From Prolixibacteraceae bacterium (GTDB lineage: Bacteria > Bacteroidota > Bacteroidia > Bacteroidales > Prolixibacteraceae), in assembly GCA_019856515.1 (NCBI GenBank), contig CP082230.1, positions 3,844,001 to 3,908,000 of the forward strand: a stretch of 64,000 bases of DNA. The letters run 5' to 3'. The position numbers and the translations under genes were made by a program. Below are positions 1 through 64,000 of the stretch, one piece after another. Under the pieces are notes generated by a model. That model saw nothing but the letters and a program-made list of their open reading frames with translations, was not told the DNA's origin and did no database searches. Position 1 is the stretch's first letter. The number at the start of each line of letters is the position of its first letter.

Positions 1-776
1 TCCATTTAAAGTATAAAGGTGTTAAGCTCAAATTATTCTTATTATTTGAACGTGTCTTTTCTAAAATATATGACCAATCTATTTCTGTATCTGCTTCAGA
101 ACAAGTGAATTTTATTAAATATACTAAAGTTAATTCAGATAAGAATACAGTAATTCATAATGGGATCGAACTCGATGATTGTGTTAGATCTAATTATGAT
201 GATATTTTAAAAGAAGTTGAGCATTATTCATATAATGCAGTTACACTTTCTAGGATAAGTCCAGAAAAAGATTTAATCCGTATGATTAGGGCATTTGATA
301 GTGCAAATCTATCTAATGTTGCTCTCCATATTATTGGAGGTAGCTTTAGGGATACAAATTATCAGCTTAATGTTGAAAAAATAATTAATGAATTAAATAT
401 ATCGAATGTTTTTCTTTGGGGTGATATTCCCAAAGCATCGTCTATTCTACAGTATTTTGATTTTTATATATCAACTTCTCTTTTTGAAGGGTTGCCAACT
501 TCTATTATTGAAGCTCAAATGTCTAAATTATTGGTAGTTGCCACTGATTGTATTGGAAATATTGACCTTGTAGAAGATGGTATATCTGGTATTCTTGTGA
601 AAGTTGGTGATACTGATTCTATTTCTGAAGGTATACGATACGCTTTTAGTAAACTTAATACCATTCACCATAGAAGAATCGTCGATAATGCTTCTCATAA
701 GTCCGAATTATATTCGATCACCAATCATGTAAATAACATTAATAATTTGTATGAAAATAAAAATAAAGATTATTGA
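1..776 (+). CDS. Glycosyltransferase family 4, C-terminal part (5' end outside window)
   Basis: The reading frame is open from base 3 with no stop, so this is the end of a gene that starts upstream; the GTG at 105 is only an internal codon. The visible 257 residues form the nucleotide-sugar-binding half of a GT-B glycosyltransferase. They include the linker IHNGIEL, the strand-loop LSRISPEKD and the EX7E-type donor-binding motif in EGLPTSIIEAQ. The family transfers a sugar from an activated nucleotide donor at the cytoplasmic face during surface polysaccharide assembly. The next gene starts 2 bases after this stop, which suggests one operon with the second glycosyltransferase and the epimerase. 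The sugar specificity cannot be read from the sequence. Confidence 0.9.
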   Translation, partial: HLKYKGVKLKLFLLFERVFSKIYDQSISVSASEQVNFIKYTKVNSDKNTVIHNGIELDDCVRSNYDDILKEVEHYSYNAVTLSRISPEKDLIRMIRAFDSANLSNVALHIIGGSFRDTNYQLNVEKIINELNISNVFLWGDIPKASSILQYFDFYISTSLFEGLPTSIIEAQMSKLLVVATDCIGNIDLVEDGISGILVKVGDTDSISEGIRYAFSKLNTIHHRRIVDNASHKSELYSITNHVNNINNLYENKNKDY

Positions 777-778
777 CC

Positions 779-1879
779 ATGAGTGACAAAGTTCTACAAG
801 TTAATAAATATTATTCGCCTGATATTGGTGGGGTTGAGACTGTTGTTAAGCAATATTCGGAATTTTTACATGAGAATAAATTTGAAGTTTGTATTCTTTG
901 TGTAAACAAAGATTTTACTCTTAAAACAAAGATTGAAGTTATTGATGGAATAAATGTGGTTAGATGCGCTTCATTGGGGACATATTTTTCAATGCCTATA
1001 TCATTCATTTTTTACTATTACTACATAAAGTTAGCCTTACGAAGTTCATTAATACATTTTCATGAACCTTTTCCTTTAGCAAGTGTCACATCACTCTTTA
1101 GTTTAATTGGACTTTTTCGAAAAAAAAAGATTATTGTAACTTGGCATAGTGACATAATTAAGCAAAAAATACTTAAAGGTTTTGTTGAGTTCTTCCAATC
1201 TTTATTATTAAGGAGAGCTGATGTTATTACAACAACTTCACCTAATATGATTAAGTTCTCTAAATTGTTGCAAGATTACTCATATAAGGTCAAGGTACTT
1301 CCGCTAAGTATTGAGGTCAAGGATACTATCACAGAAGATGATTCCTATATTCTCTATTTGGGAAGATTGTCCTATTATAAAGGAATAGATATTTTATTAA
1401 AAGCATATGATAAGTCAGTAACTAGTCTAAAGTTAGTGATTGTAGGTGATGGTGAATCTTCTATCGTCGATTTGGTGAATGAATATAGAGAGCAGTTTCC
1501 TGATAAAATTATTTTTAAAAATTTTTTCGTAACAGAAGAGGAAAAATGGGAAATGATTAAGAACTGTTCTTTTTTTGTCTTTCCATCTGTACAGCCAAGT
1601 GAAGCATTTGGCATTATTCAACTTGAAGCAATGATTTGTTCAAAGCCAGTAATCAATACTAATCTACCAACAGGAGTTCCATTTGTTTCGTTGGATAAGA
1701 TTACTGGGATAACTGTCGAACCAAATAATGTTGATGAATTATCTAAGGCAATCGATAAATTGTCTTTTGATATAGATTACCGGATTAAATTGGGGAATAA
1801 TGCTTGTGAAAGGGTTAAAACCGTATTTTCTGATCACATAGTTCTAGATTCTCTCTTAAAAATATATAACAACAAATGA
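779..1879 (+). CDS. Glycosyltransferase family 4 protein
   Basis: A 366-residue GT-B fold glycosyltransferase. The N-terminal acceptor domain opens with NKYYSPDIGGVE, the glycine-rich loop typical of GT4 enzymes. The C-terminal half has YLGRLSYYKG and the EX7E motif in EAFGIIQLEAM. ATG at 779 is preferred over an in-frame TTG at 773, which overlaps the upstream stop. The final codons overlap the next gene in an ATGA arrangement, so the two are probably translationally coupled. The likely role is adding a sugar to a lipid-linked capsule or exopolysaccharide repeat unit; donor and acceptor are unknown. Confidence 0.93.
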   Translation: MSDKVLQVNKYYSPDIGGVETVVKQYSEFLHENKFEVCILCVNKDFTLKTKIEVIDGINVVRCASLGTYFSMPISFIFYYYYIKLALRSSLIHFHEPFPLASVTSLFSLIGLFRKKKIIVTWHSDIIKQKILKGFVEFFQSLLLRRADVITTTSPNMIKFSKLLQDYSYKVKVLPLSIEVKDTITEDDSYILYLGRLSYYKGIDILLKAYDKSVTSLKLVIVGDGESSIVDLVNEYREQFPDKIIFKNFFVTEEEKWEMIKNCSFFVFPSVQPSEAFGIIQLEAMICSKPVINTNLPTGVPFVSLDKITGITVEPNNVDELSKAIDKLSFDIDYRIKLGNNACERVKTVFSDHIVLDSLLKIYNNK

Positions 1880-2868
1880 ATATTCAGCTAATTGGAGCTT
1901 CTGGCTTTGTCGGTTCGAGATTTCTAGACACATATCGAAATGAGTTCTCTGTCTACAATTTAGATAAGAACCCAAGTCGCCATCATAGTGATATAACAAG
2001 TATTGGCGACGTTAGAGATCAGGATAGTTTAGATGTTTCATTAAAAGGAACTGATGCAGTAGTATTGCTTGCTGCGGAGCATCGCGATGATGTTTCTCCT
2101 ACCTCCTTGTATTATAATGTTAATGTAGAGGGGACGAAAAATGTTCTTAATGCAATGGATAAGAATGGTGTAAAGAAAATAATCTTTACGAGTTCAGTCG
2201 CAGTCTATGGTCTTAATAAGAATTGTCCTAATGAAAACCATCCTCATGATCCATTTAATCATTATGGAAAGAGCAAATGGCAAGCAGAAGAGGTATTAAG
2301 AGAATGGTATCACAAAGATCCTGAAAATAGATCTTTAACAATCATACGTCCTACAGTAATCTTTGGAGAATGCAATCGGGGTAATGTTTTTAATCTTTTA
2401 AAGCAAATTGCATCAGGGCATTTCTTTATGATTGGTCAAGGTAATAATAAAAAATCAATGGCTTATGTGGGGAATATTGTTGCATTAATTAAAGATCGTT
2501 TAATTAATCGTGTTTCTGGGTATGAGGTGTTTAACTACGTAGATACCCCTGATTGCACTATGAATGAATTGGTTTCTCAGGTAGAAACAAGTCTAGATAA
2601 GAAAATCCCTTCTGTAAAGTTTCCATATGCATTGGGAATGTTAGGAGGGTACTGTTTTGATCTACTTGCTCTAGTAACACGAAAGAAATTGGCAGTAAGT
2701 AGTGTGAGAATAAAGAAATTCTGTGCTACTACTCAATTTGATGCTTCAGCTGTACGGAGTGCTGGTTTTAAGCCTCCCTATACTTTAGCCGAGGGATTGC
2801 ATAATACTTTGCATTATGAGTTCATTGATACAAATAAGGATCATGATGATATTTATGTGACGGAATAA
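1876..2868 (+). CDS. NAD-dependent epimerase/dehydratase (extended SDR)
   Basis: A 330-residue extended short-chain dehydrogenase/reductase. The Rossmann GxxGxxG motif is GASGFVG at residues 8-14, a serine follows in TSSVAVYG, and the catalytic pair is YGKSK. The family interconverts or dehydrates nucleotide sugars using bound NAD. The gene overlaps the upstream glycosyltransferase by four bases, so it probably supplies or modifies a sugar nucleotide for the same polysaccharide, or makes a late modification on a lipid-linked sugar. The exact substrate (for example UDP-glucose or UDP-GlcNAc type) cannot be assigned. A strong terminator follows. Confidence 0.9.
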   Translation: MNIQLIGASGFVGSRFLDTYRNEFSVYNLDKNPSRHHSDITSIGDVRDQDSLDVSLKGTDAVVLLAAEHRDDVSPTSLYYNVNVEGTKNVLNAMDKNGVKKIIFTSSVAVYGLNKNCPNENHPHDPFNHYGKSKWQAEEVLREWYHKDPENRSLTIIRPTVIFGECNRGNVFNLLKQIASGHFFMIGQGNNKKSMAYVGNIVALIKDRLINRVSGYEVFNYVDTPDCTMNELVSQVETSLDKKIPSVKFPYALGMLGGYCFDLLALVTRKKLAVSSVRIKKFCATTQFDASAVRSAGFKPPYTLAEGLHNTLHYEFIDTNKDHDDIYVTE

Positions 2869-2892
2869 AGAGCAATTGGTGTAGCTCTATTT

Positions 2893-2937
2893 AACTAAAT
2901 GGCACATACATCTGATGTAGGTGCCATTTAGTTTTTT
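2893..2937 (+). terminator. Intrinsic terminator after the epimerase gene
   Basis: A perfect 13-bp stem (AACTAAATGGCAC at 2893-2905 with its complement at 2921-2933) closes a 15-nt loop and runs into a T-rich tail. It ends the glycosyltransferase-epimerase operon and separates it from the Wzi-like gene. Confidence 0.85.
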
Positions 2938-2961
2938 ATGTAATTAAAATAAAGATGTAAC

Positions 2962-4377
2962 GTGATTAATCATTCTTTGAAGAGATATCTTACGATAATC
3001 GTTTTATTGCTTTGTCATTTTTCCACATTGGCACAACTTGACGGGTTTGTGTCATCGCGTACGTTAGTGAATATAGATGGACAGACACCATTTTGGCTAT
3101 ATAGTGGTGCCAATGGTGTAATTGAGGAAAATAAACAGGTAGTAACTCAATATATTAGACCGTGGCTTAATTATTCAAAATCATTCAATGATAGCAAATA
3201 TACAATTGAAGCACGTTTGGCTAGTTCGATATATAATACCTCTTCTGGTGGTATTAAAGGTCTACTAGATCAATATAGTTTGTCCTTAAGCAGTAGAATA
3301 TTTAAACTTGATATTGGAGCAAAATCAGATAATGTTCGCTATAATGGTTTGTCTGCAACTAATGGTGATATGTTGATGAGTAATAATGCTCTTCCTTATC
3401 CGATGCTTAAATTTTCAACCAATGGGTTTGTCTCTTTACCATTTAAAATTGCCGATAAATGGTTTGATTGGTATGCTGAATATGGAGAAGGATTACTTAA
3501 TGATGATAGGTATGTGGACGAGGTTCATATTCATCAAAAGAAGTTACATTTTAGGTTAAAAGTTCCGAAAATATTAGCAATTGAGGTTGGACTAGATGAC
3601 TATGTACAGTGGGGAGGAGTTTCTCCAGACCCTAATATTGGACAAATGGATGAATCATTTGAAGGTTATTACAGAGCAATACTGGGTATGCAAGGAGGGG
3701 ATACAGGCCTTGATTTCGATAAAAAAAATGTTGCTGGAAATCATATTTCTCAACATGTGTTTCGTCTATCTCATGAGAATAAGTTCTTTAAAATGGAGGC
3801 TTATTACTTTCATCTCTTTGAGGATGGTTCGGGAAAACGTTTTAATAATTTCCCTGATGGAACTTGGGGTATTTTTATAGATCGTTCTGGAGATAAGTTC
3901 TTTGATTCAATGGTCGCAGAATATGCGACTACTTTAGATCAGTCAGGTCGTTATCATGATCCTGAAAATCATATGTATGGACAAGATAATTATATGGGCA
4001 ATTATATATATAAGTCTGGATGGACCTATCATAATAAAACTATTGGGACTCCCTTTATGATCCCACAGGAGAATAATTTAGGGTTTGAATCTTCTCGTTT
4101 TATCTCGTACTATTTAGGTGCGATGGGGTATCTAAATTATCAGGTGAAGTGGAAGCTGAGGGCTTCATATTTAAAGCACTATGCGCGATATTTTGAAGAG
4201 GACCCAAGTTCTATTAAAGATAGTCCTGAATACCCTAAGAATCAGCAGAGCTACTCTTTTGAACTAGATTATAGTTATAAAAGTAGGTGGGTATTCACAG
4301 CTCAGTTGGGATATGACCATGGAGATCTTTTGGGGAATAATCTTGGGTTAATATTTGGTGTATCGTATTTGTTTTAA
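2962..4377 (+). CDS. Wzi-family capsule assembly outer-membrane protein
   Basis: A 471-residue exported protein with a hydrophobic signal segment ending near LAQ and an early TPFWLYSGANG motif, which I recognise from the Bacteroidota Wzi-like capsule assembly family. The rest is rich in alternating aromatic/polar strands and ends in SYLF, as expected for an outer-membrane beta-barrel. Wzi proteins anchor or help export capsular polysaccharide at the outer membrane. No ATG is available: the start is GTG at 2962 or TTG at 2977, and the latter gives a compact signal peptide beginning MKRYLTI. It lies in the polysaccharide region but has its own transcription unit after a terminator. Confidence 0.82.
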   Translation: MINHSLKRYLTIIVLLLCHFSTLAQLDGFVSSRTLVNIDGQTPFWLYSGANGVIEENKQVVTQYIRPWLNYSKSFNDSKYTIEARLASSIYNTSSGGIKGLLDQYSLSLSSRIFKLDIGAKSDNVRYNGLSATNGDMLMSNNALPYPMLKFSTNGFVSLPFKIADKWFDWYAEYGEGLLNDDRYVDEVHIHQKKLHFRLKVPKILAIEVGLDDYVQWGGVSPDPNIGQMDESFEGYYRAILGMQGGDTGLDFDKKNVAGNHISQHVFRLSHENKFFKMEAYYFHLFEDGSGKRFNNFPDGTWGIFIDRSGDKFFDSMVAEYATTLDQSGRYHDPENHMYGQDNYMGNYIYKSGWTYHNKTIGTPFMIPQENNLGFESSRFISYYLGAMGYLNYQVKWKLRASYLKHYARYFEEDPSSIKDSPEYPKNQQSYSFELDYSYKSRWVFTAQLGYDHGDLLGNNLGLIFGVSYLF

Positions 4378-4391
4378 CTAAGTAACATGAC

Positions 4392-5363
4392 ATGGAAAAG
4401 AAACACTCGACTAATGGTATAGATTTATTAAAGTTCATTCTGAGTTTACTCGTTGTTCTCATTCATTGTAATCCAATAAAGAATGATAATTGTTATAAAT
4501 TTTTAATTGAGGGAATTATAAGGATTGCTGTGCCATCATTTTTCTTAATAAATGGACTTTTACTCAAAGAGCAATATTTATTGAATAAATCATTATACTT
4601 GAAAAAAAATATAAAGATTTATTTATTTTGGTCTTTACTATATTTCCCATTTTATTATCATACTTCTATATCAACATATTGTTTAAACTTTGTTATGGGC
4701 TATGGCCACTTGTGGTATATCGGTGCAATGATTCTTGGCGTATTCCTATTTTCTTTTATCTATAAATCGAGACTGAATAATGTTTTACTTTATATATTTA
4801 TCTATGCAGTTGCATGTTTCTCATTTTATTATATTCAAATAATAAGTGAAGATATTGACCATAATATCGTGGCAAAAATCTTAAAACTACCAAAATACCT
4901 AATAAGAAATGGTTTTTGGGATGCACTACCATTTATTGGTATTGGTTATATGATAAAGAGGAAAAGATTCACAATTAAACAAAGTTATAACTTGGTGTTG
5001 TTTTTATTATCAATTACAGCTTTACTATTTGAGTCTTATGTTCTTAGAATAAAATTTTTCAACATTTATGAGTCAACAGAAGGTGCAGATTTTATGTTTA
5101 TGCTTTTGCCAACCTCTGTCTTCTTATTATTATATTTTAAGGATCATATCAAGTTAGGAATTAATAGTATTTTGTTTAGACGATTAAGTGCTTTAGTATT
5201 TTTTATTCATTATGGAGTTAATCAAATATTAATGGAAATTTCTCAATATGGTGCAGTTGAAAGAACCTTTATTACAATAGCTATTACTATGGTCATATCA
5301 TTAATTGTGATCTACATTCAAGATACTATCCATGAATCTAAACGATGTACAAAGCCAGTCTGA
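4392..5363 (+). CDS. Acyltransferase family 3 membrane protein
   Basis: A 323-residue integral membrane protein with about ten hydrophobic segments. It opens with NGIDLLKFILSLLVVLIHC, the hallmark first helix of acyltransferase-3 (OafA/NodX-like) proteins with a histidine at its end. These enzymes O-acetylate or O-succinylate sugars of surface polysaccharides using a cytoplasmic acyl-CoA donor. It starts 14 bases after the Wzi-like gene and is probably cotranscribed with it. The hairpin terminator begins inside the last codons of the gene. The acyl group and target sugar are not known. Confidence 0.88.
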   Translation: MEKKHSTNGIDLLKFILSLLVVLIHCNPIKNDNCYKFLIEGIIRIAVPSFFLINGLLLKEQYLLNKSLYLKKNIKIYLFWSLLYFPFYYHTSISTYCLNFVMGYGHLWYIGAMILGVFLFSFIYKSRLNNVLLYIFIYAVACFSFYYIQIISEDIDHNIVAKILKLPKYLIRNGFWDALPFIGIGYMIKRKRFTIKQSYNLVLFLLSITALLFESYVLRIKFFNIYESTEGADFMFMLLPTSVFLLLYFKDHIKLGINSILFRRLSALVFFIHYGVNQILMEISQYGAVERTFITIAITMVISLIVIYIQDTIHESKRCTKPV

Positions 5364-5388
5364 TAAAAATTTATCAGATTGGCTTTGT
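5349..5388. terminator. Bidirectional hairpin terminator between convergent genes
   Basis: A 19-bp stem (5349-5367 with 5370-5388, one G-U pair) closes a 2-nt loop and overlaps the stop codon of the acyltransferase gene. The GIN-domain lipoprotein gene on the other strand ends just downstream, so the hairpin probably serves both directions. Confidence 0.8.
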
Positions 5389-5398
5389 ATATAAATAT

Positions 5399-6166
5399 CT
5401 ATTTATAGTGATTTAATTCGCCTGTTCCATTAATTGATTTTGTAATTACAGGGTCTCCATAATATCCAATACGTCCATAACCATTAACAGTAGCATTTAA
5501 TGTTTTATTGGCAGTTACATTAACTTTAGAACCATTGGTGATTACAACGGTAACATCATCAGCTTGAAGAGCTCTTGTGTTGATGCCTCCGTTTCCTGTG
5601 TGGGTGATGTTCAGTTTGGTTGTACTACCTGTAATAGAGAGGTCTCTACAATTATCACTAGCAACGTCTATGGCGTTTGTAGACACCTTAGGTGTAAATA
5701 TTTCTGCTCCTTTGGAGATGGTTATGTTGATGTTTTTTGCTACAACAGGAGGATCAAATGATAGTTTTCCTGCAGATGCTTCAAGGTGTAGATCATCGTC
5801 TCCACAATCCCATTCAGAAACAAATACTTTCGCTTCATTAAGAGACACAAACGAGGTTAGATTAGGCACAGTAACATTAATCTTTGGTAATATGTTCTTA
5901 TAATCTCCTTCCTGAAGACGTATTTGCCATACCCCATCTACAACCACTTTGTTGGTTCTATCAATAATATTTTGTTCCGTAGTGATGGTAACCTTTTGTT
6001 CCGTTCCTTGTGTTATGTTCACAGTAAATGGACCTTCTACCGAGATCTTAGTAAATGGATCAATTTGTAATTCTTTGTCCTTAATTACAGGACCTTCTCC
6101 TTCAATATACTCTTTTGCACAAGAGCTAAGCAGAATGATGCTTAGCATAGTAAGTAACTTCTTCAT
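5399..6166 (-). CDS. GIN-domain (DUF2807) lipoprotein
   Basis: A 255-residue lipoprotein. A short hydrophobic leader ends in the lipobox LLSSC (Cys16), followed by a beta-rich body with ISVEGPFTVNITQGTEQKV. That motif is typical of the head domain of GIN/DUF2807 proteins, which fold as repetitive beta-solenoids. These proteins are common in the envelope of Bacteroidota and have no established biochemical role. The gene stands alone and converges on the acyltransferase gene. A CAAAAATA motif (minus-strand TATTTTTG) lies only 13 bases before the ATG, so transcription may start very close to the start codon. Confidence 0.87.
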   Translation of the reverse strand: MKKLLTMLSIILLSSCAKEYIEGEGPVIKDKELQIDPFTKISVEGPFTVNITQGTEQKVTITTEQNIIDRTNKVVVDGVWQIRLQEGDYKNILPKINVTVPNLTSFVSLNEAKVFVSEWDCGDDDLHLEASAGKLSFDPPVVAKNINITISKGAEIFTPKVSTNAIDVASDNCRDLSITGSTTKLNITHTGNGGINTRALQADDVTVVITNGSKVNVTANKTLNATVNGYGRIGYYGDPVITKSINGTGELNHYK

Positions 6167-6297
6167 TGTTTTTTATTTCAAAAATAACGACTATTCGCAT
6201 AGTGAAAGTATTTATTATGCTAAATTTTAGCAAGCATATAGGATAATTTAGAAGCTATAAAGAAGTGATCGTAGTGAAAAGGCCGATTGTTTTTTGC

Positions 6298-6305
6298 TAA
6301 ATTTG
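6298..6305 (+). promoter_or_regulatory. Candidate -7 box upstream of meaB
   Basis: TAAATTTG matches the Bacteroidota -7 consensus TAnnTTTG and lies 31 bases before the meaB start. No clear -33 TTG partner is seen. Confidence 0.4.
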
Positions 6306-6336
6306 TAGAAAGAATTCATCATTAAATGATTTTTCT

Positions 6337-7452
6337 ATGAGTAACAACTGCAAAGATCATCATCCAGAGAATGATCCTCAATATAAAGGGCTGGCTGTAA
6401 ATAGTGGAGTTTCACAACCAGAGATTGTAAATCAAAGTGCTGTCGAGCGTTTTCTAAATAAACAACGCCGTCTATTGACTGTTGACGAGTACGTTCAAGG
6501 TATTTTAGATCAAAACATAACCATTCTTAGTAAGGCAGTAACCCTTATTGAGAGTAGTAATCCAAAACATCAAAAGATTGCCCAAGAGGTGATAAAGCGA
6601 TGTCTTCCATATTCAGGTAAATCTATCCGCATTGGTATCACAGGAGTCCCAGGAGCTGGAAAGAGTACATTTATTGAAGCTTTAGGTACCCTAGTCACAG
6701 GAAAAGGACACAAATTAGCTGTATTGGCAATTGACCCCTCTAGTGAACGAACTAAAGGGAGCATCTTAGGAGATAAAACTCGTATGGAAGATCTATCTGC
6801 TGATCCTAATGCATATATTCGTCCTAGCCCATCTGCTGGTTCATTAGGAGGTGTAGCACGAAAAACTCGTGAGACAATCATATTGGTTGAAGCTGCAGGA
6901 TTTGACACGATATTTATTGAAACCGTAGGAGTCGGACAGTCTGAGACAGCTGTTCATTCTATGGTTGATTTTTTCCTTTTAATCCAAATAGCTGGTGCTG
7001 GTGATGAGTTACAAGGAATTAAGAGAGGCATTATGGAGATGGCTGATGGTATCGCAATAAATAAGGCGGAGGATGATAATGCAAACAAAGCAGAATTAGC
7101 TGCTGCTCAGTTTCGCAATGCTTTACATCTGTTTCCGAAACCAAAATCAGGATGGTCTCCACAGGTTGTAACTTGTTCCGCACTGTATAAGTTGCGTATA
7201 ACCGAGATCTGGACTATGATGATGGACTATATGTCATTCACTCAAGAGAACAAATATTTTGATCTTCGTAGATCCGAACAAGATAAGTATTGGATGTATG
7301 AAACAATCAACGAAAGATTGAAGAATGATTTCTTCCATAACCAAGAGATAAAAGCCCTTCTTGGAAAGTATGAGGATGAAATTGAGAAAGATAAAATATC
7401 CTCATTTGGTGCGGCACAAGAGCTACTCGATAAATATCGATCTCAATTATAA
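6337..7452 (+). CDS. meaB: Methylmalonyl-CoA mutase-associated GTPase MeaB
   Basis: A 371-residue G3E-family GTPase. The P-loop is GVPGAGKST at residues 103-111, followed by the LAIDPSS segment and the characteristic IETVGVGQSE motif. MeaB protects and reloads adenosylcobalamin-dependent methylmalonyl-CoA mutase in the cytoplasm, coupling GTP hydrolysis to cofactor delivery and repair. The first 40 or so residues are a polar extension before the conserved domain. The mutase subunit genes are not adjacent: neighbours are an unrelated lipoprotein and a small secreted protein. A mutase elsewhere on the chromosome is therefore inferred. Confidence 0.93.
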   Translation: MSNNCKDHHPENDPQYKGLAVNSGVSQPEIVNQSAVERFLNKQRRLLTVDEYVQGILDQNITILSKAVTLIESSNPKHQKIAQEVIKRCLPYSGKSIRIGITGVPGAGKSTFIEALGTLVTGKGHKLAVLAIDPSSERTKGSILGDKTRMEDLSADPNAYIRPSPSAGSLGGVARKTRETIILVEAAGFDTIFIETVGVGQSETAVHSMVDFFLLIQIAGAGDELQGIKRGIMEMADGIAINKAEDDNANKAELAAAQFRNALHLFPKPKSGWSPQVVTCSALYKLRITEIWTMMMDYMSFTQENKYFDLRRSEQDKYWMYETINERLKNDFFHNQEIKALLGKYEDEIEKDKISSFGAAQELLDKYRSQL

Positions 7453-7497
7453 CATTGAGAATTAGTTCCACACCTTTTGAATAAGAAATAAGCAAAG

Positions 7498-7530
7498 AAT
7501 AGCATCCTCCATTACGGGGATGCTATTTTA
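7498..7530. terminator. Hairpin terminator between meaB and the convergent small gene
   Basis: AATAGCATCC at 7498-7507 pairs perfectly with 7518-7527 around a 10-nt loop, followed by a short T-rich tail. It sits between two convergent genes. Confidence 0.7.
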
Positions 7531-7558
7531 TTATCTACTCTTTTAAAATAGATTGTTG

Positions 7559-7960
7559 CTATTTGTTGTATTTTTTAAAGACAATATTTACACGAAACTT
7601 GGCTTGGCTAGCTGAAACTTCGATATCTGAATTTCCATTTCCCACTCCCAAAGATCCTGAGTTGGCATTATATGCATCCTTATATTCAAACCCAAGTTCA
7701 TCCATCACATTAAAAAGGTCAATTGCAGCACGAATACGACGACCATCTTTTAGCTCTAAATAATCTAGCAGTTCTTGTAATTGTGGTTTATATGGAGAAC
7801 GCTTCCAATCGATAGTCATCCCGATTCCTCCTAGTAGCTTAGTATTTTCGATCGTAATGATCACATACTTTGGAAGTTTTGTCACATCAGGTTTCTCCAT
7901 TGAAAAACTGCTTAGTTGTACCCCAAGAAGTACCATTAGCATTAATAACGCCTTTTTCAT
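7559..7960 (-). CDS. Small secreted protein of unknown function
   Basis: A 133-residue protein with an N-terminal signal peptide (hydrophobic core LLMLMVLLGV, likely cut near SSFS-ME). The mature part is about 110 residues of mixed alpha/beta character with no motif I recognise. A glycine/asparagine/serine-rich stretch near residues 98-112 precedes the C-terminal strand FRVNIVFKKY. Export to the periplasm or outer surface is inferred from the leader. The gene is monocistronic between a terminator and a long gene-free region. Confidence 0.75.
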   Translation of the reverse strand: MKKALLMLMVLLGVQLSSFSMEKPDVTKLPKYVIITIENTKLLGGIGMTIDWKRSPYKPQLQELLDYLELKDGRRIRAAIDLFNVMDELGFEYKDAYNANSGSLGVGNGNSDIEVSASQAKFRVNIVFKKYNK

Positions 7961-8079
7961 TTCCTTTATAATTTATTGTTCTACTCTATATGTAGAATGT
8001 TTGTGGTATTTATTACAACCCCAACAAAAAAATATTGAATCAAGGATTAATGGCTGATAAAAATAGAGCTTGCATATAT

Positions 8080-8237
8080 CTCACAGCCTATTGAAATACA
8101 GTTTACTTACCCTTAAGTTACCTTTCCCTTACCTCAAAAGGCTATTTTGGTAAGGGAAGGGTAACTTAAGGGTAAGTTTAGGGTAACTTTGGTGGCTGTG
8201 AGGTCCCTTTTAAACCCCTTTTAAATTACTCTTAAAT
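8080..8237. repeat. 11-bp-phased inverted repeat (palindrome centred near 8141)
   Basis: Arms 8105-8133 and 8149-8177 are complementary over 29 bp with one G-U-type mismatch around a 15-nt loop. A second concentric pair, CTCACAGCC at 8080-8088 and GGCTGTGAG at 8194-8202, has the same centre. The whole stretch can be cut into 11-base words without slippage, for example AAGGGTAACTT at 8157, AAGGGTAAGTT at 8168 and TAGGGTAACTT at 8179, then AAACCCCTTTT at 8212 and AAATTACTCTT at 8223. It is not a coding repeat and not a simple terminator, since no T-run follows. Confidence 0.85.
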
Positions 8238-8603
8238 AGCCGAGTTGGGGTAGTCTGTTTTGAATAATAACTTCTTCTGCGATTTGTCATTTTTTCTATT
8301 TAAGTTGATTCATTGCGTGTTTCTATGAGTGACTAGTCATAGAGTAGTATTGGTTTGAGGTTCTCGTCATGTAAAAATAGATCACTTTGAGTGTTTGGGA
8401 GTGTTCTATTTGCAGAGAATGAATGTATAGTAAAAAGTTTGATGTAATTGTTTTCTTCTAGTTTAATTGTTAAATAAATATCAAATTGGTATTCATATTG
8501 CTAAAAACTAATAAATCAATTAGTTTGGTGGTCTAATGCTTACATTTTTATTGATTTATTTCATTTTAATCTTGTGTGACGACTTTATGAATCATTATTT
8601 TAT

Positions 8604-8611
8604 TAATTTTG
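8604..8611 (+). promoter_or_regulatory. Candidate -7 box upstream of lysC
   Basis: TAATTTTG fits TAnnTTTG. It would give a leader of about 140 bases before lysC. No convincing -33 element is present. Confidence 0.35.
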
Positions 8612-8756
8612 TACCTCATACACACATAAATAAGAGTGTTTCCTTGTTGCTTACAAATTGAAAGTGATAAGTGTGATACTTTTAGATATAGTTTAAGTTT
8701 ATGAACATGCAGTATTTTGTGTGTAGTAGATTATGAAATTATAACTGTTGAGGCAA

Positions 8757-10070
8757 ATGAAAGTATTAAAATTTGGAGGAACTTCTGTTGGATCAGTAGA
8801 AAACATGAAGACGGTAATGGATATTGTTACCGATGGAGAGAAAAAGTTGGTTGTTCTTTCTGCGATGTCTGGAACCACTAATACTTTGGTGGAGATTGCA
8901 GATTATCTTGCCAAGAAGAACAAGGATTCTGCACGCTTTGTCATCAGCAAGTTAGAGAAACAGTACTACCAAACCATTCGTGAGATGTATCATTCGGAAG
9001 AGATCATTGAGCGAGCTTTCATGATTGTTGAAGATTGTTTCGATACGATCAAGTCGTTCACTTCTGGTGAGTTCACCGAGAATGGAGAAAAAAATATATT
9101 AGCCCAAGGAGAGATTATCTCTTCTAATCTTTTCAACTTATTGTTGATTCAAGAAGGGTATAAGTCTACACTACTTTCGGCACTAGATTTCATGAAGATT
9201 GATAGTGATAAGTCAGCGGATCAATTTTATATTGAGAAGAATGTATGTAAATTATTAGAGGAGAATCCAAGTGCTGATTATTATATCACACAGGGGTTTA
9301 TCTGTCTGAATAGTGATGATGAGATTGATAATTTACAGCGTGGTGGTTCCGACTATACAGCATCGTTGATTGGAGCTGCGATTAAGGCAGAAGAGGTTCA
9401 GATATGGACTGATATTGACGGATTTCACAATAATGATCCACGTGAGGTAGAGAATACGAAGAAAGTGGATTCACTATCTTTTGATGAAGCAGCAGAGCTT
9501 GCATATTTTGGTGCTAAGATTCTTCATCCTCAAACAGTATTGCCTGCAAAATTGGCTAATATCCCTGTACGTCTTAAGAATACGATGAACCGTAATGATG
9601 AAGGAACAATTATCCGAAGTCAGACGGGTTCACAAGGTCTAAAAGCAGTTGCTGCAAAAGATGGAATTACTGCGGTTAAGATTCGTTCAGGACGAATGTT
9701 AAATGCCTATGGTTTCTTGAAAAACATCTTTGAGATCTTTGAGTTCTTTAAGACACCTATTGATATGATTACGACCTCTGAGGTTGCTGTCTCTGTTACT
9801 ATTGATGATCCTAAGAATCTAGATGCGATTGTAATGGAGCTCAAGGAGTATGGAGATGTTGAGCTTGATGTAGATCAAACGATTATATGTATTGTTGGAA
9901 ATATGATCTCTACATCTGAAGGTTTAGCCATGAAGGTTTTTGATGCATTGGGTGATATTCCTGTACGAATGATATCGTATGGTGGTAGTGACCACAATAT
10001 TTCAGTATTGGTTTCAACAGAGGATAAGAAAAGAACGTTACAAGCGATTTCTAATCACCTGTTAGATTAA
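8757..10070 (+). CDS. lysC: Aspartate kinase, lysine-pathway type
   Basis: A 437-residue aspartokinase that phosphorylates L-aspartate, the first step to lysine/diaminopimelate, threonine and methionine. The kinase domain begins with KFGGTSVG (residues 5-12); a central RGGSDYTASLIGAA nucleotide-binding segment and two C-terminal ACT regions follow (from about residue 300). ATG at 8757 is chosen because it gives the canonical MKVLKFGGTSVG start; an upstream in-frame TTG at 8748 adds only three residues. There is no fused homoserine dehydrogenase. lysA follows 14 bases later, so the pair probably forms a lysine/DAP operon, and feedback control by lysine through the ACT domains is expected from the family. 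Confidence 0.94.
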   Translation: MKVLKFGGTSVGSVENMKTVMDIVTDGEKKLVVLSAMSGTTNTLVEIADYLAKKNKDSARFVISKLEKQYYQTIREMYHSEEIIERAFMIVEDCFDTIKSFTSGEFTENGEKNILAQGEIISSNLFNLLLIQEGYKSTLLSALDFMKIDSDKSADQFYIEKNVCKLLEENPSADYYITQGFICLNSDDEIDNLQRGGSDYTASLIGAAIKAEEVQIWTDIDGFHNNDPREVENTKKVDSLSFDEAAELAYFGAKILHPQTVLPAKLANIPVRLKNTMNRNDEGTIIRSQTGSQGLKAVAAKDGITAVKIRSGRMLNAYGFLKNIFEIFEFFKTPIDMITTSEVAVSVTIDDPKNLDAIVMELKEYGDVELDVDQTIICIVGNMISTSEGLAMKVFDALGDIPVRMISYGGSDHNISVLVSTEDKKRTLQAISNHLLD

Positions 10071-10084
10071 GATTTTAAGAGATC

Positions 10085-11239
10085 ATGATAAATAGAGAGT
10101 TATTATCAAAGCTGACAAGCAAGGCTACACCTTATTACTTTTACGATACAGAATTGTTGAGAAAGACGATTCAGGAGATCAAAACGGAGAGTAATAAGTA
10201 TGGCTATCAAGTGCATTATGCCTTAAAGGCGAATACACATGATGGTGTTGTAAAAGAGATTGTAGCAGCGGGTTTTGGTGCAGATTGTGTGAGTGGTAAT
10301 GAGGTAAGTTATGCTCATAGTATGGGTATACCTTCTGAACGTATTGCCTTTGCTGGAGTTGGAAAGACAGATCATGAGATACTAACGGCATTACGTGTGG
10401 GGATCTTCAGTTTCAACTGTGAGAGTATCCCTGAGATTGAGGTGATCAATGATTTGGCAGCACAGGAAGGAGTCGTAGCACCTATCGCGATTCGCATTAA
10501 TCCAGATGTTGACCCAAAGACACATGAGTATATTACAACAGGATTAAAGGACAATAAGTTTGGTATCAACCATTGGGATTTTGATGTGGTGGCTGAGCGT
10601 CTTAAATCGTTAGATAATATTGAGTTGACTGGTATTCATTTTCATGTGGGATCGCAGATTATGGATATGACTGTCTTTGAGCAGTTGAGTTTGAAGATCA
10701 ATAAAATCGCTGCATGGTTTAAGGAGAATGATTTTCATCTTCATCATATTAACGTTGGTGGTGGATTAGGAATCAATTATGAAGCACCTGTTGAGGCACC
10801 TGTGGCAGATTTTAAGGGCTACTTTAAAGCATTCCATGATCATATTCATTTAGAGGAGGGGCAGGAGCTTCACTTCGAATTGGGGAGATCTGTTGTGGCA
10901 CAGTGTGGCCATTTGATATCTAAAGTCTTGTATGTAAAGCAAGGTTTGGAGACCCAATTTATGATTTTGGATGCAGGAATGACAGAGTTAATTCGTCCTG
11001 CACTTTATGGAGCACATCATGACATCTCGGTTCTTACGAGTGATCTCTCAAGAGAGAAATATGATGTGGTAGGTCCTGTGTGTGAATCATCGGATGTATT
11101 TGCAAAAGGAGTTATGCTTCCAAAATCTAAGCGAGGTGATATTGTGGCCATACACTCTTCTGGAGCTTATGGACAAACAATGGCTTCGTCGTATAATATG
11201 CGTGATTTGGTTAAAGGGTATACTACCGAAGAGTTATAA
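10085..11239 (+). CDS. lysA: Diaminopimelate decarboxylase
   Basis: A 384-residue fold-III PLP enzyme that converts meso-diaminopimelate to L-lysine. The PLP lysine is Lys48 in HYALKANTH, followed by GADCVSGNE, the HFHVGSQI histidine motif, the INVGGGLGI glycine loop, and CESSDVF with the terminal GAYG. The usual EPGR phosphate-binding segment reads ELGRSVV here, a mild variation. It lies directly behind lysC and ahead of a perfect terminator, so the two genes form a complete two-gene unit. Confidence 0.94.
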   Translation: MINRELLSKLTSKATPYYFYDTELLRKTIQEIKTESNKYGYQVHYALKANTHDGVVKEIVAAGFGADCVSGNEVSYAHSMGIPSERIAFAGVGKTDHEILTALRVGIFSFNCESIPEIEVINDLAAQEGVVAPIAIRINPDVDPKTHEYITTGLKDNKFGINHWDFDVVAERLKSLDNIELTGIHFHVGSQIMDMTVFEQLSLKINKIAAWFKENDFHLHHINVGGGLGINYEAPVEAPVADFKGYFKAFHDHIHLEEGQELHFELGRSVVAQCGHLISKVLYVKQGLETQFMILDAGMTELIRPALYGAHHDISVLTSDLSREKYDVVGPVCESSDVFAKGVMLPKSKRGDIVAIHSSGAYGQTMASSYNMRDLVKGYTTEEL

Positions 11240-11303
11240 TAAAATTACTTAGGTGGATAGTTGTCATTAAGATTATCTTGCCAAGCAATTCCATGATTTC
11301 AAT

Positions 11304-11344
11304 AAATAAGAGAAGGAGTAGTCTGACTACTCCTTCTCTTATTT
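11304..11344. terminator. Strong bidirectional terminator after lysA
   Basis: A perfect 18-bp stem (11304-11321 with 11327-11344) closes a 5-nt loop, with A-rich and T-rich flanks on opposite sides. It lies between convergent lysA and rsmI. Confidence 0.88.
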
Positions 11345-11383
11345 AAAATATTTTGATTCTCAAACAGAAGGGGGTTTTGATAA

Positions 11384-12079
11384 TTACAACTTCTTCTTCT
11401 TTTTTTCAGGAATTTTCCCCTCTAATACCATTACAAACTCTCCTTTAGGAGGATGATTTTCAAAGTGAGCAATCATCTCTGTTACCGTTCCTCTTACGGT
11501 CTCTTCGTACATCTTGCTAATCTCTCTACTGATACTTATCCTACGATCTTCTCCGATAAACTCTTTAAATTGGGTGAGTGTTTTTACTACACGGTAGGGT
11601 GATTCGTAGAAGATGATGGTTCTTTCTTCTTCCGCAAGCTCTTGCAGTCTCTTCTGACGTCCCTTCTTTTGGGGAAGAAAGCCTTCGAAACAGAACTTAT
11701 CATTAGCTAAACCACTATTCACAAGTGCTGGTACGAAAGCAGTAGCACCAGGAAGACAATCTATCTCTACATCATTTTCAATACAGCTCTTTGCTAAAAG
11801 ATAGCCTGGATCAGAGATTGCTGGTGTCCCTGCATCGGTGATTAATGCCATCGTGGTCCCTGCCTTTATCTCTAAAGCAAACCTCTCCGATGTTTTGTGT
11901 TCGTTGAACTTATGGTGTGAGATACATCGAGTGTCGATCTCGAAATGTTTCAATAATTTTCCAGATGTCCTAGTATCTTCAGCGAGGATCAAATCGACCT
12001 CTTTTAAGATACGTATTGCACGGAATGTCATATCTTCTAGGTTTCCTACAGGAGTAGGAACTAAATATAGTTTTGACAT
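11384..12079 (-). CDS. rsmI: 16S rRNA 2'-O-ribose C1402 methyltransferase RsmI
   Basis: A 231-residue SAM-dependent tetrapyrrole-methylase-fold enzyme. Diagnostic segments are VPTPVGNLEDMTFRAIRIL near the N-terminus, AEDTRTSGKLL at residues 33-43 and ITDAGTPAISDPGY at 80-93. RsmI methylates the 2'-hydroxyl of C1402 in the decoding centre of 16S rRNA. The protein is shorter than the enterobacterial form of about 285 residues and ends in a lysine-rich tail, lacking the extra C-terminal domain. It lies 16 bases downstream of the acidic hypothetical gene, probably in one transcript. Confidence 0.93.
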   Translation of the reverse strand: MSKLYLVPTPVGNLEDMTFRAIRILKEVDLILAEDTRTSGKLLKHFEIDTRCISHHKFNEHKTSERFALEIKAGTTMALITDAGTPAISDPGYLLAKSCIENDVEIDCLPGATAFVPALVNSGLANDKFCFEGFLPQKKGRQKRLQELAEEERTIIFYESPYRVVKTLTQFKEFIGEDRRISISREISKMYEETVRGTVTEMIAHFENHPPKGEFVMVLEGKIPEKKKKKL

Positions 12080-12095
12080 AATGATTTGTGATCGA

Positions 12096-12893
12096 TTAAA
12101 TAAATTTACGTTTAACTTGCTCTAGAAAAGATTGGTGGGCAGGTTCTTCTTTCCACTGAGATACTTCAGAAAGAATGACAAGTGCTTCTTGTTCAGAAAG
12201 AGTACTGTTTAGTTTCTCCATCGTGCTGTTTAATCTCTCCATGTCACCTGCAAAGAGATCTCTGACATACATTAATCTGTCATTAAGATTTAGAGCAATT
12301 TGTCTCTCTTCTTTCGGAGCTAAGAATGCAACTACCGCTGGGTCGATGTATATGTTGTTATACAATTGTCTTAGTTGGGCAAATCCAGCAATCGAGTTTT
12401 CTGATACAGCTGAGGGTGTAGGTTGAGGTGTCTCTTCTGTTTTCGGTTCAGGAGTATCGCTGTTCTCTACAGCCTCTATTTTAAGTTCTGTCTTGGTAGG
12501 GGTATGAGCATTGTCTGCCACTCTATCCTCTACTGGTTGAGGTGTCTCGACCTTCTCTGGCTCTTGAATATTGGCTTGTGTGGGAGCTACTTCTTCAGGC
12601 TTTGGAGGAGCCTGAGCTGGTATCTCTTCTTGTTCCACCTTCTTTTCTTCTAATACGGTTACAGGTTTATGGTCAACGATTGTCTCTTCTTCTGTTTGGT
12701 TTATTTCTGCCCCATCGTTTTCATCTAAAAGAAGTTTTAGCATATCAGAGATTCCATCACATTTGTTTACAATGCTTCGAATACGAGAAGGGACGATTTT
12801 GTCTTCCGTTGTTAGATTGTCTAATAAAAAAACAAGGTGGTCGATGTCCTTACGTACAAAATCTAAATGCTTTTCAATCTGTGTTTTGTTCAT
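12096..12893 (-). CDS. Acidic Pro/Glu-rich protein with conserved C-terminal domain, function unknown
   Basis: A 265-residue cytoplasmic protein with three parts. Residues 1-60 are a predicted helical, coiled-coil-like region. Residues 65-155 are a low-complexity linker rich in Pro, Glu, Thr and Val, probably disordered. Residues 165-265 are a compact helical domain containing IALNLNDRLMYVRDLFAGD and a terminal LEQVKRKFI. The C-terminal part resembles a conserved hypothetical domain I have seen in other Bacteroidota, but no function is known to me. It is the first gene of a two-gene unit with rsmI, and a good -7 box lies 40 bases upstream. Confidence 0.8.
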   Translation of the reverse strand: MNKTQIEKHLDFVRKDIDHLVFLLDNLTTEDKIVPSRIRSIVNKCDGISDMLKLLLDENDGAEINQTEEETIVDHKPVTVLEEKKVEQEEIPAQAPPKPEEVAPTQANIQEPEKVETPQPVEDRVADNAHTPTKTELKIEAVENSDTPEPKTEETPQPTPSAVSENSIAGFAQLRQLYNNIYIDPAVVAFLAPKEERQIALNLNDRLMYVRDLFAGDMERLNSTMEKLNSTLSEQEALVILSEVSQWKEEPAHQSFLEQVKRKFI

Positions 12894-12932
12894 AAAACAT
12901 AAGTATTTAAGAAGGATATATTTAATTGTTTA

Positions 12933-12940
12933 CAAAGGTA
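12933..12940 (-). promoter_or_regulatory. Candidate promoter -7 box for the hypothetical-rsmI unit
   Basis: The minus strand reads TACCTTTG here, an exact TAnnTTTG match, 40 bases before the start codon. Confidence 0.5.
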
Positions 12941-13034
12941 GAAACATCGTGTAAAAAAAGGACTCTATCTCTATTTTTTTCGTTTAAAGATTAACATCCA
13001 TGTTATCCATATACTCCGTTTTCGTAAATCTGTG

Positions 13035-13072
13035 GAGGTCTAAGAATTATTGGAAACAAATCCTTAGACCTC
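13035..13072. terminator. Hairpin between the beta-helix gene and the 12.9-kb promoter
   Basis: GAGGTCTAAG at 13035-13044 pairs with 13063-13072 around an 18-nt loop. There is no T-run, so termination is possible but not certain. It lies about 60 bases past the stop of the minus-strand beta-helix gene. Confidence 0.4.
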
Positions 13073-13133
13073 AAAGATATTGTCGGTACTAATCCATTGC
13101 ATTAACCGATGCGCTATAATTTAATGGATATCA

Positions 13134-15455
13134 CTATTTCAAGTTCGTAATAGTAACTGTACTCTGTTTCTGATTACGATATCTTTTTATCTTTAAACTA
13201 TGATGTGTTTCAAGTTGACCTATGGCCTTGATAAACTGAGGTAAACTAGAGGTTTCGTAGTTTTCTATGTTTGTAATCACATCTCCTACCTGAAGATCAG
13301 AACTATCGGCAGGACTCTCTTTTTTTATTGATACAATAATTATTCCTTTAGAGTTTGGTAGTCCTGCAGCGGATCTTTCAGCTAAAGAAGTAACCTGTTT
13401 TACTTTTGCTCCCTTCCAGTTATAGAATACCATATCATTAGATAATTGTTCTGTTCTTACGATAATGGATATGTTTGGTTTCTTTGCTAGCTCTTTTAGT
13501 TTAGGATCTGTGACTCCAAAGTGCTGTGTGTCGAAGTTGATGAAATTGAAATCAAGCAATAGATTTTGATCGAAATTGAACACTTTCTTCTCTATGGCAT
13601 GTCTTATATCATCGCTATAGCCGCTATTATTATCCACCCCTTTGGTCTTGTTTATAACAAGCATGCTTTTATCGGTATATATGTTTTTATCGACGTAATC
13701 TCCCCATGCTTGGAGGCGAATATCTTTGTGCTTACTCATAAAGATGTTGTTATAGATTGAGTCGTGAGAATTACTAAACCACACATGTGGATGGAATCCA
13801 TTGTTTAGTGTGATATTATTACGAACGGTTCGATAGAATCCTTCTCTTAGTTTTATTCCTCCTGAGAGACATAAGTTGTTCTCAATAATGTAGTTTGATG
13901 ATCCATCGTCAAGATCAATATCCCATCCATGGTCACATCTAAACCTATTGTTTGCAATGGTTGTCGTCTCAATGGCATCCCATTTGGCAATGGAAGCATC
14001 TTTAGCTGTTAATTTGTTCATCACGCCCCTGTTTGGATGCCAAAATCGGTCTCTTCCCCACGAGTTGAACGCACCATGATCGCTCGTTTCAAGTACTGTG
14101 TTGAATGCATCATTGTTGGTAATTTGGTGACCACCCCATGTTCCATCGCAAATATTTATAGCAGCTCTTGGGACATCATAAATGGTGTTGTGATCGACTT
14201 TAATGCGTCGAGACATCGATATGTTTACTCCAGCAGTTTGTTTTTCAATACGACCAATACGATATATAAGGTTGTTGTCTACAACACATTGCATCGGATA
14301 GTGATTGTTTTTAGGCCCTTTTAGGGTATCCATCTTATCTCGGTCGACGGATTGGTAGTATTGAAAAGCAGGAGATCTTACTGCGGAGGGATCTCCCACG
14401 AAATTAAATGCTGTTGCTCCACAGTCGTGGATTAGGTTGTTGCTGAAATGGTGATCTCTATTATATCCATCGATAAAAACAACATTTCCTCCTAGGTCTT
14501 TAAATGTACATCTGTTTATTGATACTTTTTCAGCTCCTTTCATATAAATAGCACCATCTCGATGTATAGTCCAGTCGCTACGAAGAAGGGGCTCATAGTC
14601 TTTCAAGTAAGTTCGGTTGGTTTGGCTAAATTGTACTCCTTCTATTGAAATATTTTTTACCGGATTGTTCTCTGTACCCTCTATGTGTATTAGATTGTCT
14701 AGATTTGATACCTCTACTAATTGGGGCATGATTGTTGTTTCCCATAGATAAAGCTTTTGCTCTTGTCTGTTAAAAAACCACTCTTTGGGGCTATCTAACT
14801 CTTCAAATATATTTTCTATCATCCGATACTTAATATGCGGTTTTGAAGCTCTGTTATTCTGTTGGCCTCCACTAAGAATAGCCTTGCCATTGTCATCGAC
14901 CCCAGTAATTGTATAGTGAAAATCCCCCCACTGTCCTCTATGCATTGCATTAAAAATGGCACCTTTGGGGTTCTTCCACGAAGCAACTCTTTCTTTTGAT
15001 ATTGCATCTGCAGCCCAACCTTGCCAAGGACCTTTCTTTTCATTATAGTTGGGGTATCGAGCAAGGATCTGCTTCTGGTTATCAACAAATAGTAGTGAAT
15101 TGCTGGAGATATTTTTAATATTAGATGACATGATTTTATCATTGTATATCTTCCAATTAGGTTTTAAGATACGCGAACCTTTTATCTCTACCAACCCTTG
15201 TCCTATAATGGATAAACCACTCATGACAGGGGTGATACTAATAGGACGGTCTAAATAGTAGGTACCTTCTTTAATGATAATTTGGATATTTAAATGGTCG
15301 TCGAGCTCTTTTAATCTTGAAGCCTCAGTAAATGCGTCAGTAAGGGTGTAGCTGTCGGTAGAGTTGTTATCTACGATTAATGTTTTGCTATGCTTACATC
15401 CGGAGCAGAGGCTGATTAAAAGTAGGATTTGAATGAAAAATAGTGGTGTGTTCAT
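13134..15455 (-). CDS. Lipoprotein with right-handed beta-helix and C-terminal PDZ domain
   Basis: A 773-residue lipoprotein. ATG at 15455 is chosen because it places a signal peptide directly before the lipobox LCSGC; the longer frame to 15569 adds 38 unlikely residues. Residues from about 40 to 600 carry repeated short beta-strand/Asn turns (NNLIYR, HNTIYD, ENNLCLSGG, RNNITLNN) of a pectate-lyase-like parallel beta-helix. The segment LDSPKEWFFNRQEQKLYLW is typical of polysaccharide-acting beta-helix proteins. The last 90 residues are a PDZ domain (SPADSSDLQVGDVITNIEN). A role in cleaving or binding complex glycans at the cell surface is inferred from the fold; the substrate is unknown. Confidence 0.85.
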   Translation of the reverse strand: MNTPLFFIQILLLISLCSGCKHSKTLIVDNNSTDSYTLTDAFTEASRLKELDDHLNIQIIIKEGTYYLDRPISITPVMSGLSIIGQGLVEIKGSRILKPNWKIYNDKIMSSNIKNISSNSLLFVDNQKQILARYPNYNEKKGPWQGWAADAISKERVASWKNPKGAIFNAMHRGQWGDFHYTITGVDDNGKAILSGGQQNNRASKPHIKYRMIENIFEELDSPKEWFFNRQEQKLYLWETTIMPQLVEVSNLDNLIHIEGTENNPVKNISIEGVQFSQTNRTYLKDYEPLLRSDWTIHRDGAIYMKGAEKVSINRCTFKDLGGNVVFIDGYNRDHHFSNNLIHDCGATAFNFVGDPSAVRSPAFQYYQSVDRDKMDTLKGPKNNHYPMQCVVDNNLIYRIGRIEKQTAGVNISMSRRIKVDHNTIYDVPRAAINICDGTWGGHQITNNDAFNTVLETSDHGAFNSWGRDRFWHPNRGVMNKLTAKDASIAKWDAIETTTIANNRFRCDHGWDIDLDDGSSNYIIENNLCLSGGIKLREGFYRTVRNNITLNNGFHPHVWFSNSHDSIYNNIFMSKHKDIRLQAWGDYVDKNIYTDKSMLVINKTKGVDNNSGYSDDIRHAIEKKVFNFDQNLLLDFNFINFDTQHFGVTDPKLKELAKKPNISIIVRTEQLSNDMVFYNWKGAKVKQVTSLAERSAAGLPNSKGIIIVSIKKESPADSSDLQVGDVITNIENYETSSLPQFIKAIGQLETHHSLKIKRYRNQKQSTVTITNLK

Positions 15456-15609
15456 TTGATTTACAGTTAAATAGTTATGTTCTAAAGTTACAATAATCTT
15501 TATAGTATTTTTGTAATTTAAGTAAGAAAGAGATCTTTTAAATCTTATTGGCAATGTAATTTTATACACCTTTCAATGGAAATATCATATACAGTATTCT
15601 TATATCTAT

Positions 15610-15617
15610 TATCTTTG
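15610..15617 (+). promoter_or_regulatory. Candidate -7 box upstream of tdk
   Basis: TATCTTTG matches TAnnTTTG exactly, 42 bases before the tdk start. No clear -33 element is present. Confidence 0.45.
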
Positions 15618-15659
15618 TTGAAGAGAAATGAATACATTAAATTGCTATAACTATTACAT

Positions 15660-16241
15660 ATGTTTTTAGAAACAACCATCAATGCAACACAAAAGAGAGG
15701 CTGGATTGAAGTAGTCTGTGGGTCTATGTTTTCAGGTAAAACAGAAGAGTTGATTCGTCGATTGAAACGAGCACAGATTGCAAAACAGAATGTGGAGATA
15801 TTTAAGCCTTCTATTGACACTCGTTATTCTGAAGATAAGGTCGTTTCGCATGACGAAAGTGCGATTCGTTCAACTCCTGTTGAGAACCCAGCGAATATTC
15901 TATTGTTAAGTGCCGATACTGATGTGGTAGGCATTGATGAAGCCCAGTTTTTTGATAGTTCTATTGTTGATGTTTGTCGTGAACTTGCAAACAGTGGTGT
16001 GAGGGTTATTGTGGCAGGATTAGATATGGATTTTAAGGGGGTCCCTTTCGGTCCTATTCCTTCTTTGATGGCAGAAGCAGAGTATGTTACGAAAGTGCAT
16101 GCAATATGTGTTCGTTGTGGTAACTTAGCTCAGTTTAGTCACCGTCTAACCACTGATGATAAGCAAGTGCTATTAGGAGAACAAGAGGCTTATGAGCCTG
16201 TTTGTAGACATTGTTTTAAAGAGATAAATAAAGCACAGTAA
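15660..16241 (+). CDS. tdk: Thymidine kinase, type II
   Basis: A 193-residue thymidine kinase that phosphorylates thymidine (and deoxyuridine) with ATP in the pyrimidine salvage pathway. The P-loop is [10 protein letters not shown] at residues 21-30, followed by the DEAQFF Walker-B motif and a lasso region. Cysteine pairs CVRCG and CRHC, expected to bind structural zinc, are present. The length is typical. The MurF-Alr gene starts 6 bases after the stop, so the two are cotranscribed despite unrelated functions. Confidence 0.95.
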
Positions 16242-16247
16242 ATTAAT

Positions 16248-18731
16248 ATGAATTATCCGTTGTCCACTTTGGTATCGAAGTTGATGTGTCATGTTGATAG
16301 TGATACGTTACAGGGAAAGTATATCCACAGTTTTGCGGTGGACACTCGTTCTATATCAGATGCAGAACATACGCTTTTTGTCTGTTTGAAAGGAACGAAA
16401 TCGGATGGTCATAACTATATACGCCAGGCAATTGATATGGGTGTCAGAGCCTTCCTTGTTCGAAAGGTACCTGTAGATTTGGTCACGGATACTATCGCCT
16501 TTGTAGTGGTGGATGATCCCTTATATGCTATGCAGCAATTGGCCAGATTTCATCGAAGTCAGTTCTCTGTACCAGTTGTAGGTATTACGGGATCCAATGG
16601 CAAGACCCAGGTGAAGGAGTGGATCTCACAAATATTGTTTGGTCAGTGTAATTTGGTGAAAAGCCCGAGGAGCTTTAATTCTCAGATTGGTGTCCCTCTG
16701 TCTGTACAGATGCTAGATGTATCACATGATATTGGGTTATTTGAGGCAGGAATATCTGAGCCAGATGAGATGGCTAGGTTACAACAAGTGATAGCACCTA
16801 CCATAGGTGTGCTTACCCATATGGGGGATGCTCATCTAAGTAATTTTAATGACAGAGTAGATCTGTTAGAAGAAAAATTACTACTTTTTCAACATGTTGA
16901 TAAGTTGATTTACTTCGACTCACAAGAGTGGGTTAAGGATGTTGTTGAAAAGAAAATTACGGATAGATCACGTCGGCTTATTATATCTCAGCATCAGAAG
17001 AATGCGGATGTTTTTGTGTCTCTCGTGGATATCGGAGATATGTCTACAGCCATCGTGCTTCGATTTGAAGGTAAGGACTACTCTTTTACTATCCCATATA
17101 AAGACGAGGCAGCTATTGAGAATGCTATCTTGTCTGCATCCTTTGTTCTGTCGATGGGACTTTGGTGTGATGAATGTGTAAATAAATTGGCACATCTAGA
17201 GCGTGTCTCATTGCGTTTGGAGATCAAAGAGGGGCTACAAAATGCAACCATCATTGATGATAGTTATAATAGTGATTTATTGTCTCTTTCGGTGGCCTTG
17301 AATTATCAGGAACAAAATAATAAAGAGAACAAAGAGAAAGTACTGGTGCTATCAGATCTTTCTCAACAGAGAGAAGAAGATGAGGCCCAGATATATCATG
17401 AGGTAGCATCTCTTATTTCACAACACCATATTGTACAGCTTTATGGTGTTGGCTCACGTCTTTATCATTACCGTTCTCTATTTGAGCAGTTGAATGCAAA
17501 GTTCTATCTGAATACTGATCAGCTAATCCAAGATATCCCAAACCTCAGAATAGCCCAACATTGTATCTTGATTAAGGGTACGCGTAGTTATAGGCTTGAA
17601 GAGTTTTCATATCAGATCCAAGAGAAGACGCATCAAACTTATTTGGAGGTGAACCTGGATGCGATGCGAGATAATCTACAATACTATAAGTCGTTGTTGG
17701 GAGCTACCACTAAAGTGATGGCCATGGTAAAAGCCTCTTCTTATGGAACTGGAAGTATTGAGGTGGCGCATATGCTTCAAAATTGTGGAGTAGACTATTT
17801 GGCTGTGGCCATTGCTGATGAAGGTATTGAGTTAAGAAAATCGAATGTTCGTATTCCTGTTGTGGTGATGAATCCTGAGAAGCATGCTTTTGATTTGATG
17901 CTTGAGTATGACTTAGAACCTAATATTTATGACTTCTCTCTGTTAAACGATTTTGCAATGGCAGTATCTAAGAGTGGAAAGAGTCATGTGGCTATCCATG
18001 TTAAATTAGATACAGGTATGCGCCGTCTTGGTTTTGATTCTATGGATCAGATGGATATCCTTGCAGCGAAATTAAAAACCTATCCGTATCTAAAAGTGAA
18101 AAGTGTATTTACGCATTTAGCCGTTAGTGATACAGAAGGTGAAGAGCATTTTACTTATAAACAGTTTGATCATTTTGAGATGTTAGCATCTCATTTGGAG
18201 GAGCGCCTAGGTTATGATTTTATGAAGCACACTTTAAATACCGCGGGTATTGAACGGTTTGCACCTTACCAGATGGATATGGTTCGTTTGGGAATAGGAT
18301 TATATGGAGTGAGCTTCTTCTGTCAAGATGCACTTACGGAAGTGATGACATTAAAGACCCAGATTTCACAGTTAAAAGTGATTGATAACAAAGATACTGT
18401 TGGTTATGGTCGTCATGGTAGAAGAGATACTGTCGGAAAAATTGCGATACTTCCCATTGGCTATGCAGATGGGTATCATCGTAAGATGGGAAATGGAAAT
18501 CACACGGTGCTAATACGTGGTGTTTTAGCTCCTACTATAGGTAATATCTGTATGGATATGTGTATGGTTGATGTAACCAATGTCGCGGATGTTTCTGTAG
18601 GAGATGAAGTGATTGTATTTGGTCCATCACACTCTATTCACACCATCGCTGAATCTTTGGAGACCATCCCATATGAAGTGATGACAGGAATTGGACAAAG
18701 AGTGAAAAAGATATACTTCTCCGAGATATAA
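16248..18731 (+). CDS. murF-alr: Bifunctional MurF / alanine racemase fusion
   Basis: An 827-residue fusion typical of Bacteroidota. Residues 1 to about 455 are a Mur ligase with ATP loop GITGSNGKT (112-120); this part adds D-Ala-D-Ala to the UDP-MurNAc tripeptide. From about residue 460 a fold-III alanine racemase begins (TYLEVNLDAMRDNL), with the PLP lysine in MVKASSYG, the second-half VGYGRHGR tyrosine region and a GNICMDMCMVDVT loop. One polypeptide therefore makes D-alanine and uses the derived dipeptide in peptidoglycan precursor synthesis. Within the Mur part the canonical nucleotide loop is intact, but lysine and histidine ligase motifs are hard to confirm by eye. Confidence 0.93.
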   Translation: MNYPLSTLVSKLMCHVDSDTLQGKYIHSFAVDTRSISDAEHTLFVCLKGTKSDGHNYIRQAIDMGVRAFLVRKVPVDLVTDTIAFVVVDDPLYAMQQLARFHRSQFSVPVVGITGSNGKTQVKEWISQILFGQCNLVKSPRSFNSQIGVPLSVQMLDVSHDIGLFEAGISEPDEMARLQQVIAPTIGVLTHMGDAHLSNFNDRVDLLEEKLLLFQHVDKLIYFDSQEWVKDVVEKKITDRSRRLIISQHQKNADVFVSLVDIGDMSTAIVLRFEGKDYSFTIPYKDEAAIENAILSASFVLSMGLWCDECVNKLAHLERVSLRLEIKEGLQNATIIDDSYNSDLLSLSVALNYQEQNNKENKEKVLVLSDLSQQREEDEAQIYHEVASLISQHHIVQLYGVGSRLYHYRSLFEQLNAKFYLNTDQLIQDIPNLRIAQHCILIKGTRSYRLEEFSYQIQEKTHQTYLEVNLDAMRDNLQYYKSLLGATTKVMAMVKASSYGTGSIEVAHMLQNCGVDYLAVAIADEGIELRKSNVRIPVVVMNPEKHAFDLMLEYDLEPNIYDFSLLNDFAMAVSKSGKSHVAIHVKLDTGMRRLGFDSMDQMDILAAKLKTYPYLKVKSVFTHLAVSDTEGEEHFTYKQFDHFEMLASHLEERLGYDFMKHTLNTAGIERFAPYQMDMVRLGIGLYGVSFFCQDALTEVMTLKTQISQLKVIDNKDTVGYGRHGRRDTVGKIAILPIGYADGYHRKMGNGNHTVLIRGVLAPTIGNICMDMCMVDVTNVADVSVGDEVIVFGPSHSIHTIAESLETIPYEVMTGIGQRVKKIYFSEI

Positions 18732-18735
18732 TAAA

Positions 18736-18768
18736 TACGACAACCATAGTCGAACTACAGTTGTCGTA
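18736..18768. terminator. Hairpin after murF-alr
   Basis: TACGACAAC at 18736-18744 pairs with GTTGTCGTA at 18760-18768 around a 15-nt loop, five bases past the stop codon. There is no T-run, so termination is inferred from position. Confidence 0.5.
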
Positions 18769-18958
18769 AATCTATCAGACCTGAATAGCTATAGGTTTTA
18801 AGTCAAATAATAAAATGATCTATATCTTACAGTTCTATCTGTTGTTTCTACGTTGATTAATCATCATCATAGTAAAAGTGATACCTACACTTTTTGCTTT
18901 GACAAGATAAAATATATTAGCAATAACTTATAGGTCACTTTAAAGTTAGAACTTGGTA

Positions 18959-20464
18959 TTACTTGACAACAATCTTATATGTTTTACCACTGTTCTTGAT
19001 TAGGTACATGCCCGACTGAAGATCTGTGATATCAATTTTATCACCTATTTGGTAGTTAGAAACCTCTTTCACAAGAGCTCCAATAATACTGTAGAACTTG
19101 ATGTCGCCTTTGATGTTATCCCCTTTAATTACGATAAAGTTGGATGCTGGATTTGGATAAATACTAATATCCGAATTGCCTATAGTCTTAACTGCCGTTG
19201 CTAATTTTCGCTCTCCAACAGTAGACCTTCTTCCAAATACTCTAACCTCTGAAAGTGACCAATAGGATGATGAAGGACCAGGGTATACTCTTTCAGTCTT
19301 TTGATGGGTTGTCGTTCTTATGTATTTTGCAACAACAGGGTCAACTAATCCTACACGTTTAAATCTATTCGTTGACTTTTGTTGAGAAATAGTTGTCCAA
19401 TTTTTGTTATCAATACTCACTTCCACCTTCATGTCAATGGTTGGAGGAAACCCTACACTTTGCCAGAAATTACGATATTCAAAGAAGTCAATTTGATCAA
19501 TCGTGTATATGTCATCGAATTCAAATAGATGAGTGTGTGACTTATCTGCTTTCCATCCAGATGCTGGCTCTTCAAGTTCATTGTCATTTAATACTGCATG
19601 AATACCCTCAATATTATTAGTGATATTCGGATTTTTATTATTTCCATATACTTGGAATAGGCCAATGAATCCATCTTCTTTTTGATTAGCATTGTCAATG
19701 GTTAGCTTTACATACCTTGCTTGTGTCGGTTCGATATGTAGATATTTAATGTCCAAATCATTTTCAATCGTGTAATCAATCCAAGTTAACTTATCATCAC
19801 TGATACTAACAGTAACTTTATCTACATTGTCACTTTTATTCTCCGTAGCCACTCCTTTGTCTGCGATAAGAAAGTCGCTAATGAAAGGGCGGTTTTTTAG
19901 ATCTAAGATAAAGCTATTGTTAGCACTATGAGTATAGTTCCATACATGATAAGCCTGACTTTTATCGTCTTTAGAGAAAAAGTGATTGTTATAAGAGACG
20001 ATATCTTTGATCTCTTCATCCTTGTCTGCAGGGGTAAGAAGGTCATTTGTTGCAGATAAAAGAATTTGATCCGTTAGTGTTACTTTAATACGTACCCACT
20101 TGTCCTCGTATTTATTTGTTTTGGTATTAAATGTGAATGCATTCTTTACTCTATAATATACATCTTCACCAAATACCGGTTCTGAAGCATAAAATGTGGC
20201 CTTGATGTGTGCCCAGCTCCCGTTGTCAAAATCAATAACTTTAATGTCCTTAACTTTCAATGGTGAGTTTGGGTCAATCTTAATCTCTACATCTTCCGCA
20301 GTACAGATGATAGGATTTTCTTGATAATCAATAGATGCAAAAAAGAGATCCTTAGATGTTGTTGAATTAAGAAATGTCAAATTATTTGTCCTTTGTCTCA
20401 ATTGGTTTTCTGCCAAAAGATTTAGACTTGACATGATGAGCAAGATGAGTAAAATTCTCTTCAT
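18959..20464 (-). CDS. T9SS-exported protein with two discoidin-like (F5/8 C) domains
   Basis: A 501-residue exported protein. The signal peptide is at residues 1-18 (MKRILLILLIMSSLNLLAEN). An N-terminal beta-rich region follows, then a first F5/8 type C-like domain around 150-275 (ending RYVKLTI...LFQVYG) and a second around 280-412 (ending KYIRTTT...LSEVRVFG). The last 70 residues are a type A T9SS sorting domain (ISIYPNPASNFIVIKG ... LQSGMYLIKNSGKTYKIVVK). The protein is therefore expected to be secreted by the type IX system and displayed on the surface, where discoidin domains usually bind carbohydrates. No catalytic domain is present and the gene stands alone. Confidence 0.9.
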   Translation of the reverse strand: MKRILLILLIMSSLNLLAENQLRQRTNNLTFLNSTTSKDLFFASIDYQENPIICTAEDVEIKIDPNSPLKVKDIKVIDFDNGSWAHIKATFYASEPVFGEDVYYRVKNAFTFNTKTNKYEDKWVRIKVTLTDQILLSATNDLLTPADKDEEIKDIVSYNNHFFSKDDKSQAYHVWNYTHSANNSFILDLKNRPFISDFLIADKGVATENKSDNVDKVTVSISDDKLTWIDYTIENDLDIKYLHIEPTQARYVKLTIDNANQKEDGFIGLFQVYGNNKNPNITNNIEGIHAVLNDNELEEPASGWKADKSHTHLFEFDDIYTIDQIDFFEYRNFWQSVGFPPTIDMKVEVSIDNKNWTTISQQKSTNRFKRVGLVDPVVAKYIRTTTHQKTERVYPGPSSSYWSLSEVRVFGRRSTVGERKLATAVKTIGNSDISIYPNPASNFIVIKGDNIKGDIKFYSIIGALVKEVSNYQIGDKIDITDLQSGMYLIKNSGKTYKIVVK

Positions 20465-20986
20465 AAACTTAGTGATGTTTGTTGTTGTTTTCGTTTGTAT
20501 TTAAAACGGCATTATTAAAATAAATTAATAATTGGTTAAAATTAATTATTATTGTTAACCGTCTGTTGTTATATAGTATGACAACACTCTCTCCGTAACT
20601 ATGATTTCATTATGATAATTATTGTTGTCATAATCAATATATGTTGTCCCGTTATGAATTACTATCCCATTGTTATATAGGTTAGTCCCAAATCAATATT
20701 GTATTATTACAAAATGCCCAAATTTGTATATCGTTCCATTCTATTGGCTATATCTAGGTCACTAGAAAGACAATACAGATCGTATTGAATGTGATTGTCA
20801 TTATGATTTACACGAATAAAATGTTGTTATTGGATGTTAAATCACGACATTACGTTTTAAGCCTTCTTATATTGCTTACGAAATGATCACTTTTCTGTTA
20901 AGTTCTCGTAAACTATTTGATTATAAATGGTTTTTTAGGTATTTTTGCCCTGCATTTTAATTTAGAATTGATCAAAATAATTAAAG
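20465..20986. other. Divergent intergenic region upstream of gpmI
   Basis: About 520 AT-rich bases without a gene. It contains a dyad TATGACAACA (20577-20586) / TGTTGTCATA (20623-20632), an exact 11-base direct repeat TTGTTATATAG at 20566-20576 and 20670-20680, and the gpmI promoter at 20916-20947. These could be regulatory sites for the divergent T9SS gene or gpmI, but nothing identifies a regulator. Confidence 0.5.
20916..20947 (+). promoter_or_regulatory. gpmI promoter (-33 TTTG, -7 TATTTTTG)
   Basis: TTTG at 20916-20919 is followed after 20 bases by TATTTTTG at 20940-20947. Both elements and the spacing fit the Bacteroidota sigma-ABfr consensus. The start codon follows 39 bases later. 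Confidence 0.7.
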
Positions 20987-22519
20987 ATGGCAAATACAAA
21001 GAAAGCCTTACTTATGATCCTTGATGGTTGGGGTATTGGCGATAAATCAAAATCAGATGCAATTTTCAATACACCGACTCCTTTTATTGATTCGTTGATT
21101 GAGAAGTATCCAAATAGTCAACTTCTTACTTCAGGAGAGAATGTAGGTCTTCCTGATGGACAGATGGGTAACTCTGAGGTTGGGCACTTAAATATTGGTG
21201 CAGGTCGTGTGGTATACCAAGACCTTGTGAAGATTAACAAAGCAATTGAAGAGGATACGCTTAAGAATAATGAGCAGATCCAAAAAGCATATAACTACGC
21301 AAAAGAGAATAACAAGAATGTTCATCTAATTGGTCTTGTTGGACCTGGAGGAGTTCACGCTTTAACTAAGCATATGACAGCACTTGCAGAAGTTGCTGGA
21401 AGTATGGGATTAGAGAATGTTTATGTTCATGGTTTAACTGATGGACGTGATACTGACCCTAAGTCAGCTTATGGTTACGTAAAGGAAGCATTAGAGTCGT
21501 TAGAGGGTACTCCAGCTAAGTTTGTCTCTTTGATCGGACGTTACTTCGGTATGGATCGTGATGAGAATTGGGAACGTGTTAAGTTGATGTATGATCAGCT
21601 AACAAAAGGAGAAGGCGAGAAGTCAACAGATCTTTTAGCTTCTATCCAAGCTTCATATGATGCAGGGGTGAATGACGAGTTCATTAAGCCAGTTGTTACT
21701 GTGGATGCAGATGGTAATGCAGAAGGATTGATTCAAGAAGGAGATGTCGTTATCTGTTATAACTACCGTACAGACCGTCTACGTCAATTGACTCGTGTTT
21801 TCACACAAGAGGATCATTCTGATTTTGGAATGAAAACAATGGATGTGGAGTGGTACACCATGACTACTTACAACGAGAGCTTTAAAGGCATCAATGTAAT
21901 ATTTGATAAAGCAAATATTACGGAAACTTTAGGGGAGATCGTGGAGAGAGCTGGTTTGAAGCAGATTCGTACTGCAGAGACTGAGAAGTTTGCACACGTA
22001 ACCTTCTTCTTCTCAGGTGGTCGTGAATCAGAATTTGAAGGAGAGCGTCGTATTTTAGTTCCATCTCCAAAGGTGGCTACTTATGACCTACAGCCTGAGA
22101 TGTCAGCGCCAATCGTAACAGGTAAGTTATTGCCAGAATTGGAAGCTCAATCAGCTGACTTTATCTGTTTGAATTTTGCAAACGGAGATATGGTAGGTCA
22201 CACTGGAGATTATTCTGCTATAGAGAAAGCGATCTCTTCTGTTGACAACTGTGCAAAACAAGTTGTTGAAACGGCTCAAGCAAACGGTTATGATGTAGTA
22301 ATTATTGCAGATCATGGTAATGCAGATAATGCATTAAACAAAGATGGTTCTGTGAATACTGCACACTCATTGAATCCAGTTCCATTTATTTGGGTTACTG
22401 ATCAGAAAGATAAAAAAGTGAAGTCTGGTATTCTTGCCGACGTTGCTCCAACTATCTTAAACATCATGGGGCTTGAGATTCCAGCGGCCATGACAGGTCA
22501 AGTACTTATTGAAGAGTAA
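20987..22519 (+). CDS. gpmI: 2,3-bisphosphoglycerate-independent phosphoglycerate mutase
   Basis: A 510-residue alkaline-phosphatase-superfamily enzyme that interconverts 3- and 2-phosphoglycerate in glycolysis and gluconeogenesis. The metal ligand Asp13 is in LMILDGWGIG and the phosphoserine nucleophile is Ser63 in GNSEVGHLNIGAGR. Further metal motifs include DGRDTDPKS, the NFANGDMVGHTG segment and the IIADHGNAD cluster. The length is typical. It is transcribed from a strong promoter and ends at its own terminator, so it is probably monocistronic. Confidence 0.96.
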   Translation: MANTKKALLMILDGWGIGDKSKSDAIFNTPTPFIDSLIEKYPNSQLLTSGENVGLPDGQMGNSEVGHLNIGAGRVVYQDLVKINKAIEEDTLKNNEQIQKAYNYAKENNKNVHLIGLVGPGGVHALTKHMTALAEVAGSMGLENVYVHGLTDGRDTDPKSAYGYVKEALESLEGTPAKFVSLIGRYFGMDRDENWERVKLMYDQLTKGEGEKSTDLLASIQASYDAGVNDEFIKPVVTVDADGNAEGLIQEGDVVICYNYRTDRLRQLTRVFTQEDHSDFGMKTMDVEWYTMTTYNESFKGINVIFDKANITETLGEIVERAGLKQIRTAETEKFAHVTFFFSGGRESEFEGERRILVPSPKVATYDLQPEMSAPIVTGKLLPELEAQSADFICLNFANGDMVGHTGDYSAIEKAISSVDNCAKQVVETAQANGYDVVIIADHGNADNALNKDGSVNTAHSLNPVPFIWVTDQKDKKVKSGILADVAPTILNIMGLEIPAAMTGQVLIEE

Positions 22520-22549
22520 ACCCATCAGGGTTCTAATCATATATTATAG

Positions 22550-22587
22550 AAGAAGCTGTCTGACTTATAGGCAGCTTCTTTTTATTT
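22550..22587 (+). terminator. Intrinsic terminator after gpmI
   Basis: An 11-bp stem with one G-U pair (22550-22560 with 22570-22580) is followed by a T-rich tail. Confidence 0.82.
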
Positions 22588-22619
22588 TGTTGGTTATCGT
22601 ATAATGTGAGAAAGAAAGC

Positions 22620-22648
22620 TTGAAATATGAAAAAAACCTGTTTCTTTG
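22620..22648 (+). promoter_or_regulatory. Candidate promoter for the U32 peptidase gene
   Basis: TTG at 22620-22622 and TTTCTTTG at 22641-22648 are separated by 18 bases. The -7 box deviates from TAnnTTTG at one position. The start codon is 37 bases downstream. Confidence 0.45.
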
Positions 22649-22685
22649 CACGTTATTAAAAATGTGATGATTATTAATAAGAGGT

Positions 22686-24512
22686 ATGTCTAAACGAGAT
22701 TTCATCGAACTATTAGCCCCTGCCAAGAATTTAGAGTATGGCGTGGCTGCTTTTGATTATGGTGCGGATGCAGTATATATTGGGGGACCAAGCTTTGGTG
22801 CAAGAGCCAATGCAGGTAACAGTATACAAGATATTGAATCTTTAGTTCGTTATGCCCATCGTTATGATGGCGATGTGTTTATGGCATTGAATACCATTCT
22901 ATATGACCATGAATTAGAAGAGGCTCACCGCATTATATGGGAAGCATATCATGCTGGTGTAGATGCTTTGATTGTTCAAGATATGGGAATATTAGAGATG
23001 GATTTACCTCCCATTTCATTACATGCAAGTACCCAAACCAATAACTTCACTTTAGAGAAAGTCTCTTTTCTTGAGAAGGTAGGTTTTGATAGGGTGGTAT
23101 TGGCAAGAGAGTTATCTTTAGAGGAGATAACAAATATTGCTTCACATACTGATGTCGAGTTAGAGGCATTTATTCATGGAGCTTTATGTGTTAGCTTAAG
23201 TGGACAATGCTATATGAGTGCTTACAATGGTGCTCGTAGTGCCAACAGAGGAGCATGTGTTCAATCGTGTCGTAAAACTTACTCTTTAATAGATGCAAAT
23301 GACACAAAATGGGTAGATAATAAGTACCTATTGTCATTAAAGGACATGAACCAAACCCATTCGTTAAAAGAGATGGTTGACAGTGGTGTCCAATCCCTCA
23401 AGATAGAGGGACGATTAAAAGACATCACATATCTGAAGAATTCTGTTGGACACTATCGTAGAAGTATAGATGAGATATTAAATAATGACCATACTAAAAG
23501 ACGAAGTTCTGTTGGTAAGACGGTCTATGATTTCACTCCTGATCCAAAGAAGAGTTTCTCTCGCGATTTTACACCATATTTTCTTAATGGAAAGCAAAAT
23601 TCGATAGCGAACTTGGATACACCAAAGTCATTAGGAGAATATATTGGAGAGGTAGATGAGGTTTCTAAGAAATCTTTTACCATCAAATCCGAAGTAGAGT
23701 TAGCAAACAACGATGGTTTAGTCGTAGTGCAATCCAATGCACAGACCGAAGGCGTAAAAGTAAATACAGTGGAGCGAGATCGTATCTTTCCACAACGAAT
23801 GATTCCACTATCTAAAGGAGATCAAGTCTATCGAAACTATAACCACCAATTTTTACACTCCTTAGAGAAGAGTCGTACATCACGAAAAAGAGCTCTACAG
23901 GTTGAGGTGACGGAGGGTCCAGAGATGATCACGATTCGATTTCATGTAGATGAGAATCGTTTTGTCGAGCAACAACTAGATAGAAAAGAGTTGGAGATAG
24001 CCAAGAATGAAGAGGCTGCAAAATCGAATATTGAGAAGCAACTATCGAAATTAGGAGATACTCCGTTCTATATGTCTCAATATCGTTTTGATCTTTCGAA
24101 TGCTCCTTTTATTCCAAATAAAGTCTTGTCACAAGTACGACGTGAGTTAGTGGAAGCTTTAATTGGAATATTGGAAGAGACACATATCGATGGATCAACG
24201 TTTGTTCCGAATCATGTCCCTTATATTGAAAATGAGGTGGATTATAGGGCCAATGTGGCCAATCGTTTAGCTGTTCAGTTCTATGAAAGACATCAGGCAA
24301 AGGTCAAAGAGATGGCTTTAGAGATCTCGAAAGGCGCTCGAAAGAATAAGATGTTAATGCATACCAGATATTGCATCTTAAATGAGATAGGGAAGTGTAT
24401 GAAGAGAGGTCATCAATTCGCACTTCCACTGATGCTTGTAGATGAAAAACAACAGTATCGTCTTGATTTTGACTGCAAGAACTGTTTTATGGAGATCTAC
24501 AGTACCAAATAA
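22686..24512 (+). CDS. U32 family peptidase-like protein (RlhA/YhbU type)
   Basis: A 608-residue U32-family protein. It opens with ELLAPAKNLEYGVAAFDYGADAVYIGG, has the family signature around HGALCVSLSGQCYMS and a cysteine set (GACVQSCRK) expected to bind an iron-sulfur cluster. It also has a C-terminal cysteine-containing extension ending DCKNCFMEIYS. Although named peptidases, members such as RlhA and TrhP hydroxylate rRNA or tRNA bases, so an RNA-modifying role is more likely than proteolysis. Which RNA is modified cannot be decided here. It sits just upstream of era but has its own promoter. Confidence 0.85.
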   Translation: MSKRDFIELLAPAKNLEYGVAAFDYGADAVYIGGPSFGARANAGNSIQDIESLVRYAHRYDGDVFMALNTILYDHELEEAHRIIWEAYHAGVDALIVQDMGILEMDLPPISLHASTQTNNFTLEKVSFLEKVGFDRVVLARELSLEEITNIASHTDVELEAFIHGALCVSLSGQCYMSAYNGARSANRGACVQSCRKTYSLIDANDTKWVDNKYLLSLKDMNQTHSLKEMVDSGVQSLKIEGRLKDITYLKNSVGHYRRSIDEILNNDHTKRRSSVGKTVYDFTPDPKKSFSRDFTPYFLNGKQNSIANLDTPKSLGEYIGEVDEVSKKSFTIKSEVELANNDGLVVVQSNAQTEGVKVNTVERDRIFPQRMIPLSKGDQVYRNYNHQFLHSLEKSRTSRKRALQVEVTEGPEMITIRFHVDENRFVEQQLDRKELEIAKNEEAAKSNIEKQLSKLGDTPFYMSQYRFDLSNAPFIPNKVLSQVRRELVEALIGILEETHIDGSTFVPNHVPYIENEVDYRANVANRLAVQFYERHQAKVKEMALEISKGARKNKMLMHTRYCILNEIGKCMKRGHQFALPLMLVDEKQQYRLDFDCKNCFMEIYSTK

Positions 24513-24578
24513 TAAAGTAACTTTTTAAGCAAGGATTGACCTTTAACGATTAATGTATCAAAAGGTTAGAAATATTTA

Positions 24579-24586
24579 TATCTTTG
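24579..24586 (+). promoter_or_regulatory. era promoter -7 box
   Basis: TATCTTTG, an exact TAnnTTTG match, lies 25 bases before the era start codon. No clear -33 TTG is seen. Confidence 0.5.
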
Positions 24587-24611
24587 CAGCAAATATATTT
24601 AAGATATCATA

Positions 24612-25493
24612 ATGAAGCACAAATCAGGCTTTGTCAGTATTGTCGGTAACCCAAACGTAGGAAAATCGACATTGATGAATGGACTTGTTGGAGAGAAACT
24701 CTCTATTATTACAAGTAAGATGCAGACAACTCGTCACCGCATCAAGGGAATCGTAAATGGAGATGATTTCCAAATTATCTACTCGGATACCCCAGGTATC
24801 CTTAAACCAAACTATAAGCTTCAAGAGTCTATGTTGAAGTTTGTAGATTCAGCGCTTGTGGATGCAGATGTAATTCTTTACGTTACAGATGTATTTGAGA
24901 GATGGGATAAAAACCAAGAGTATCTTGAGAAGCTACAAGCAACAGATACTCCAATTCTTTTGGTTTTAAATAAGATTGATATCTCAGACCAAGAGACCGT
25001 AGATCAGTTGATCAAAGATTGGCAAGAGCGTCTTCCTAAGGCAGAGATACTTGTGATCTCGGCACTTAGAAAATTCAACCTTAACTACATCTTCGATCGT
25101 ATCGTCGAACTTCTACCTGAAGCGCCTCCTTATTTCGAGAAGGATCAGCTAACAGACAAGAGTGAGCGTTTCTTTGTACAGGAGATCATCCGAGAGAAGA
25201 TTTTGGTACACTATAAGAAAGAGATTCCTTACTCTGTGGAGATTGAAGTAGAGGAGTTCAAAGAGGAGCCAGAAATCATTAAGATACGTGCCATAATACA
25301 CGTGATACGATCGAGCCAGAAAGGTATTATCATTGGACACCAAGGGTTAGGTCTACGTCGTGTAGGAACAGAAGCACGTAAGGATATGGAAGAGTTCTTC
25401 GGGAAACAAGTATTCCTTAAGACCATCGTTAAGGTCAACAAGGACTGGAGAGATAAAGACAATCAATTGAAGAACTTCGGATACAACGAATAA
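24612..25493 (+). CDS. era: GTPase Era
   Basis: A 293-residue Ras-like GTPase with a C-terminal KH domain. G1 is GNPNVGKST at residues 12-20, then the switch segment with TTRHRIKG, G3 DTPG and G4 NKID. The KH RNA-binding loop is in GIIIGHQG. Era binds the 3' end of 16S rRNA and acts in 30S subunit maturation. It is followed after 19 bases by der, another ribosome assembly GTPase, so the pair probably forms an operon. Confidence 0.97.
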
Positions 25494-25512
25494 AATAACA
25501 ACGAATATAAGC

Positions 25513-26820
25513 ATGAGTGGTATAGTAGCTGTTGTAGGACGCCCAAATGTTGGGAAATCAACTCTTTTTAATCGTTTCACCGAATCACGTAAGGCCATTG
25601 TTAATGATGTGGCTGGAGTAACTCGTGATCGTAACTATGGTAAAGTAGAGTGGAATGGTAGAGAATTCTCTATCATTGATACAGGTGGGTATGTTCATGG
25701 ATCAGATGATATCTTTGAAGATGCTATTCGCAAACAAGTACATTTGGCTATTGATGAAGCGGATGTTATCTTGTTTGTTGTGAATGTGGAAGATGGCATT
25801 ACAGAGCTTGACAATGGAGTTGCCGAGCTACTTCGTAAGTCAGACAAAGAGTTCATACTAGTGGTGAATAAGGTGGATAACAACAAAAGGTCTCTAGATG
25901 CAACCGAGTTCTATTCGTTAGGATTGGGAGACTATTTTAATATCTCATCTATCAATGGTAGTGGAACAGGTGATCTTCTGGATGAAGTGGTTAATAAACT
26001 CCCAAAAGAAGTAGAGCAAGAAGATCTTGACCTTCCTCGTTTGGCTTTCGTTGGTCGTCCTAATGTAGGTAAATCATCTACCGTAAATGTACTTTTGGAA
26101 GAGGATCGTAATATTGTTACAGATTTAGCTGGAACAACACGTGACTCGATCTCTACACGTTTCTCTAAGTTTGGTCATGACTTCTTGATGGTGGACACGG
26201 CTGGATTACGTAAAAAACGTAATGTAAATGAAGATGTAGAATTTTACTCTACGCTTCGTGCTGTTAGAACTATTGAAAATTCAGATGTTTGTATTCTGAT
26301 TCTTGATGCAACAAGAGGAGTGGAGGCACAGGATGTATCGATCTTCAACTTGATCCAACGTAACCGTAAAGGTTTGGTGGTGATGGTCAATAAGTGGGAC
26401 TTGATTGAAGACAAAGATACCAATACTGTCAATGAGTTTAAGGAGAAGTTATTCCGTCGTTTTGCGCCGTTTGTGGACATTCCAATTGTCTTCACATCTG
26501 CGGTAACAAAACAACGTATTATCAAGGTACTTGAGGAAGCAATGGCTGTATATGAGAGACGTACTAAGCGTATTCAAACATCTGCTATTAATGATGTGAT
26601 GCTACCGGTGATCGAAGCGTATCCACCACCTGCTTACAAAGGAAAGTATATCAAGATCAAGTATGCGATGCAACTTCCAACGCATGCTCCGACATTTGCT
26701 TTCTACTGTAACTTACCTCAGTATATCAAAGATCCATATAAAAGATATCTAGAGAATAAGTTTAGAGAGCATTTCGATTTAACAGGAGTTCCTATTCAGA
26801 TCTTCTTTAGAAAGAAATAG
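25513..26820 (+). CDS. der: Tandem-domain GTPase Der (EngA)
   Basis: A 435-residue protein with two consecutive GTPase domains: G1 loops GRPNVGKST at residues 9-17 and GRPNVGKSS near residue 180. A C-terminal KH-like domain (ending [10 protein letters not shown]) follows. Der acts in 50S ribosomal subunit assembly. Both DTGG/DTAG G3 motifs and NKVD/NKWD G4 motifs are intact. The gene is the last of the era-der unit and ends at a strong bidirectional terminator. Confidence 0.97.
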
Positions 26821-26845
26821 TAAAGACCATATCTTGGTACAATAT

Positions 26846-26881
26846 AAAAAAAGCACTGCCTATTATAGCAGTGCTTTTTTT
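26846..26881. terminator. Bidirectional terminator between der and the Sel1 gene
   Basis: A stem built on AAGCACTGC (to 26859) and GCAGTGCTT (from 26868) has an A-run on one side and a T-run on the other. It therefore works for both convergent genes. Confidence 0.88.
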
Positions 26882-26882
26882 A

Positions 26883-27554
26883 TTAATAATCTATCTTGTT
26901 GAATTTGAGGAATTTTTCTGCTCTCGTGTAGCCCTCATCTAAACTTGTTCGAATTAACTTAAGTCCTTCGTCTGATTTCTTTTCGACGCCTCTTCCTTTA
27001 TAGAGACAAACACCTCTTAGATAACTTGCCGCAACAGTTCCTTGTTGGTCTCCAACAGTTAACCAATCATAGGCTTTCTTGAAGTCTATCTTGGTTCCTT
27101 TGCCTTTATAGTAGCATCTCCCAACACAGTATATCCCGACGCGGTGATTGTGTTCCGCTGCCATCTTATAATATTTAAAGGCCATGGTGTCACACTGTTT
27201 TACACCTCCTCTACCTGTACGGTATAATTTAGCTAAATTACACATGGCATCTCCCATACCTTGTTCTGAAGCTTTTGCAAACATCTCACTAGCCTTAATG
27301 GTATCCTTTGGCAATCCTTTCCCACTCATATAGATCAAACCTAAGGCATTTAAAGCGTACCCATCTTTCTGTTCTGCATATTGAAAAATAGTTTCTAATG
27401 CTTTCTTGCGGGCAATCTCATCGTGTGAATGGTATAACACATACCTTGATCTTTGGACCATAAGTGAAGACTTGCGATCAGTAGCACCATTGCCTCTTAC
27501 AGAAGAAACAGGAAGGAGAGACATAGCGATTGTTATAATAAGTAACCATCTCAT
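26883..27554 (-). CDS. Exported Sel1-like repeat protein
   Basis: A 223-residue protein with a signal peptide (hydrophobic residues 4-16, likely cut near VRG-NG). About four Sel1-like repeats follow, each with the A-x-N/x-L-G/Y-x(4)-G-x-G pattern, for example ALGLIYMSGKGLPKD, LAKLYRTGRGGVKQ, VGRCYYKGKGTKID and RGVCLYKGRGVEKK. Such alpha-solenoid repeats mediate protein-protein contacts in the envelope. No catalytic motif is visible. It is an isolated gene converging on der. Confidence 0.88.
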   Translation of the reverse strand: MRWLLIITIAMSLLPVSSVRGNGATDRKSSLMVQRSRYVLYHSHDEIARKKALETIFQYAEQKDGYALNALGLIYMSGKGLPKDTIKASEMFAKASEQGMGDAMCNLAKLYRTGRGGVKQCDTMAFKYYKMAAEHNHRVGIYCVGRCYYKGKGTKIDFKKAYDWLTVGDQQGTVAASYLRGVCLYKGRGVEKKSDEGLKLIRTSLDEGYTRAEKFLKFNKIDY

Positions 27555-27771
27555 ATTCTGTCGATTTAAATAAAATTGTGCAAACGATTATGTAAAGTAT
27601 GGTGCAATGATATAAAAAATATGAGGAGAAATCTAATATTACATAAACTTTCACTTTCTATATCTTTATTTTAAACGTGATTTTTATTTTTATTAACATT
27701 ATCTTCTTATAGTTGTGTTTTACAGTCATTTATGTGTGACTTATGATTTATTCTAAATCTATATTTTTTTG

Positions 27772-27779
27772 TACTTTTG
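27772..27779 (+). promoter_or_regulatory. ispE promoter -7 box
   Basis: TACTTTTG matches TAnnTTTG, 19 bases before the ATG. It overlaps the spurious upstream extension of the ispE frame, which supports the shorter start. Confidence 0.5.
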
Positions 27780-27798
27780 CATCAAAATAGAAAGGAGT

Positions 27799-28620
27799 AT
27801 GCTTTATTTTCCTAATGCAAAGATTAATATAGGTCTAAATGTCATTTCAAAGCGAGAGGATGGTTTTCATAACTTATCCACACTCTTCTATCCCCTACAG
27901 TTATGTGATGGATTGGAGATCGTTGAAAATGGTTTGGATCACACTCGATTTACACAATCCGGTTTAACCATCGAGGGCGAATTGACTGATAATTTAGTTT
28001 ATCTAGCTCTCTTACTCATAAAAGAGCGTTTTGAAATTCCCAATTTAGACATCCATCTACATAAGAAGATTCCGTTTGGAGCTGGTTTAGGTGGAGGATC
28101 TGCAGATGCGTCATTTATGCTAAAAGCATTAAATGAGATGTTTAACTTAGAGTTAAACACGCAAGAGCTCATCGATCTGTCTGTTCAACTCGGGAGTGAT
28201 TGTCCATTTTTTATTATCAATACCCCCTGTTTCGCAACGGGTAGGGGGGAAGAGTTAGTTCCAACCGACTTGGATCTGTCAGGATATCGTTTGGTGCTGG
28301 TAAATCCTAACATTATGGTTTCCACACCAGAGGCATTTCGTTATGTTACACCACATGAGCCTTTCACCTCTTTAGAAGAGGCGATCCTCAATCCTCTACC
28401 ATCATGGAAAGGGTTGGTTGAAAATGATTTCGAAAAGAGTGTATTTTGTCAATATCCAGCCATTCAAGAGTTAAAGACTAAACTTTATCAAGAGGGTGCT
28501 ACCTACGTATCTATGAGTGGCAGTGGCTCCTCTGTGTTCGGAATATTCAAGAACACTGTGGCATGGAATAGAGAGGTAATCGACCCATCCTATTTTGTAT
28601 GGGAAGAGATCATCAAATAA
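27799..28620 (+). CDS. ispE: 4-diphosphocytidyl-2-C-methyl-D-erythritol kinase
   Basis: A 273-residue GHMP kinase of the non-mevalonate (MEP) isoprenoid pathway that phosphorylates CDP-ME at the 2-hydroxyl. It shows the family opening FPNAKINIGLNV, the ATP-binding PFGAGLGGGSADASF loop and a C-terminal MSGSGSSVFG motif. ATG at 27799 is chosen: it follows AAAGGAG, gives the expected N-terminus, and the longer TTG start at 27769 would cross the promoter. mfd starts 29 bases after the stop. Confidence 0.95.
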   Translation: MLYFPNAKINIGLNVISKREDGFHNLSTLFYPLQLCDGLEIVENGLDHTRFTQSGLTIEGELTDNLVYLALLLIKERFEIPNLDIHLHKKIPFGAGLGGGSADASFMLKALNEMFNLELNTQELIDLSVQLGSDCPFFIINTPCFATGRGEELVPTDLDLSGYRLVLVNPNIMVSTPEAFRYVTPHEPFTSLEEAILNPLPSWKGLVENDFEKSVFCQYPAIQELKTKLYQEGATYVSMSGSGSSVFGIFKNTVAWNREVIDPSYFVWEEIIK

Positions 28621-28649
28621 AGAATTTTATATCATAAAAAGAAGCATCA

Positions 28650-31600
28650 TTGGATACAAAAGAATTAGCAAACTGTATTGATTCAAACCCTTTAGTGGTT
28701 ACCTTAAAGGGGGATTTAAAAGAAGGCAAGAGCTTAAAATATAAATGTGAGGGGCTAAAAGGTTCTGCAGCACCAATGTATCTGTGGTCTGCAATATCTG
28801 AAAATAAAGGAGTTGGATTGTTTATTGCAAACGACCAGGAATCGGCAGCCTATTTTTATGATGATATACAAAGGTTTTATGCCCCAACGAATCTTCATTA
28901 CTTCCCATCATCTCATCGTAGACACCTTGATTTAGATCGTATTGAAAGCGAGAATGTAATTCAACGAACCGATGTGTTAAATGCCATCAGTAGCAGCGAT
29001 AAAGCTTTTGTTGTAACCTATCCTGAGGCACTTGCTGAGAAGATTGTTGAGGAGAAGACACTACAAACCATTACACTCCAGGTTCGTGTTAACGATAAAT
29101 TAGACACCCCTTTTCTTCAAGAGACCCTTGAAGAGTATGGTTTTGAACGTGTCGATTTTGTATACGAACCAGGACAATACTCTATCCGAGGATCTATCGT
29201 GGACATCTTCTCATTCTCCAACGAGGACCCTTATCGTATTGACTTCTTCGGAGACGAGGTGGATTCCATACGTATCTTTGACATCGAATCACAGATCTCA
29301 AAGTCTCGAATCGAGCATGTTGCCATTGTTCCGAACATACAAGATGTGACCAAAGAGATAGAGAAATGCACCTTCTTCGATTTCATTGGAAAAGAGTGTT
29401 TGGTCATTGCACAAGACATCTCTTTTATTGGTGAGAAGATTGACCATTTCTACAACCACTCTCAAAGTTATATTGAGCGAAGTGAATCCGATGTAAATAT
29501 CGATGATGCTTTGATCAATAGCACTGCTTATCTCCAAGCGATGAGTGCTGTTCGTACAATCGAATATGGACATAAAAATTACTTTAAAGAGTCCAATGTC
29601 TATACTTTTAACCTGTCGAACCAACCTCTATTTCATAAGAATTTTGACCTCTTAGCTGAAGATCTTCATAACCACAATTCTGAAGGCTATCGCAACCTTA
29701 TTCTTTCGTCTAATACCAAACAGCTACAGCGAATCAGGGCGATATTCAATGATAAAGGGTATAGTGAGGAGTTCGAAGATATGCTCACCTCTGTCAGTGA
29801 AGGTTTTGTAGACCACGACCTTAAATTGTGTATCTATACAGACCACCAGATCTTTGAGCGTTACCACCGTTTCCGTCTGAAATCACAGAAGTCATCCAAG
29901 CTGGCCATCACCTTAAAAGAGTTGCAAAAGCTAAGTCCAGGAGACTATATTGTTCATATCGACCATGGAGTAGGGCAGTTTGCTGGTCTGGTTCGTACCG
30001 AAGAGAATGGGAAAGTACAAGAGTCATTACGACTCGTGTTTAAAGGAAACGATTCACTTCTTGTCAGTATCCATGCGCTTCATCGTATCTCTAAATATAA
30101 AGACAAAGATGGGACAGAACCCAAACTGAATAAGTTAGGTACCTCTGCATGGCAGAAGATGAAGTCTAAGACCAAGTCGAAAGTAAAAGATATTGCCAAA
30201 GATCTTATTGCACTTTATGCCAAAAGAAAACAGGAGCAAGGATTTGCTTTCACTGAGGATAGCTACCTCCAGCAAGAACTAGAAGCCTCTTTTATCTACG
30301 AAGATACGCCAGATCAAAACAAAGCGACCCTTGCTGTGAAGCAAGATATGGAGAAGCAGATACCTATGGATCGTCTGGTATGTGGTGATGTAGGGTTCGG
30401 AAAAACAGAGGTTGCAATACGTGCTGCTTTTAAGGCCGTTTGTGATAGTAAACAAGTGGCTGTTTTAGTCCCAACAACCATCTTGGCTTTCCAACACTAT
30501 AAGACTTTTATACAGCGTTTGGAGGACCTTCCTTGTAACGTCGCATACCTATCTAGGATGCGTAAGCCTAAGGAGGTCAAAGAGGTGCTACAAGGCTTAA
30601 AAGAGGGTAAAATTGATATTGTTATCGGAACCCATAAATTGGTCGGTAAAGATGTGGCTTTTAAAGATCTAGGTCTATTGATCATTGACGAAGAGCAGAA
30701 GTTTGGTGTCGCGGTCAAAGAGAAGTTGAAGAAGTTCAAGGTGAATGTAGACACTCTGACTCTTACAGCCACACCAATCCCACGTACCCTGCAGTTTTCG
30801 CTAATGGGGGCACGTGATCTATCTGTGATCAACACCCCTCCACCGAACCGTTATCCTATTTTAACCGAAGTACATGGTTTCAACGAAGAGATAATCAAAG
30901 AGTCTATCGAATATGAACTGGAGCGTGGTGGACAGGTCTTCTTTATCAACAACCGTGTACAAAACATCCACGAAGTGGAGGCCATGATACAACGTGTCTG
31001 TCCAGGGGTTAGAACCATCGTAGGACATGGGCAGATGGATGGGGCCTCTTTAGAGAAGGTCATGCTATCGTTTATTGCAGGGGAGTATGATGTGTTGATT
31101 GCCACCACCATCATCGAATCGGGATTAGATATCCCTAATGCCAATACTATTATTATCAACCATGCCCATCAATTTGGGTTGAGTGAGCTACACCAGTTAA
31201 GGGGACGTGTGGGACGATCTAATAAGAAAGCATTTTGCTATCTTTTAGCACCTCCAATGTCCTCTCTTCCTGCCGAGTCACGTCGTCGTTTAGAGGCCAT
31301 AGAGGAGTTTTCGGAGCTAGGTAGTGGTTTTAACATATCGATGCAAGATCTTGATATTCGTGGTGCTGGTAACATGCTTGGTGGGGAGCAGAGTGGTTTT
31401 ATTGCCGACATTGGTTTTGAAACCTATCAGCGTATTTTGAATGAAGCCATTCACGAACTGAAAACAGAAGAGTTCAAAGATATATTTGATGACGAGAAAG
31501 AGAACGACAAAGAGGCGCGCAAAGCCTTTATGAATGTATCCTATGTGCAAGATTGTCAAATAGAGACAGATATGGAGCTGCTGTTTCCTAGCGACTATGT

Positions 31601-32018
31601 GGAGAACACTGCGGAGCGTATGATTCTATATAATGAATTAGACAATATTGAGCGTGTCGAAGATCTAAACCTCTTTATTCAGAATACGGAAGACCGATTC
31701 GGTAAGATGCCTGAAGAGGCTACTGAGTTGACTAAAATAGTACAGCTAAGATGGGCTGCACAAAGTATCGGTATTGAGAAGATACGTTTGAAGAAAAAGC
31801 GTATGATCCTTGATTTTATCTCCGATCCACAATCACCATTCTATAGCTCTGCTGAGTTTACTGCTATTTTGCAGTGGCTACAACAGAACCCCGGCAAGGC
31901 GGGAATGAAACAGGAGAAAGATCGAATACGATTGACTTTCATCAAGATATTCGATGTCAACGATGCTTTGGAGGCCATGAAGTCTTTATCTCAGACAAAA
32001 CAGGTTCCATTAAAATAG
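28650..32018 (+). CDS. mfd: Transcription-repair coupling factor Mfd
   Basis: A 1122-residue ATP-dependent translocase that removes stalled RNA polymerase and recruits UvrA. It has an N-terminal UvrB-like region, an RNA-polymerase-interacting CarD-like domain (GDYIVHIDHGVGQFAGL near residue 430), Walker A GDVGFGKTE, a DEEQ box in LLIIDEEQKFGV and motif III LTATPIPRTLQ. A helicase C-terminal domain and the C-terminal TRCF domain follow. The only possible start before the conserved N-terminus is TTG at 28650, since an in-frame stop lies at 28635. It is probably cotranscribed with ispE. Confidence 0.96.
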   Translation: MDTKELANCIDSNPLVVTLKGDLKEGKSLKYKCEGLKGSAAPMYLWSAISENKGVGLFIANDQESAAYFYDDIQRFYAPTNLHYFPSSHRRHLDLDRIESENVIQRTDVLNAISSSDKAFVVTYPEALAEKIVEEKTLQTITLQVRVNDKLDTPFLQETLEEYGFERVDFVYEPGQYSIRGSIVDIFSFSNEDPYRIDFFGDEVDSIRIFDIESQISKSRIEHVAIVPNIQDVTKEIEKCTFFDFIGKECLVIAQDISFIGEKIDHFYNHSQSYIERSESDVNIDDALINSTAYLQAMSAVRTIEYGHKNYFKESNVYTFNLSNQPLFHKNFDLLAEDLHNHNSEGYRNLILSSNTKQLQRIRAIFNDKGYSEEFEDMLTSVSEGFVDHDLKLCIYTDHQIFERYHRFRLKSQKSSKLAITLKELQKLSPGDYIVHIDHGVGQFAGLVRTEENGKVQESLRLVFKGNDSLLVSIHALHRISKYKDKDGTEPKLNKLGTSAWQKMKSKTKSKVKDIAKDLIALYAKRKQEQGFAFTEDSYLQQELEASFIYEDTPDQNKATLAVKQDMEKQIPMDRLVCGDVGFGKTEVAIRAAFKAVCDSKQVAVLVPTTILAFQHYKTFIQRLEDLPCNVAYLSRMRKPKEVKEVLQGLKEGKIDIVIGTHKLVGKDVAFKDLGLLIIDEEQKFGVAVKEKLKKFKVNVDTLTLTATPIPRTLQFSLMGARDLSVINTPPPNRYPILTEVHGFNEEIIKESIEYELERGGQVFFINNRVQNIHEVEAMIQRVCPGVRTIVGHGQMDGASLEKVMLSFIAGEYDVLIATTIIESGLDIPNANTIIINHAHQFGLSELHQLRGRVGRSNKKAFCYLLAPPMSSLPAESRRRLEAIEEFSELGSGFNISMQDLDIRGAGNMLGGEQSGFIADIGFETYQRILNEAIHELKTEEFKDIFDDEKENDKEARKAFMNVSYVQDCQIETDMELLFPSDYVENTAERMILYNELDNIERVEDLNLFIQNTEDRFGKMPEEATELTKIVQLRWAAQSIGIEKIRLKKKRMILDFISDPQSPFYSSAEFTAILQWLQQNPGKAGMKQEKDRIRLTFIKIFDVNDALEAMKSLSQTKQVPLK

Positions 32019-32026
32019 ACTAAAAT

Positions 32027-32068
32027 AAAGAAGCCCAAGCTCTGTTCAGAACTTGGGCTTCTCTTTAT
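32027..32068 (+). terminator. Intrinsic terminator after mfd
   Basis: A stem of at least 11 bp around GAAGCCCAAG (to 32039) and CTTGGGCTTC (from 32052) encloses a 12-nt loop and is followed by CTCTTTAT. Confidence 0.82.
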
Positions 32069-32216
32069 ATGTTGAATCATTACGTGCTAACCATACTATA
32101 ATACCTATTTATTGATGAAGTAAACTATCAGGTCTTGCATATACATTCTGTATAATAGATCATGAACATTCAGCTCATTCAAGTTGGTAACCCGTATTGT
32201 CGATAGACATCAATGA

Positions 32217-32759
32217 CTATTTAATCAACTTAGAGATCGCTTTAAAAGCAGGTGCTTTTGCCGATCCTGCCAATTCAAATAGGATTGATTCATAAGTTGT
32301 CAATGTAATTCCTTCTGATTCGAAACGACGTAAAGCCACCTTCTTATCCGACTTCTTACGTGAGTCTACTGCATCCACCACCACAATCGGATTGTATCCA
32401 GCATCTTTCAAATCAAGTGCCGTCTGTAATACACAAATATGTGATTCAATACCTGTGATAATCACATTCTTCGCTTCGTTGGCATGCAAGAAACTTTTAC
32501 ACATCTCGTGACCATAACAACTAAAGTCAGCCTTGTCAAATGAGATGAAATCTTCCACCAACGACTTAATTTCTTCTATGGTCTCTCCCAATCCCTTCGG
32601 ATACTGCTGTGAAAAGATCGTAGGCACTCCAAGCTCCTTCAACCCAGAGATAACAATCTGATTATTCTTAATGACCTCCTTCTTGTTACGCATTACAGGA
32701 ACCAATTTCTCCTGTAGATCGATGATCAACGCAACGCTGTTTTCTCTTGTGATTCTCAT
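32217..32759 (-). CDS. Isochorismatase-family cysteine hydrolase
   Basis: A 180-residue cysteine hydrolase. The expected catalytic triad is visible as Asp14 (LIIDLQEKL), Lys76 (FDKADFS) and Cys109 (IESHICVLQTAL). The family includes nicotinamidases and isochorismatases; this short form lacks the metal-site signature of nicotinamidases that I would expect, so the substrate is unassigned. It lies 26 bases behind the SIS-domain gene, in the same direction, suggesting an operon. Confidence 0.88.
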   Translation of the reverse strand: MRITRENSVALIIDLQEKLVPVMRNKKEVIKNNQIVISGLKELGVPTIFSQQYPKGLGETIEEIKSLVEDFISFDKADFSCYGHEMCKSFLHANEAKNVIITGIESHICVLQTALDLKDAGYNPIVVVDAVDSRKKSDKKVALRRFESEGITLTTYESILFELAGSAKAPAFKAISKLIK

Positions 32760-32785
32760 TGAACGATAGCTCTTAGTTGTATAAA

Positions 32786-33394
32786 TCAGTTATTTTTCGC
32801 CTGTCTTTTCGACTTCTCTCCTAAATAGCCACCATGGTGTCTTTTGGCATATTGCTCATTGGTAAATTCGATCTTTTTCATGGTCAAATTCACTAGAATA
32901 TCCCCGATCACAGTCATGGTAGTTGTGGAGGTACTAGGGGTTAATCCTAATGGACACAACTCCTTTGGGTCTCCTGTAAGAAGAACAATATCAGCAATAT
33001 TTGCAAGTTCGCTATCTCCCTTTGAAGTGATCACAATTAGTGGCAATCCTGGGTATAGATTTTCTGCTAGGTGCACCAACTTGACAATCTCACTCGTTCG
33101 TCCAGAGTTGGAAATCAATAGCAACACATCATTAGGTTGAATCACTCCAAGATCTCCATGTTGTGCTTCACTAGGGTGAAGAAAGATCGATGGTGTTCCT
33201 GTCGAACAGAAAGTCGTTGAGATGTTTAAAGCAATTTGACCTGCTTTACCCATTCCACTTGTTACTAACTTTCCGCCTTTTTTCTGGACGTGTAGCTCTA
33301 TAATCTCAATAGCTTTCTCGAAATCATTGTCCTGTGGAATATTTAATACAGCCTGTGCTTCACGTTGTAGTAAATCTGCGATAATATTTTTCAC
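32786..33394 (-). CDS. SIS-domain sugar-phosphate isomerase (KdsD/GutQ-like, without CBS domains)
   Basis: A 202-residue single SIS domain. It has SGMGKAGQIALNISTTFCSTG, the HPSEAQHGDLGVI active-site loop with conserved Glu/His, and the LLISNSGRTSEIV phosphate-binding serines. These match arabinose 5-phosphate isomerases (ribulose-5-P to arabinose-5-P for Kdo synthesis). The usual C-terminal CBS pair is missing, as in the compact isomerases known from some Bacteroides. A regulatory or specialised isomerase is also possible. It is the first gene of a unit with the isochorismatase-like hydrolase and is divergent from ubiD. Confidence 0.85.
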   Translation of the reverse strand: MKNIIADLLQREAQAVLNIPQDNDFEKAIEIIELHVQKKGGKLVTSGMGKAGQIALNISTTFCSTGTPSIFLHPSEAQHGDLGVIQPNDVLLLISNSGRTSEIVKLVHLAENLYPGLPLIVITSKGDSELANIADIVLLTGDPKELCPLGLTPSTSTTTMTVIGDILVNLTMKKIEFTNEQYAKRHHGGYLGEKSKRQAKNN

Positions 33395-33714
33395 TTTATA
33401 TAAAGATATAACGATGGGTGACTACGATATTTATTTCACCAATACAATATCGAAATAGATCATGATCATTCGCAATATTGTATTGAGTTTATTCATAGAA
33501 ACAAAGAATATTTTCTCTCTTTTCTTCTGCAAAAGTAACTCAAAAAGGCTGTGTATGAAAAAGTTTATGTTATTTATTTAAACGACCTACAAAAAATAAA
33601 GGCTGTAAATGTGCAAAGCCAATCGATAATTTGTATTTTTCACATGGAATTCTTTCCCTATATTTACTAGGGAGATACGATAATATATTCGTGACATTTT
33701 AAACTACTTAAGAG
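33395..33714. other. Divergent intergenic region between the SIS and UbiD genes
   Basis: A 320-base AT-rich divergent region. It contains a minus-strand -7 box at 33530-33537 (TACTTTTG on that strand). CAATATCGAAAT and its partly complementary CGCAATATTG lie near 33445-33480. No small gene is seen. Confidence 0.5.
33530..33537 (-). promoter_or_regulatory. Candidate -7 box for the SIS-hydrolase unit
   Basis: The minus strand reads TACTTTTG, an exact TAnnTTTG match. It implies a leader of about 130 bases. Confidence 0.35.
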
Positions 33715-35640
33715 ATGGCCTTTAAAGAATTAACTGAATTTGTAGATCAATTAGATCGAGAGGGAGAACTGATACGAGTCAAGGAGAAAGTCTCCCCTGA
33801 CATGGAAATTACCGAAATTGTCGACCGTTTTTCTAAAAGCGATCGTGGTGGTAAGGCACTATTGTTCGAAAACAATGGAACCGAATTCCCTGTTTTAATC
33901 AATGCTATGGGATCTACAAAAAGAATATCTATGGCCTTAGGGTGTTTTACTCTCGACCAAGTAGGTGAGCGTATCGACCACGTCTTCTCCGAACTAACAT
34001 CACCGAAACTGAGTTGGTTCGATAAGTTTAAAATGATTCCAACATTAAAAGGAATCGCATCTTGGATGCCCCAAAGATCTAAAGGCCGTGGGAAATGTCA
34101 AGAGGTGGTTCTTAAAGGAGAGGATGTCGATCTATCTAAGCTGCCAATATTAAGATGTTGGCCTGCCGATGGGGGACCTTTCATTACCCTTCCTTGTGTG
34201 GTAACGGAGGATCCTGACACAAAAATTCGAAATGTAGGAATGTATCGTATGCAGGTTTTAGACAATAAAACCACTGGAATGCACTGGCATAAGCATAAAA
34301 CGGGAGCTCGACATTATAATCGACATAAAGAACTAGGCACCAAGATGCCCGTTTCTGTTGTCCTTGGTGGCGACCCTTCTCTAATATTTTCTGCCACTGC
34401 TCCGCTTCCAGATAATATCGATGAGTATCTACTTGCTGGATTCCTTCGCGACGAAGCCGTCGACTTGGTTAAGTGTGTTACCAACGACCTCTATGTCCCA
34501 TCGAATGCCGATATTATTATCGAAGGATATGTCGATCCCGAAGAGGAGTTAGTATGGGAAGGTCCATTTGGTGATCACACTGGATTCTACTCTCTAGCCG
34601 ATTGGTATCCTCGATTCCATGTGACATGTATTACATACAAAAATAGAGCCATCTATCCTGCCACCATCGTAGGTATTCCACCGATGGAAGATGCATATAT
34701 TCAACGTGCTTCAGAACGTATTTTCTTAGCCCCGATGAAATTGGTGATGGTGCCAGAGATTATCGATATGGATCTACCTCCTGCAGGAGTAGCCCACAAT
34801 ATTACCCTGGCACAGATAGACAAAACCTTTGCTGGACAAGCCAATAAGGTAGCCTATAGTATGTGGGGAGCTGGACAGATGATGTTCAACAAAGTTCTTG
34901 TGGTCACCAATGGTGAAAAAGCCAATGTACATAGCTATCGTCGTATTGCAAGAATCATCTCGAAGAATGTGAACGTCGCTCGTGATGTCTTCTTCTCTAA
35001 GGGACCAATGGATGTGCTAGACCACTCTTCTAACGCTTTTGCATATGGCTCTAAAATGGGGGTGGATGCCACCGAAAAACTACCTGAAGAGAAGGGGGGA
35101 GTAGATGAAAATGTCATCGAAGGCAAACCGATACACTTTGTTGCACCACTCTCTCAACCTAGTTACATTGAGTCGTTCGATGGATCACTTTGGGAAGATG
35201 GTATCTCAATATTGATTATCTCGGTCAATAAAGATGCCTCTTTCGATATAAAAGAGGCGAGCAGATATATTACAGAAGAGAAAGCATTTGCACCTGCTAA
35301 ATTTATAGTAGTGGTCGATAATGGAGTCGATATCACAGACTATGATTTTGTGAGTTGGTACTGCTCTGGAAATATCGATCCACTAAGAGACTGTAAGATA
35401 TATGACCCGTTCTTTCCGAACGGTCCAAGCCGTATGATTATTGACGGAACACGTAAGACAGAGACCAACGATGGTTTCCAACGATTGTGGCCAAATCCTG
35501 TTGTCTCTGATGATGAGATGATCGAGCAGGTAGACACAAGATGGGAACAACTAGGTCTTGGATCTTTTATCTCCTCACCATCAAAAAGATATAAATCACT
35601 TCAACGTGGTACAGGTGCAGTAGCCGAAGATATTGAATAA
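33715..35640 (+). CDS. UbiD-family decarboxylase
   Basis: A 641-residue UbiD-family enzyme. These decarboxylases use prenylated FMN. Family features are the N-terminal FVDQLDREGELIRV, the GMYRMQV segment, and the catalytic glutamate region LVWEGPFGDHTGFYS followed by ERIFLAPMKLV. In Bacteroidota such proteins are usually assigned to menaquinone biosynthesis. The flavin prenyltransferase partner (UbiX) is not in this window. A small exported protein gene follows after 25 bases and the pair ends at a perfect hairpin. Confidence 0.9.
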   Translation: MAFKELTEFVDQLDREGELIRVKEKVSPDMEITEIVDRFSKSDRGGKALLFENNGTEFPVLINAMGSTKRISMALGCFTLDQVGERIDHVFSELTSPKLSWFDKFKMIPTLKGIASWMPQRSKGRGKCQEVVLKGEDVDLSKLPILRCWPADGGPFITLPCVVTEDPDTKIRNVGMYRMQVLDNKTTGMHWHKHKTGARHYNRHKELGTKMPVSVVLGGDPSLIFSATAPLPDNIDEYLLAGFLRDEAVDLVKCVTNDLYVPSNADIIIEGYVDPEEELVWEGPFGDHTGFYSLADWYPRFHVTCITYKNRAIYPATIVGIPPMEDAYIQRASERIFLAPMKLVMVPEIIDMDLPPAGVAHNITLAQIDKTFAGQANKVAYSMWGAGQMMFNKVLVVTNGEKANVHSYRRIARIISKNVNVARDVFFSKGPMDVLDHSSNAFAYGSKMGVDATEKLPEEKGGVDENVIEGKPIHFVAPLSQPSYIESFDGSLWEDGISILIISVNKDASFDIKEASRYITEEKAFAPAKFIVVVDNGVDITDYDFVSWYCSGNIDPLRDCKIYDPFFPNGPSRMIIDGTRKTETNDGFQRLWPNPVVSDDEMIEQVDTRWEQLGLGSFISSPSKRYKSLQRGTGAVAEDIE

Positions 35641-35665
35641 AATAACCCATCTTAATTGACTAAAA

Positions 35666-36118
35666 ATGATGAATGCTTTTTTACGCTTTAACCTTATTTT
35701 GTTCATGATTATCTCTTTCAGTAAGTCAACACTTGCAGAAGAAATCGAACATAAATCCCACTCTAGCCTCTGGAGCTCAGTGTGGGATGAAAAGATCAAT
35801 GATGTAGCATTTAAAAAAGTTGGAGCTTCGGTGAAGACCCCCTATACCATTCAGGAGTTGGTGGACATCCTTAATACAACCCTATTCTTAGGTATAGAGG
35901 TCGTAGGACAAAAAGCTGAAACGTTAATGATTAAGATTAACCAAGCTGAAGATTTAACCCAGCATATGGGGTCTAGTGGAGCGCGTACCTGTCTTGGAAT
36001 TATCACCTTTACTTTAACCGAAAACAGCCGTGTCAAAAAAGTAGAGATGGATTTCGAATTTGGATCTCATGCCTCTCCTGGAACCTACTCTAGAGCCGAT
36101 TTCATCCAAGCTTTCTAA
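35666..36118 (+). CDS. Small exported protein of unknown function
   Basis: A 150-residue protein with a clear signal peptide (hydrophobic 7-20, likely cut after TLA). The mature region of about 125 residues has a helical ELVDILNTTLFLG segment and a beta-rich end (GIITFTLTENSRVKKVEMDFEFGS). I do not recognise the family. Two ATGs in tandem (35666, 35669) make the start uncertain by one residue. It lies 25 bases after the UbiD-family gene and is probably cotranscribed, although no functional link is evident. Confidence 0.75.
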   Translation: MMNAFLRFNLILFMIISFSKSTLAEEIEHKSHSSLWSSVWDEKINDVAFKKVGASVKTPYTIQELVDILNTTLFLGIEVVGQKAETLMIKINQAEDLTQHMGSSGARTCLGIITFTLTENSRVKKVEMDFEFGSHASPGTYSRADFIQAF

Positions 36119-36170
36119 CCACATCTTATGAAGGTGTGATAGAGCCTGTATTCTATCTCATAACAATTAG

Positions 36171-36209
36171 ATATTTGAGATGATAAACATATCATCTCAA
36201 ATATATTTT
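36171..36209 (+). terminator. Hairpin terminator after the UbiD unit
   Basis: A perfect 15-bp stem (36171-36185 with 36190-36204) with a 4-nt loop is followed by ATTTTG. Confidence 0.8.
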
Positions 36210-37138
36210 GTTTAATCAAGCTACAAAAATGAAACAGTAGCCTTTCTCAATAGAAATACCCTTTAATGCCCTACAAACAAAATATCCTTGAAAGATACCC
36301 CTCATTTTACCTCCATAGAATTCTGAAGTGAACTATCGAAACTTACGAATATATCCTGTTCCGAAAGGTCACAAAAATACCATCATAATCACTCTACAAA
36401 AATCTAACCATAGTCTAACAGTATCCTAACGATAGTATCACAATATCTCCACCGAGTTTTCTTCATGCCATATCAATATTCTTTCAGAGGTCAAACAGTG
36501 GGTTGATAGTAGATTAAACCCTACTTTCCCCTGACTTAATCCGCCTTTAATACATCCCTAATCCGTCCTTAATCCGTCCTTAATCCGTCCTTTGTCCATG
36601 GTTTAGCCATGCTTCCTCCATGGTTTGTCCATCGATTTCGGGGTTTTTGATGGCTGAACCATGGATCAATGATGGACGAACTATGGACAAAGGACGGATT
36701 AAGATTAGATTAACGACGGATTGTGGACGGATTAAGTTGGGAGAAGGTATAGGGTATTCCCCTGTTTGGCTAGGTTGAATATCTAATTCGAGAGGGAGGT
36801 GGTGGTAGTGTAAATTACACTCTGTCTGGGGTATTGGGTGTTTTGATTTGGGGTGACTTAAGAGGTGTGGTTTGAAGAGGTTCTGGAAAATAGTTTGGTG
36901 GACCTATTTGTCTATTGGTTAGTAACGGGTGTTGATTGTTTGATTAGGGAAAAATGCCGATCATTTTTTATGACTAGAATTGGTGTTGTAGAGATGAAAA
37001 ATGCTTACCTCACTATGTCGTGAGATAAGCATCTTCATGTTGTTTCTGCATTGAATACAGCTCTGTTATAGCAATAGCAAGCCATTAAAACACAAGATGG
37101 AGTCGTGATTTAATGTATGTTTCATTGTCTCCATGGGA
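36210..37138. other. Gene-free stretch carrying the phased repeat array
   Basis: About 930 bases with no supportable gene on either strand. The first 150 bases are unremarkable. 36359-36766 is the 11-bp-phased array listed separately. The last 370 bases hold G-rich then AT-rich unique sequence with no clear motif. Confidence 0.6.
36359..36766. repeat. Long 11-bp-phased array forming an imperfect palindrome
   Basis: From 36503 to 36755 the sequence divides without slippage into 23 consecutive 11-base words. On the left they start with TT and resemble TTAATCCGTCC (exact at 36569 and 36580; variants at 36514, 36536, 36547 and 36558), then TTTGTCCATGG-type words (36591-36634). After the central word ATTTCGGGGTT (36635) the words are their reverse complements, for example AACTATGGACA (36679), AAGGACGGATT (36690) and AACGACGGATT (36712). 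Left arm 36534-36633 and right arm 36649-36737 therefore pair imperfectly. A further degenerate run (CTAAC-type words at 36403, 36414 and 36425) precedes it, one base out of phase. Confidence 0.88.
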
Positions 37139-38506
37139 TTAAAAGACATCGAGCTGAAGACGTTTTTCTCGCTTCAATGTTTTGATGTATTTGTCCGCCT
37201 CTTCTGTGGTTAGGTTTCCATGTTTTCTCACAATCTCTTTAAGGCTCTCTTGGACCTCTTTGGCCATATGATTTTTATCGCCACAAATATATAGATGAGC
37301 GTTTTTGTGCTCTATCCACTCCCATAATAGACTTTGTTGTTCTGTGATACGATGTTGTACGTATACCTTTTGCTCCTTATCACGACTGAAAGCGGTGTCT
37401 ATTCGACCCAGTGTTTTTTTGTTTTGGAATGCTTTCCACTCCGATTGATATAGGTAGTCGGATTCCCTCTTCTGTTCGCCGAAGAAGAGCCAGCTTTCGG
37501 GTTTTTTGCTTGATTCTAGTTGATCTATCTCTTGGAGAAAAGAGCGGAATGGAGCTACTCCTACACCTGCACCTATCATCACAATAGGGTGTTGAGGTTG
37601 GTTGGGCAGTTTGAATCCTTTGTTCGACTCAATAAAGATAGGCAGTAGCTGTCGCTCTTTGATTCTATCAGCAATAAATGTAGAGCAAGCCCCTTCTCTC
37701 TCTCTATTTTTTATCTCGTAACGAACGGTACGAATAGTAATATGTACCTGTTGGTCGACCTTCTTCATACTCGATGCAATGGAGTAGAGACGAGGATAGC
37801 GAGGAGTAAGAATCGTAATGAATTGATCAAATGTGATATCCGAAGGGAAATCATGCAGTAGATCAAGAATATCATGTCCGTGGAGGTACGCCAATTTTTC
37901 GTCTTTGTTTTGTAATAGCTTTTGCAATCCTTCGTGGTCTGTCAGCTTTTGGTATTTCTTTAGTAACATCGCATTGATCGAAGTGATCTCTACTAAGTGA
38001 TGAAGAATGGACTCCGCAATTCTTAGGTGATCACGATAGAAGAATGGTGCATCTGCGTCTATTTTAAAGTGGGTGAGGATCGCTTGAACGAGTCGTGGTG
38101 GATTGTCATGGTGGATACCAAGAATATCACCTGGCTGGTAGGTCAAGCCTGATCCTTGTAGTGATAACTCTAGGTGGTATACCTCTTTGTTCGATGCATC
38201 TCCTGTGATGCGCTCCTTCTTGAGGACCCTAGCAGAGAATGGGTTCTTTCTGTCATAAACGGGGAATGTCTCGATCGATTCGGACAACTCTTGTTCGGAT
38301 CTCTTTTGAGTTATTATTGATTCACTGTCCTCTCTGTTGTTATTGGATTGGGATATATGTTTTATGTCGTGATGGTGGTCTAAGGTTAACTCATCACTAT
38401 TTTTCATGTTTTGTTGAAATTGTATGAGGTACTTAAGTGCCCACTCTTTTTCGTGTGTAGCCCATTGGTCAATGGTGCTTTGAATACTATCTATATTTGA
38501 TGACAT
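37139..38506 (-). CDS. CysJ-like FAD/NADPH reductase lacking the FMN domain
   Basis: A 455-residue flavoprotein related to the reductase half of sulfite reductase alpha subunit and cytochrome P450 reductase. Residues 1-75 are a polar helical region, not a flavodoxin. From about 78 the FAD-binding FR-type domain begins (NPFSARVLKKERITG), with the helical connecting domain, PRLYSIASS for FAD, GAGVGVAPFRSFLQE and LYICGDKNHMAKEVQ for NADPH. The C-terminus ends in the aromatic residue of LDVF, placed like the FAD-stacking residue of the family. The electron acceptor is unknown: no FMN domain or sulfite reductase hemoprotein gene is nearby. It is a single gene. Confidence 0.87.
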   Translation of the reverse strand: MSSNIDSIQSTIDQWATHEKEWALKYLIQFQQNMKNSDELTLDHHHDIKHISQSNNNREDSESIITQKRSEQELSESIETFPVYDRKNPFSARVLKKERITGDASNKEVYHLELSLQGSGLTYQPGDILGIHHDNPPRLVQAILTHFKIDADAPFFYRDHLRIAESILHHLVEITSINAMLLKKYQKLTDHEGLQKLLQNKDEKLAYLHGHDILDLLHDFPSDITFDQFITILTPRYPRLYSIASSMKKVDQQVHITIRTVRYEIKNREREGACSTFIADRIKERQLLPIFIESNKGFKLPNQPQHPIVMIGAGVGVAPFRSFLQEIDQLESSKKPESWLFFGEQKRESDYLYQSEWKAFQNKKTLGRIDTAFSRDKEQKVYVQHRITEQQSLLWEWIEHKNAHLYICGDKNHMAKEVQESLKEIVRKHGNLTTEEADKYIKTLKREKRLQLDVF

Positions 38507-38571
38507 GTTTTTGTTTAAATATTTGAATCTTAGATGTTTGGTGTTGTGTCAACACCGCTTGTTATTTAGAA

Positions 38572-38604
38572 CAAAAATAAATAATATCTTTGATTCTACT
38601 ACAA
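38572..38604 (-). promoter_or_regulatory. Candidate promoter for the CysJ-like gene
   Basis: The minus strand has TTG (38602-38604) and TATTTTTG (38572-38579), 22 bases apart. This fits the Bacteroidota pattern at its upper spacing limit. Confidence 0.5.
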
Positions 38605-38736
38605 TAAAACCTTTACAAATAGGATATAAATAGTGAAATGTGGTCTGAATAGTTGATGTTTAAATACTATTTGTAAAGGTCTATCACATAAAAAAAACCA
38701 TTAGTATGATTTAGTGTGCTTGAGTGTTAATTTGTG

Positions 38737-38744
38737 TATATTTG
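38737..38744 (+). promoter_or_regulatory. Candidate -7 box for the lipoprotein cluster
   Basis: TATATTTG matches TAnnTTTG, 97 bases before the first lipoprotein gene. No -33 element at standard spacing is present. Confidence 0.4.
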
Positions 38745-38841
38745 AACTTTGTGCTTAGTTATTTATGTTTTAAACCTAATTCCATTCTTTTTCCTTGTGG
38801 TGATATTTTTGAAAGGATGTGAATCGTAATATATATTTGAG

Positions 38842-39180
38842 ATGAGAAAAATTACTTTTCTATTTATTGTTGTTCTTTCAATAGTGTCTTGTTCTGAGGA
38901 GAACAAACAGAGTAATATTGAAGCCCATGCGATGGAGCGACAGATTTTAGAAATTATTAGAGAGCATCATGTGAAAGAGGTCTATGTTCGAGATCGGGTG
39001 CCGATATTAAATCCTTACAACTCTTTTACAGATGATTTTGAAGTGGGAGGAGGTATGATTCGAGTAGATTTAAAATGGTACTATTTGAAGAGGGTTGAGA
39101 GGATGTATTTAGCTCCTGGAAATAGATACCAAGGGCTCGTGATCGATTTAAAGGAGGGTGAAGTAATAATGAGGATTTGA
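38842..39180 (+). CDS. Small lipoprotein, paralogue 1 of 3
   Basis: A 112-residue lipoprotein with a short leader and lipobox IVSC at Cys17. The mature part has a helix (MERQILEIIREHHVKEVYV), then a beta-rich end containing HDFEV-like DDFEVGGGMIRVDLKWYYL. Two further genes downstream encode the same architecture and similar motifs, so this is a tandem family. Function is unknown; attachment to the inner leaflet of the outer membrane or to the cell surface is expected from the lipobox. Confidence 0.8.
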   Translation: MRKITFLFIVVLSIVSCSEENKQSNIEAHAMERQILEIIREHHVKEVYVRDRVPILNPYNSFTDDFEVGGGMIRVDLKWYYLKRVERMYLAPGNRYQGLVIDLKEGEVIMRI

Positions 39181-39394
39181 TTTCGCCGTCTTGGAATCAC
39201 TATTGTGTCGTTCTCGATTATTAGGAGAATGGTGTGTGCGTTTCGTTCGTGCCTTTTCAAATGGTTGCAAAGGAAGTTTACAATTATTTATCACGAAGGC
39301 CAAACATCGATAGTTGGAGTGAGAGATACGACTTACTAGTTTGAAGTGTATCTGTGGGATGGTTTGTTGTATGATACTCAAAAGAATAATAAAT

Positions 39395-39724
39395 ATGAGA
39401 AAAGTTATTTTCATTTTAATGATATTCCTCTCTTGCGCATGTAGTAAGACGCATTATATGACGGAAGAGGAGGCAATGGAAGCGAAGGTTTTAGAGGTGA
39501 TTCGATCCAATAACGTGACAGGAGTCGTTATTGTAGAAGTAGATCAGTTATCTTGGGATCGTCCAGAGTTTATTGATTTTCAATTTCCCTCTTCTGGAAC
39601 TATTGAAATATCCAACTGTAAAATCAAGGTAGAGGGGAAATGGTATAATTTACTGGATATATCAAGAATGGAGGTTCAAGATTTACAAAATATCCGTACG
39701 ATATTACTGTACTACTCTAATTAA
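39395..39724 (+). CDS. Small lipoprotein, paralogue 2 of 3
   Basis: A 109-residue lipoprotein beginning MRKVIFILMIFLSCACSK, lipobox cysteine at residue 17. ATG at 39395 is chosen over an upstream in-frame ATG because it matches the leaders of its two neighbours. The helix EAMEAKVLEVIRSNNVTGV and the C-terminal KVEGKWYNL motif align with paralogues 1 and 3. It is the most divergent copy: the DFEV segment is replaced by GTIEISNCKIK. It lies about 215 bases after paralogue 1, a gap with no recognisable gene. Confidence 0.78.
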   Translation: MRKVIFILMIFLSCACSKTHYMTEEEAMEAKVLEVIRSNNVTGVVIVEVDQLSWDRPEFIDFQFPSSGTIEISNCKIKVEGKWYNLLDISRMEVQDLQNIRTILLYYSN

Positions 39725-39812
39725 TTAATTAATATAACACTTAGCAGCAACAAGGTGATGGACTTACTGATTGTTTTATCGGTTGTTATGGGAAGGGTTA
39801 AATCAATATACA

Positions 39813-40139
39813 ATGAAAAAAGTTATTTTATTTTTTATGATCTTTCTTTCGTTTGCTTGTAGCAAAGAGGAGCTTCCGGTAGAAACGCAAACGGATCTAT
39901 TGGAACATAGGCTGAAAAAGATGATTCATGATAATCATGTAAAAGAGATCACGGTATTAGATCATTTCGTTGTTGATTATTTTAATTTGTATTATACGCA
40001 TGATTTTGAGGTGAAATCTGGAATGTTGAGAGTCGGAAGAATATGGTATAATTTATCGATTATTAAAGAAACTGAGTTGATCCCTAACGATCCTTTTCCT
40101 CGTCTTAAGATTAGGCTTAATCTTAATCATCGTTATTAA
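39813..40139 (+). CDS. Small lipoprotein, paralogue 3 of 3
   Basis: A 108-residue lipoprotein with leader MKKVILFFMIFLSFACSK and lipobox Cys17. The start at 39813 is chosen by comparison with paralogue 2, whose upstream and leader DNA is also similar. The mature part has HRLKKMIHDNHVKEITVLD and HDFEVKSGMLRVGRIWYNL, closest to paralogue 1. Function is unknown. A complex dyad lies just past the stop, before a convergent gene. Confidence 0.8.
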   Translation: MKKVILFFMIFLSFACSKEELPVETQTDLLEHRLKKMIHDNHVKEITVLDHFVVDYFNLYYTHDFEVKSGMLRVGRIWYNLSIIKETELIPNDPFPRLKIRLNLNHRY

Positions 40140-40188
40140 AGTCGGATTTAGAGTGGCTAGGTTTTATACTCCAATGTTTGGAAGGAGC

Positions 40189-40237
40189 CTTCTACATTGT
40201 ATCATGATATAATGTAGAAGATATCATGATACAATGT
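40189..40237. repeat. Two overlapping, mutually exclusive hairpins between convergent genes
   Basis: Perfect 10-bp arms at 40189-40198 / 40211-40220 (CTTCTACATT and its complement) overlap perfect 16-bp arms at 40194-40209 / 40222-40237, so only one can form at a time. There is no T-run, so a simple terminator is doubtful; a terminator with alternative folding, or a protein-binding site built on TATCATGATA, is possible. Confidence 0.75.
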
Positions 40238-40246
40238 CAAGTCTGT

Positions 40247-40780
40247 TTAAAGAAGAAATCCAATAATGATATCTCCTCTCCAGTCGATAGCTTTTGTTCC
40301 TGCATGTTCATATTGTTTGTCATGCCACCAGGTTTTACCAACTCCGATTTGTCCTTCCAGGTAGAACCAGTTAAATGTTCTACGTATTCCCCACATTATA
40401 TTACAATCTATCCCATAAGGATTAATATCATTCCAGTATTTATTGCTGGTAATGTTTTTATGAATATATCCTATTTCAGCAGTTACAAAACTTGCGCTAT
40501 TACCTTTTGTGTCTTTCCCTTTACTTTCTCTCATCAGAATATTGTAGTAATAGCGATACCCCAGATAGATAGATGGTCTAATATATGCTTCGGTATCTTC
40601 TATTGACCAGTAGGTTTTGAGTGACAGATCCATTGTGCTTTTGTCCCCGATCTTCTTCTCTACACCAAAACCTGGTTTTAATGTCAGGTTAATTTTGAAA
40701 AGGTCTTCCGTTCCTGTTCCTTGTGCTTTTGTGTTTAGACTAGCCATCGTAATTGCTAGTAGTAGAATGATTTTTTTCAT
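40247..40780 (-). CDS. Small outer-membrane beta-barrel-like protein
   Basis: A 177-residue exported protein with a signal peptide cut near NTKAQ. The mature part consists of alternating hydrophobic/polar strands with many aromatics (YIRPSIYLGYRYYYNIL, FNWFYLEGQIGVGKTWW) and ends with a final strand IIIGFLL. This pattern suggests an 8-stranded outer-membrane barrel, similar in size to porin-like or DUF3575-type proteins. The exact family was not recognised. It converges on the lipoprotein cluster and is divergent from the GLPGLI operon. Confidence 0.75.
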   Translation of the reverse strand: MKKIILLLAITMASLNTKAQGTGTEDLFKINLTLKPGFGVEKKIGDKSTMDLSLKTYWSIEDTEAYIRPSIYLGYRYYYNILMRESKGKDTKGNSASFVTAEIGYIHKNITSNKYWNDINPYGIDCNIMWGIRRTFNWFYLEGQIGVGKTWWHDKQYEHAGTKAIDWRGDIIIGFLL

Positions 40781-41180
40781 TTAGGTTGTGTTTATATGAT
40801 TTACTCCCCCCATATTGGTCATTGTTGTGGGTATAAAAGTAACATAATATCACATCTGAATGATAAATAATGTTGATTTATCTGTTTGTGGGTTGAATAA
40901 ATGTTAATATAACAGTATTCTTGACTTGAATATGTAATATAACGATCACATTGTTCCTCTCTCTTTAGATATTGATTATTAGCTTCTAGCCCTTACTTCG
41001 CCCTTATTATGCTACTTTATGATTTTGTGATAATATGGTACTATTTTAATAAACCAACTGTATTAAATTAATGTTAATATATGTATTTACATGTTTATGT
41101 TTGTATCTTTGAGAGTGGGTGGTCAAATTACCTTTGAGATGTTATTTAAGTTATAACCTAAATCCGATAATTTAATTTTT
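40781..41180. other. Divergent intergenic region upstream of GLPGLI-1
   Basis: A 400-base AT-rich region. It contains a -7 box at 41104-41111 and a weak 11-base periodicity at 40990-41022 (CCCTTACTTCG then CCCTTATTATG). I looked for a second small peptide gene here and found none. Confidence 0.5.
41104..41111 (+). promoter_or_regulatory. GLPGLI-1 promoter -7 box
   Basis: TATCTTTG matches TAnnTTTG, 69 bases before the start codon. No good -33 partner is seen. Confidence 0.45.
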
Positions 41181-42041
41181 ATGAAAGAACTCCTATTTTT
41201 CCTTATTCTCCTTTTTGTTGGTAATGTTTATTCCCAGACTGTTGAAGGGGGGGATTTGAATGAACTTGGTTTTGACGTGATCGAGAAAGAGATCATTGAT
41301 ACGGCAAAGGTTGATATCTTCTATACGTTAGATTTTCGTTTAGATCCTAAGAAACCAGAGAAAATGAAACATGCGCAGACTTTCTTGCAGATAGGTAAAC
41401 ACTCGCGATGTTTTAAAGATTACAATGAATTCCTTTCTGATTCGGTGAATGATGATTGTGCTAAAAAATCACTTAGTGCGATGGAGGGGATGATGAAATT
41501 GATGTCTGTGATGAAAAGACGCAAGTATCAAAAGACTATTTTGTTTGGTGTTGAAGAAGGGCAGTTGGTGAAGCGTCATGATATATATCCTTCCATCTAT
41601 GAATATCGGGATAGTATTCCTTTGTTTGATTGGATTATCACCGAAAGAGATAGTACGATTCTGAATTACAAATGTAAGATGGCAACGTGTCATTATCGTG
41701 GACGCGACTATGAGGCATGGTTTGCTGAGGGTATCTCTATGCCCTATGGTCCAGATGTTTTTGGAGGATTACCAGGTTTAATAATGGATGTTCATGACAC
41801 CCAATATCATTATCACTTCCAATTGAATGGATTATATCCTGTGGACCATCTTCAATTAATTTATGCAACGAATGATGAGAAAGTGATTGCCTCTACAAGA
41901 TCGCGAACAAGAAAGATATATGAGCATACAAGAAAGTTTCCAGCAGAAGCAATGAAGCAAGCTTTCCCTGATGATGAATTGACAGCTGATGATATTGCTA
42001 ATATTAAGCCGAAGCCTTACAATCCAATGGAATTAGAGTAG
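41181..42041 (+). CDS. GLPGLI family protein 1
   Basis: A 286-residue exported protein with a signal peptide (residues 1-18, VYSQ). It carries the family signature: NYKCKMATCHYRGRDYEAWF followed by PYGPDVFGGLPGLIMD. GLPGLI proteins are restricted to Bacteroidota, often sit beside TonB-receptor-like barrels and have no established function. Conserved cysteines (RCF, DDC, KCKMATC) suggest disulfides in the periplasm. It is a paralogue of the gene at 42513, with blocks of near-identical DNA flanking a diverged centre. It appears monocistronic, as a promoter follows before the peptide gene. Confidence 0.9.
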   Translation: MKELLFFLILLFVGNVYSQTVEGGDLNELGFDVIEKEIIDTAKVDIFYTLDFRLDPKKPEKMKHAQTFLQIGKHSRCFKDYNEFLSDSVNDDCAKKSLSAMEGMMKLMSVMKRRKYQKTILFGVEEGQLVKRHDIYPSIYEYRDSIPLFDWIITERDSTILNYKCKMATCHYRGRDYEAWFAEGISMPYGPDVFGGLPGLIMDVHDTQYHYHFQLNGLYPVDHLQLIYATNDEKVIASTRSRTRKIYEHTRKFPAEAMKQAFPDDELTADDIANIKPKPYNPMELE

Positions 42042-42096
42042 AGGTGAATTAGCATCAACTGTTTGTCATTTCTTCCATTGTATCGTACTCTTATTT

Positions 42097-42128
42097 TTGA
42101 TATAAATGTATAAAATGGAATATATTTG
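42097..42128 (+). promoter_or_regulatory. Promoter of the small peptide gene
   Basis: TTG at 42097-42099 and TATATTTG at 42121-42128 are 21 bases apart, a good match to the Bacteroidota consensus. It implies a leader of about 145 bases before the peptide gene. Confidence 0.6.
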
Positions 42129-42279
42129 TTAAATTAATGTTAGATGTACACAAAATGACACCATAATACTTAATAAATGTTTATAATAGTTATTATATTG
42201 TAACTGAAAGGAGATTGCTGAAAAGCCTTTAATAAATATATAAAGTGAGTAGGCATTAATAAACTAATTTAAATTTTTT

Positions 42280-42453
42280 ATGAAAAAGATTATTTTATGC
42301 GCGGCCTTTATTTTAAGTGTGGCTGGAATTGCCAATGCTGTAACAATTACGACTTCTTGTGGACATACTGAAAATGTACCAAATTCCAATTTTAAATCAA
42401 CGGGAGAGATGGTGCAATATGCATTAGCTTTAGAAGCTGAATATTGTGATTAA
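42280..42453 (+). CDS. Small secreted two-cysteine peptide
   Basis: A 57-residue ORF. Residues 1-20 form a signal peptide (KK, hydrophobic core, AxA-type end GIANA). The mature 37-residue acidic peptide has exactly two cysteines, Cys27 and Cys56, and a predicted amphipathic helix (TGEMVQYALALEAEYC) at the end. It has its own promoter and a strong terminator immediately after it, and is followed by a GLPGLI protein and a TonB-receptor-like barrel. I do not recognise the family. A secreted substrate, signal or bacteriocin-like peptide handled by the downstream envelope proteins is an inference from context. Confidence 0.72.
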   Translation: MKKIILCAAFILSVAGIANAVTITTSCGHTENVPNSNFKSTGEMVQYALALEAEYCD

Positions 42454-42469
42454 TAAAGTATTATTAGGT

Positions 42470-42505
42470 AAGAGCTATAGTATTGATGCTATAGCTCTTT
42501 TTTTA
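42470..42505 (+). terminator. Internal terminator between the peptide gene and GLPGLI-2
   Basis: A perfect 11-bp stem (AAGAGCTATAG at 42470-42480 with 42489-42499) with an 8-nt loop is followed by seven T. It lies 16 bases after the peptide stop and 8 bases before the GLPGLI-2 start, so downstream genes depend on read-through unless they have another promoter; none was seen. Confidence 0.88.
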
Positions 42506-42512
42506 TAAAGAT

Positions 42513-43379
42513 ATGAAACTATTCATTTTATTTTACTTGTTGATCTTTGTTACATTTGGTGGTTACAGCCAAAGTATTAAAGGACGTGATTTCGGTAATC
42601 TGACTTTTAAAATAGTCGAGAAACATATAGTTGATACAGCTAAAGTTAATATATTTTACACGTTAGATTTTCGTTTAGATCCTAAGAAACCAGAGAAAAT
42701 GAAACATGCGCAGACTTTCTTGCAGATAGGTAAACACTCGCGATGTTTTAAAGATTACAATGATTTTTTATCAGATTCCATTAACGATGATTGTGCTACG
42801 AATTCAATTAATTCGTCAAGTGGAATAATTCAACTTATGAATGTTGGGCGGAAAATCAAGTATTACGAGATGGTTATGCATGGCTATTTAGATGGTAAAT
42901 TACTAAGACGCCAAAAGGGGGTTCTTGTACAGAGATATGAATTTGAGGATAGTATTCCTTTGTTTGATTGGATTATAACCGAAAGAGATAGTACGATTCT
43001 GAATTACAAATGTAAGATGGCAACGTGTCATTATCGGGGACGCGACTATGAGGCATGGTTTGCAGAGGGTATCTCTATGCCTTATGGTCCAGATGTTTTT
43101 GGTGGATTGCCAGGTTTAATCATGGATATTCATGATACTCAGGATCATTATCATTTCAAATTAAATGGGCTTTATACACTGAATCATACCCAATTGATAT
43201 ATAAAAAGATAAGTAATAAAGTCATTCCATCTTCGAGAAAGAAGGCACGAAAGGTGTATAAGTATAGCCGGGAGTTTCCTGCACAAGCGATTGAACATGC
43301 TTTTCCAAACCCGAATAGATCTTTAGAAGCAATGGCTAAATTAAAACCCAAGCCCTATAATCCAATGGAATTAGAATAA
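42513..43379 (+). CDS. GLPGLI family protein 2
   Basis: A 288-residue exported protein with a signal peptide (cut near GGYSQ) and the same signature as its paralogue (KCKMATCHYRGRDYEAWF, FGGLPGLIMD). Both end in KPYNPMELE. The DNA at 42660-42763 is identical to 41325-41428, while the middle region (about residues 88-140) is strongly diverged. It starts directly after the peptide terminator and ends 3 bases before the TonB-receptor-like gene, so GLPGLI-2 and the barrel protein are one unit. Periplasmic or outer-membrane-associated location is expected; function is unknown. Confidence 0.9.
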   Translation: MKLFILFYLLIFVTFGGYSQSIKGRDFGNLTFKIVEKHIVDTAKVNIFYTLDFRLDPKKPEKMKHAQTFLQIGKHSRCFKDYNDFLSDSINDDCATNSINSSSGIIQLMNVGRKIKYYEMVMHGYLDGKLLRRQKGVLVQRYEFEDSIPLFDWIITERDSTILNYKCKMATCHYRGRDYEAWFAEGISMPYGPDVFGGLPGLIMDIHDTQDHYHFKLNGLYTLNHTQLIYKKISNKVIPSSRKKARKVYKYSREFPAQAIEHAFPNPNRSLEAMAKLKPKPYNPMELE

Positions 43380-43382
43380 AAT

Positions 43383-46016
43383 ATGATTAGATATATTACT
43401 ATCGTAATAACCGTTATTAGCCTTTTCTCTTTGAGCGTTTATGCCGAGAAATCGAAGGGACTGGAAGGGTTGGTGGTGGATGCCAAGAGTTTGAGGCCTA
43501 TTCCGAATGTTATATGTAAACTTTATGGGGCTTCGGATAAGATGTTAGGCTATTTTCTTACGGGTACCAAAGGAGAATATCACATTAAGGCATATCCTGA
43601 AGCGAAGCGTGTTACATATGCACATATGGGATATAAGACCTTTTCTATTTCGTATGAAGAGGCGCTTACAAACCATCGTGTTAAGCTATATACGGAGGTG
43701 CAGAATATTGCACAGGTGACAGTGGATGTGCCTCCTATTCGGGCTACGAAAGATACGATTCGATACAATGTGGGGTCGTTTGTAGAGAAGAAAGATCGTA
43801 CGATTGGAGATGTATTGAAGAAACTGCCGGGTATTGAGGTGAGCAAGAATGGTACGGTGAAGTATCAGGGTGAAGCCATCAGCCGTTTCTATATTGAAGG
43901 CAAAGATCTTTTGGGAGGGGCCTATAATCAGGCGACCAATAGTTTGCCTGTAGATGCAGTGGCTCAGGTGCAGATTATGGAGCATCATCAACATAAAAGG
44001 GCTTTAGAGGGGACGGTTCCTCCAAGACAAGCTGCACTGAATGTTACGATAAAGAAGGGGCATAAGATGCGTATGTTTGGCGAGTTGAAAGGAGGAGTTG
44101 GTATGCCTTGGACATCGTGGGATAATAGTGTTTTTCTGATGAGAGTGAATCCGAAACATCAAGCACTGATTACAGGAAAGATGAATAATACTGGTAAAGA
44201 TTTATCGGGTGAAACGAGCAATCGGTTGGATTACTCGAATCTATCTACCTTTGATATGCTACCTGAGGATCTATATGGTGAGCTAGGGGTAAGACAGATT
44301 CCTCTGCCCGCATCCCGTTATTTGGATAATAACTCCTATAGTGTGGGGGTAAATGAGCTATTTTCGTTTTCTAAGCAGACTACGTTGAGGGCCAATGCAT
44401 CTTATTATGGTGATCGAACAGATCAATCGATGAGCATGTATCAACGATATGGTGTGGATAACCCAGTGACTGTACAATCATTGCAACAAGGGCTTTATAA
44501 GACAGATAGGGTGGTTCCACAGTTGCAGTTTGAGCATAATGGAGATAATCTTTATATCGAAGATAAGATGAAAGCGTCTTTTTCTTGGCAGAGGCAAGAT
44601 TATCGTGTGGTACAAAATGGAAATCAACGGAGACAGGAGAACCGTCAGTCTCCTAACTATATGGATAATACCATGGATATGACCTTGCGTAAAGACAATT
44701 TGCTTTTGTCTATGCGTATGTTGTTGCGGTATTATGATGGAGAGAGTCAAATGGATGTATTGGGATCGTCTTCGTCAAAGCAGAAGATGAGTCCTTGGAT
44801 TCACCAAGTCGCTGATCGAAATTATTGGGTTGCGAAGGGGAATGTCGGGATAGGTTCTTTAAATGGAAAAAGAGAGTTTAAAGTGGGGATTGACTACCTG
44901 ATGAAACAAGATCATTTAACTCCTATTGGAGACTATGATCTTGTAGGTGATCCATTAGGTAAAACCGTGTCGGGTAATCAAACCAAGAGTGAATATAGTG
45001 TTGGAATGAACCCATCGTATAAATGGCGTTTTAAGGAGGGCTACGTTCATTTTGAAGTCCCTTTTGAGGTGGAGAAGTTGGGATGGGAAACGAGGAAAGA
45101 GACGAAGGATCATTATTACCTTTCGTATCATCCTAAGGTTTACTTTAACTATGAGTATTTGGACTTATGGGAGTTTCGTTTAGATACTTCTTACGATAGT
45201 GATGCTTCCCATGATTTTGTGGTGACACAAACTCCTTTCTTTAAGGATTATCGTACGTTGTATAGAAATCAATTGGATATGGACCAGTGGTTTGATCGTG
45301 TATCACGTTTTAAAGCCGGAGGGTCAATTCGGTATAAAGATTTGGCTACGATGTTTTTTGCGAGCTTGAGTGGGACCTATTATAAGAATTGGTCTCATCA
45401 ATATCATGATTATCGTTATTCGTCGCAGCTGACAGAGATATTGCCTACCTGGGGGAGCAATAAGAGCGAGTTTATTTATGTCAGTGGGTTAATCGATAAG
45501 ACGCTGTATGGTGCAGGATTAACACTGAAGTTGAAGGGAGATTATAACAACTATTTATCCTTATTTTCACAGAATGGTACATTGTTTTATAATCGTTCTC
45601 AGATTGTTACAGGGACTTTTACTACAATCTTTAAGAAGATTAAGTGGTTTTCGGCCAATTATAAGTTGGTGGGTAACTATATGTGGCAAAAGTATGATGG
45701 TGTAGTCACCGATCCTTTACGAAGTTATACGCATAGAATGGATCTTTATTTATATCCGACAAAGAGCGTCACTTTCTCTGTGGCAGGAGACTATACAGAC
45801 AGAGAGGTGGCAAAGGATCGTTTTGAGGACTTCTTCTTTATGGATGCTGAGGTGAAATGGAGTCCTAGTAAGCGATATGATTTGTCCTTTGTGATGTCGA
45901 ACCTATTTGATCAAGATCAGTATGAGGTTGGCACGGAGTCGGGGATGAACTATAGTTATACTCGATTGCCTTTAAGAGAACGCGTGTTGATGCTTAAGAT
46001 GGCTTTTCGATTATAA
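43383..46016 (+). CDS. TonB-receptor-like outer-membrane protein with carboxypeptidase-regulatory-like domain
   Basis: An 877-residue outer-membrane protein. The signal peptide is at residues 1-21. A carboxypeptidase D regulatory-like beta-sandwich follows at about 25-105 (LEGLVVDAKSLRPIPNV), then a plug-like domain at about 120-230 with DRTIGDVLKKLPGIEV and FYIEGKDLLGGAYN. The remaining 640 residues are barrel strands ending in the amphipathic LKMAFRL. TonB-dependent barrels import ligands using proton-motive force, but members paired with GLPGLI proteins have no known substrate. Its position behind the secreted peptide and GLPGLI-2 suggests it handles or recognises that peptide; this is inference. 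Confidence 0.87.
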   Translation: MIRYITIVITVISLFSLSVYAEKSKGLEGLVVDAKSLRPIPNVICKLYGASDKMLGYFLTGTKGEYHIKAYPEAKRVTYAHMGYKTFSISYEEALTNHRVKLYTEVQNIAQVTVDVPPIRATKDTIRYNVGSFVEKKDRTIGDVLKKLPGIEVSKNGTVKYQGEAISRFYIEGKDLLGGAYNQATNSLPVDAVAQVQIMEHHQHKRALEGTVPPRQAALNVTIKKGHKMRMFGELKGGVGMPWTSWDNSVFLMRVNPKHQALITGKMNNTGKDLSGETSNRLDYSNLSTFDMLPEDLYGELGVRQIPLPASRYLDNNSYSVGVNELFSFSKQTTLRANASYYGDRTDQSMSMYQRYGVDNPVTVQSLQQGLYKTDRVVPQLQFEHNGDNLYIEDKMKASFSWQRQDYRVVQNGNQRRQENRQSPNYMDNTMDMTLRKDNLLLSMRMLLRYYDGESQMDVLGSSSSKQKMSPWIHQVADRNYWVAKGNVGIGSLNGKREFKVGIDYLMKQDHLTPIGDYDLVGDPLGKTVSGNQTKSEYSVGMNPSYKWRFKEGYVHFEVPFEVEKLGWETRKETKDHYYLSYHPKVYFNYEYLDLWEFRLDTSYDSDASHDFVVTQTPFFKDYRTLYRNQLDMDQWFDRVSRFKAGGSIRYKDLATMFFASLSGTYYKNWSHQYHDYRYSSQLTEILPTWGSNKSEFIYVSGLIDKTLYGAGLTLKLKGDYNNYLSLFSQNGTLFYNRSQIVTGTFTTIFKKIKWFSANYKLVGNYMWQKYDGVVTDPLRSYTHRMDLYLYPTKSVTFSVAGDYTDREVAKDRFEDFFFMDAEVKWSPSKRYDLSFVMSNLFDQDQYEVGTESGMNYSYTRLPLRERVLMLKMAFRL

Positions 46017-46024
46017 TACGGATT

Positions 46025-46067
46025 ACATCTTTAAATGAGGGTAAACTTATCCCTCATTTAAAGATGT
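46025..46067. terminator. Hairpin between convergent barrel and aminotransferase genes
   Basis: A perfect 17-bp stem (46025-46041 with 46051-46067) with a 9-nt loop. It has no long T-run but lies between two convergent stops. Confidence 0.75.
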
Positions 46068-46076
46068 CAATAGAGG

Positions 46077-47279
46077 CTACTTGTTGGTACGTCCTGGATA
46101 GACTTTTAGTGCTTCTTCGAGGCAGTCTAATGCTTTTTCTAGGTCTTCGGTCTTTAGTACGTAGGCTATACGTACTTGGTCGATGCCTGCCCCTTCAGTC
46201 TTATAGAAACCAGTTGCAGGAGCTAGCATGATAGTTTGCTTTCGGTAGGAGAAAGACTCTAGTAGCCATTGACAGAACTTATCGCAATGGTCTATAGGTA
46301 GTTTGACTATTGAGTAGAATGCACCTTGTGGCATGGGTGAGTAGACTCCTTCCATTTTATTAAGACGATCGATACAGTAGTCTCGTCTCTTGAGATACTC
46401 TTTGTATACTTCCTGTATATATTCAGGGGGCGAATCGAAAGCGGCTTCTGCAACTTCTTGTCCAAGCATGGGTGGACATAGGCGTGCCATGGCAAACTTA
46501 AGAATCGTTGATATTACTCTCTTATTGTGTGATACTAAAGATCCAATACGCACTCCGCAAGCACTGAAGTGTTTTGAGACGGAGTCTATCATGATAACAT
46601 TCTCCTTAATGTCTTTTAATGATAGTACTGAACAGTGTTTGCGACCATCGTATACAAACTCGTTGTACACTTCATCCGATAGCAGGTAGAGGTCATACTC
46701 TTTTACGATCTGAGCTAAAGCCTGTAACTCCTCTTTGTTGTAGAGGTAGCCTGTAGGATTACTTGGGTTACAGATGAAAATGCCTTTGGTCTTCTCTGTA
46801 ATAATCTCTTTAAACTTATCAATAGATGGAAGTTTAAACCCATCTTCAATGGTAGAGGTGATGGTTTTAATCACGATGTCCGACTCTTGGGCAAACGATA
46901 AGTAGTTTGCATAGAATGGTTCAGGGATGATGATTTCATCTCCAGGATTAAAGCATGCTTTGAAAGCAAAGCTTATTGCTTCGGAACCTCCTGTGGTGAC
47001 AAGAATATTATTAGAATCTACGTCTAGATTATGTGATTGGTAGTATTTGGCCAGTTTGGTTCGATAAGAAAGGTTACCGGCGGAGTTGCCGTAGGGAATC
47101 AGTTCAAAATCAAAATTTTTGATTCTTTCTATGGCGTGGGCTGGCGTCTTAATATCTGGTTGTCCAATATTAAGATGGAATACATGTACTCCTTTGTCTT
47201 TTGCCGCGTCAGCAAAAGGTACCAACTTACGAATGGAAGATTCTGGTAGTTGCTTTCCTCGAATTGATATTTCTGGCAT
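46077..47279 (-). CDS. Class I/II pyridoxal-phosphate aminotransferase
   Basis: A 400-residue fold-I PLP aminotransferase of the aspartate/aromatic type. It shows LNIGQPDIKTP, PEPFYANY, NPSNPTGYLY, LLSDEVYNEFVY and the PLP lysine in SVSKHFSACGVRIGS. It transfers an amino group from an amino acid to 2-oxoglutarate or a related keto acid; the preferred substrate (aspartate, aromatic or branched amino acids) cannot be read directly. The gene has a very good promoter and is divergent from alanine dehydrogenase. Confidence 0.9.
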   Translation of the reverse strand: MPEISIRGKQLPESSIRKLVPFADAAKDKGVHVFHLNIGQPDIKTPAHAIERIKNFDFELIPYGNSAGNLSYRTKLAKYYQSHNLDVDSNNILVTTGGSEAISFAFKACFNPGDEIIIPEPFYANYLSFAQESDIVIKTITSTIEDGFKLPSIDKFKEIITEKTKGIFICNPSNPTGYLYNKEELQALAQIVKEYDLYLLSDEVYNEFVYDGRKHCSVLSLKDIKENVIMIDSVSKHFSACGVRIGSLVSHNKRVISTILKFAMARLCPPMLGQEVAEAAFDSPPEYIQEVYKEYLKRRDYCIDRLNKMEGVYSPMPQGAFYSIVKLPIDHCDKFCQWLLESFSYRKQTIMLAPATGFYKTEGAGIDQVRIAYVLKTEDLEKALDCLEEALKVYPGRTNK

Positions 47280-47361
47280 AATGAAAAAATAAATATGAAT
47301 TTATATCGATTTTGACCGAAGTAAGTCGGGTCAAAAAGTGTTATACGACATCAATAGATAA

Positions 47362-47392
47362 CAAAGGTAAGTTATAATTTTACTTGATCAAA
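47362..47392 (-). promoter_or_regulatory. Aminotransferase promoter (-33 TTTG, -7 TACCTTTG)
   Basis: On the minus strand TTTG (47389-47392) and TACCTTTG (47362-47369) are separated by 19 bases, an exact consensus match. Confidence 0.7.
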
Positions 47393-47554
47393 TTGAAGTT
47401 AGTTTGGGATTCTGATTTATGGCATTGGGAATCAGATTAATTGTAATTTTTTGAGGTTAAAAAGTAATAAAGCATGATTTTAAAGTTTGGGTATCGTAGA
47501 TATGGGTTTTATCATTTGCTAATAAAAATCATGTTTTGTGAATTGGGTGTAACT

Positions 47555-47562
47555 TACTTTTG
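47555..47562 (+). promoter_or_regulatory. ald promoter -7 box
   Basis: TACTTTTG matches TAnnTTTG, 24 bases before the ald start. A TTG lies 16 bases upstream, slightly close for a -33 element. Confidence 0.5.
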
Positions 47563-47586
47563 AGTGTCGCTTAAAAATATAACGCT

Positions 47587-48720
47587 ATGATTATAGGAGT
47601 TCCAAAGGAGATAAAGAATAACGAAAACAGAGTTTCGTTGACCCCAGCAGGGGCTGCAGAGATGATCAAATATGGTCACACAGTTTATGTACAACATACT
47701 GCAGGTATGGGTAGCGGTTTTGAAGATGAGGAGTATGAGAAAGCTGGAGCAACCATTCTTCCTACTATCGAAGAGGTTTATGGCATTGCCGAGATGATTA
47801 TCAAGGTAAAAGAGCCTATTGAACCAGAGTATGCTTTGATTAAAGAGGGCCAGTTAGTATATACTTATTTCCACTTTGCGTCGTGTGAGCCATTAACACA
47901 TGCTATGATTCAGCAGAAAGGTGTTTGTTTGGCTTATGAGACTGTAGAGTTAGAGGATCGTTCGTTGCCTTTATTGGTTCCTATGTCGGAAGTAGCAGGA
48001 AGAATGTCTATCCAAGAAGGAGCGAAGTATTTAGAGAAGCTTTTTGGTGGACGTGGTGTTTTAATGGGGGGTGTTGCAGGAGTGCCACCTGCAAAGGTCT
48101 TAGTTATTGGTGGAGGTATTGTAGGTACGGAAGCTGCTAAGATGGCTGCTGGTTTAGGTGCGGATGTTACGATTATGGATGTCAACTTGAAGCGTTTACG
48201 CTATTTGGATGATGTGATGCCAGCTAACGTTAAGACGATGATGTCCAACGAATATAATATTCGTGAGATGGCAAAAACACATGATGTGATAGTGGGTGCT
48301 GTTCTTATTCCTGGTGCCGTTGCTCCGAATTTGATCACAAGAGATATGTTACCTACGATGCAGGCTGGTACTGTATTGGTAGATGTAGCGATTGATCAAG
48401 GAGGTTGTATTGAAACAACTCGTCCAACAACACATGATAATCCAGTATTTGAGATTGATGGTGTAATTCATTACTCGGTAGCTAATATGCCAGGTGCTGT
48501 TCCAAGAACATCGACTTTGGCACTGACAAATGCGACATTACCTTATGCGATTAAGTTAGCAAATAAGGGATGGAAGCAGGCATGTAAGGAGGATAAAGCC
48601 TTGAAGCTCGGATTGAATGTTGTGGATGGTAAAGTGGTTTATCAGGGTGTTGCAGATGCCTTCGACTTACCAATGTATGATGTGGAAGAATTTTTGAATG
48701 AAGAGATGGTTCTAAATTAG
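47587..48720 (+). CDS. ald: Alanine dehydrogenase
   Basis: A 377-residue NAD-dependent alanine dehydrogenase that interconverts L-alanine and pyruvate plus ammonia. It shows the family opening MIIGVPKEIKNNENRVSLTPAG with the substrate-binding Arg15. YTYFHFAS carries the catalytic histidine, and the Rossmann loop is in VLVIGGGIVGTEAAKMA. The C-terminal NMPGAVPRTST segment is also typical. The length is normal. It ends at its own terminator, so it is monocistronic. Confidence 0.95.
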   Translation: MIIGVPKEIKNNENRVSLTPAGAAEMIKYGHTVYVQHTAGMGSGFEDEEYEKAGATILPTIEEVYGIAEMIIKVKEPIEPEYALIKEGQLVYTYFHFASCEPLTHAMIQQKGVCLAYETVELEDRSLPLLVPMSEVAGRMSIQEGAKYLEKLFGGRGVLMGGVAGVPPAKVLVIGGGIVGTEAAKMAAGLGADVTIMDVNLKRLRYLDDVMPANVKTMMSNEYNIREMAKTHDVIVGAVLIPGAVAPNLITRDMLPTMQAGTVLVDVAIDQGGCIETTRPTTHDNPVFEIDGVIHYSVANMPGAVPRTSTLALTNATLPYAIKLANKGWKQACKEDKALKLGLNVVDGKVVYQGVADAFDLPMYDVEEFLNEEMVLN

Positions 48721-48737
48721 CATATAACCATAGTAGC

Positions 48738-48771
48738 AAAAAAGCACATCTGTAATGGATGTGCTTTTTTT
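48738..48771. terminator. Bidirectional terminator between ald and the acyltransferase
   Basis: A 13-bp stem (48738-48750 with complementary sequence from 48758) has an A-run before and a T-run after, suitable for both convergent genes. Confidence 0.88.
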
Positions 48772-48781
48772 AATGTCTATT

Positions 48782-49933
48782 CTACAAGCAGTTGAATTCA
48801 ATCTTGCTTTGTACAGGATTGGCATACATTTCAAGCCACAACTGTAGTGCTTCATCTTGTTTGAAATCGATGATAGATAAACTCTCCTCGGTTAGTTTAT
48901 CGAATTTTTCGATATCTTCAGATGTGTATTCATTACTAAAACGATCTGTATTATTAACACGATCGAATGCGATGAAGTTAAATGGCCACAGTTTGTAGTT
49001 GGATATAATTGCTTGGTCAAGAATATCGGCAACAACTTTTAGTTGTTTATTCTTATTTTTCACCTCTTCTGTTGCTAGAAGTGTTGGATTGATAGGCTCA
49101 CTAAATTGAAAGACAACTCTTCCTTTGGGTGCTATGATACCAGTCCCCATACTTTGCAAATCTTCACCAGGCTGTTTTTTGTAGTCTGGTTCATACTTTT
49201 TGCGAAGAAGTTCTAGTACTTTAAGGCCTCCACATGGTTCAATCTCATAGGATAGAGACATCGGAACGATATCAAGATCGATAAATCCTTGTCGGGTTGA
49301 ACTGTGGTTATTGCTTATATTAAGCATTTTAAGTAATGCGACTTGTGTTCTATCGATCCCGTTTTTAGTCCGCCCCTCTTTTTGAGCGATCCAAACAGAT
49401 TGATCTCTTTCTGTGATATTGGAACGGATGTATCCAGATAAGTTTTCAGAGGCTGCAAGCATCTGTTTTACCGGAATATCTCTTTTTACTACAAAGCTAC
49501 GATTCATTTTCACGAGATGTGTAATCCAATCGTAAATAAGAAGATTACTTCCTATTGCAATCTCAGTCGCTCTAATGTCTTGTTTAATAGCTCCTACATT
49601 AAGGAAGGCAGGGTCAAGTACAATATCACGATGATTCGAAATAAACACATGACATTTTTTGTAGTCAAAGTTCTCTTTTCCTAAAAACTGAACTCCGTCA
49701 GTAGACATGTCTGCAACGCGATCAACAAGGGGGCGGATAATTTTATATTGAAAGTCAATTACCGTTTCTATTGAGGCGAAAATGTCTAGGAACATTTCTC
49801 GTTCTTGTTTGTTCGGGAATAGTTTTTCGAATACATGATGGAAAGAGTCGTCTTTTAATAGTGTAGCAACAACTTCTTTAATCTCATGGTCTCTATAGGG
49901 TCTTATCTCTTCGTATTTTTTATTTAAATCCAT
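48782..49933 (-). CDS. PlsC-like glycerolipid acyltransferase
   Basis: A 383-residue protein with an acyltransferase core. The HX4D catalytic motif is in FISNHRDIVLDPAF (near residue 106), and the second block with FVVKRD follows about 50 residues later. The family esterifies the sn-2 hydroxyl of lysophosphatidate or related lysolipids at the inner membrane. The protein is longer than classical PlsC (about 240 residues), with extra N- and C-terminal regions, and no clear membrane span is seen. It may act on another lipid such as an aminolipid; the substrate is not certain. It stands alone. Confidence 0.85.
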   Translation of the reverse strand: MDLNKKYEEIRPYRDHEIKEVVATLLKDDSFHHVFEKLFPNKQEREMFLDIFASIETVIDFQYKIIRPLVDRVADMSTDGVQFLGKENFDYKKCHVFISNHRDIVLDPAFLNVGAIKQDIRATEIAIGSNLLIYDWITHLVKMNRSFVVKRDIPVKQMLAASENLSGYIRSNITERDQSVWIAQKEGRTKNGIDRTQVALLKMLNISNNHSSTRQGFIDLDIVPMSLSYEIEPCGGLKVLELLRKKYEPDYKKQPGEDLQSMGTGIIAPKGRVVFQFSEPINPTLLATEEVKNKNKQLKVVADILDQAIISNYKLWPFNFIAFDRVNNTDRFSNEYTSEDIEKFDKLTEESLSIIDFKQDEALQLWLEMYANPVQSKIEFNCL

Positions 49934-49977
49934 AAAATAAATTGATATACAGGGGAAACATCCCGCAAAAATTTTGA

Positions 49978-49985
49978 CAAAAATA
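49978..49985 (-). promoter_or_regulatory. Candidate -7 box for the acyltransferase gene
   Basis: The minus strand reads TATTTTTG, 44 bases before the start codon. No -33 element is obvious. Confidence 0.35.
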
Positions 49986-50093
49986 GTAATAAATAGGTGT
50001 AACCCATAGTGGTTACTCCCTCTATTTACTCTTTATATTGTAATTTTATTGTTAGATAAAATCATTGTATCATATTCACTCTTGTTGATGTGC

Positions 50094-52079
50094 TTATAGC
50101 TTTAGCATAAGCATTAGGCTATAACTATTAATCTTCTCTTTTTCCTCTATGGTTTTATTTTGGTTTAGCTTCTTTGTTTTAGTAAACTCAGTCCACGCAA
50201 TTTTTGTTGATATTTGACACCAAGGCGTTAATTCGAGTCTCTCAAGAATAAAGAAGTGTTGCCCTTTACCATAATATGATGGGCAGCTAAAGTTGTATCG
50301 AAGATCTTGTTCATATGTAAATAATCGTGATTGAAAAGAGTCGGTGTCAAAGAGTGCCGCTTGAATATATGTTGTGCTTTTGGGAAACAGTAGGATCTTT
50401 GCATATATCCTGCCTAATAGGCCCTGCTCAGATAGTTCGTCTTTTTGAAGAGTGGTCCATTGGAACTCTGTATTGATTGTACATTTGGAGGATATTTCTT
50501 TAGAGCCTTTAATACGGATGTTTTGGTAGGTGTAGCTATAAGGATATGCCCTATGGTTTCTCTTGTATGATCGATGATATGATTTCCATTGATGTTTAAG
50601 TTGCAGAGAGGTGGAACTTGACTTTAGATAGTTGATGGTCGTGGTAATCTTCATGGAGTTTTTATTTTCTTGATCTTGAAGGTCTATGGGGCGTATTTCA
50701 TTAAAGTAGGAGAGGGTGTTTTGGATTTTAAACTTCCGAGACATCTCAAAGTTATTAATGATAAACGGTCCTTTTTCGTTTTTACAACTACTATGAACGG
50801 CATAAGCATTTCCATAGGGTGCGTAGAAGGTGATGGGATAAGAGCGATAACCGATGGTTGTGTGTAAGTGTGGGAGGATGGCACCATAGATACCATGTAT
50901 CTGACCTATTTGTTGGTATGGGTCCCAAGCAACTTCACCAAATAGATGGAACTTCTTTAGATAGATATGGTATGCTGCACCATAGATGTTGAAATTATCA
51001 ATAGAGGGTAGATATTCTGAAGTGATTGCATTTAATTTTTTTAGAGGGACACTATATGATCCATTATGGTAGTATCCAATGATTTTGACGTTTTTATTGC
51101 TATACTCAAGTGCAGCCCCCTTTGCTTTTTCTTCTAATGCATTATGTTTGGCTATTTGGGATTGGGATATATGAATCCCATCACTAGATGTGGATGAGAA
51201 GAACGGTTCTGTGTCTTTATCTCTTATATATGCATCTCGCGATTTTTGGGAGTAGTATCCTATCAGTTTAAATGCTCCTACTTTCTGTGTTATGGCGATA
51301 CCACGAAAGAAGTTGTTCTCTTCAGCAAGTGCATGGCTCTGAATTTTATTCACATTGTTAATAATACCATCGGGGGTGTTACTAGAGAAAAAAGAGGAGG
51401 TGGAGAAGGAGACACCCTGTCCATAGTTTGGCTTGAAATCACCAATGATCCATTGTGTTTTCTGTCCCTTATACTGTAATGTTGCACTCAGGTGGTCATG
51501 GAATATTTTAGTCTCCCCATAGTCAGACTCTCCTATAGCCTTTAGACTCCATTTTCCTTTTTCAATATATAGCCTCTCTTGTTTCTTGTATTTGTCGAAC
51601 CCCTCAAAGCTGACTTTATTCGATCTTTTTTTATTTGAGAGAGTAACTGCACTATAACCTTTGAGTTTGCGTGGGCTTTTTTTTGCATTAGGTAAGTGGA
51701 AAGAGATAAGAAAAGATAGAAGATCTGATGTAAGGGGGTCAAGGTGTAGAAGAACCTCTAGTTCATTTATTGTGTAGATGTATCCGTGCTTTTGTCGGTA
51801 ATCTAATAATGTTTGTATGTCCATGGCGTTAAACAGAGGGATCTGTAGTAAAGTCTCTCTATTTGCTTGGTTTATTGATATCGGATTAAAGTACCATTTT
51901 TGAAGTGAGGTTAAAGAGAGAGGGTTGGTCTCAGAGTTAAAGGGTTCTTCTAAATGGAATGAAGCATAGAGGTTATACGTATCTTGAAAAGAGGATTCGT
52001 TGATAGAGGGTTGTGACGACAGGGTTGCTGTATGTAATAATAGCGTGAATTGTAGAATGTAAAAATAATAAACCTTCAT
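50094..52079 (-). CDS. Exported helix-hairpin-helix and beta-barrel protein
   Basis: A 661-residue exported protein with a signal peptide (residues 1-22). A helix-hairpin-helix pair follows at about 66-125 (ISINQANRETLLQIPLFNAMDIQTLLDYR), resembling ComEA-type HhH motifs. The remaining 500 residues are predicted beta-strand rich with frequent aromatic ends (GQGVSFSTSSFFSSN, NTLSYFNEI) and finish in YSLMLMLKL, as outer-membrane barrels do. HhH domains usually bind DNA, so a role in DNA handling at the outer membrane is possible, but this is unproven. It stands alone upstream of purE on the same strand. Confidence 0.78.
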   Translation of the reverse strand: MKVYYFYILQFTLLLHTATLSSQPSINESSFQDTYNLYASFHLEEPFNSETNPLSLTSLQKWYFNPISINQANRETLLQIPLFNAMDIQTLLDYRQKHGYIYTINELEVLLHLDPLTSDLLSFLISFHLPNAKKSPRKLKGYSAVTLSNKKRSNKVSFEGFDKYKKQERLYIEKGKWSLKAIGESDYGETKIFHDHLSATLQYKGQKTQWIIGDFKPNYGQGVSFSTSSFFSSNTPDGIINNVNKIQSHALAEENNFFRGIAITQKVGAFKLIGYYSQKSRDAYIRDKDTEPFFSSTSSDGIHISQSQIAKHNALEEKAKGAALEYSNKNVKIIGYYHNGSYSVPLKKLNAITSEYLPSIDNFNIYGAAYHIYLKKFHLFGEVAWDPYQQIGQIHGIYGAILPHLHTTIGYRSYPITFYAPYGNAYAVHSSCKNEKGPFIINNFEMSRKFKIQNTLSYFNEIRPIDLQDQENKNSMKITTTINYLKSSSTSLQLKHQWKSYHRSYKRNHRAYPYSYTYQNIRIKGSKEISSKCTINTEFQWTTLQKDELSEQGLLGRIYAKILLFPKSTTYIQAALFDTDSFQSRLFTYEQDLRYNFSCPSYYGKGQHFFILERLELTPWCQISTKIAWTEFTKTKKLNQNKTIEEKEKINSYSLMLMLKL

Positions 52080-52161
52080 CTGAATTGAACTAACTGTTAT
52101 ATTATAACTGAAAGAACAATTGAAAAAGATGAAGGTTTGATTCGAGGTAGTATAAGTGTGA

Positions 52162-52668
52162 TTAATTTGTCTTATACTTAAAATCTACTGTTTGAAGCTC
52201 TTTGTTCGCTTTTACTATTTTGTCTTTTAATTGTTCTTTGTATGCGACCATCTGCTCTCCAACTTTGTCATCTCCTGTTGCAATAATTTGTGCTGCAAGG
52301 ATCCCTGCATTCATTGCACCATTGATGGCTACTGTGGCAACTGGAATGCCAGGAGGCATCTGGGCAATAGCTAGAAGTGCATCCATACCATCTAAACTAG
52401 CTTTTATTGGTACGCCAATAACAGGAAGAGTGGTCATTGCAGCAATAACACCAGGAAGGTGTGCCGCCATACCTGCTGCAGCAATAATAACTTCAATACC
52501 TCTACTTTTTGCTTCGGTCGCAAATTTCTCAACTTGTTCTGGGGTGCGATGTGCTGAAAGGGCATGGATTTCAAAAGGAATCTGAAAATCGTCTAATAAT
52601 TGTGCTGCTTTCTCCATCACTGGCAGGTCAGATGTGCTGCCCATTATAATACTTACTCTAGGTTTCAT
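52162..52668 (-). CDS. purE: N5-carboxyaminoimidazole ribonucleotide mutase
   Basis: A 168-residue class I PurE. The N-terminal GSTSDLPVMEKA nucleotide-binding loop is followed by SAHRTPEQV with the catalytic histidine. AAGMAAHLPGVIAAMTTLPVIGVP holds the second active-site loop. The enzyme moves the carboxyl group of N5-CAIR to give CAIR in de novo purine synthesis. The partner purK is not in the window. It lies 80 bases upstream of the HhH gene and may be cotranscribed with it. Confidence 0.95.
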   Translation of the reverse strand: MKPRVSIIMGSTSDLPVMEKAAQLLDDFQIPFEIHALSAHRTPEQVEKFATEAKSRGIEVIIAAAGMAAHLPGVIAAMTTLPVIGVPIKASLDGMDALLAIAQMPPGIPVATVAINGAMNAGILAAQIIATGDDKVGEQMVAYKEQLKDKIVKANKELQTVDFKYKTN

Positions 52669-52932
52669 ACTTTTGATTAGTAACTAAGTGAATGTTTTGG
52701 GTTTACAAAAAGAAAAGATACAAATGTTGGATCGGAAAAAAAATGATTTATTGACAAAAAAATATGCCATCTTTTTTTTTTGAACCGGATATGTTTCGTT
52801 AATTTGCGCCCTTTCTCCTACAAATCTATTTAGATTATTAAAATGTGGCTATTAGATAGAGAAGATTCGGGGAGTAAATGATGAAAATTTAAAGTACATC
52901 TATCAAACGTTAGTCGATAAACAATTTCAGAG

Positions 52933-53472
52933 ATGAAAAGAGTTAAGCTTTGGGACAAAGAATTCGAAGTTTCTTATCCAAATGAGCAGATTGTAGCTGC
53001 TGTGAAAGAGATGGCAGTCAAGATGAGAGAAGATCTTGAAGGGAAAGAAGCAATATTTTTGTGTGTCCTGAATGGTTGTTTCATGTTCGCAGCCGATTTG
53101 TTAAAAGAGGTTGAGTTAACAGACGCAGAGGTTTCTTTTGTGAAGTTGGCTTCATATGAGGGAACACAAACGACAGAGAATATTAAGCAGTTGATCGGTT
53201 TGAAGGAAGATTTGAAAGATCGTACTGTAGTTATCGTAGAAGATATCGTTGATTCAGGATTTACTATTGCAAATCTTATCGACCAAGTAACAGAAAGAGG
53301 AGCTGCAGATATTAGAGTAGCTACTTTACTTTTCAAGCCGAAAGCATTGAAAAAGGATGTTACTGTTGATTACGTAGGTTTGGAAATTCCAAACGATTTC
53401 ATCGTAGGTTATGGATTAGACTATGATGGAAGAGGACGTAACTTGAAGGATATTTATACACTTGTACCTTAA
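52933..53472 (+). CDS. hpt: Hypoxanthine phosphoribosyltransferase
   Basis: A 179-residue purine phosphoribosyltransferase of the salvage pathway that makes IMP (and GMP) from the free base and PRPP. The PRPP-binding motif is VVIVEDIVDSGFTI near residue 95; YVGLEIPNDFIVGYGLDYDGRGRN near the C-terminus contains the base-binding residues. adk follows 17 bases later, and a purine enzyme (purE) lies divergently upstream, giving a small purine-related neighbourhood. Confidence 0.94.
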   Translation: MKRVKLWDKEFEVSYPNEQIVAAVKEMAVKMREDLEGKEAIFLCVLNGCFMFAADLLKEVELTDAEVSFVKLASYEGTQTTENIKQLIGLKEDLKDRTVVIVEDIVDSGFTIANLIDQVTERGAADIRVATLLFKPKALKKDVTVDYVGLEIPNDFIVGYGLDYDGRGRNLKDIYTLVP

Positions 53473-53489
53473 TAAAATAAGAATATATA

Positions 53490-54062
53490 ATGTTGAATCT
53501 AGTATTGTTTGGGCCTCCAGGAGCCGGAAAAGGAACACAAGCAGAATTCCTTATTAAGGATTTTGATTTGAATCATATCTCTACAGGAGATCTTCTTCGT
53601 AGCGAAATCGCAGCAGAAACTGAGCTTGGATTGAAAGCGAAAGCTTTTATGGATAATGGAGACTTAGTACCTGATGAGGTTGTTATTGGTATGATTGGTT
53701 CTAAGCTGGAATCGAATGAAGCATCAAAAGGATTTATCTTCGATGGTTTCCCTCGTACGGTGGCACAAGCTGAAGCACTTGATCAACTTCTTACAGAACA
53801 CGGAACTGCAGTTTCAGCCATGTTGTCGTTGGAAGTAGAGAAGGAAGAGTTGATGAAGCGTCTTCTTAATAGAGGATTAACTTCAGGGCGTTCAGATGAC
53901 CAAGATAGTTCTATCATTGAGAATAGAATTAATAACTATAATGAGAAAACAGCTCCTTTAAAGGACTTTTATGGTGCTCAATCTAAATTGAGCCCTATTG
54001 AAGGACAAGGATCGATAGAGGAGATTGCAAGTCGTTTGACTGCTGCAATTAAGAGCTTGTAA
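53490..54062 (+). CDS. adk: Adenylate kinase
   Basis: A 190-residue adenylate kinase that equilibrates ATP, ADP and AMP. The P-loop is GPPGAGKGTQ at residues 7-16, followed by HISTGDLLR for AMP binding and FDGFPRT. The LID is the short type without zinc cysteines (RGLTSGRSDDQ), which accounts for the small size. It is cotranscribed with hpt and ends at a terminator before obg. Confidence 0.96.
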   Translation: MLNLVLFGPPGAGKGTQAEFLIKDFDLNHISTGDLLRSEIAAETELGLKAKAFMDNGDLVPDEVVIGMIGSKLESNEASKGFIFDGFPRTVAQAEALDQLLTEHGTAVSAMLSLEVEKEELMKRLLNRGLTSGRSDDQDSSIIENRINNYNEKTAPLKDFYGAQSKLSPIEGQGSIEEIASRLTAAIKSL

Positions 54063-54082
54063 AAAAAATATAAGCGGAAATA

Positions 54083-54121
54083 AAATGACAGATGGGGTGT
54101 ACCGTCTGTCATTTTTTTTAA
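54083..54121 (+). terminator. Intrinsic terminator after adk
   Basis: AAAATGACAGA (54083-54093) pairs with TCTGTCATTTT (from 54106) and is followed by a run of T. Confidence 0.85.
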
Positions 54122-54201
54122 CTTTGTGGGGGCAAAAGTCTCATTGATTGGGTGTTGAATAAGATGACAGGAATTCCTGTTTGATTAAACCATATTTTTT
54201 A

Positions 54202-55191
54202 ATGTCAGGTTCGAATTTCGTAGATTACGTAAAGATATATTGCCGCTCAGGTAAGGGTGGTCCAGGTTCACGCCATATGCGCCGTGAGAAGTATATTCCT
54301 AAAGGAGGTCCAGATGGTGGAGATGGTGGACGAGGAGGACATGTGATTATTCGTGGTAATAGTCAGATGTGGACTCTATTGCACTTGAAGTTCCGTAAGC
54401 ATATTTTTGCTGGACATGGAGCATCAGGTTCAGGCCAAGGTTCTACCGGTAAGGATGGTGAGGATGTATACATTGATGTGCCATTAGGAACCATCGCGAG
54501 AGATTCAGAAACTGGAGAGGTGATGTTTGAGATTACTGAGGATGGTCAAGAGGAGCATATTGCTCAAGGAGGCCGAGGAGGTCTGGGTAATACACACTTT
54601 AAATCGTCAACAAATCAAACACCTCAATATGCACAGCCAGGAGAGGATGGAGAAGAAGCATGGAAGATTCTCGAACTAAAAGTTCTTGCTGATGTTGGTT
54701 TAGTCGGTTTTCCAAGTGCAGGAAAGTCAACACTTCTATCGGTAGTTTCTGCTGCAAGACCAAAGATTGCAGAGTATCACTTTACAACTTTGGTACCTAA
54801 CTTAGGTATTGTTGGTTATCGTGATGATCGTTCGTTTGTAATGGCAGATATTCCAGGAATTATTGAAGGAGCTCATGAAGGAAAAGGTCTAGGACATCGT
54901 TTCTTGAGACATATCGAGCGTAATTCAATGTTGCTATTCATGATCCCTGCAGATAGTGATGATTATCTGAAAGAGTATGATGTGTTGATAAACGAGTTAG
55001 AGATGTATAATCCAGAGTTACTTGATAAAGAACGATTCTTGGTTATTACGAAGTCTGATATGTTAGACGAAGATCTCATGTCAGAAATTGATGAAGAGTT
55101 AAAAGATATACCTCATCTATTTATCTCTTCGGTGACAGGGTTCAATATCGCTCCACTGAAAGATGAGATTTGGAAGCGATTAAATAAATAA
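54202..55191 (+). CDS. obgE: GTPase ObgE/CgtA
   Basis: A 329-residue Obg-family GTPase for late 50S ribosome assembly and stress signalling. The glycine-rich Obg fold starts with [17 protein letters not shown] and includes [10 protein letters not shown]. The G domain has G1 GFPSAGKST near residue 160, G3 DIPG and G4 TKSD. The C-terminal OCT domain is absent, as in many Bacteroidota. ATG at 54202 is chosen over TTG at 54181 because it gives the canonical N-terminus. Confidence 0.96.
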
Positions 55192-55204
55192 AACACTTAA
55201 TAAG

Positions 55205-55236
55205 AAGCACAATCATTCATTTGTTTGTGCTTTTTA
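55205..55236 (+). terminator. Intrinsic terminator after obgE
   Basis: AAGCACAA (55205-55212) pairs with TTGTGCTT (55225-55232) and a short T-run follows. Confidence 0.75.
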
Positions 55237-55270
55237 TTTCTCTATTCATAATATTTAAAAGGGTTTGACT

Positions 55271-55963
55271 ATGTGGCTAATAGAAGCATTGAAGGAGCTT
55301 GATTCTCAGTTGTTATTATATTTCAACGGAAATCATTCGACGTTGTGGGATTATGTGATGTTTACCTATACTTATAAAATAACGTGGGTGTTGTTTTATG
55401 GTATTTTGGCCTACCATCTATATAAGCATTTTGGAAAACAGATGTGGATTATTATTCCTATGATTGCATTAACTATTTTAGTGACAGATCAAACATGTAA
55501 TTTGTTTAAGTATGGTTTTGCTCGACCAAGACCAGGTCATGATCCTGTTATTGGGTCATTGGTTAATATCTTTTATAAGAAGGGTGGGCGATTTGGTTTT
55601 GTGAGTGCACACGCTGCCAACTCATTTGCCTTGTCTATCCTGATATATAAATATGTAAAGAATAAAACTTTCTTATACTATATGCTTATATGGTCTGCGA
55701 TTGTTAGTTTTTCCCGAGTATATTTAGGCGTCCACTATCCTGGTGATGTTATTTGTGGAGGTCTTCTAGGGGTCTTCTATGGTTGGTTGATTTATAGAGT
55801 AACGTTGGTTATAGAGAAGTATGTTCCATTTATGAATGGACGTAGTTTTAGTCGCTCGTCGATGAGTAATCAAGAGTTGAAACCTGTGTTTTCAGCACTT
55901 CGTTGGATGTTAGGACTCCCTATATTTATTGTTTTGTGCTATGTAATCAATGATTTGTTGTAG
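55271..55963 (+). CDS. PAP2-family membrane phosphatase
   Basis: A 230-residue membrane protein with about six transmembrane helices. It carries the three PAP2 motifs: KYGFARPRPG, SAHAANSF and SRVYLGVHYPGD, with catalytic histidines in the last two. The family dephosphorylates lipid phosphates such as undecaprenyl pyrophosphate or phosphatidate at the outer face of the inner membrane. ATG at 55271 is preferred over TTG at 55265. A short hairpin (55966-55973 / 55977-55984) follows the gene. Confidence 0.88.
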   Translation: MWLIEALKELDSQLLLYFNGNHSTLWDYVMFTYTYKITWVLFYGILAYHLYKHFGKQMWIIIPMIALTILVTDQTCNLFKYGFARPRPGHDPVIGSLVNIFYKKGGRFGFVSAHAANSFALSILIYKYVKNKTFLYYMLIWSAIVSFSRVYLGVHYPGDVICGGLLGVFYGWLIYRVTLVIEKYVPFMNGRSFSRSSMSNQELKPVFSALRWMLGLPIFIVLCYVINDLL

Positions 55964-55965
55964 CT

Positions 55966-55984
55966 TTATGAGGTTTCCTCATAA
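55966..55984 (+). terminator. Short hairpin after the PAP2 gene
   Basis: TTATGAGG pairs perfectly with CCTCATAA around a 3-nt loop directly after the stop. No T-run follows. Confidence 0.5.
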
Positions 55985-56003
55985 ATCATTATACAAATTA
56001 TTT

Positions 56004-56038
56004 AACTTTTTTGTAAGTTAGGAGTTTACAAAAAAGTT
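56004..56038. repeat. 13-bp inverted repeat upstream of parE
   Basis: AACTTTTTTGTAA at 56004-56016 is perfectly complementary to 56026-56038 around a 9-nt spacer, ending 39 bases before parE. It could be an operator, a terminator or a promoter-proximal structure. Confidence 0.75.
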
Positions 56039-56076
56039 GTATTTAGTAATAACCAATTGTCCAACCTTGTATTGCC

Positions 56077-57912
56077 ATGTCACAAGTTTATTCTGAAGAT
56101 TCAATTAGAACCTTAGATTGGAAAGAACATATTCGTAAGCGCCCTGGAATGTATATCGGAAAGTTGGGAGATGGAACATCTCCTGATGATGGTATCTATG
56201 TCCTCTTAAAAGAGGTGGTAGATAACTCTATCGATGAATTCATGATGGGTTATGGGAATAAAATAGAGATTAACGTTAGTGATGAGCTAGTATCTGTTCG
56301 TGATTTTGGACGAGGTATACCTCTTGGAAAAGTGAAGGATGTAGTATCGAGGATGAATACTGGAGCAAAGTATGATTCGAAGGTATTTAAAAAGTCTGTT
56401 GGATTGAATGGTGTAGGGGTGAAGGCTGTTAATGCTTTGTCCTCTTCTTTTACGGTTCAAGCGTTTCGTGAGGGAGAAAAAAAAGAGGTTAGTTTCTCTG
56501 AGGGAAATATTGTTTCCGATTCAGTAATAGAACCTACGGAGGAGCCTAATGGTTCTTGGGTTAGTTTTAAACCCGATGAAGCGATATTTAGTAATTACCA
56601 CTATATAAGTGAGTTTGTTGAGAATTTAATTAAGAATTACTGCTATCTTAATTCAGGACTGATTATCTACTATAATGGGGAGAAGTTTCAGTCGAAGAAT
56701 GGTCTGTTAGATCTTTTGAATGATAGTTTAGATACGCCGTGTCTATATCCTCCTGTTCATATTAAAGGGCAGGATATTGAAGTGGCGTTGACGCATACGA
56801 ATCAATATGGTGAAGATTATTTCTCTTTTGTGAATGGTCAGCATACAACGCATGGAGGAACACATTTAGCTGCATATAAAGAGTCGATTGTAAAAACATT
56901 AAGAGACTTCTATAAGAAGGATTTTGATGCATCGGATATACGTGCAAGTATTGTGGCTGCCATATCTATTAAGGTGGAAGAGCCTATCTTCGAGTCGCAG
57001 ACAAAGACAAAATTAGGATCGAAAGATATAGGCCCTAAAGGTCCTTCTGTTCGTAACTTTGTTGTTAACTTTGTAAACAAAGAGTTGGATAATTACCTCT
57101 ACAAGAATGCGGATGTGGCAGAGGTGATGTTGAGACGTATTCAGGAGTCTGAACGCGAGCGTAAAGCGATATCAGGAATAAAGAAGTTAGCAAAACAGCG
57201 AGCTAAGAAGGTCAGTCTACACAATAAAAAGCTTAGAGATTGTAGAGCACATTATAATACTAATAAAAAAGAGGCAGAACAATCGTCAATATTTATCACA
57301 GAGGGGGACTCGGCAAGTGGTTCTATCACCAAGTCGAGAGATGTAAATACACAAGCCGTATTTAGTTTAAGGGGTAAACCATTAAACTCTTTTGGATTGA
57401 CAAAGAAGGTGGTGTATGAGAACGAAGAGTTCAATCTTCTACAAGCCGCACTAAATATTGAGAATGGTATTGAAGAGTTGAGGTATAATAAGGTGATTAT
57501 TGCAACCGATGCAGATGTGGATGGAATGCATATTCGACTTTTATTAATTACCTTCTTTCTCCAGTTCTTTCCAGAATTAATAAAGCAAGGGCATTTATAT
57601 ATTCTTCAGACACCACTGTTCAGAGTGAGAAATAAGAAGAAGACCTATTATTGTTATAATGAAGAGGAGCGTGTTACTGCCATTAAGAAGATTGGCAAAG
57701 GAGCAGAGATTACTCGTTTTAAGGGGTTAGGAGAGATCTCTCCTGATGAGTTTAAGAATTTTATTGGCGATCAGATTCGTTTAGATCCTGTTATCCTGAA
57801 GAAAGCAGAATCTATTCGCGAGTTGTTGAGCTTTTATATGGGGAAAAATACTCCCGATCGTCAACAGTTCATTATAGAAAATCTGCATGTAGAGAAAGAC
57901 GAGATTGAGTAA
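56077..57912 (+). CDS. parE: DNA topoisomerase IV subunit B
   Basis: A 611-residue GHKL-ATPase type II topoisomerase subunit. The ATP site has [10 protein letters not shown], the DFGRGIP loop and [11 protein letters not shown]. The Toprim domain has EGDSASGS and DADVDGMHI. It lies 18 bases upstream of parC, so this is the topoisomerase IV pair, which decatenates daughter chromosomes; the pairing and the parC tail favour Topo IV over gyrase. The length is typical for Bacteroidota ParE. Confidence 0.93.
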
Positions 57913-57929
57913 TTTGCTTTAAAACCTTA

Positions 57930-60533
57930 ATGATGGATCCAAAAGAGTTTGACACACCACAAGACGAGAATAGAGATAATGAGAATATTGATGGAGTAAA
58001 TGATAAGCTCTATCATGCAAAATATATTTCAGGAATGTATAAGGATTGGTTCTTAGATTACGCTTCGTACGTAATCTTAGAACGAGCTGTTCCTTATGTC
58101 AATGATGGACTGAAACCGGTACAACGTCGTATCCTGCATGCCATGAAGGGTATGGATGATGGTCGTTATAATAAAGTGGCCAATGTTATTGGTCAGACGA
58201 TGATGTATCACCCACATGGGGATGCGTCTATAGGCGATGCTTTGGTGCAACTAGGACAGAAGAACCTTTTGGTGGATACCCAAGGAAACTGGGGTAATAT
58301 CTTAACTGGAGACTCTGCTGCTGCACCACGTTATATTGAGGCCAGACTCTCTAAGTTTGCCCTAGAGGTCGTGTTTAATCCAAAAACTACGGATTGGCAA
58401 CTCTCTTATGATGGAAGAAACAAGGAGCCTCTGACACTTCCTGTTAAGTATCCTCTATTGTTAGCACAAGGGGTAGAGGGTATTGCGGTAGGTTTAGCAT
58501 CTAAGATACTACCACACAACTTTATTGAGCTTATTGACGCATCTATTCTCTATCTTCAAAAGAGAGATTTTGACTTATATCCTGATTTCCCGACGGGTGG
58601 ATATATTGATGTATCTAAATATAATAATGGTCTTCGAGGTGGTGCCGTACGTGTTCGTGCTAATATAGAGAAGAGAGATTCAAAGACTTTGGTTGTTAAT
58701 CAAATTCCCTATGGTAGAACGACATCTTCAGTGATCGATTCTATTATTAAGGCGAATGATAAAGGAAAGATCAAAGTAAAGAAGATTGATGATAATACTG
58801 CTGCAAATGTAGAGATCTTAGTTCACCTTGGACCTGGTGTAAGTTCTGATCAAATGATTGATGCGCTATATGCATTCACTGATTGTGAGATCTCAATCTC
58901 ACCAAACTCTTGTATCATTGATCAAGATAAGCCTGTTTTTCTTGATGTCAAGACTATCTTGCGACGTTCTACAGAAAATACCTTAGCACTTTTACAGAAA
59001 GAGTTAGAGATTCGAAAGTCTGAACTAGAGTCACAATGGCACTATAGCTCTTTGGAGCGTCTTTTCATTGAAGAGCGCATGTATAAAGATAAAGAGTTTG
59101 AAGAGGCTAAGAGTGTGGACGAAGTGGTGGCACATATCGATCAGCGTTTTGATCCATGGAAGGAGAGTCTCAAGAAAGAAATTTTGCGAGAGGATATTAT
59201 TAAACTTCTAGAGATTAAGATGGCTAGAATTTTGAAGTTTAATATTCAAAAGGCGACTGATTTTATTCTTTCAATTGAAGAAGAGATTGCTAAAATTGAC
59301 AAACAACTTGGTCAGATGGTTAAGTATACTATCGACTATTTCCGTAAGATCAAGAAGAAATATGGTAAGGATAAAGAGCGTAAAACGGAGATTAGAAGTT
59401 TCGAGAATATTGAAGCAACCAAAGTTGTTGTAGCAAATGAGAAACTTTATGTCGATAGAAAAGAGGGATTTATTGGAACCTCTCTAAAGAAGGAAGAGTA
59501 TCTGTTTGAATGCTCTGATATCGATGATGTGATTATTTTCCGTAAAGATGGAAGTTACTTTGTAACAAAAGTGAGTGAGAAAGCGTTTATTGGTAAAAAT
59601 GTAATCCATATTGCGGTCTTTAAAAAGAATGACAAGCGAACGATATATAATACCGTTTACCGTGAGGGGAAGCAAGGAACGACCTATATGAAACGTTTCT
59701 TTGTGACAGGTGTCACAAGAGATCGTGAATATAATCTAATGGGAGATAAAGCCGGTTCTAGACTTTATTGGTTTAGTGCTAATCCAAATGGTGAAGCGGA
59801 GAAGCTAAAGGTTACTTTGAAGCCTAAGTTAAGATTGAAAAGATTGATATTTGAGGTTGACCTGGGTGTGCTTGCAATTAAAGGAAGAACATCAAAAGGA
59901 AATACGGTCACCAAAAATGAAGTGTTGAAGATCACTTTAAAAGAGAAAGGTGCTTCCACACTAGGAGGACGTCGTATATTTTTTGATAAGGATATTTTTA
60001 GACTTAACACAGAAGAACGAGGTGCCTTTTTAGGTGAGTTTAGTGGTAATGACAAAATCGTATCCATAAGTGGTATGGGTGATTGTACGGTTCATTCATA
60101 TGATCTAAGTAATCATTTTTCTTCTGATATCAAGAGAATTCAAAAGCTAGACTCTGATCGTGTCTTTGTTGTAGTGTATTGGGATGCAGATCAGAAGTTC
60201 TATTATATAAAGCGGTTCCAGATTGACCCAACCCAGAAGGATACCATATCATTCATTGGAGATAATCCTAAGAATAAGATGATGTTGGTTAGTGATAATG
60301 GTGAGGCGATAGTGAAAATTCATTTTGGTGCAAGAAACGAAAATCGATTGGCTGAAGAGGTAATTACCTCTGATTTCATTGGTGTAAAATCAATAAAGGC
60401 GAAAGGGAAGAGGTTAACAACATTTGATGTTGCACATTTAGAACTCGTAGAACCTGAAGTTATAGAAGAAGTTGAGGATATAGAGGACGAGACAACCTCG
60501 GATGATGATGATAATCAAATGACACTTTTTTAA
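57930..60533 (+). CDS. parC: DNA topoisomerase IV subunit A
   Basis: An 867-residue DNA-cleaving subunit. The breakage-reunion domain shows VPYVNDGLKPVQRRILHAM, HPHGDASIGDALVQL and the catalytic tyrosine in APRYIEARLS. A coiled coil and a divergent C-terminal domain with a very acidic tail (ending DDDDNQMTLF) follow. The canonical gyrase GQRGGKG box was not seen in the C-terminal domain, which supports Topo IV rather than GyrA. Two tandem ATGs (57930, 57933) leave the start uncertain by one residue. aroK follows after 17 bases. Confidence 0.93.
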   Translation: MMDPKEFDTPQDENRDNENIDGVNDKLYHAKYISGMYKDWFLDYASYVILERAVPYVNDGLKPVQRRILHAMKGMDDGRYNKVANVIGQTMMYHPHGDASIGDALVQLGQKNLLVDTQGNWGNILTGDSAAAPRYIEARLSKFALEVVFNPKTTDWQLSYDGRNKEPLTLPVKYPLLLAQGVEGIAVGLASKILPHNFIELIDASILYLQKRDFDLYPDFPTGGYIDVSKYNNGLRGGAVRVRANIEKRDSKTLVVNQIPYGRTTSSVIDSIIKANDKGKIKVKKIDDNTAANVEILVHLGPGVSSDQMIDALYAFTDCEISISPNSCIIDQDKPVFLDVKTILRRSTENTLALLQKELEIRKSELESQWHYSSLERLFIEERMYKDKEFEEAKSVDEVVAHIDQRFDPWKESLKKEILREDIIKLLEIKMARILKFNIQKATDFILSIEEEIAKIDKQLGQMVKYTIDYFRKIKKKYGKDKERKTEIRSFENIEATKVVVANEKLYVDRKEGFIGTSLKKEEYLFECSDIDDVIIFRKDGSYFVTKVSEKAFIGKNVIHIAVFKKNDKRTIYNTVYREGKQGTTYMKRFFVTGVTRDREYNLMGDKAGSRLYWFSANPNGEAEKLKVTLKPKLRLKRLIFEVDLGVLAIKGRTSKGNTVTKNEVLKITLKEKGASTLGGRRIFFDKDIFRLNTEERGAFLGEFSGNDKIVSISGMGDCTVHSYDLSNHFSSDIKRIQKLDSDRVFVVVYWDADQKFYYIKRFQIDPTQKDTISFIGDNPKNKMMLVSDNGEAIVKIHFGARNENRLAEEVITSDFIGVKSIKAKGKRLTTFDVAHLELVEPEVIEEVEDIEDETTSDDDDNQMTLF

Positions 60534-60550
60534 TATAAAAGGAGATGGAC

Positions 60551-61075
60551 ATGGAGAAAAGTAGAGTATATTTAAATGGATATATGGCGGCTGGTAAATC
60601 GACTATAGGTGTGCAATTGGCCTCTGCTCTGGGTTTTTCTTTTATAGATCTAGATAAGTTTATCGAAGAGAAATATTTCATGTCTATTGCCTCCATTTTT
60701 GAAAAAGAGGGAGAAAGTGGGTTTCGTGAAAAAGAGCGAGATGCATTACAAGAGTTGTCTGTATTTGAAAATGTCGTTATTGCTACAGGTGGTGGTACAC
60801 CATGTTTCTATAATAATATGGACGTGATACGTCATACAGGTATCTCTATATATCTAAAAACACCAATGGATCTTTTAGTGAGGAGGTTGACACAAAATAA
60901 TAGCCAGCGTCCAATAGTAAGGGGAAAGTCGGAAGTTGAGCTTCGTAGTTTTATTGTTCAAGCACTTGAATATAGAGAGCCTTTCTACTTACAGTCAGAT
61001 ATCGTTTGTATATCTGAAGATACACTGACTACTAAAAACTTAATTGATCATATTGATTCTTTTCTAAAAGAATAA
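60551..61075 (+). CDS. aroK: Shikimate kinase
   Basis: A 174-residue shikimate kinase, the fifth step of the chorismate pathway. The P-loop is GYMAAGKST at residues 10-18, then DLDKFIEE, GFREKERDAL with the shikimate-binding arginine, and ATGGGTPC. ATG at 60551 is chosen over 60545 because the AAAGGAG ribosome-binding sequence directly abuts the earlier ATG but sits 6 bases before this one. It is probably cotranscribed with parE-parC. Confidence 0.93.
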   Translation: MEKSRVYLNGYMAAGKSTIGVQLASALGFSFIDLDKFIEEKYFMSIASIFEKEGESGFREKERDALQELSVFENVVIATGGGTPCFYNNMDVIRHTGISIYLKTPMDLLVRRLTQNNSQRPIVRGKSEVELRSFIVQALEYREPFYLQSDIVCISEDTLTTKNLIDHIDSFLKE

Positions 61076-61185
61076 CTGCGAAACTATTGCTTGTAGTCAA
61101 TAAATTGAATAATAATGGTAAAATTTGATTGTTTTTTGTTGTAAAATAACAATATTTACAGGCAAATATATTCTATACACATTTC

Positions 61186-61938
61186 ATGAGGGTACTGATT
61201 ATTGAGGATGAAGAGTTATTGTGTGAAGAACTAGAAAGTAATTTATTAGATATTGCACCAGATAATATCGAAATATGTGGTAAGATAGATACTGTCAAAG
61301 ACAGTATTGCATGGTTTAAATCAAATACGTGTGATTTGGTTTTTATGGATGTCCACTTAAGTGATGGTGACTGTTTTGATATTTTTAAAGAAGTAAAAGT
61401 CTCGACTCCGATTATTTTCTTGACAGCGTATGATCAATATGTTCAAACATCTTTTGATTTAAATAGCATTGCTTATATTCTAAAGCCTTATGATCGAATG
61501 TGTATTGTTAAGGCACTTGAGAAGTATGAGAATTTAACTTCTTATTATGTGGAGAGAACCAAAGAGAATAAGGTTGAAGGAGAATATGTTCAAGAAGAGT
61601 ATATTCAGAGAATGATGCTTCGTCTTGGACGTGTTTATAAGCCTATAAGTGTTCATGAGATATGCTACTTTATTGCGGAGGATAAATATCTATATGCTAT
61701 TACTGAAGATGGTCGTAAATTCTATTATGATGCGACACTCAAAGAGTTGGAAGAGCAATTGGATCCAACTCTATTCTTCCGTGTAAATAGGTCATATATG
61801 GTGAATAAGCAAAGTGTGAATGAGTTGGTTCTATACTCTAATAATAGATACAAACTGAATCTATCTCCTGAGACAGATGAGTTAGTTCTTTTAAGTGCAA
61901 CAAAAGTTTTAAGCTTTAAAAACTGGCTATTGTCATGA
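61186..61938 (+). CDS. LytTR-family response regulator
   Basis: A 250-residue two-component response regulator. The receiver domain (residues 1-120) has the acidic pair in IIEDEE, the phospho-acceptor Asp55 in LVFMDVHLSDGD and the Lys in LKPYD. A LytTR DNA-binding domain occupies about 140-250 (ICYFIAEDKYLYAITEDGRKF, FFRVNRSYMVN). It overlaps the downstream histidine kinase by four bases, so the pair is translationally coupled. Targets are unknown. Confidence 0.94.
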   Translation: MRVLIIEDEELLCEELESNLLDIAPDNIEICGKIDTVKDSIAWFKSNTCDLVFMDVHLSDGDCFDIFKEVKVSTPIIFLTAYDQYVQTSFDLNSIAYILKPYDRMCIVKALEKYENLTSYYVERTKENKVEGEYVQEEYIQRMMLRLGRVYKPISVHEICYFIAEDKYLYAITEDGRKFYYDATLKELEEQLDPTLFFRVNRSYMVNKQSVNELVLYSNNRYKLNLSPETDELVLLSATKVLSFKNWLLS

Positions 61939-63443
61939 GAATACCAACGAAAGTACGAGTCTATTTAGGGGTTGCACTTACAATTGTGGTTGTAAGTGTA
62001 TATTATCTTTCTTCTTTGCGTGATTCTATATATGAGAAAGCACAAGAAACAGGAATGCGTTTCAATATGATTGCTGCCTCGGAGAATCTCGAACTAATAA
62101 AGAGCTATTTTTCTGATTATGAGAAGAAAATAGGATATTTTGTTGAATATCCTCATCGACAGAGAGAGTTCCCTGATATGTTAGAGACCTATGTTAAGTC
62201 TGACTCGACAGTGGTTGATGGATGGTATAACTCATTGTCAGATCATTCGAGTCTATGGGTTAAGTCAAGGAAAAACTCTATTGGTAATACAGGAAATTAT
62301 ACTATTGGTCCCTATCGTAAGGGGGATACTTTTTTAATGGATATAGGATATCTATCGTTTGATAAATCGGATCCATTTATACTCGGAATCACTGTTGACC
62401 TTAAACGTTTTCATCAGAAAGTTGCAAAGATGGATATCCGTTCGAGTAATTATTTAGAGATTCTCGATGAAAATGGAAGGTATATTTATCATCCAGAAGA
62501 GCAGTTGATAGGACAGTTGTCCCCAAGTCAAATTGATAGGGCCATTGTGAAGAATTGTGACCCTGAGATGTTTAGTACATACCGATCCGTATTCTCTGGT
62601 TTTTTACAGTCGGAAGTAATACGTTCTTATCGCGTTATGCATGTAGGTGGACAGCAATGGTTGCTCATCGGAAATACTCCTAAGTTCAACTATACTGAAT
62701 TCTTAAGTGCAATAGAGCGTAACTTGGCATTGATATTGATACTTTTTCTCATTTGTGTTTTATCCATTGTGATGGTGTCATGGTTCTTTTCTGATCGAGA
62801 ACATAAGTTGAGATTACGAGCGGAAGAGTCTCTTTTTCTAACAAAAATTAGTGAAGAGCGAAAGAGTAAAGAGCTTGCAATGACTGAGCTTCAATTGTTG
62901 AAAACGGGTCTTGATCCTCATTTCGTATTTAATTCATTAAGTTCTCTTATAGTACTTATCCCACGAAATCCAGTAGATGCTTGTACGTTTGCGAAAAGAT
63001 TATCTAACTTGTTACGTTATCAGCTATCTACGCAGATGAAAGATTTAGTTACATTGAAGTCCGAGCTTAAATTTGCAAATGATTACTTTGCAATACAAAA
63101 GTTGCGTTTTGGTGAACGTGTATCTTTCGATGTAGATGTCTTATTGGATGAACAGGTTCAACCTATTCAGTTGCCTCCAGCATCTTTACAATTATTGGTG
63201 GAGAATGCTTTAAAGCATAACATAGCGACCAAAGAAGAGCCTCTTAAGATTGAAATATTTAAGGATGGCGATTTTATTGTTGTCCGTAACAATTTAAACA
63301 GGAGAGACCAAAGTGGATTCTCTATGAATTTAGGTCATCGATTAATGAGATTGAGGTATAAAACATTTACACTTAAATCTTGTAACTTTTATCATGATGA
63401 GAATTATTATATTTCAGAATTACCTATCATAAGAGAAAAATAG
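61935..63443 (+). CDS. LytS-type sensor histidine kinase
   Basis: A 502-residue sensor kinase. TM1 is at about residues 7-27 and TM2 at 263-285, enclosing a periplasmic sensor of about 235 residues that looks like a dCache/PAS-type fold (FILGITVDLKRFHQK). After a coiled coil the His-kinase domain has the phospho-histidine His329 in LDPHFVFNSL and the ATP-binding LLVENALKHN. It partners the upstream LytTR regulator. A metalloprotease-like gene follows in the same direction; a regulatory link is possible but not shown. Confidence 0.93.
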   Translation: MRIPTKVRVYLGVALTIVVVSVYYLSSLRDSIYEKAQETGMRFNMIAASENLELIKSYFSDYEKKIGYFVEYPHRQREFPDMLETYVKSDSTVVDGWYNSLSDHSSLWVKSRKNSIGNTGNYTIGPYRKGDTFLMDIGYLSFDKSDPFILGITVDLKRFHQKVAKMDIRSSNYLEILDENGRYIYHPEEQLIGQLSPSQIDRAIVKNCDPEMFSTYRSVFSGFLQSEVIRSYRVMHVGGQQWLLIGNTPKFNYTEFLSAIERNLALILILFLICVLSIVMVSWFFSDREHKLRLRAEESLFLTKISEERKSKELAMTELQLLKTGLDPHFVFNSLSSLIVLIPRNPVDACTFAKRLSNLLRYQLSTQMKDLVTLKSELKFANDYFAIQKLRFGERVSFDVDVLLDEQVQPIQLPPASLQLLVENALKHNIATKEEPLKIEIFKDGDFIVVRNNLNRRDQSGFSMNLGHRLMRLRYKTFTLKSCNFYHDENYYISELPIIREK

Positions 63444-63696
63444 GGGTAATCATTCACTCCTGTTTTTTGTCTATTGACTCCTAAATACTGTCATTTCATT
63501 CATTATCCCTTCAAAATAATAGTAATCTTCCTTTTTTTTATGTGTTCTTGAAAGAGATTGCATCTTATTGTGACAGTTTGTTATTTAAGTGCGGTTGTTA
63601 ATAACAACTTGTATTAATGACTTCATAGAGTGTTTGGAACTGTAAACGAATAATAGATCATCTCTTATTATTTAAAATTAAGGAAAAAGCGATAAT

Positions 63697-64000
63697 ATGT
63701 TTAGAGTAGTTGCTGCATTAATTCTTCTTGCCGCGATGGTGAATCCAATGGAGTCATCGGCACAGTTTAAGTGGTTAAAGAGAAAAAACAAGGATAAGGA
63801 TGCCAAAGAAGAGGTAGTCAAGACGCCGTATGACAAGGAATTTTTGAAAGCAGAATGTGACTCTGGTTTCATTAATGTACTTTGTAAGGATACAAATAAC
63901 TACTATTTTGAGATTCCTCTTAAAATGATGGATCGTGATATGCTTGTGGTTAATAAGCTATCTAAAGTTCCTGCAAAGTTAAATGATGCAGGTCTAAATC
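63697..64000 (+). CDS. Zinc-dependent metalloprotease, DUF5117/DUF5118 type (3' end outside window)
   Basis: The first 101 codons of a gene that runs off the window. It has a signal peptide (MFRVVAALILLAAMV, cut near SSAQ), a lysine-rich linker and then the segment NNYYFEIPLKMMDRDMLVVNKLSKVPA. I recognise this as the N-terminal DUF5118 portion of large exported zinc metalloproteases of Bacteroidota. The catalytic HExxH region would lie downstream, outside the window. ATG at 63697 follows a GGAAAA sequence. Confidence 0.75.
   Translation, partial: MFRVVAALILLAAMVNPMESSAQFKWLKRKNKDKDAKEEVVKTPYDKEFLKAECDSGFINVLCKDTNNYYFEIPLKMMDRDMLVVNKLSKVPAKLNDAGLN

Follow-up and report, generated by a model that had tools for sequence, protein, structure and literature searches.

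What is the run of short repeated words that fills 36503–36755 of the window (the whole 64-kb stretch of DNA analysed, positions 3,844,001–3,908,000 of the single 5,187,288-bp contig of genome G000), and what would such a structure do for a chromosome? A first-pass annotation had described 23 unbroken 11-base words that flip strand at their centre, and had listed an array for a cooperative DNA-binding protein among the possible meanings.

Anatomy and word code of the window array

The segment divides into 23 consecutive in-phase 11-bp words, direct in the left arm and inverted in the right, as found by word reading and family search; it belongs to the long type of a family that we call A. The annotated word count and strand flip were both borne out: each arm keeps one phase, and the inverted arms (36547–36633 and 36649–36735) are 77% complementary. 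What had been taken for a single 11-base central unit near 36640 is instead a conserved loop of GATTTCGGGGTTTTTGA type at about 36634–36650, and the CGATTTCGGGG centre is present in 37 of the 38 family-A copies of G000. The loop lies in a 105-bp core common to family-A copies (36589–36693; defined by positions 210–314 of the query in the genome DNA search), which consists of four words, the centre and four inverted words. The left core words (36591–36634, plus strand) are TTTGTCCATGG, TTTAGCCATGC, TTCCTCCATGG and TTTGTCCATCG, and the right core words (36650–36693, minus strand) are reverse complements of TTnnnCCAT words. Outside the core come, on the left, TTTCCCCTGAC and then words of TTAATCCGTCC type (36525–36590, plus strand) and, on the right, words of GGACGGATTAA type (36690–36742, minus strand). 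A weaker left extension with 11-bp periodicity (36359–36502) contains a 22-bp repeat at 36404–36447. In the left arm the string CC(A/G)T starts seven times between 36563 and 36629, always in the same phase, and in the right arm A(T/C)GG ends seven times between 36653 and 36730, in a second constant phase. By these markers neither arm is broken in phase, and the three additional matches to the marker strings (36659, 36601 and 36623) fall within words of the opposite orientation.

Identity at lag 11 across 36503–36755 was 0.583, compared with 0.252 ± 0.028 in 2000 dinucleotide shuffles (z = 11.7); 300 shuffles of the array reached at most 0.379 at any lag from 5 to 40. Harmonics were present at lags 22, 33, 44 and 55. 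The wider span 36359–36766 gave 0.534 (z = 12.5) and the left extension by itself 0.474 (z = 5.0). No other place in the window has a lag-11 signal as strong; the runner-up, at 8080–8229, is a different array, of TTACCCTTAAG-type words (family C, 8102–8235, inverted centre near 8140). The excess over shuffled sequence on which the first-pass annotation had staked its case was found in the array and also elsewhere in the genome. Across 864 kb (the 64-kb window and 40 stretches of 20 kb placed evenly), a lag-11 identity of at least 0.5 was reached at 21 places. No place reached this value at lags 5, 7, 8, 10 or 13, and lags that are multiples of 3 gave a few (for example 5 at lag 12 and 8 at lag 30), a pattern typical of coding DNA.

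The genes flanking the array are convergent. On the left, 35666–36118 (plus strand) encodes a 150-aa protein with no Pfam match, and its orthologue in genome G001 likewise has an array downstream; on the right, 37139–38506 (minus strand) encodes a flavoprotein reductase (FAD_binding_1, NAD_binding_1). Further along, at 38842–43379, short putative lipoprotein paralogues stand in a row (38842, 39341, 39771), and the same segment holds two similar genes at 41181 (Porph_ging match) and 42513.

Among 296 core words from 37 family-A copies (an array at 3,548 kb with a variant centre was excluded from arm and word counts), conservation was 0.99 for T1, 0.97 for T2, 0.98 for C6, 1.00 for C7, 0.98 for A8 and 0.93 for T9, a word of TTYRKCCATSR type. 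Positions 3, 4, 5, 10 and 11 are variable, and each array place has its own favoured variant. Information is 15–22 bits in the four core words per side and drops to about 9–14 bits in the outer words. The word pattern gave 120 and 119 matches per strand, compared with 3 and 5 for the reversed pattern, which confirms the family. The annotated view that the period and not the sequence is conserved stands between families, which have nothing but the period in common, but fails inside family A, where the TT...CCAT words are strongly conserved.

When subtypes were pooled, a copy's own arms were more complementary than swapped arms, as expected because the long and short types of family A differ. 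Within subtypes no excess was detected (A-long P = 0.11–0.23, A-short P = 0.16–0.87; 50–120 nt). Pairing is therefore not kept copy by copy, and the palindrome reflects how the words are laid out rather than stems that co-vary; hairpin-mediated inversion, which had also been suggested, is left without support. The conservation of TT...CCAT, combined with arms that do not co-vary within subtypes, favours recognition of the DNA by a protein, and the suggested cooperative DNA-binding protein would, as far as sequence can show, best fit the word statistics.

Transcription of the array into a long structured RNA, a bidirectional terminator or a processing site was weighed against this. The window array folds strongly (−132.1 kcal/mol on the plus strand, z = −13.0; −121 on the minus strand, z = −11.2), and its convergent neighbours agree with such a role. 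However, arms without co-variation in subtypes argue against it, as does the gene context of 52 sites (17 divergent, 13 convergent, 14 −− and 8 ++), and a terminator would need none of the even spacing described below; a structured RNA family was rejected with no Rfam match in the window at the gathering threshold. We consider this reading very improbable. The annotated statement that the array is not a CRISPR, a coding repeat or a simple terminator holds: it is non-coding, its words are contiguous with no unique spacers between repeats, and sites between divergent genes are as frequent as others, unlike terminators at gene 3′ ends. A phage or plasmid origin was rejected, with no match among 50,697 phage and 72,556 plasmid records, and the single pattern match in a viral contig (L231) lay inside a phage reading frame without a lag-11 peak.

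Array families, even spacing and chromosomal context

A DNA search with the window array found family A at 38 places in G000 (best 40 of 54 first-look candidates scored), and a second family-A query gave the same 38 (best 40 of 44 scored). The core is present in all of them; 18 are A-long, with TTAATCCGTCC-type outer words, and 20 are A-short, with TACCTTCTCC-type outer words (19 used in the similarity–distance test below plus the 3,548-kb copy). Family B, with words CCTTCGACTCT/TTGGTCACATA, was kept at 17 places (best 40 of 54 candidates scored), family C at 17 (28 of 28 scored) and family H, of TTCGATAATTG type, at 7; D and F are single examples each, and E has repeated units chiefly on one side. 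The 11-bp period and an inverted centre are common to families A, B, C, D, F and H, and the annotated period is thus real and the same in arrays of different words. Family-E words are TTGATACTTCA or AATGAACTTCG, often as two different blocks ~0.5–0.6 kb apart within one intergenic region (L051:15072 and 15604, L041:7471 and 8055, L042:19448, L032:3399, L061:4724, L031:6220). Long inverted repeats of CCGCTGGGAACG...GGCATCG type, another repeat family with no 11-bp period, were seen at L040:1059, L047:620 and L067:14057.

The arrays are evenly spaced, which is the more surprising part of the observation and is invisible from the window alone. The 38 family-A places of G000 have a mean gap of 136 kb and a minimum of 27.6 kb (P = 5e-5 for the minimum and 1e-4 for the neighbour-gap ratio, compared with uniform placement). 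For A and B together (n = 55) the minimum is still 27.6 kb, and none of 20000 simulations was as extreme. In G002, a genome of the same genus (one contig, 4,465,088 bp), family A has at least 29 places (gap-ratio P = 2.5e-4), and family C, listed completely as zero-mismatch matches, has 43 with a minimum gap of 27.3 kb (2.4 on average in simulations). The two combined (n = 72, with A at least 29) have a minimum gap of 21.1 kb against a simulated mean of 0.86, with 0 of 20000 simulations as extreme. When one family was rotated against the other by circular shifts, which preserve the spacing of each, A and C in G002 formed no pairs closer than 15 kb, compared with 8.4 expected (P = 0.00125 for the minimum). 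Likewise, A avoided B (P = 0.0006) and C (P = 0.00115) in G000. Since these families have little sequence in common, their avoidance is not explained by recombination between like copies. Even spacing together with avoidance between unlike families suggests that what the arrays do depends on how far apart they lie on the chromosome, the simplest such role being chromosome organisation.

The rule has exceptions. B–C pairs lie 0.3–3 kb apart three times, C–H pairs lie 2 and 11 kb apart, and an F-type array, assigned by eye, lies about 0.4 kb from an A array at 5.066 Mb. In the union that includes H (79 sites) the minimum gap is 0.3 kb (P = 0.66), with the gap ratio still at P < 5e-5. Two partial B matches were dropped (42 bp at 1,024,978 and 47 bp at 3,191,740); the second lies inside A-array outer words and, if counted, breaks the A–B avoidance. 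These neighbours limit the spacing rule to arrays within families and to A relative to B or C, not to all arrays. Among open-licence PMC papers we found no description of such spacing.

Some families are regional in G000. Eleven of the 17 B sites fall in 1.88–2.60 Mb (P = 2e-4) and 14 of the 17 C sites in 3.75–4.58 Mb (0 of 5000 simulations), both sub-ranges (within 900 kb) having been picked after inspection of the data; six of the seven H sites fall in 4.53–5.00 Mb. Family A lies all around the chromosome, A-long mainly at 2.65–4.84 Mb and A-short everywhere. In G002, family C is found all around the chromosome, the densest 900 kb holding 14 of its 43 sites (P = 0.65), and regional confinement is therefore not a fixed property of a family. 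From rRNA polarity, the G000 origin lies between 2.974 and 3.339 Mb, which places B and C on opposite arms at similar distances. Local spread was rejected as the source of regional families, similarity and distance being weakly or not correlated: A-short gave r = −0.01 (P = 0.40) and A-long r = −0.19 (P = 0.03), or r = −0.13 (P = 0.11) without three rRNA-linked duplicates. An A orientation that tracks replication direction was also rejected (P = 0.33).

Family A is linked to tandem rRNA clusters. In G000 an A array lies 0.6–0.9 kb upstream of the first 16S gene at 5 of 5 tandem clusters and at 0 of 2 single operons, and in G002 upstream of 3 of 4 tandem pairs and 0 of 4 single operons (best 22 of 48 and 22 of 33 rRNA search candidates scored, respectively; loci without an array were read up to 2.5 kb upstream). 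Over both genomes, 8 of 9 tandem clusters but 0 of 6 single operons have the array (Fisher P = 0.0014), a count in which four near-identical G000 copies at 3.34–4.06 Mb are not independent.

The rRNA linkage is compatible with a supply of supercoiling, and the arrays could be gyrase stations at which phased arms, on either side of a central cleavage site, wrap around two GyrA C-terminal domains, so that every domain of tens of kilobases stays supplied. The E. coli gyrase motif, as described in PMC6379681, spans 130 bp, its 36-bp centre being flanked by two 47-bp arms whose GC content is helically phased; gyrase binding is enriched in BIME-2. Its symmetry, with two helically phased arms around a centre, resembles that of the arrays, and the 105-bp family-A core, its centre flanked on either side by four words (44 bp), is of comparable build. 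By the same account, however, the E. coli motif is a degenerate GC content phased at about 10 bp, in contrast to fixed words at 11 bp that keep base identity and not merely GC class, and E. coli sites are enriched downstream of rRNA operons, in contrast to arrays upstream. Strong gyrase sites have GC phasing of ~10 bp in a common phase; in the arrays the families differ in their GC phase relative to the axis, and wrapping with a common GC phase was rejected for this reason. Gyrase stations are thus an improbable explanation.

Even more improbable is neutral tandem-repeat DNA, that is, an old 11-mer expanded by slippage and scattered by chance. Recent whole-unit expansion is visible in some copies (for example at 1,654 and 3,548 kb), and exactly 11 is the commonest length of gaps between family-A copies (153 of 340 in left arms, 68 of 223 in right arms), though lengths such as 4 and 7 are also found. 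Against it stand the even spacing, the avoidance between families, the conservation of words at fixed places and the association with rRNA; given the spacing statistics it is already disfavoured. With the transcribed hairpin, it is the least likely of the readings considered.

Turnover between species and insertion sequences

A-type arrays were found in all four genomes of the genus searched and in none of 37 other genomes. Of 25 array places at which synteny was judged, 10 are common between species, three of them with different words. Relative to G000, the place is common in 7 of the 12 judged of 15 G001 places, including that of the window's own array (L220), and one common place has an A array in G001 and a B array in G000. 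For G002 and G003 it is common in 3 of 13 (judged where an orthologous neighbour lies within 800 bp; the remaining places of the 31 G002 and 9 G003 stretches have no usable neighbour), and two of these carry A in the relative and C in G000. One of these two is the C array at 8.1 kb of the window, which has the same gene neighbour as a family-A array in G003 (L214). At L197, L210 and L215 both flanks are syntenic yet G000 has no array. Two places were dropped, L196 for a paralogous match and L213 for lying at the edge of a stretch. Variant words and centres are particular to each species. Arrays are thus gained and lost, and their words exchanged, with the spacing maintained.

Two further observations were made in these alignments. 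In G003 (L214), window genes 8748–10070 and 32217–32759 are joined at its array, and the 36.1–46.1 kb window segment, which starts with the window array, is absent. Between L216 (G001) and L069 (G000) the array region is ~98.9% identical, compared with ~73–86% in other gene regions and 96% in one stretch, suggesting a recent exchange.

Insertion sequences (IS) adjoin many arrays. The motif GTGTAAATTAAACTCTGT, the end of an IS256/Mutator-type IS (PF00872, 403 aa), occurs 29 times in the stretches examined against a mean of 3.75 for shuffled motifs, and 23 of the 29 lie within 1 kb of an array, where only 7.1% of examined bases lie; one copy adjoins the window array (36804–36831, plus strand). 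An intact 1.44-kb IS copy with an 8-bp target duplication sits inside outer array words at 4.37 Mb (L163:8554–9996). An IS256-type MITE would carry the IS terminal repeats at both ends and a target duplication; the ends found here are mostly single and on one side, and a B array at 2,425 kb with end motifs on both sides shows no target duplication by eye.

These data bear on the strongest rival to a binding array, a mobile miniature element copied in trans (IS256-type, REPIN-like or other), in which a bound array would repress insertion within about 20 kb and the spacing would be a by-product. Target immunity of this general kind is known for Tn7 and Mu. The 15 of 25 mapped places not common between species, including the syntenic flanks without a G000 array, the species-specific words and centres, the clustering of IS ends and the IS within outer words all speak for a spreading element with such an interference rule. 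On the other hand, the borders of the arrays themselves showed neither sharp element ends nor target duplications, the words fading outward; the avoidance crosses families with different words; B and C are limited to regions in G000; and the array-to-rRNA arrangement is kept in two species despite different words. Copying by RAYT in the manner of REPINs was judged improbable: two RAYT (Y1_Tnp) genes were found, about 10 kb apart (L232, L233), both immediately surrounded by many palindromes of another kind (CCCTGAAAGGG... type), with an H-family array about 1.3 kb from one of them and no A array there. On balance we regard the mobile element as unlikely, though clearly more probable than gyrase stations.

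Known site systems and a proposed platform for chromosome marking

As a kind, the arrays can be grouped with site sets dispersed over chromosomes and with extragenic palindromic repeats. As described in PMC3116907, E. coli matS is a single 13-bp site bound by MatP, with 23 copies confined to Ter, and the SlmA site a 12-bp palindrome with about 50 copies. On that description the arrays resemble both in being dispersed chromosomal sites tens of kilobases apart, and the confinement of some G000 families to one region resembles that of matS in Ter. Unlike either, the arrays are 100–250 bp of contiguous 11-bp words, in several coexisting families whose positions turn over. Nor are they matS: the TTYRKCCATSR-type word differs from the 13-bp site and A arrays are not confined as in Ter. 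Contiguous repeats are found in parC of plasmid R1, which has ten 11-bp repeats, of which ParR needs at least two (PMC9426499); parC, however, is one site per plasmid beside parMR, in contrast to dozens of inverted arrays on a chromosome. BIME/REP elements and REPINs, the latter near RAYT genes, are extragenic, inverted, multicopy, hairpin-forming and species-specific according to PMC3116915, as the arrays are, but they are not made of 11-bp words; in place of 20–40-bp REP units in inverted pairs, we found an 11-bp unit with eight core words and more outside. Non-autonomous IS and MITEs also have copies throughout intergenic DNA, and IS256-type ends adjoin the arrays, but the sharp terminal repeats and target duplications of such elements were not found around them. 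In anatomy, spacing and exchangeability of words, the arrays match none of the systems compared.

We tentatively favour, at somewhat less than an even chance, the reading that the arrays are cooperative protein-binding platforms that mark the chromosome at intervals. Each array would be a platform of double-stranded DNA, each 11-bp word of it taking up one monomer of a sequence-specific protein; because the word is nearly one helical turn, monomers would be aligned on one face, and two runs of protein, reading TTnnnCCAT-like words cooperatively, would meet head-on at the conserved centre. Platforms tens of kilobases apart might then mark or shape the chromosome, as loop anchors, stations for nucleoid proteins or condensin, or segregation marks, and the different word families might be recognised by a set of related proteins or else by a single protein of relaxed specificity. 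We infer the bound protein, its cooperative one-face binding and the role in chromosome organisation from the patterns described above. The exceptions to the spacing, the 15 of 25 positions not kept, the GC phase that differs by family, the regional confinement of C in G000 only and an A orientation that does not follow replication count against the platform reading. The interpretation given in the first-pass annotation is in sum partly supported. A more specific proposal, that the genus marks its chromosome with evenly spaced platforms of 11-bp words, the interval and the 11-bp architecture being selected, the words exchangeable between families and species, and some G000 families regional and label-like, is possible but held with less confidence than the general one.

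It was from sequence that matS and similar site sets were first recognised, and to our knowledge little is known of how chromosomes are divided into domains in bacteria outside the well-studied groups. The spacing of the arrays may point to a means of marking or organising bacterial chromosomes that has yet to be described. If they are what they look like, the Bacteroidota would gain a large site set whose spacing can be read directly; if they are spreading elements, they would offer a natural case of whole-chromosome spacing by interference, unlike families included. Under either reading, the even spacing calls for an explanation.
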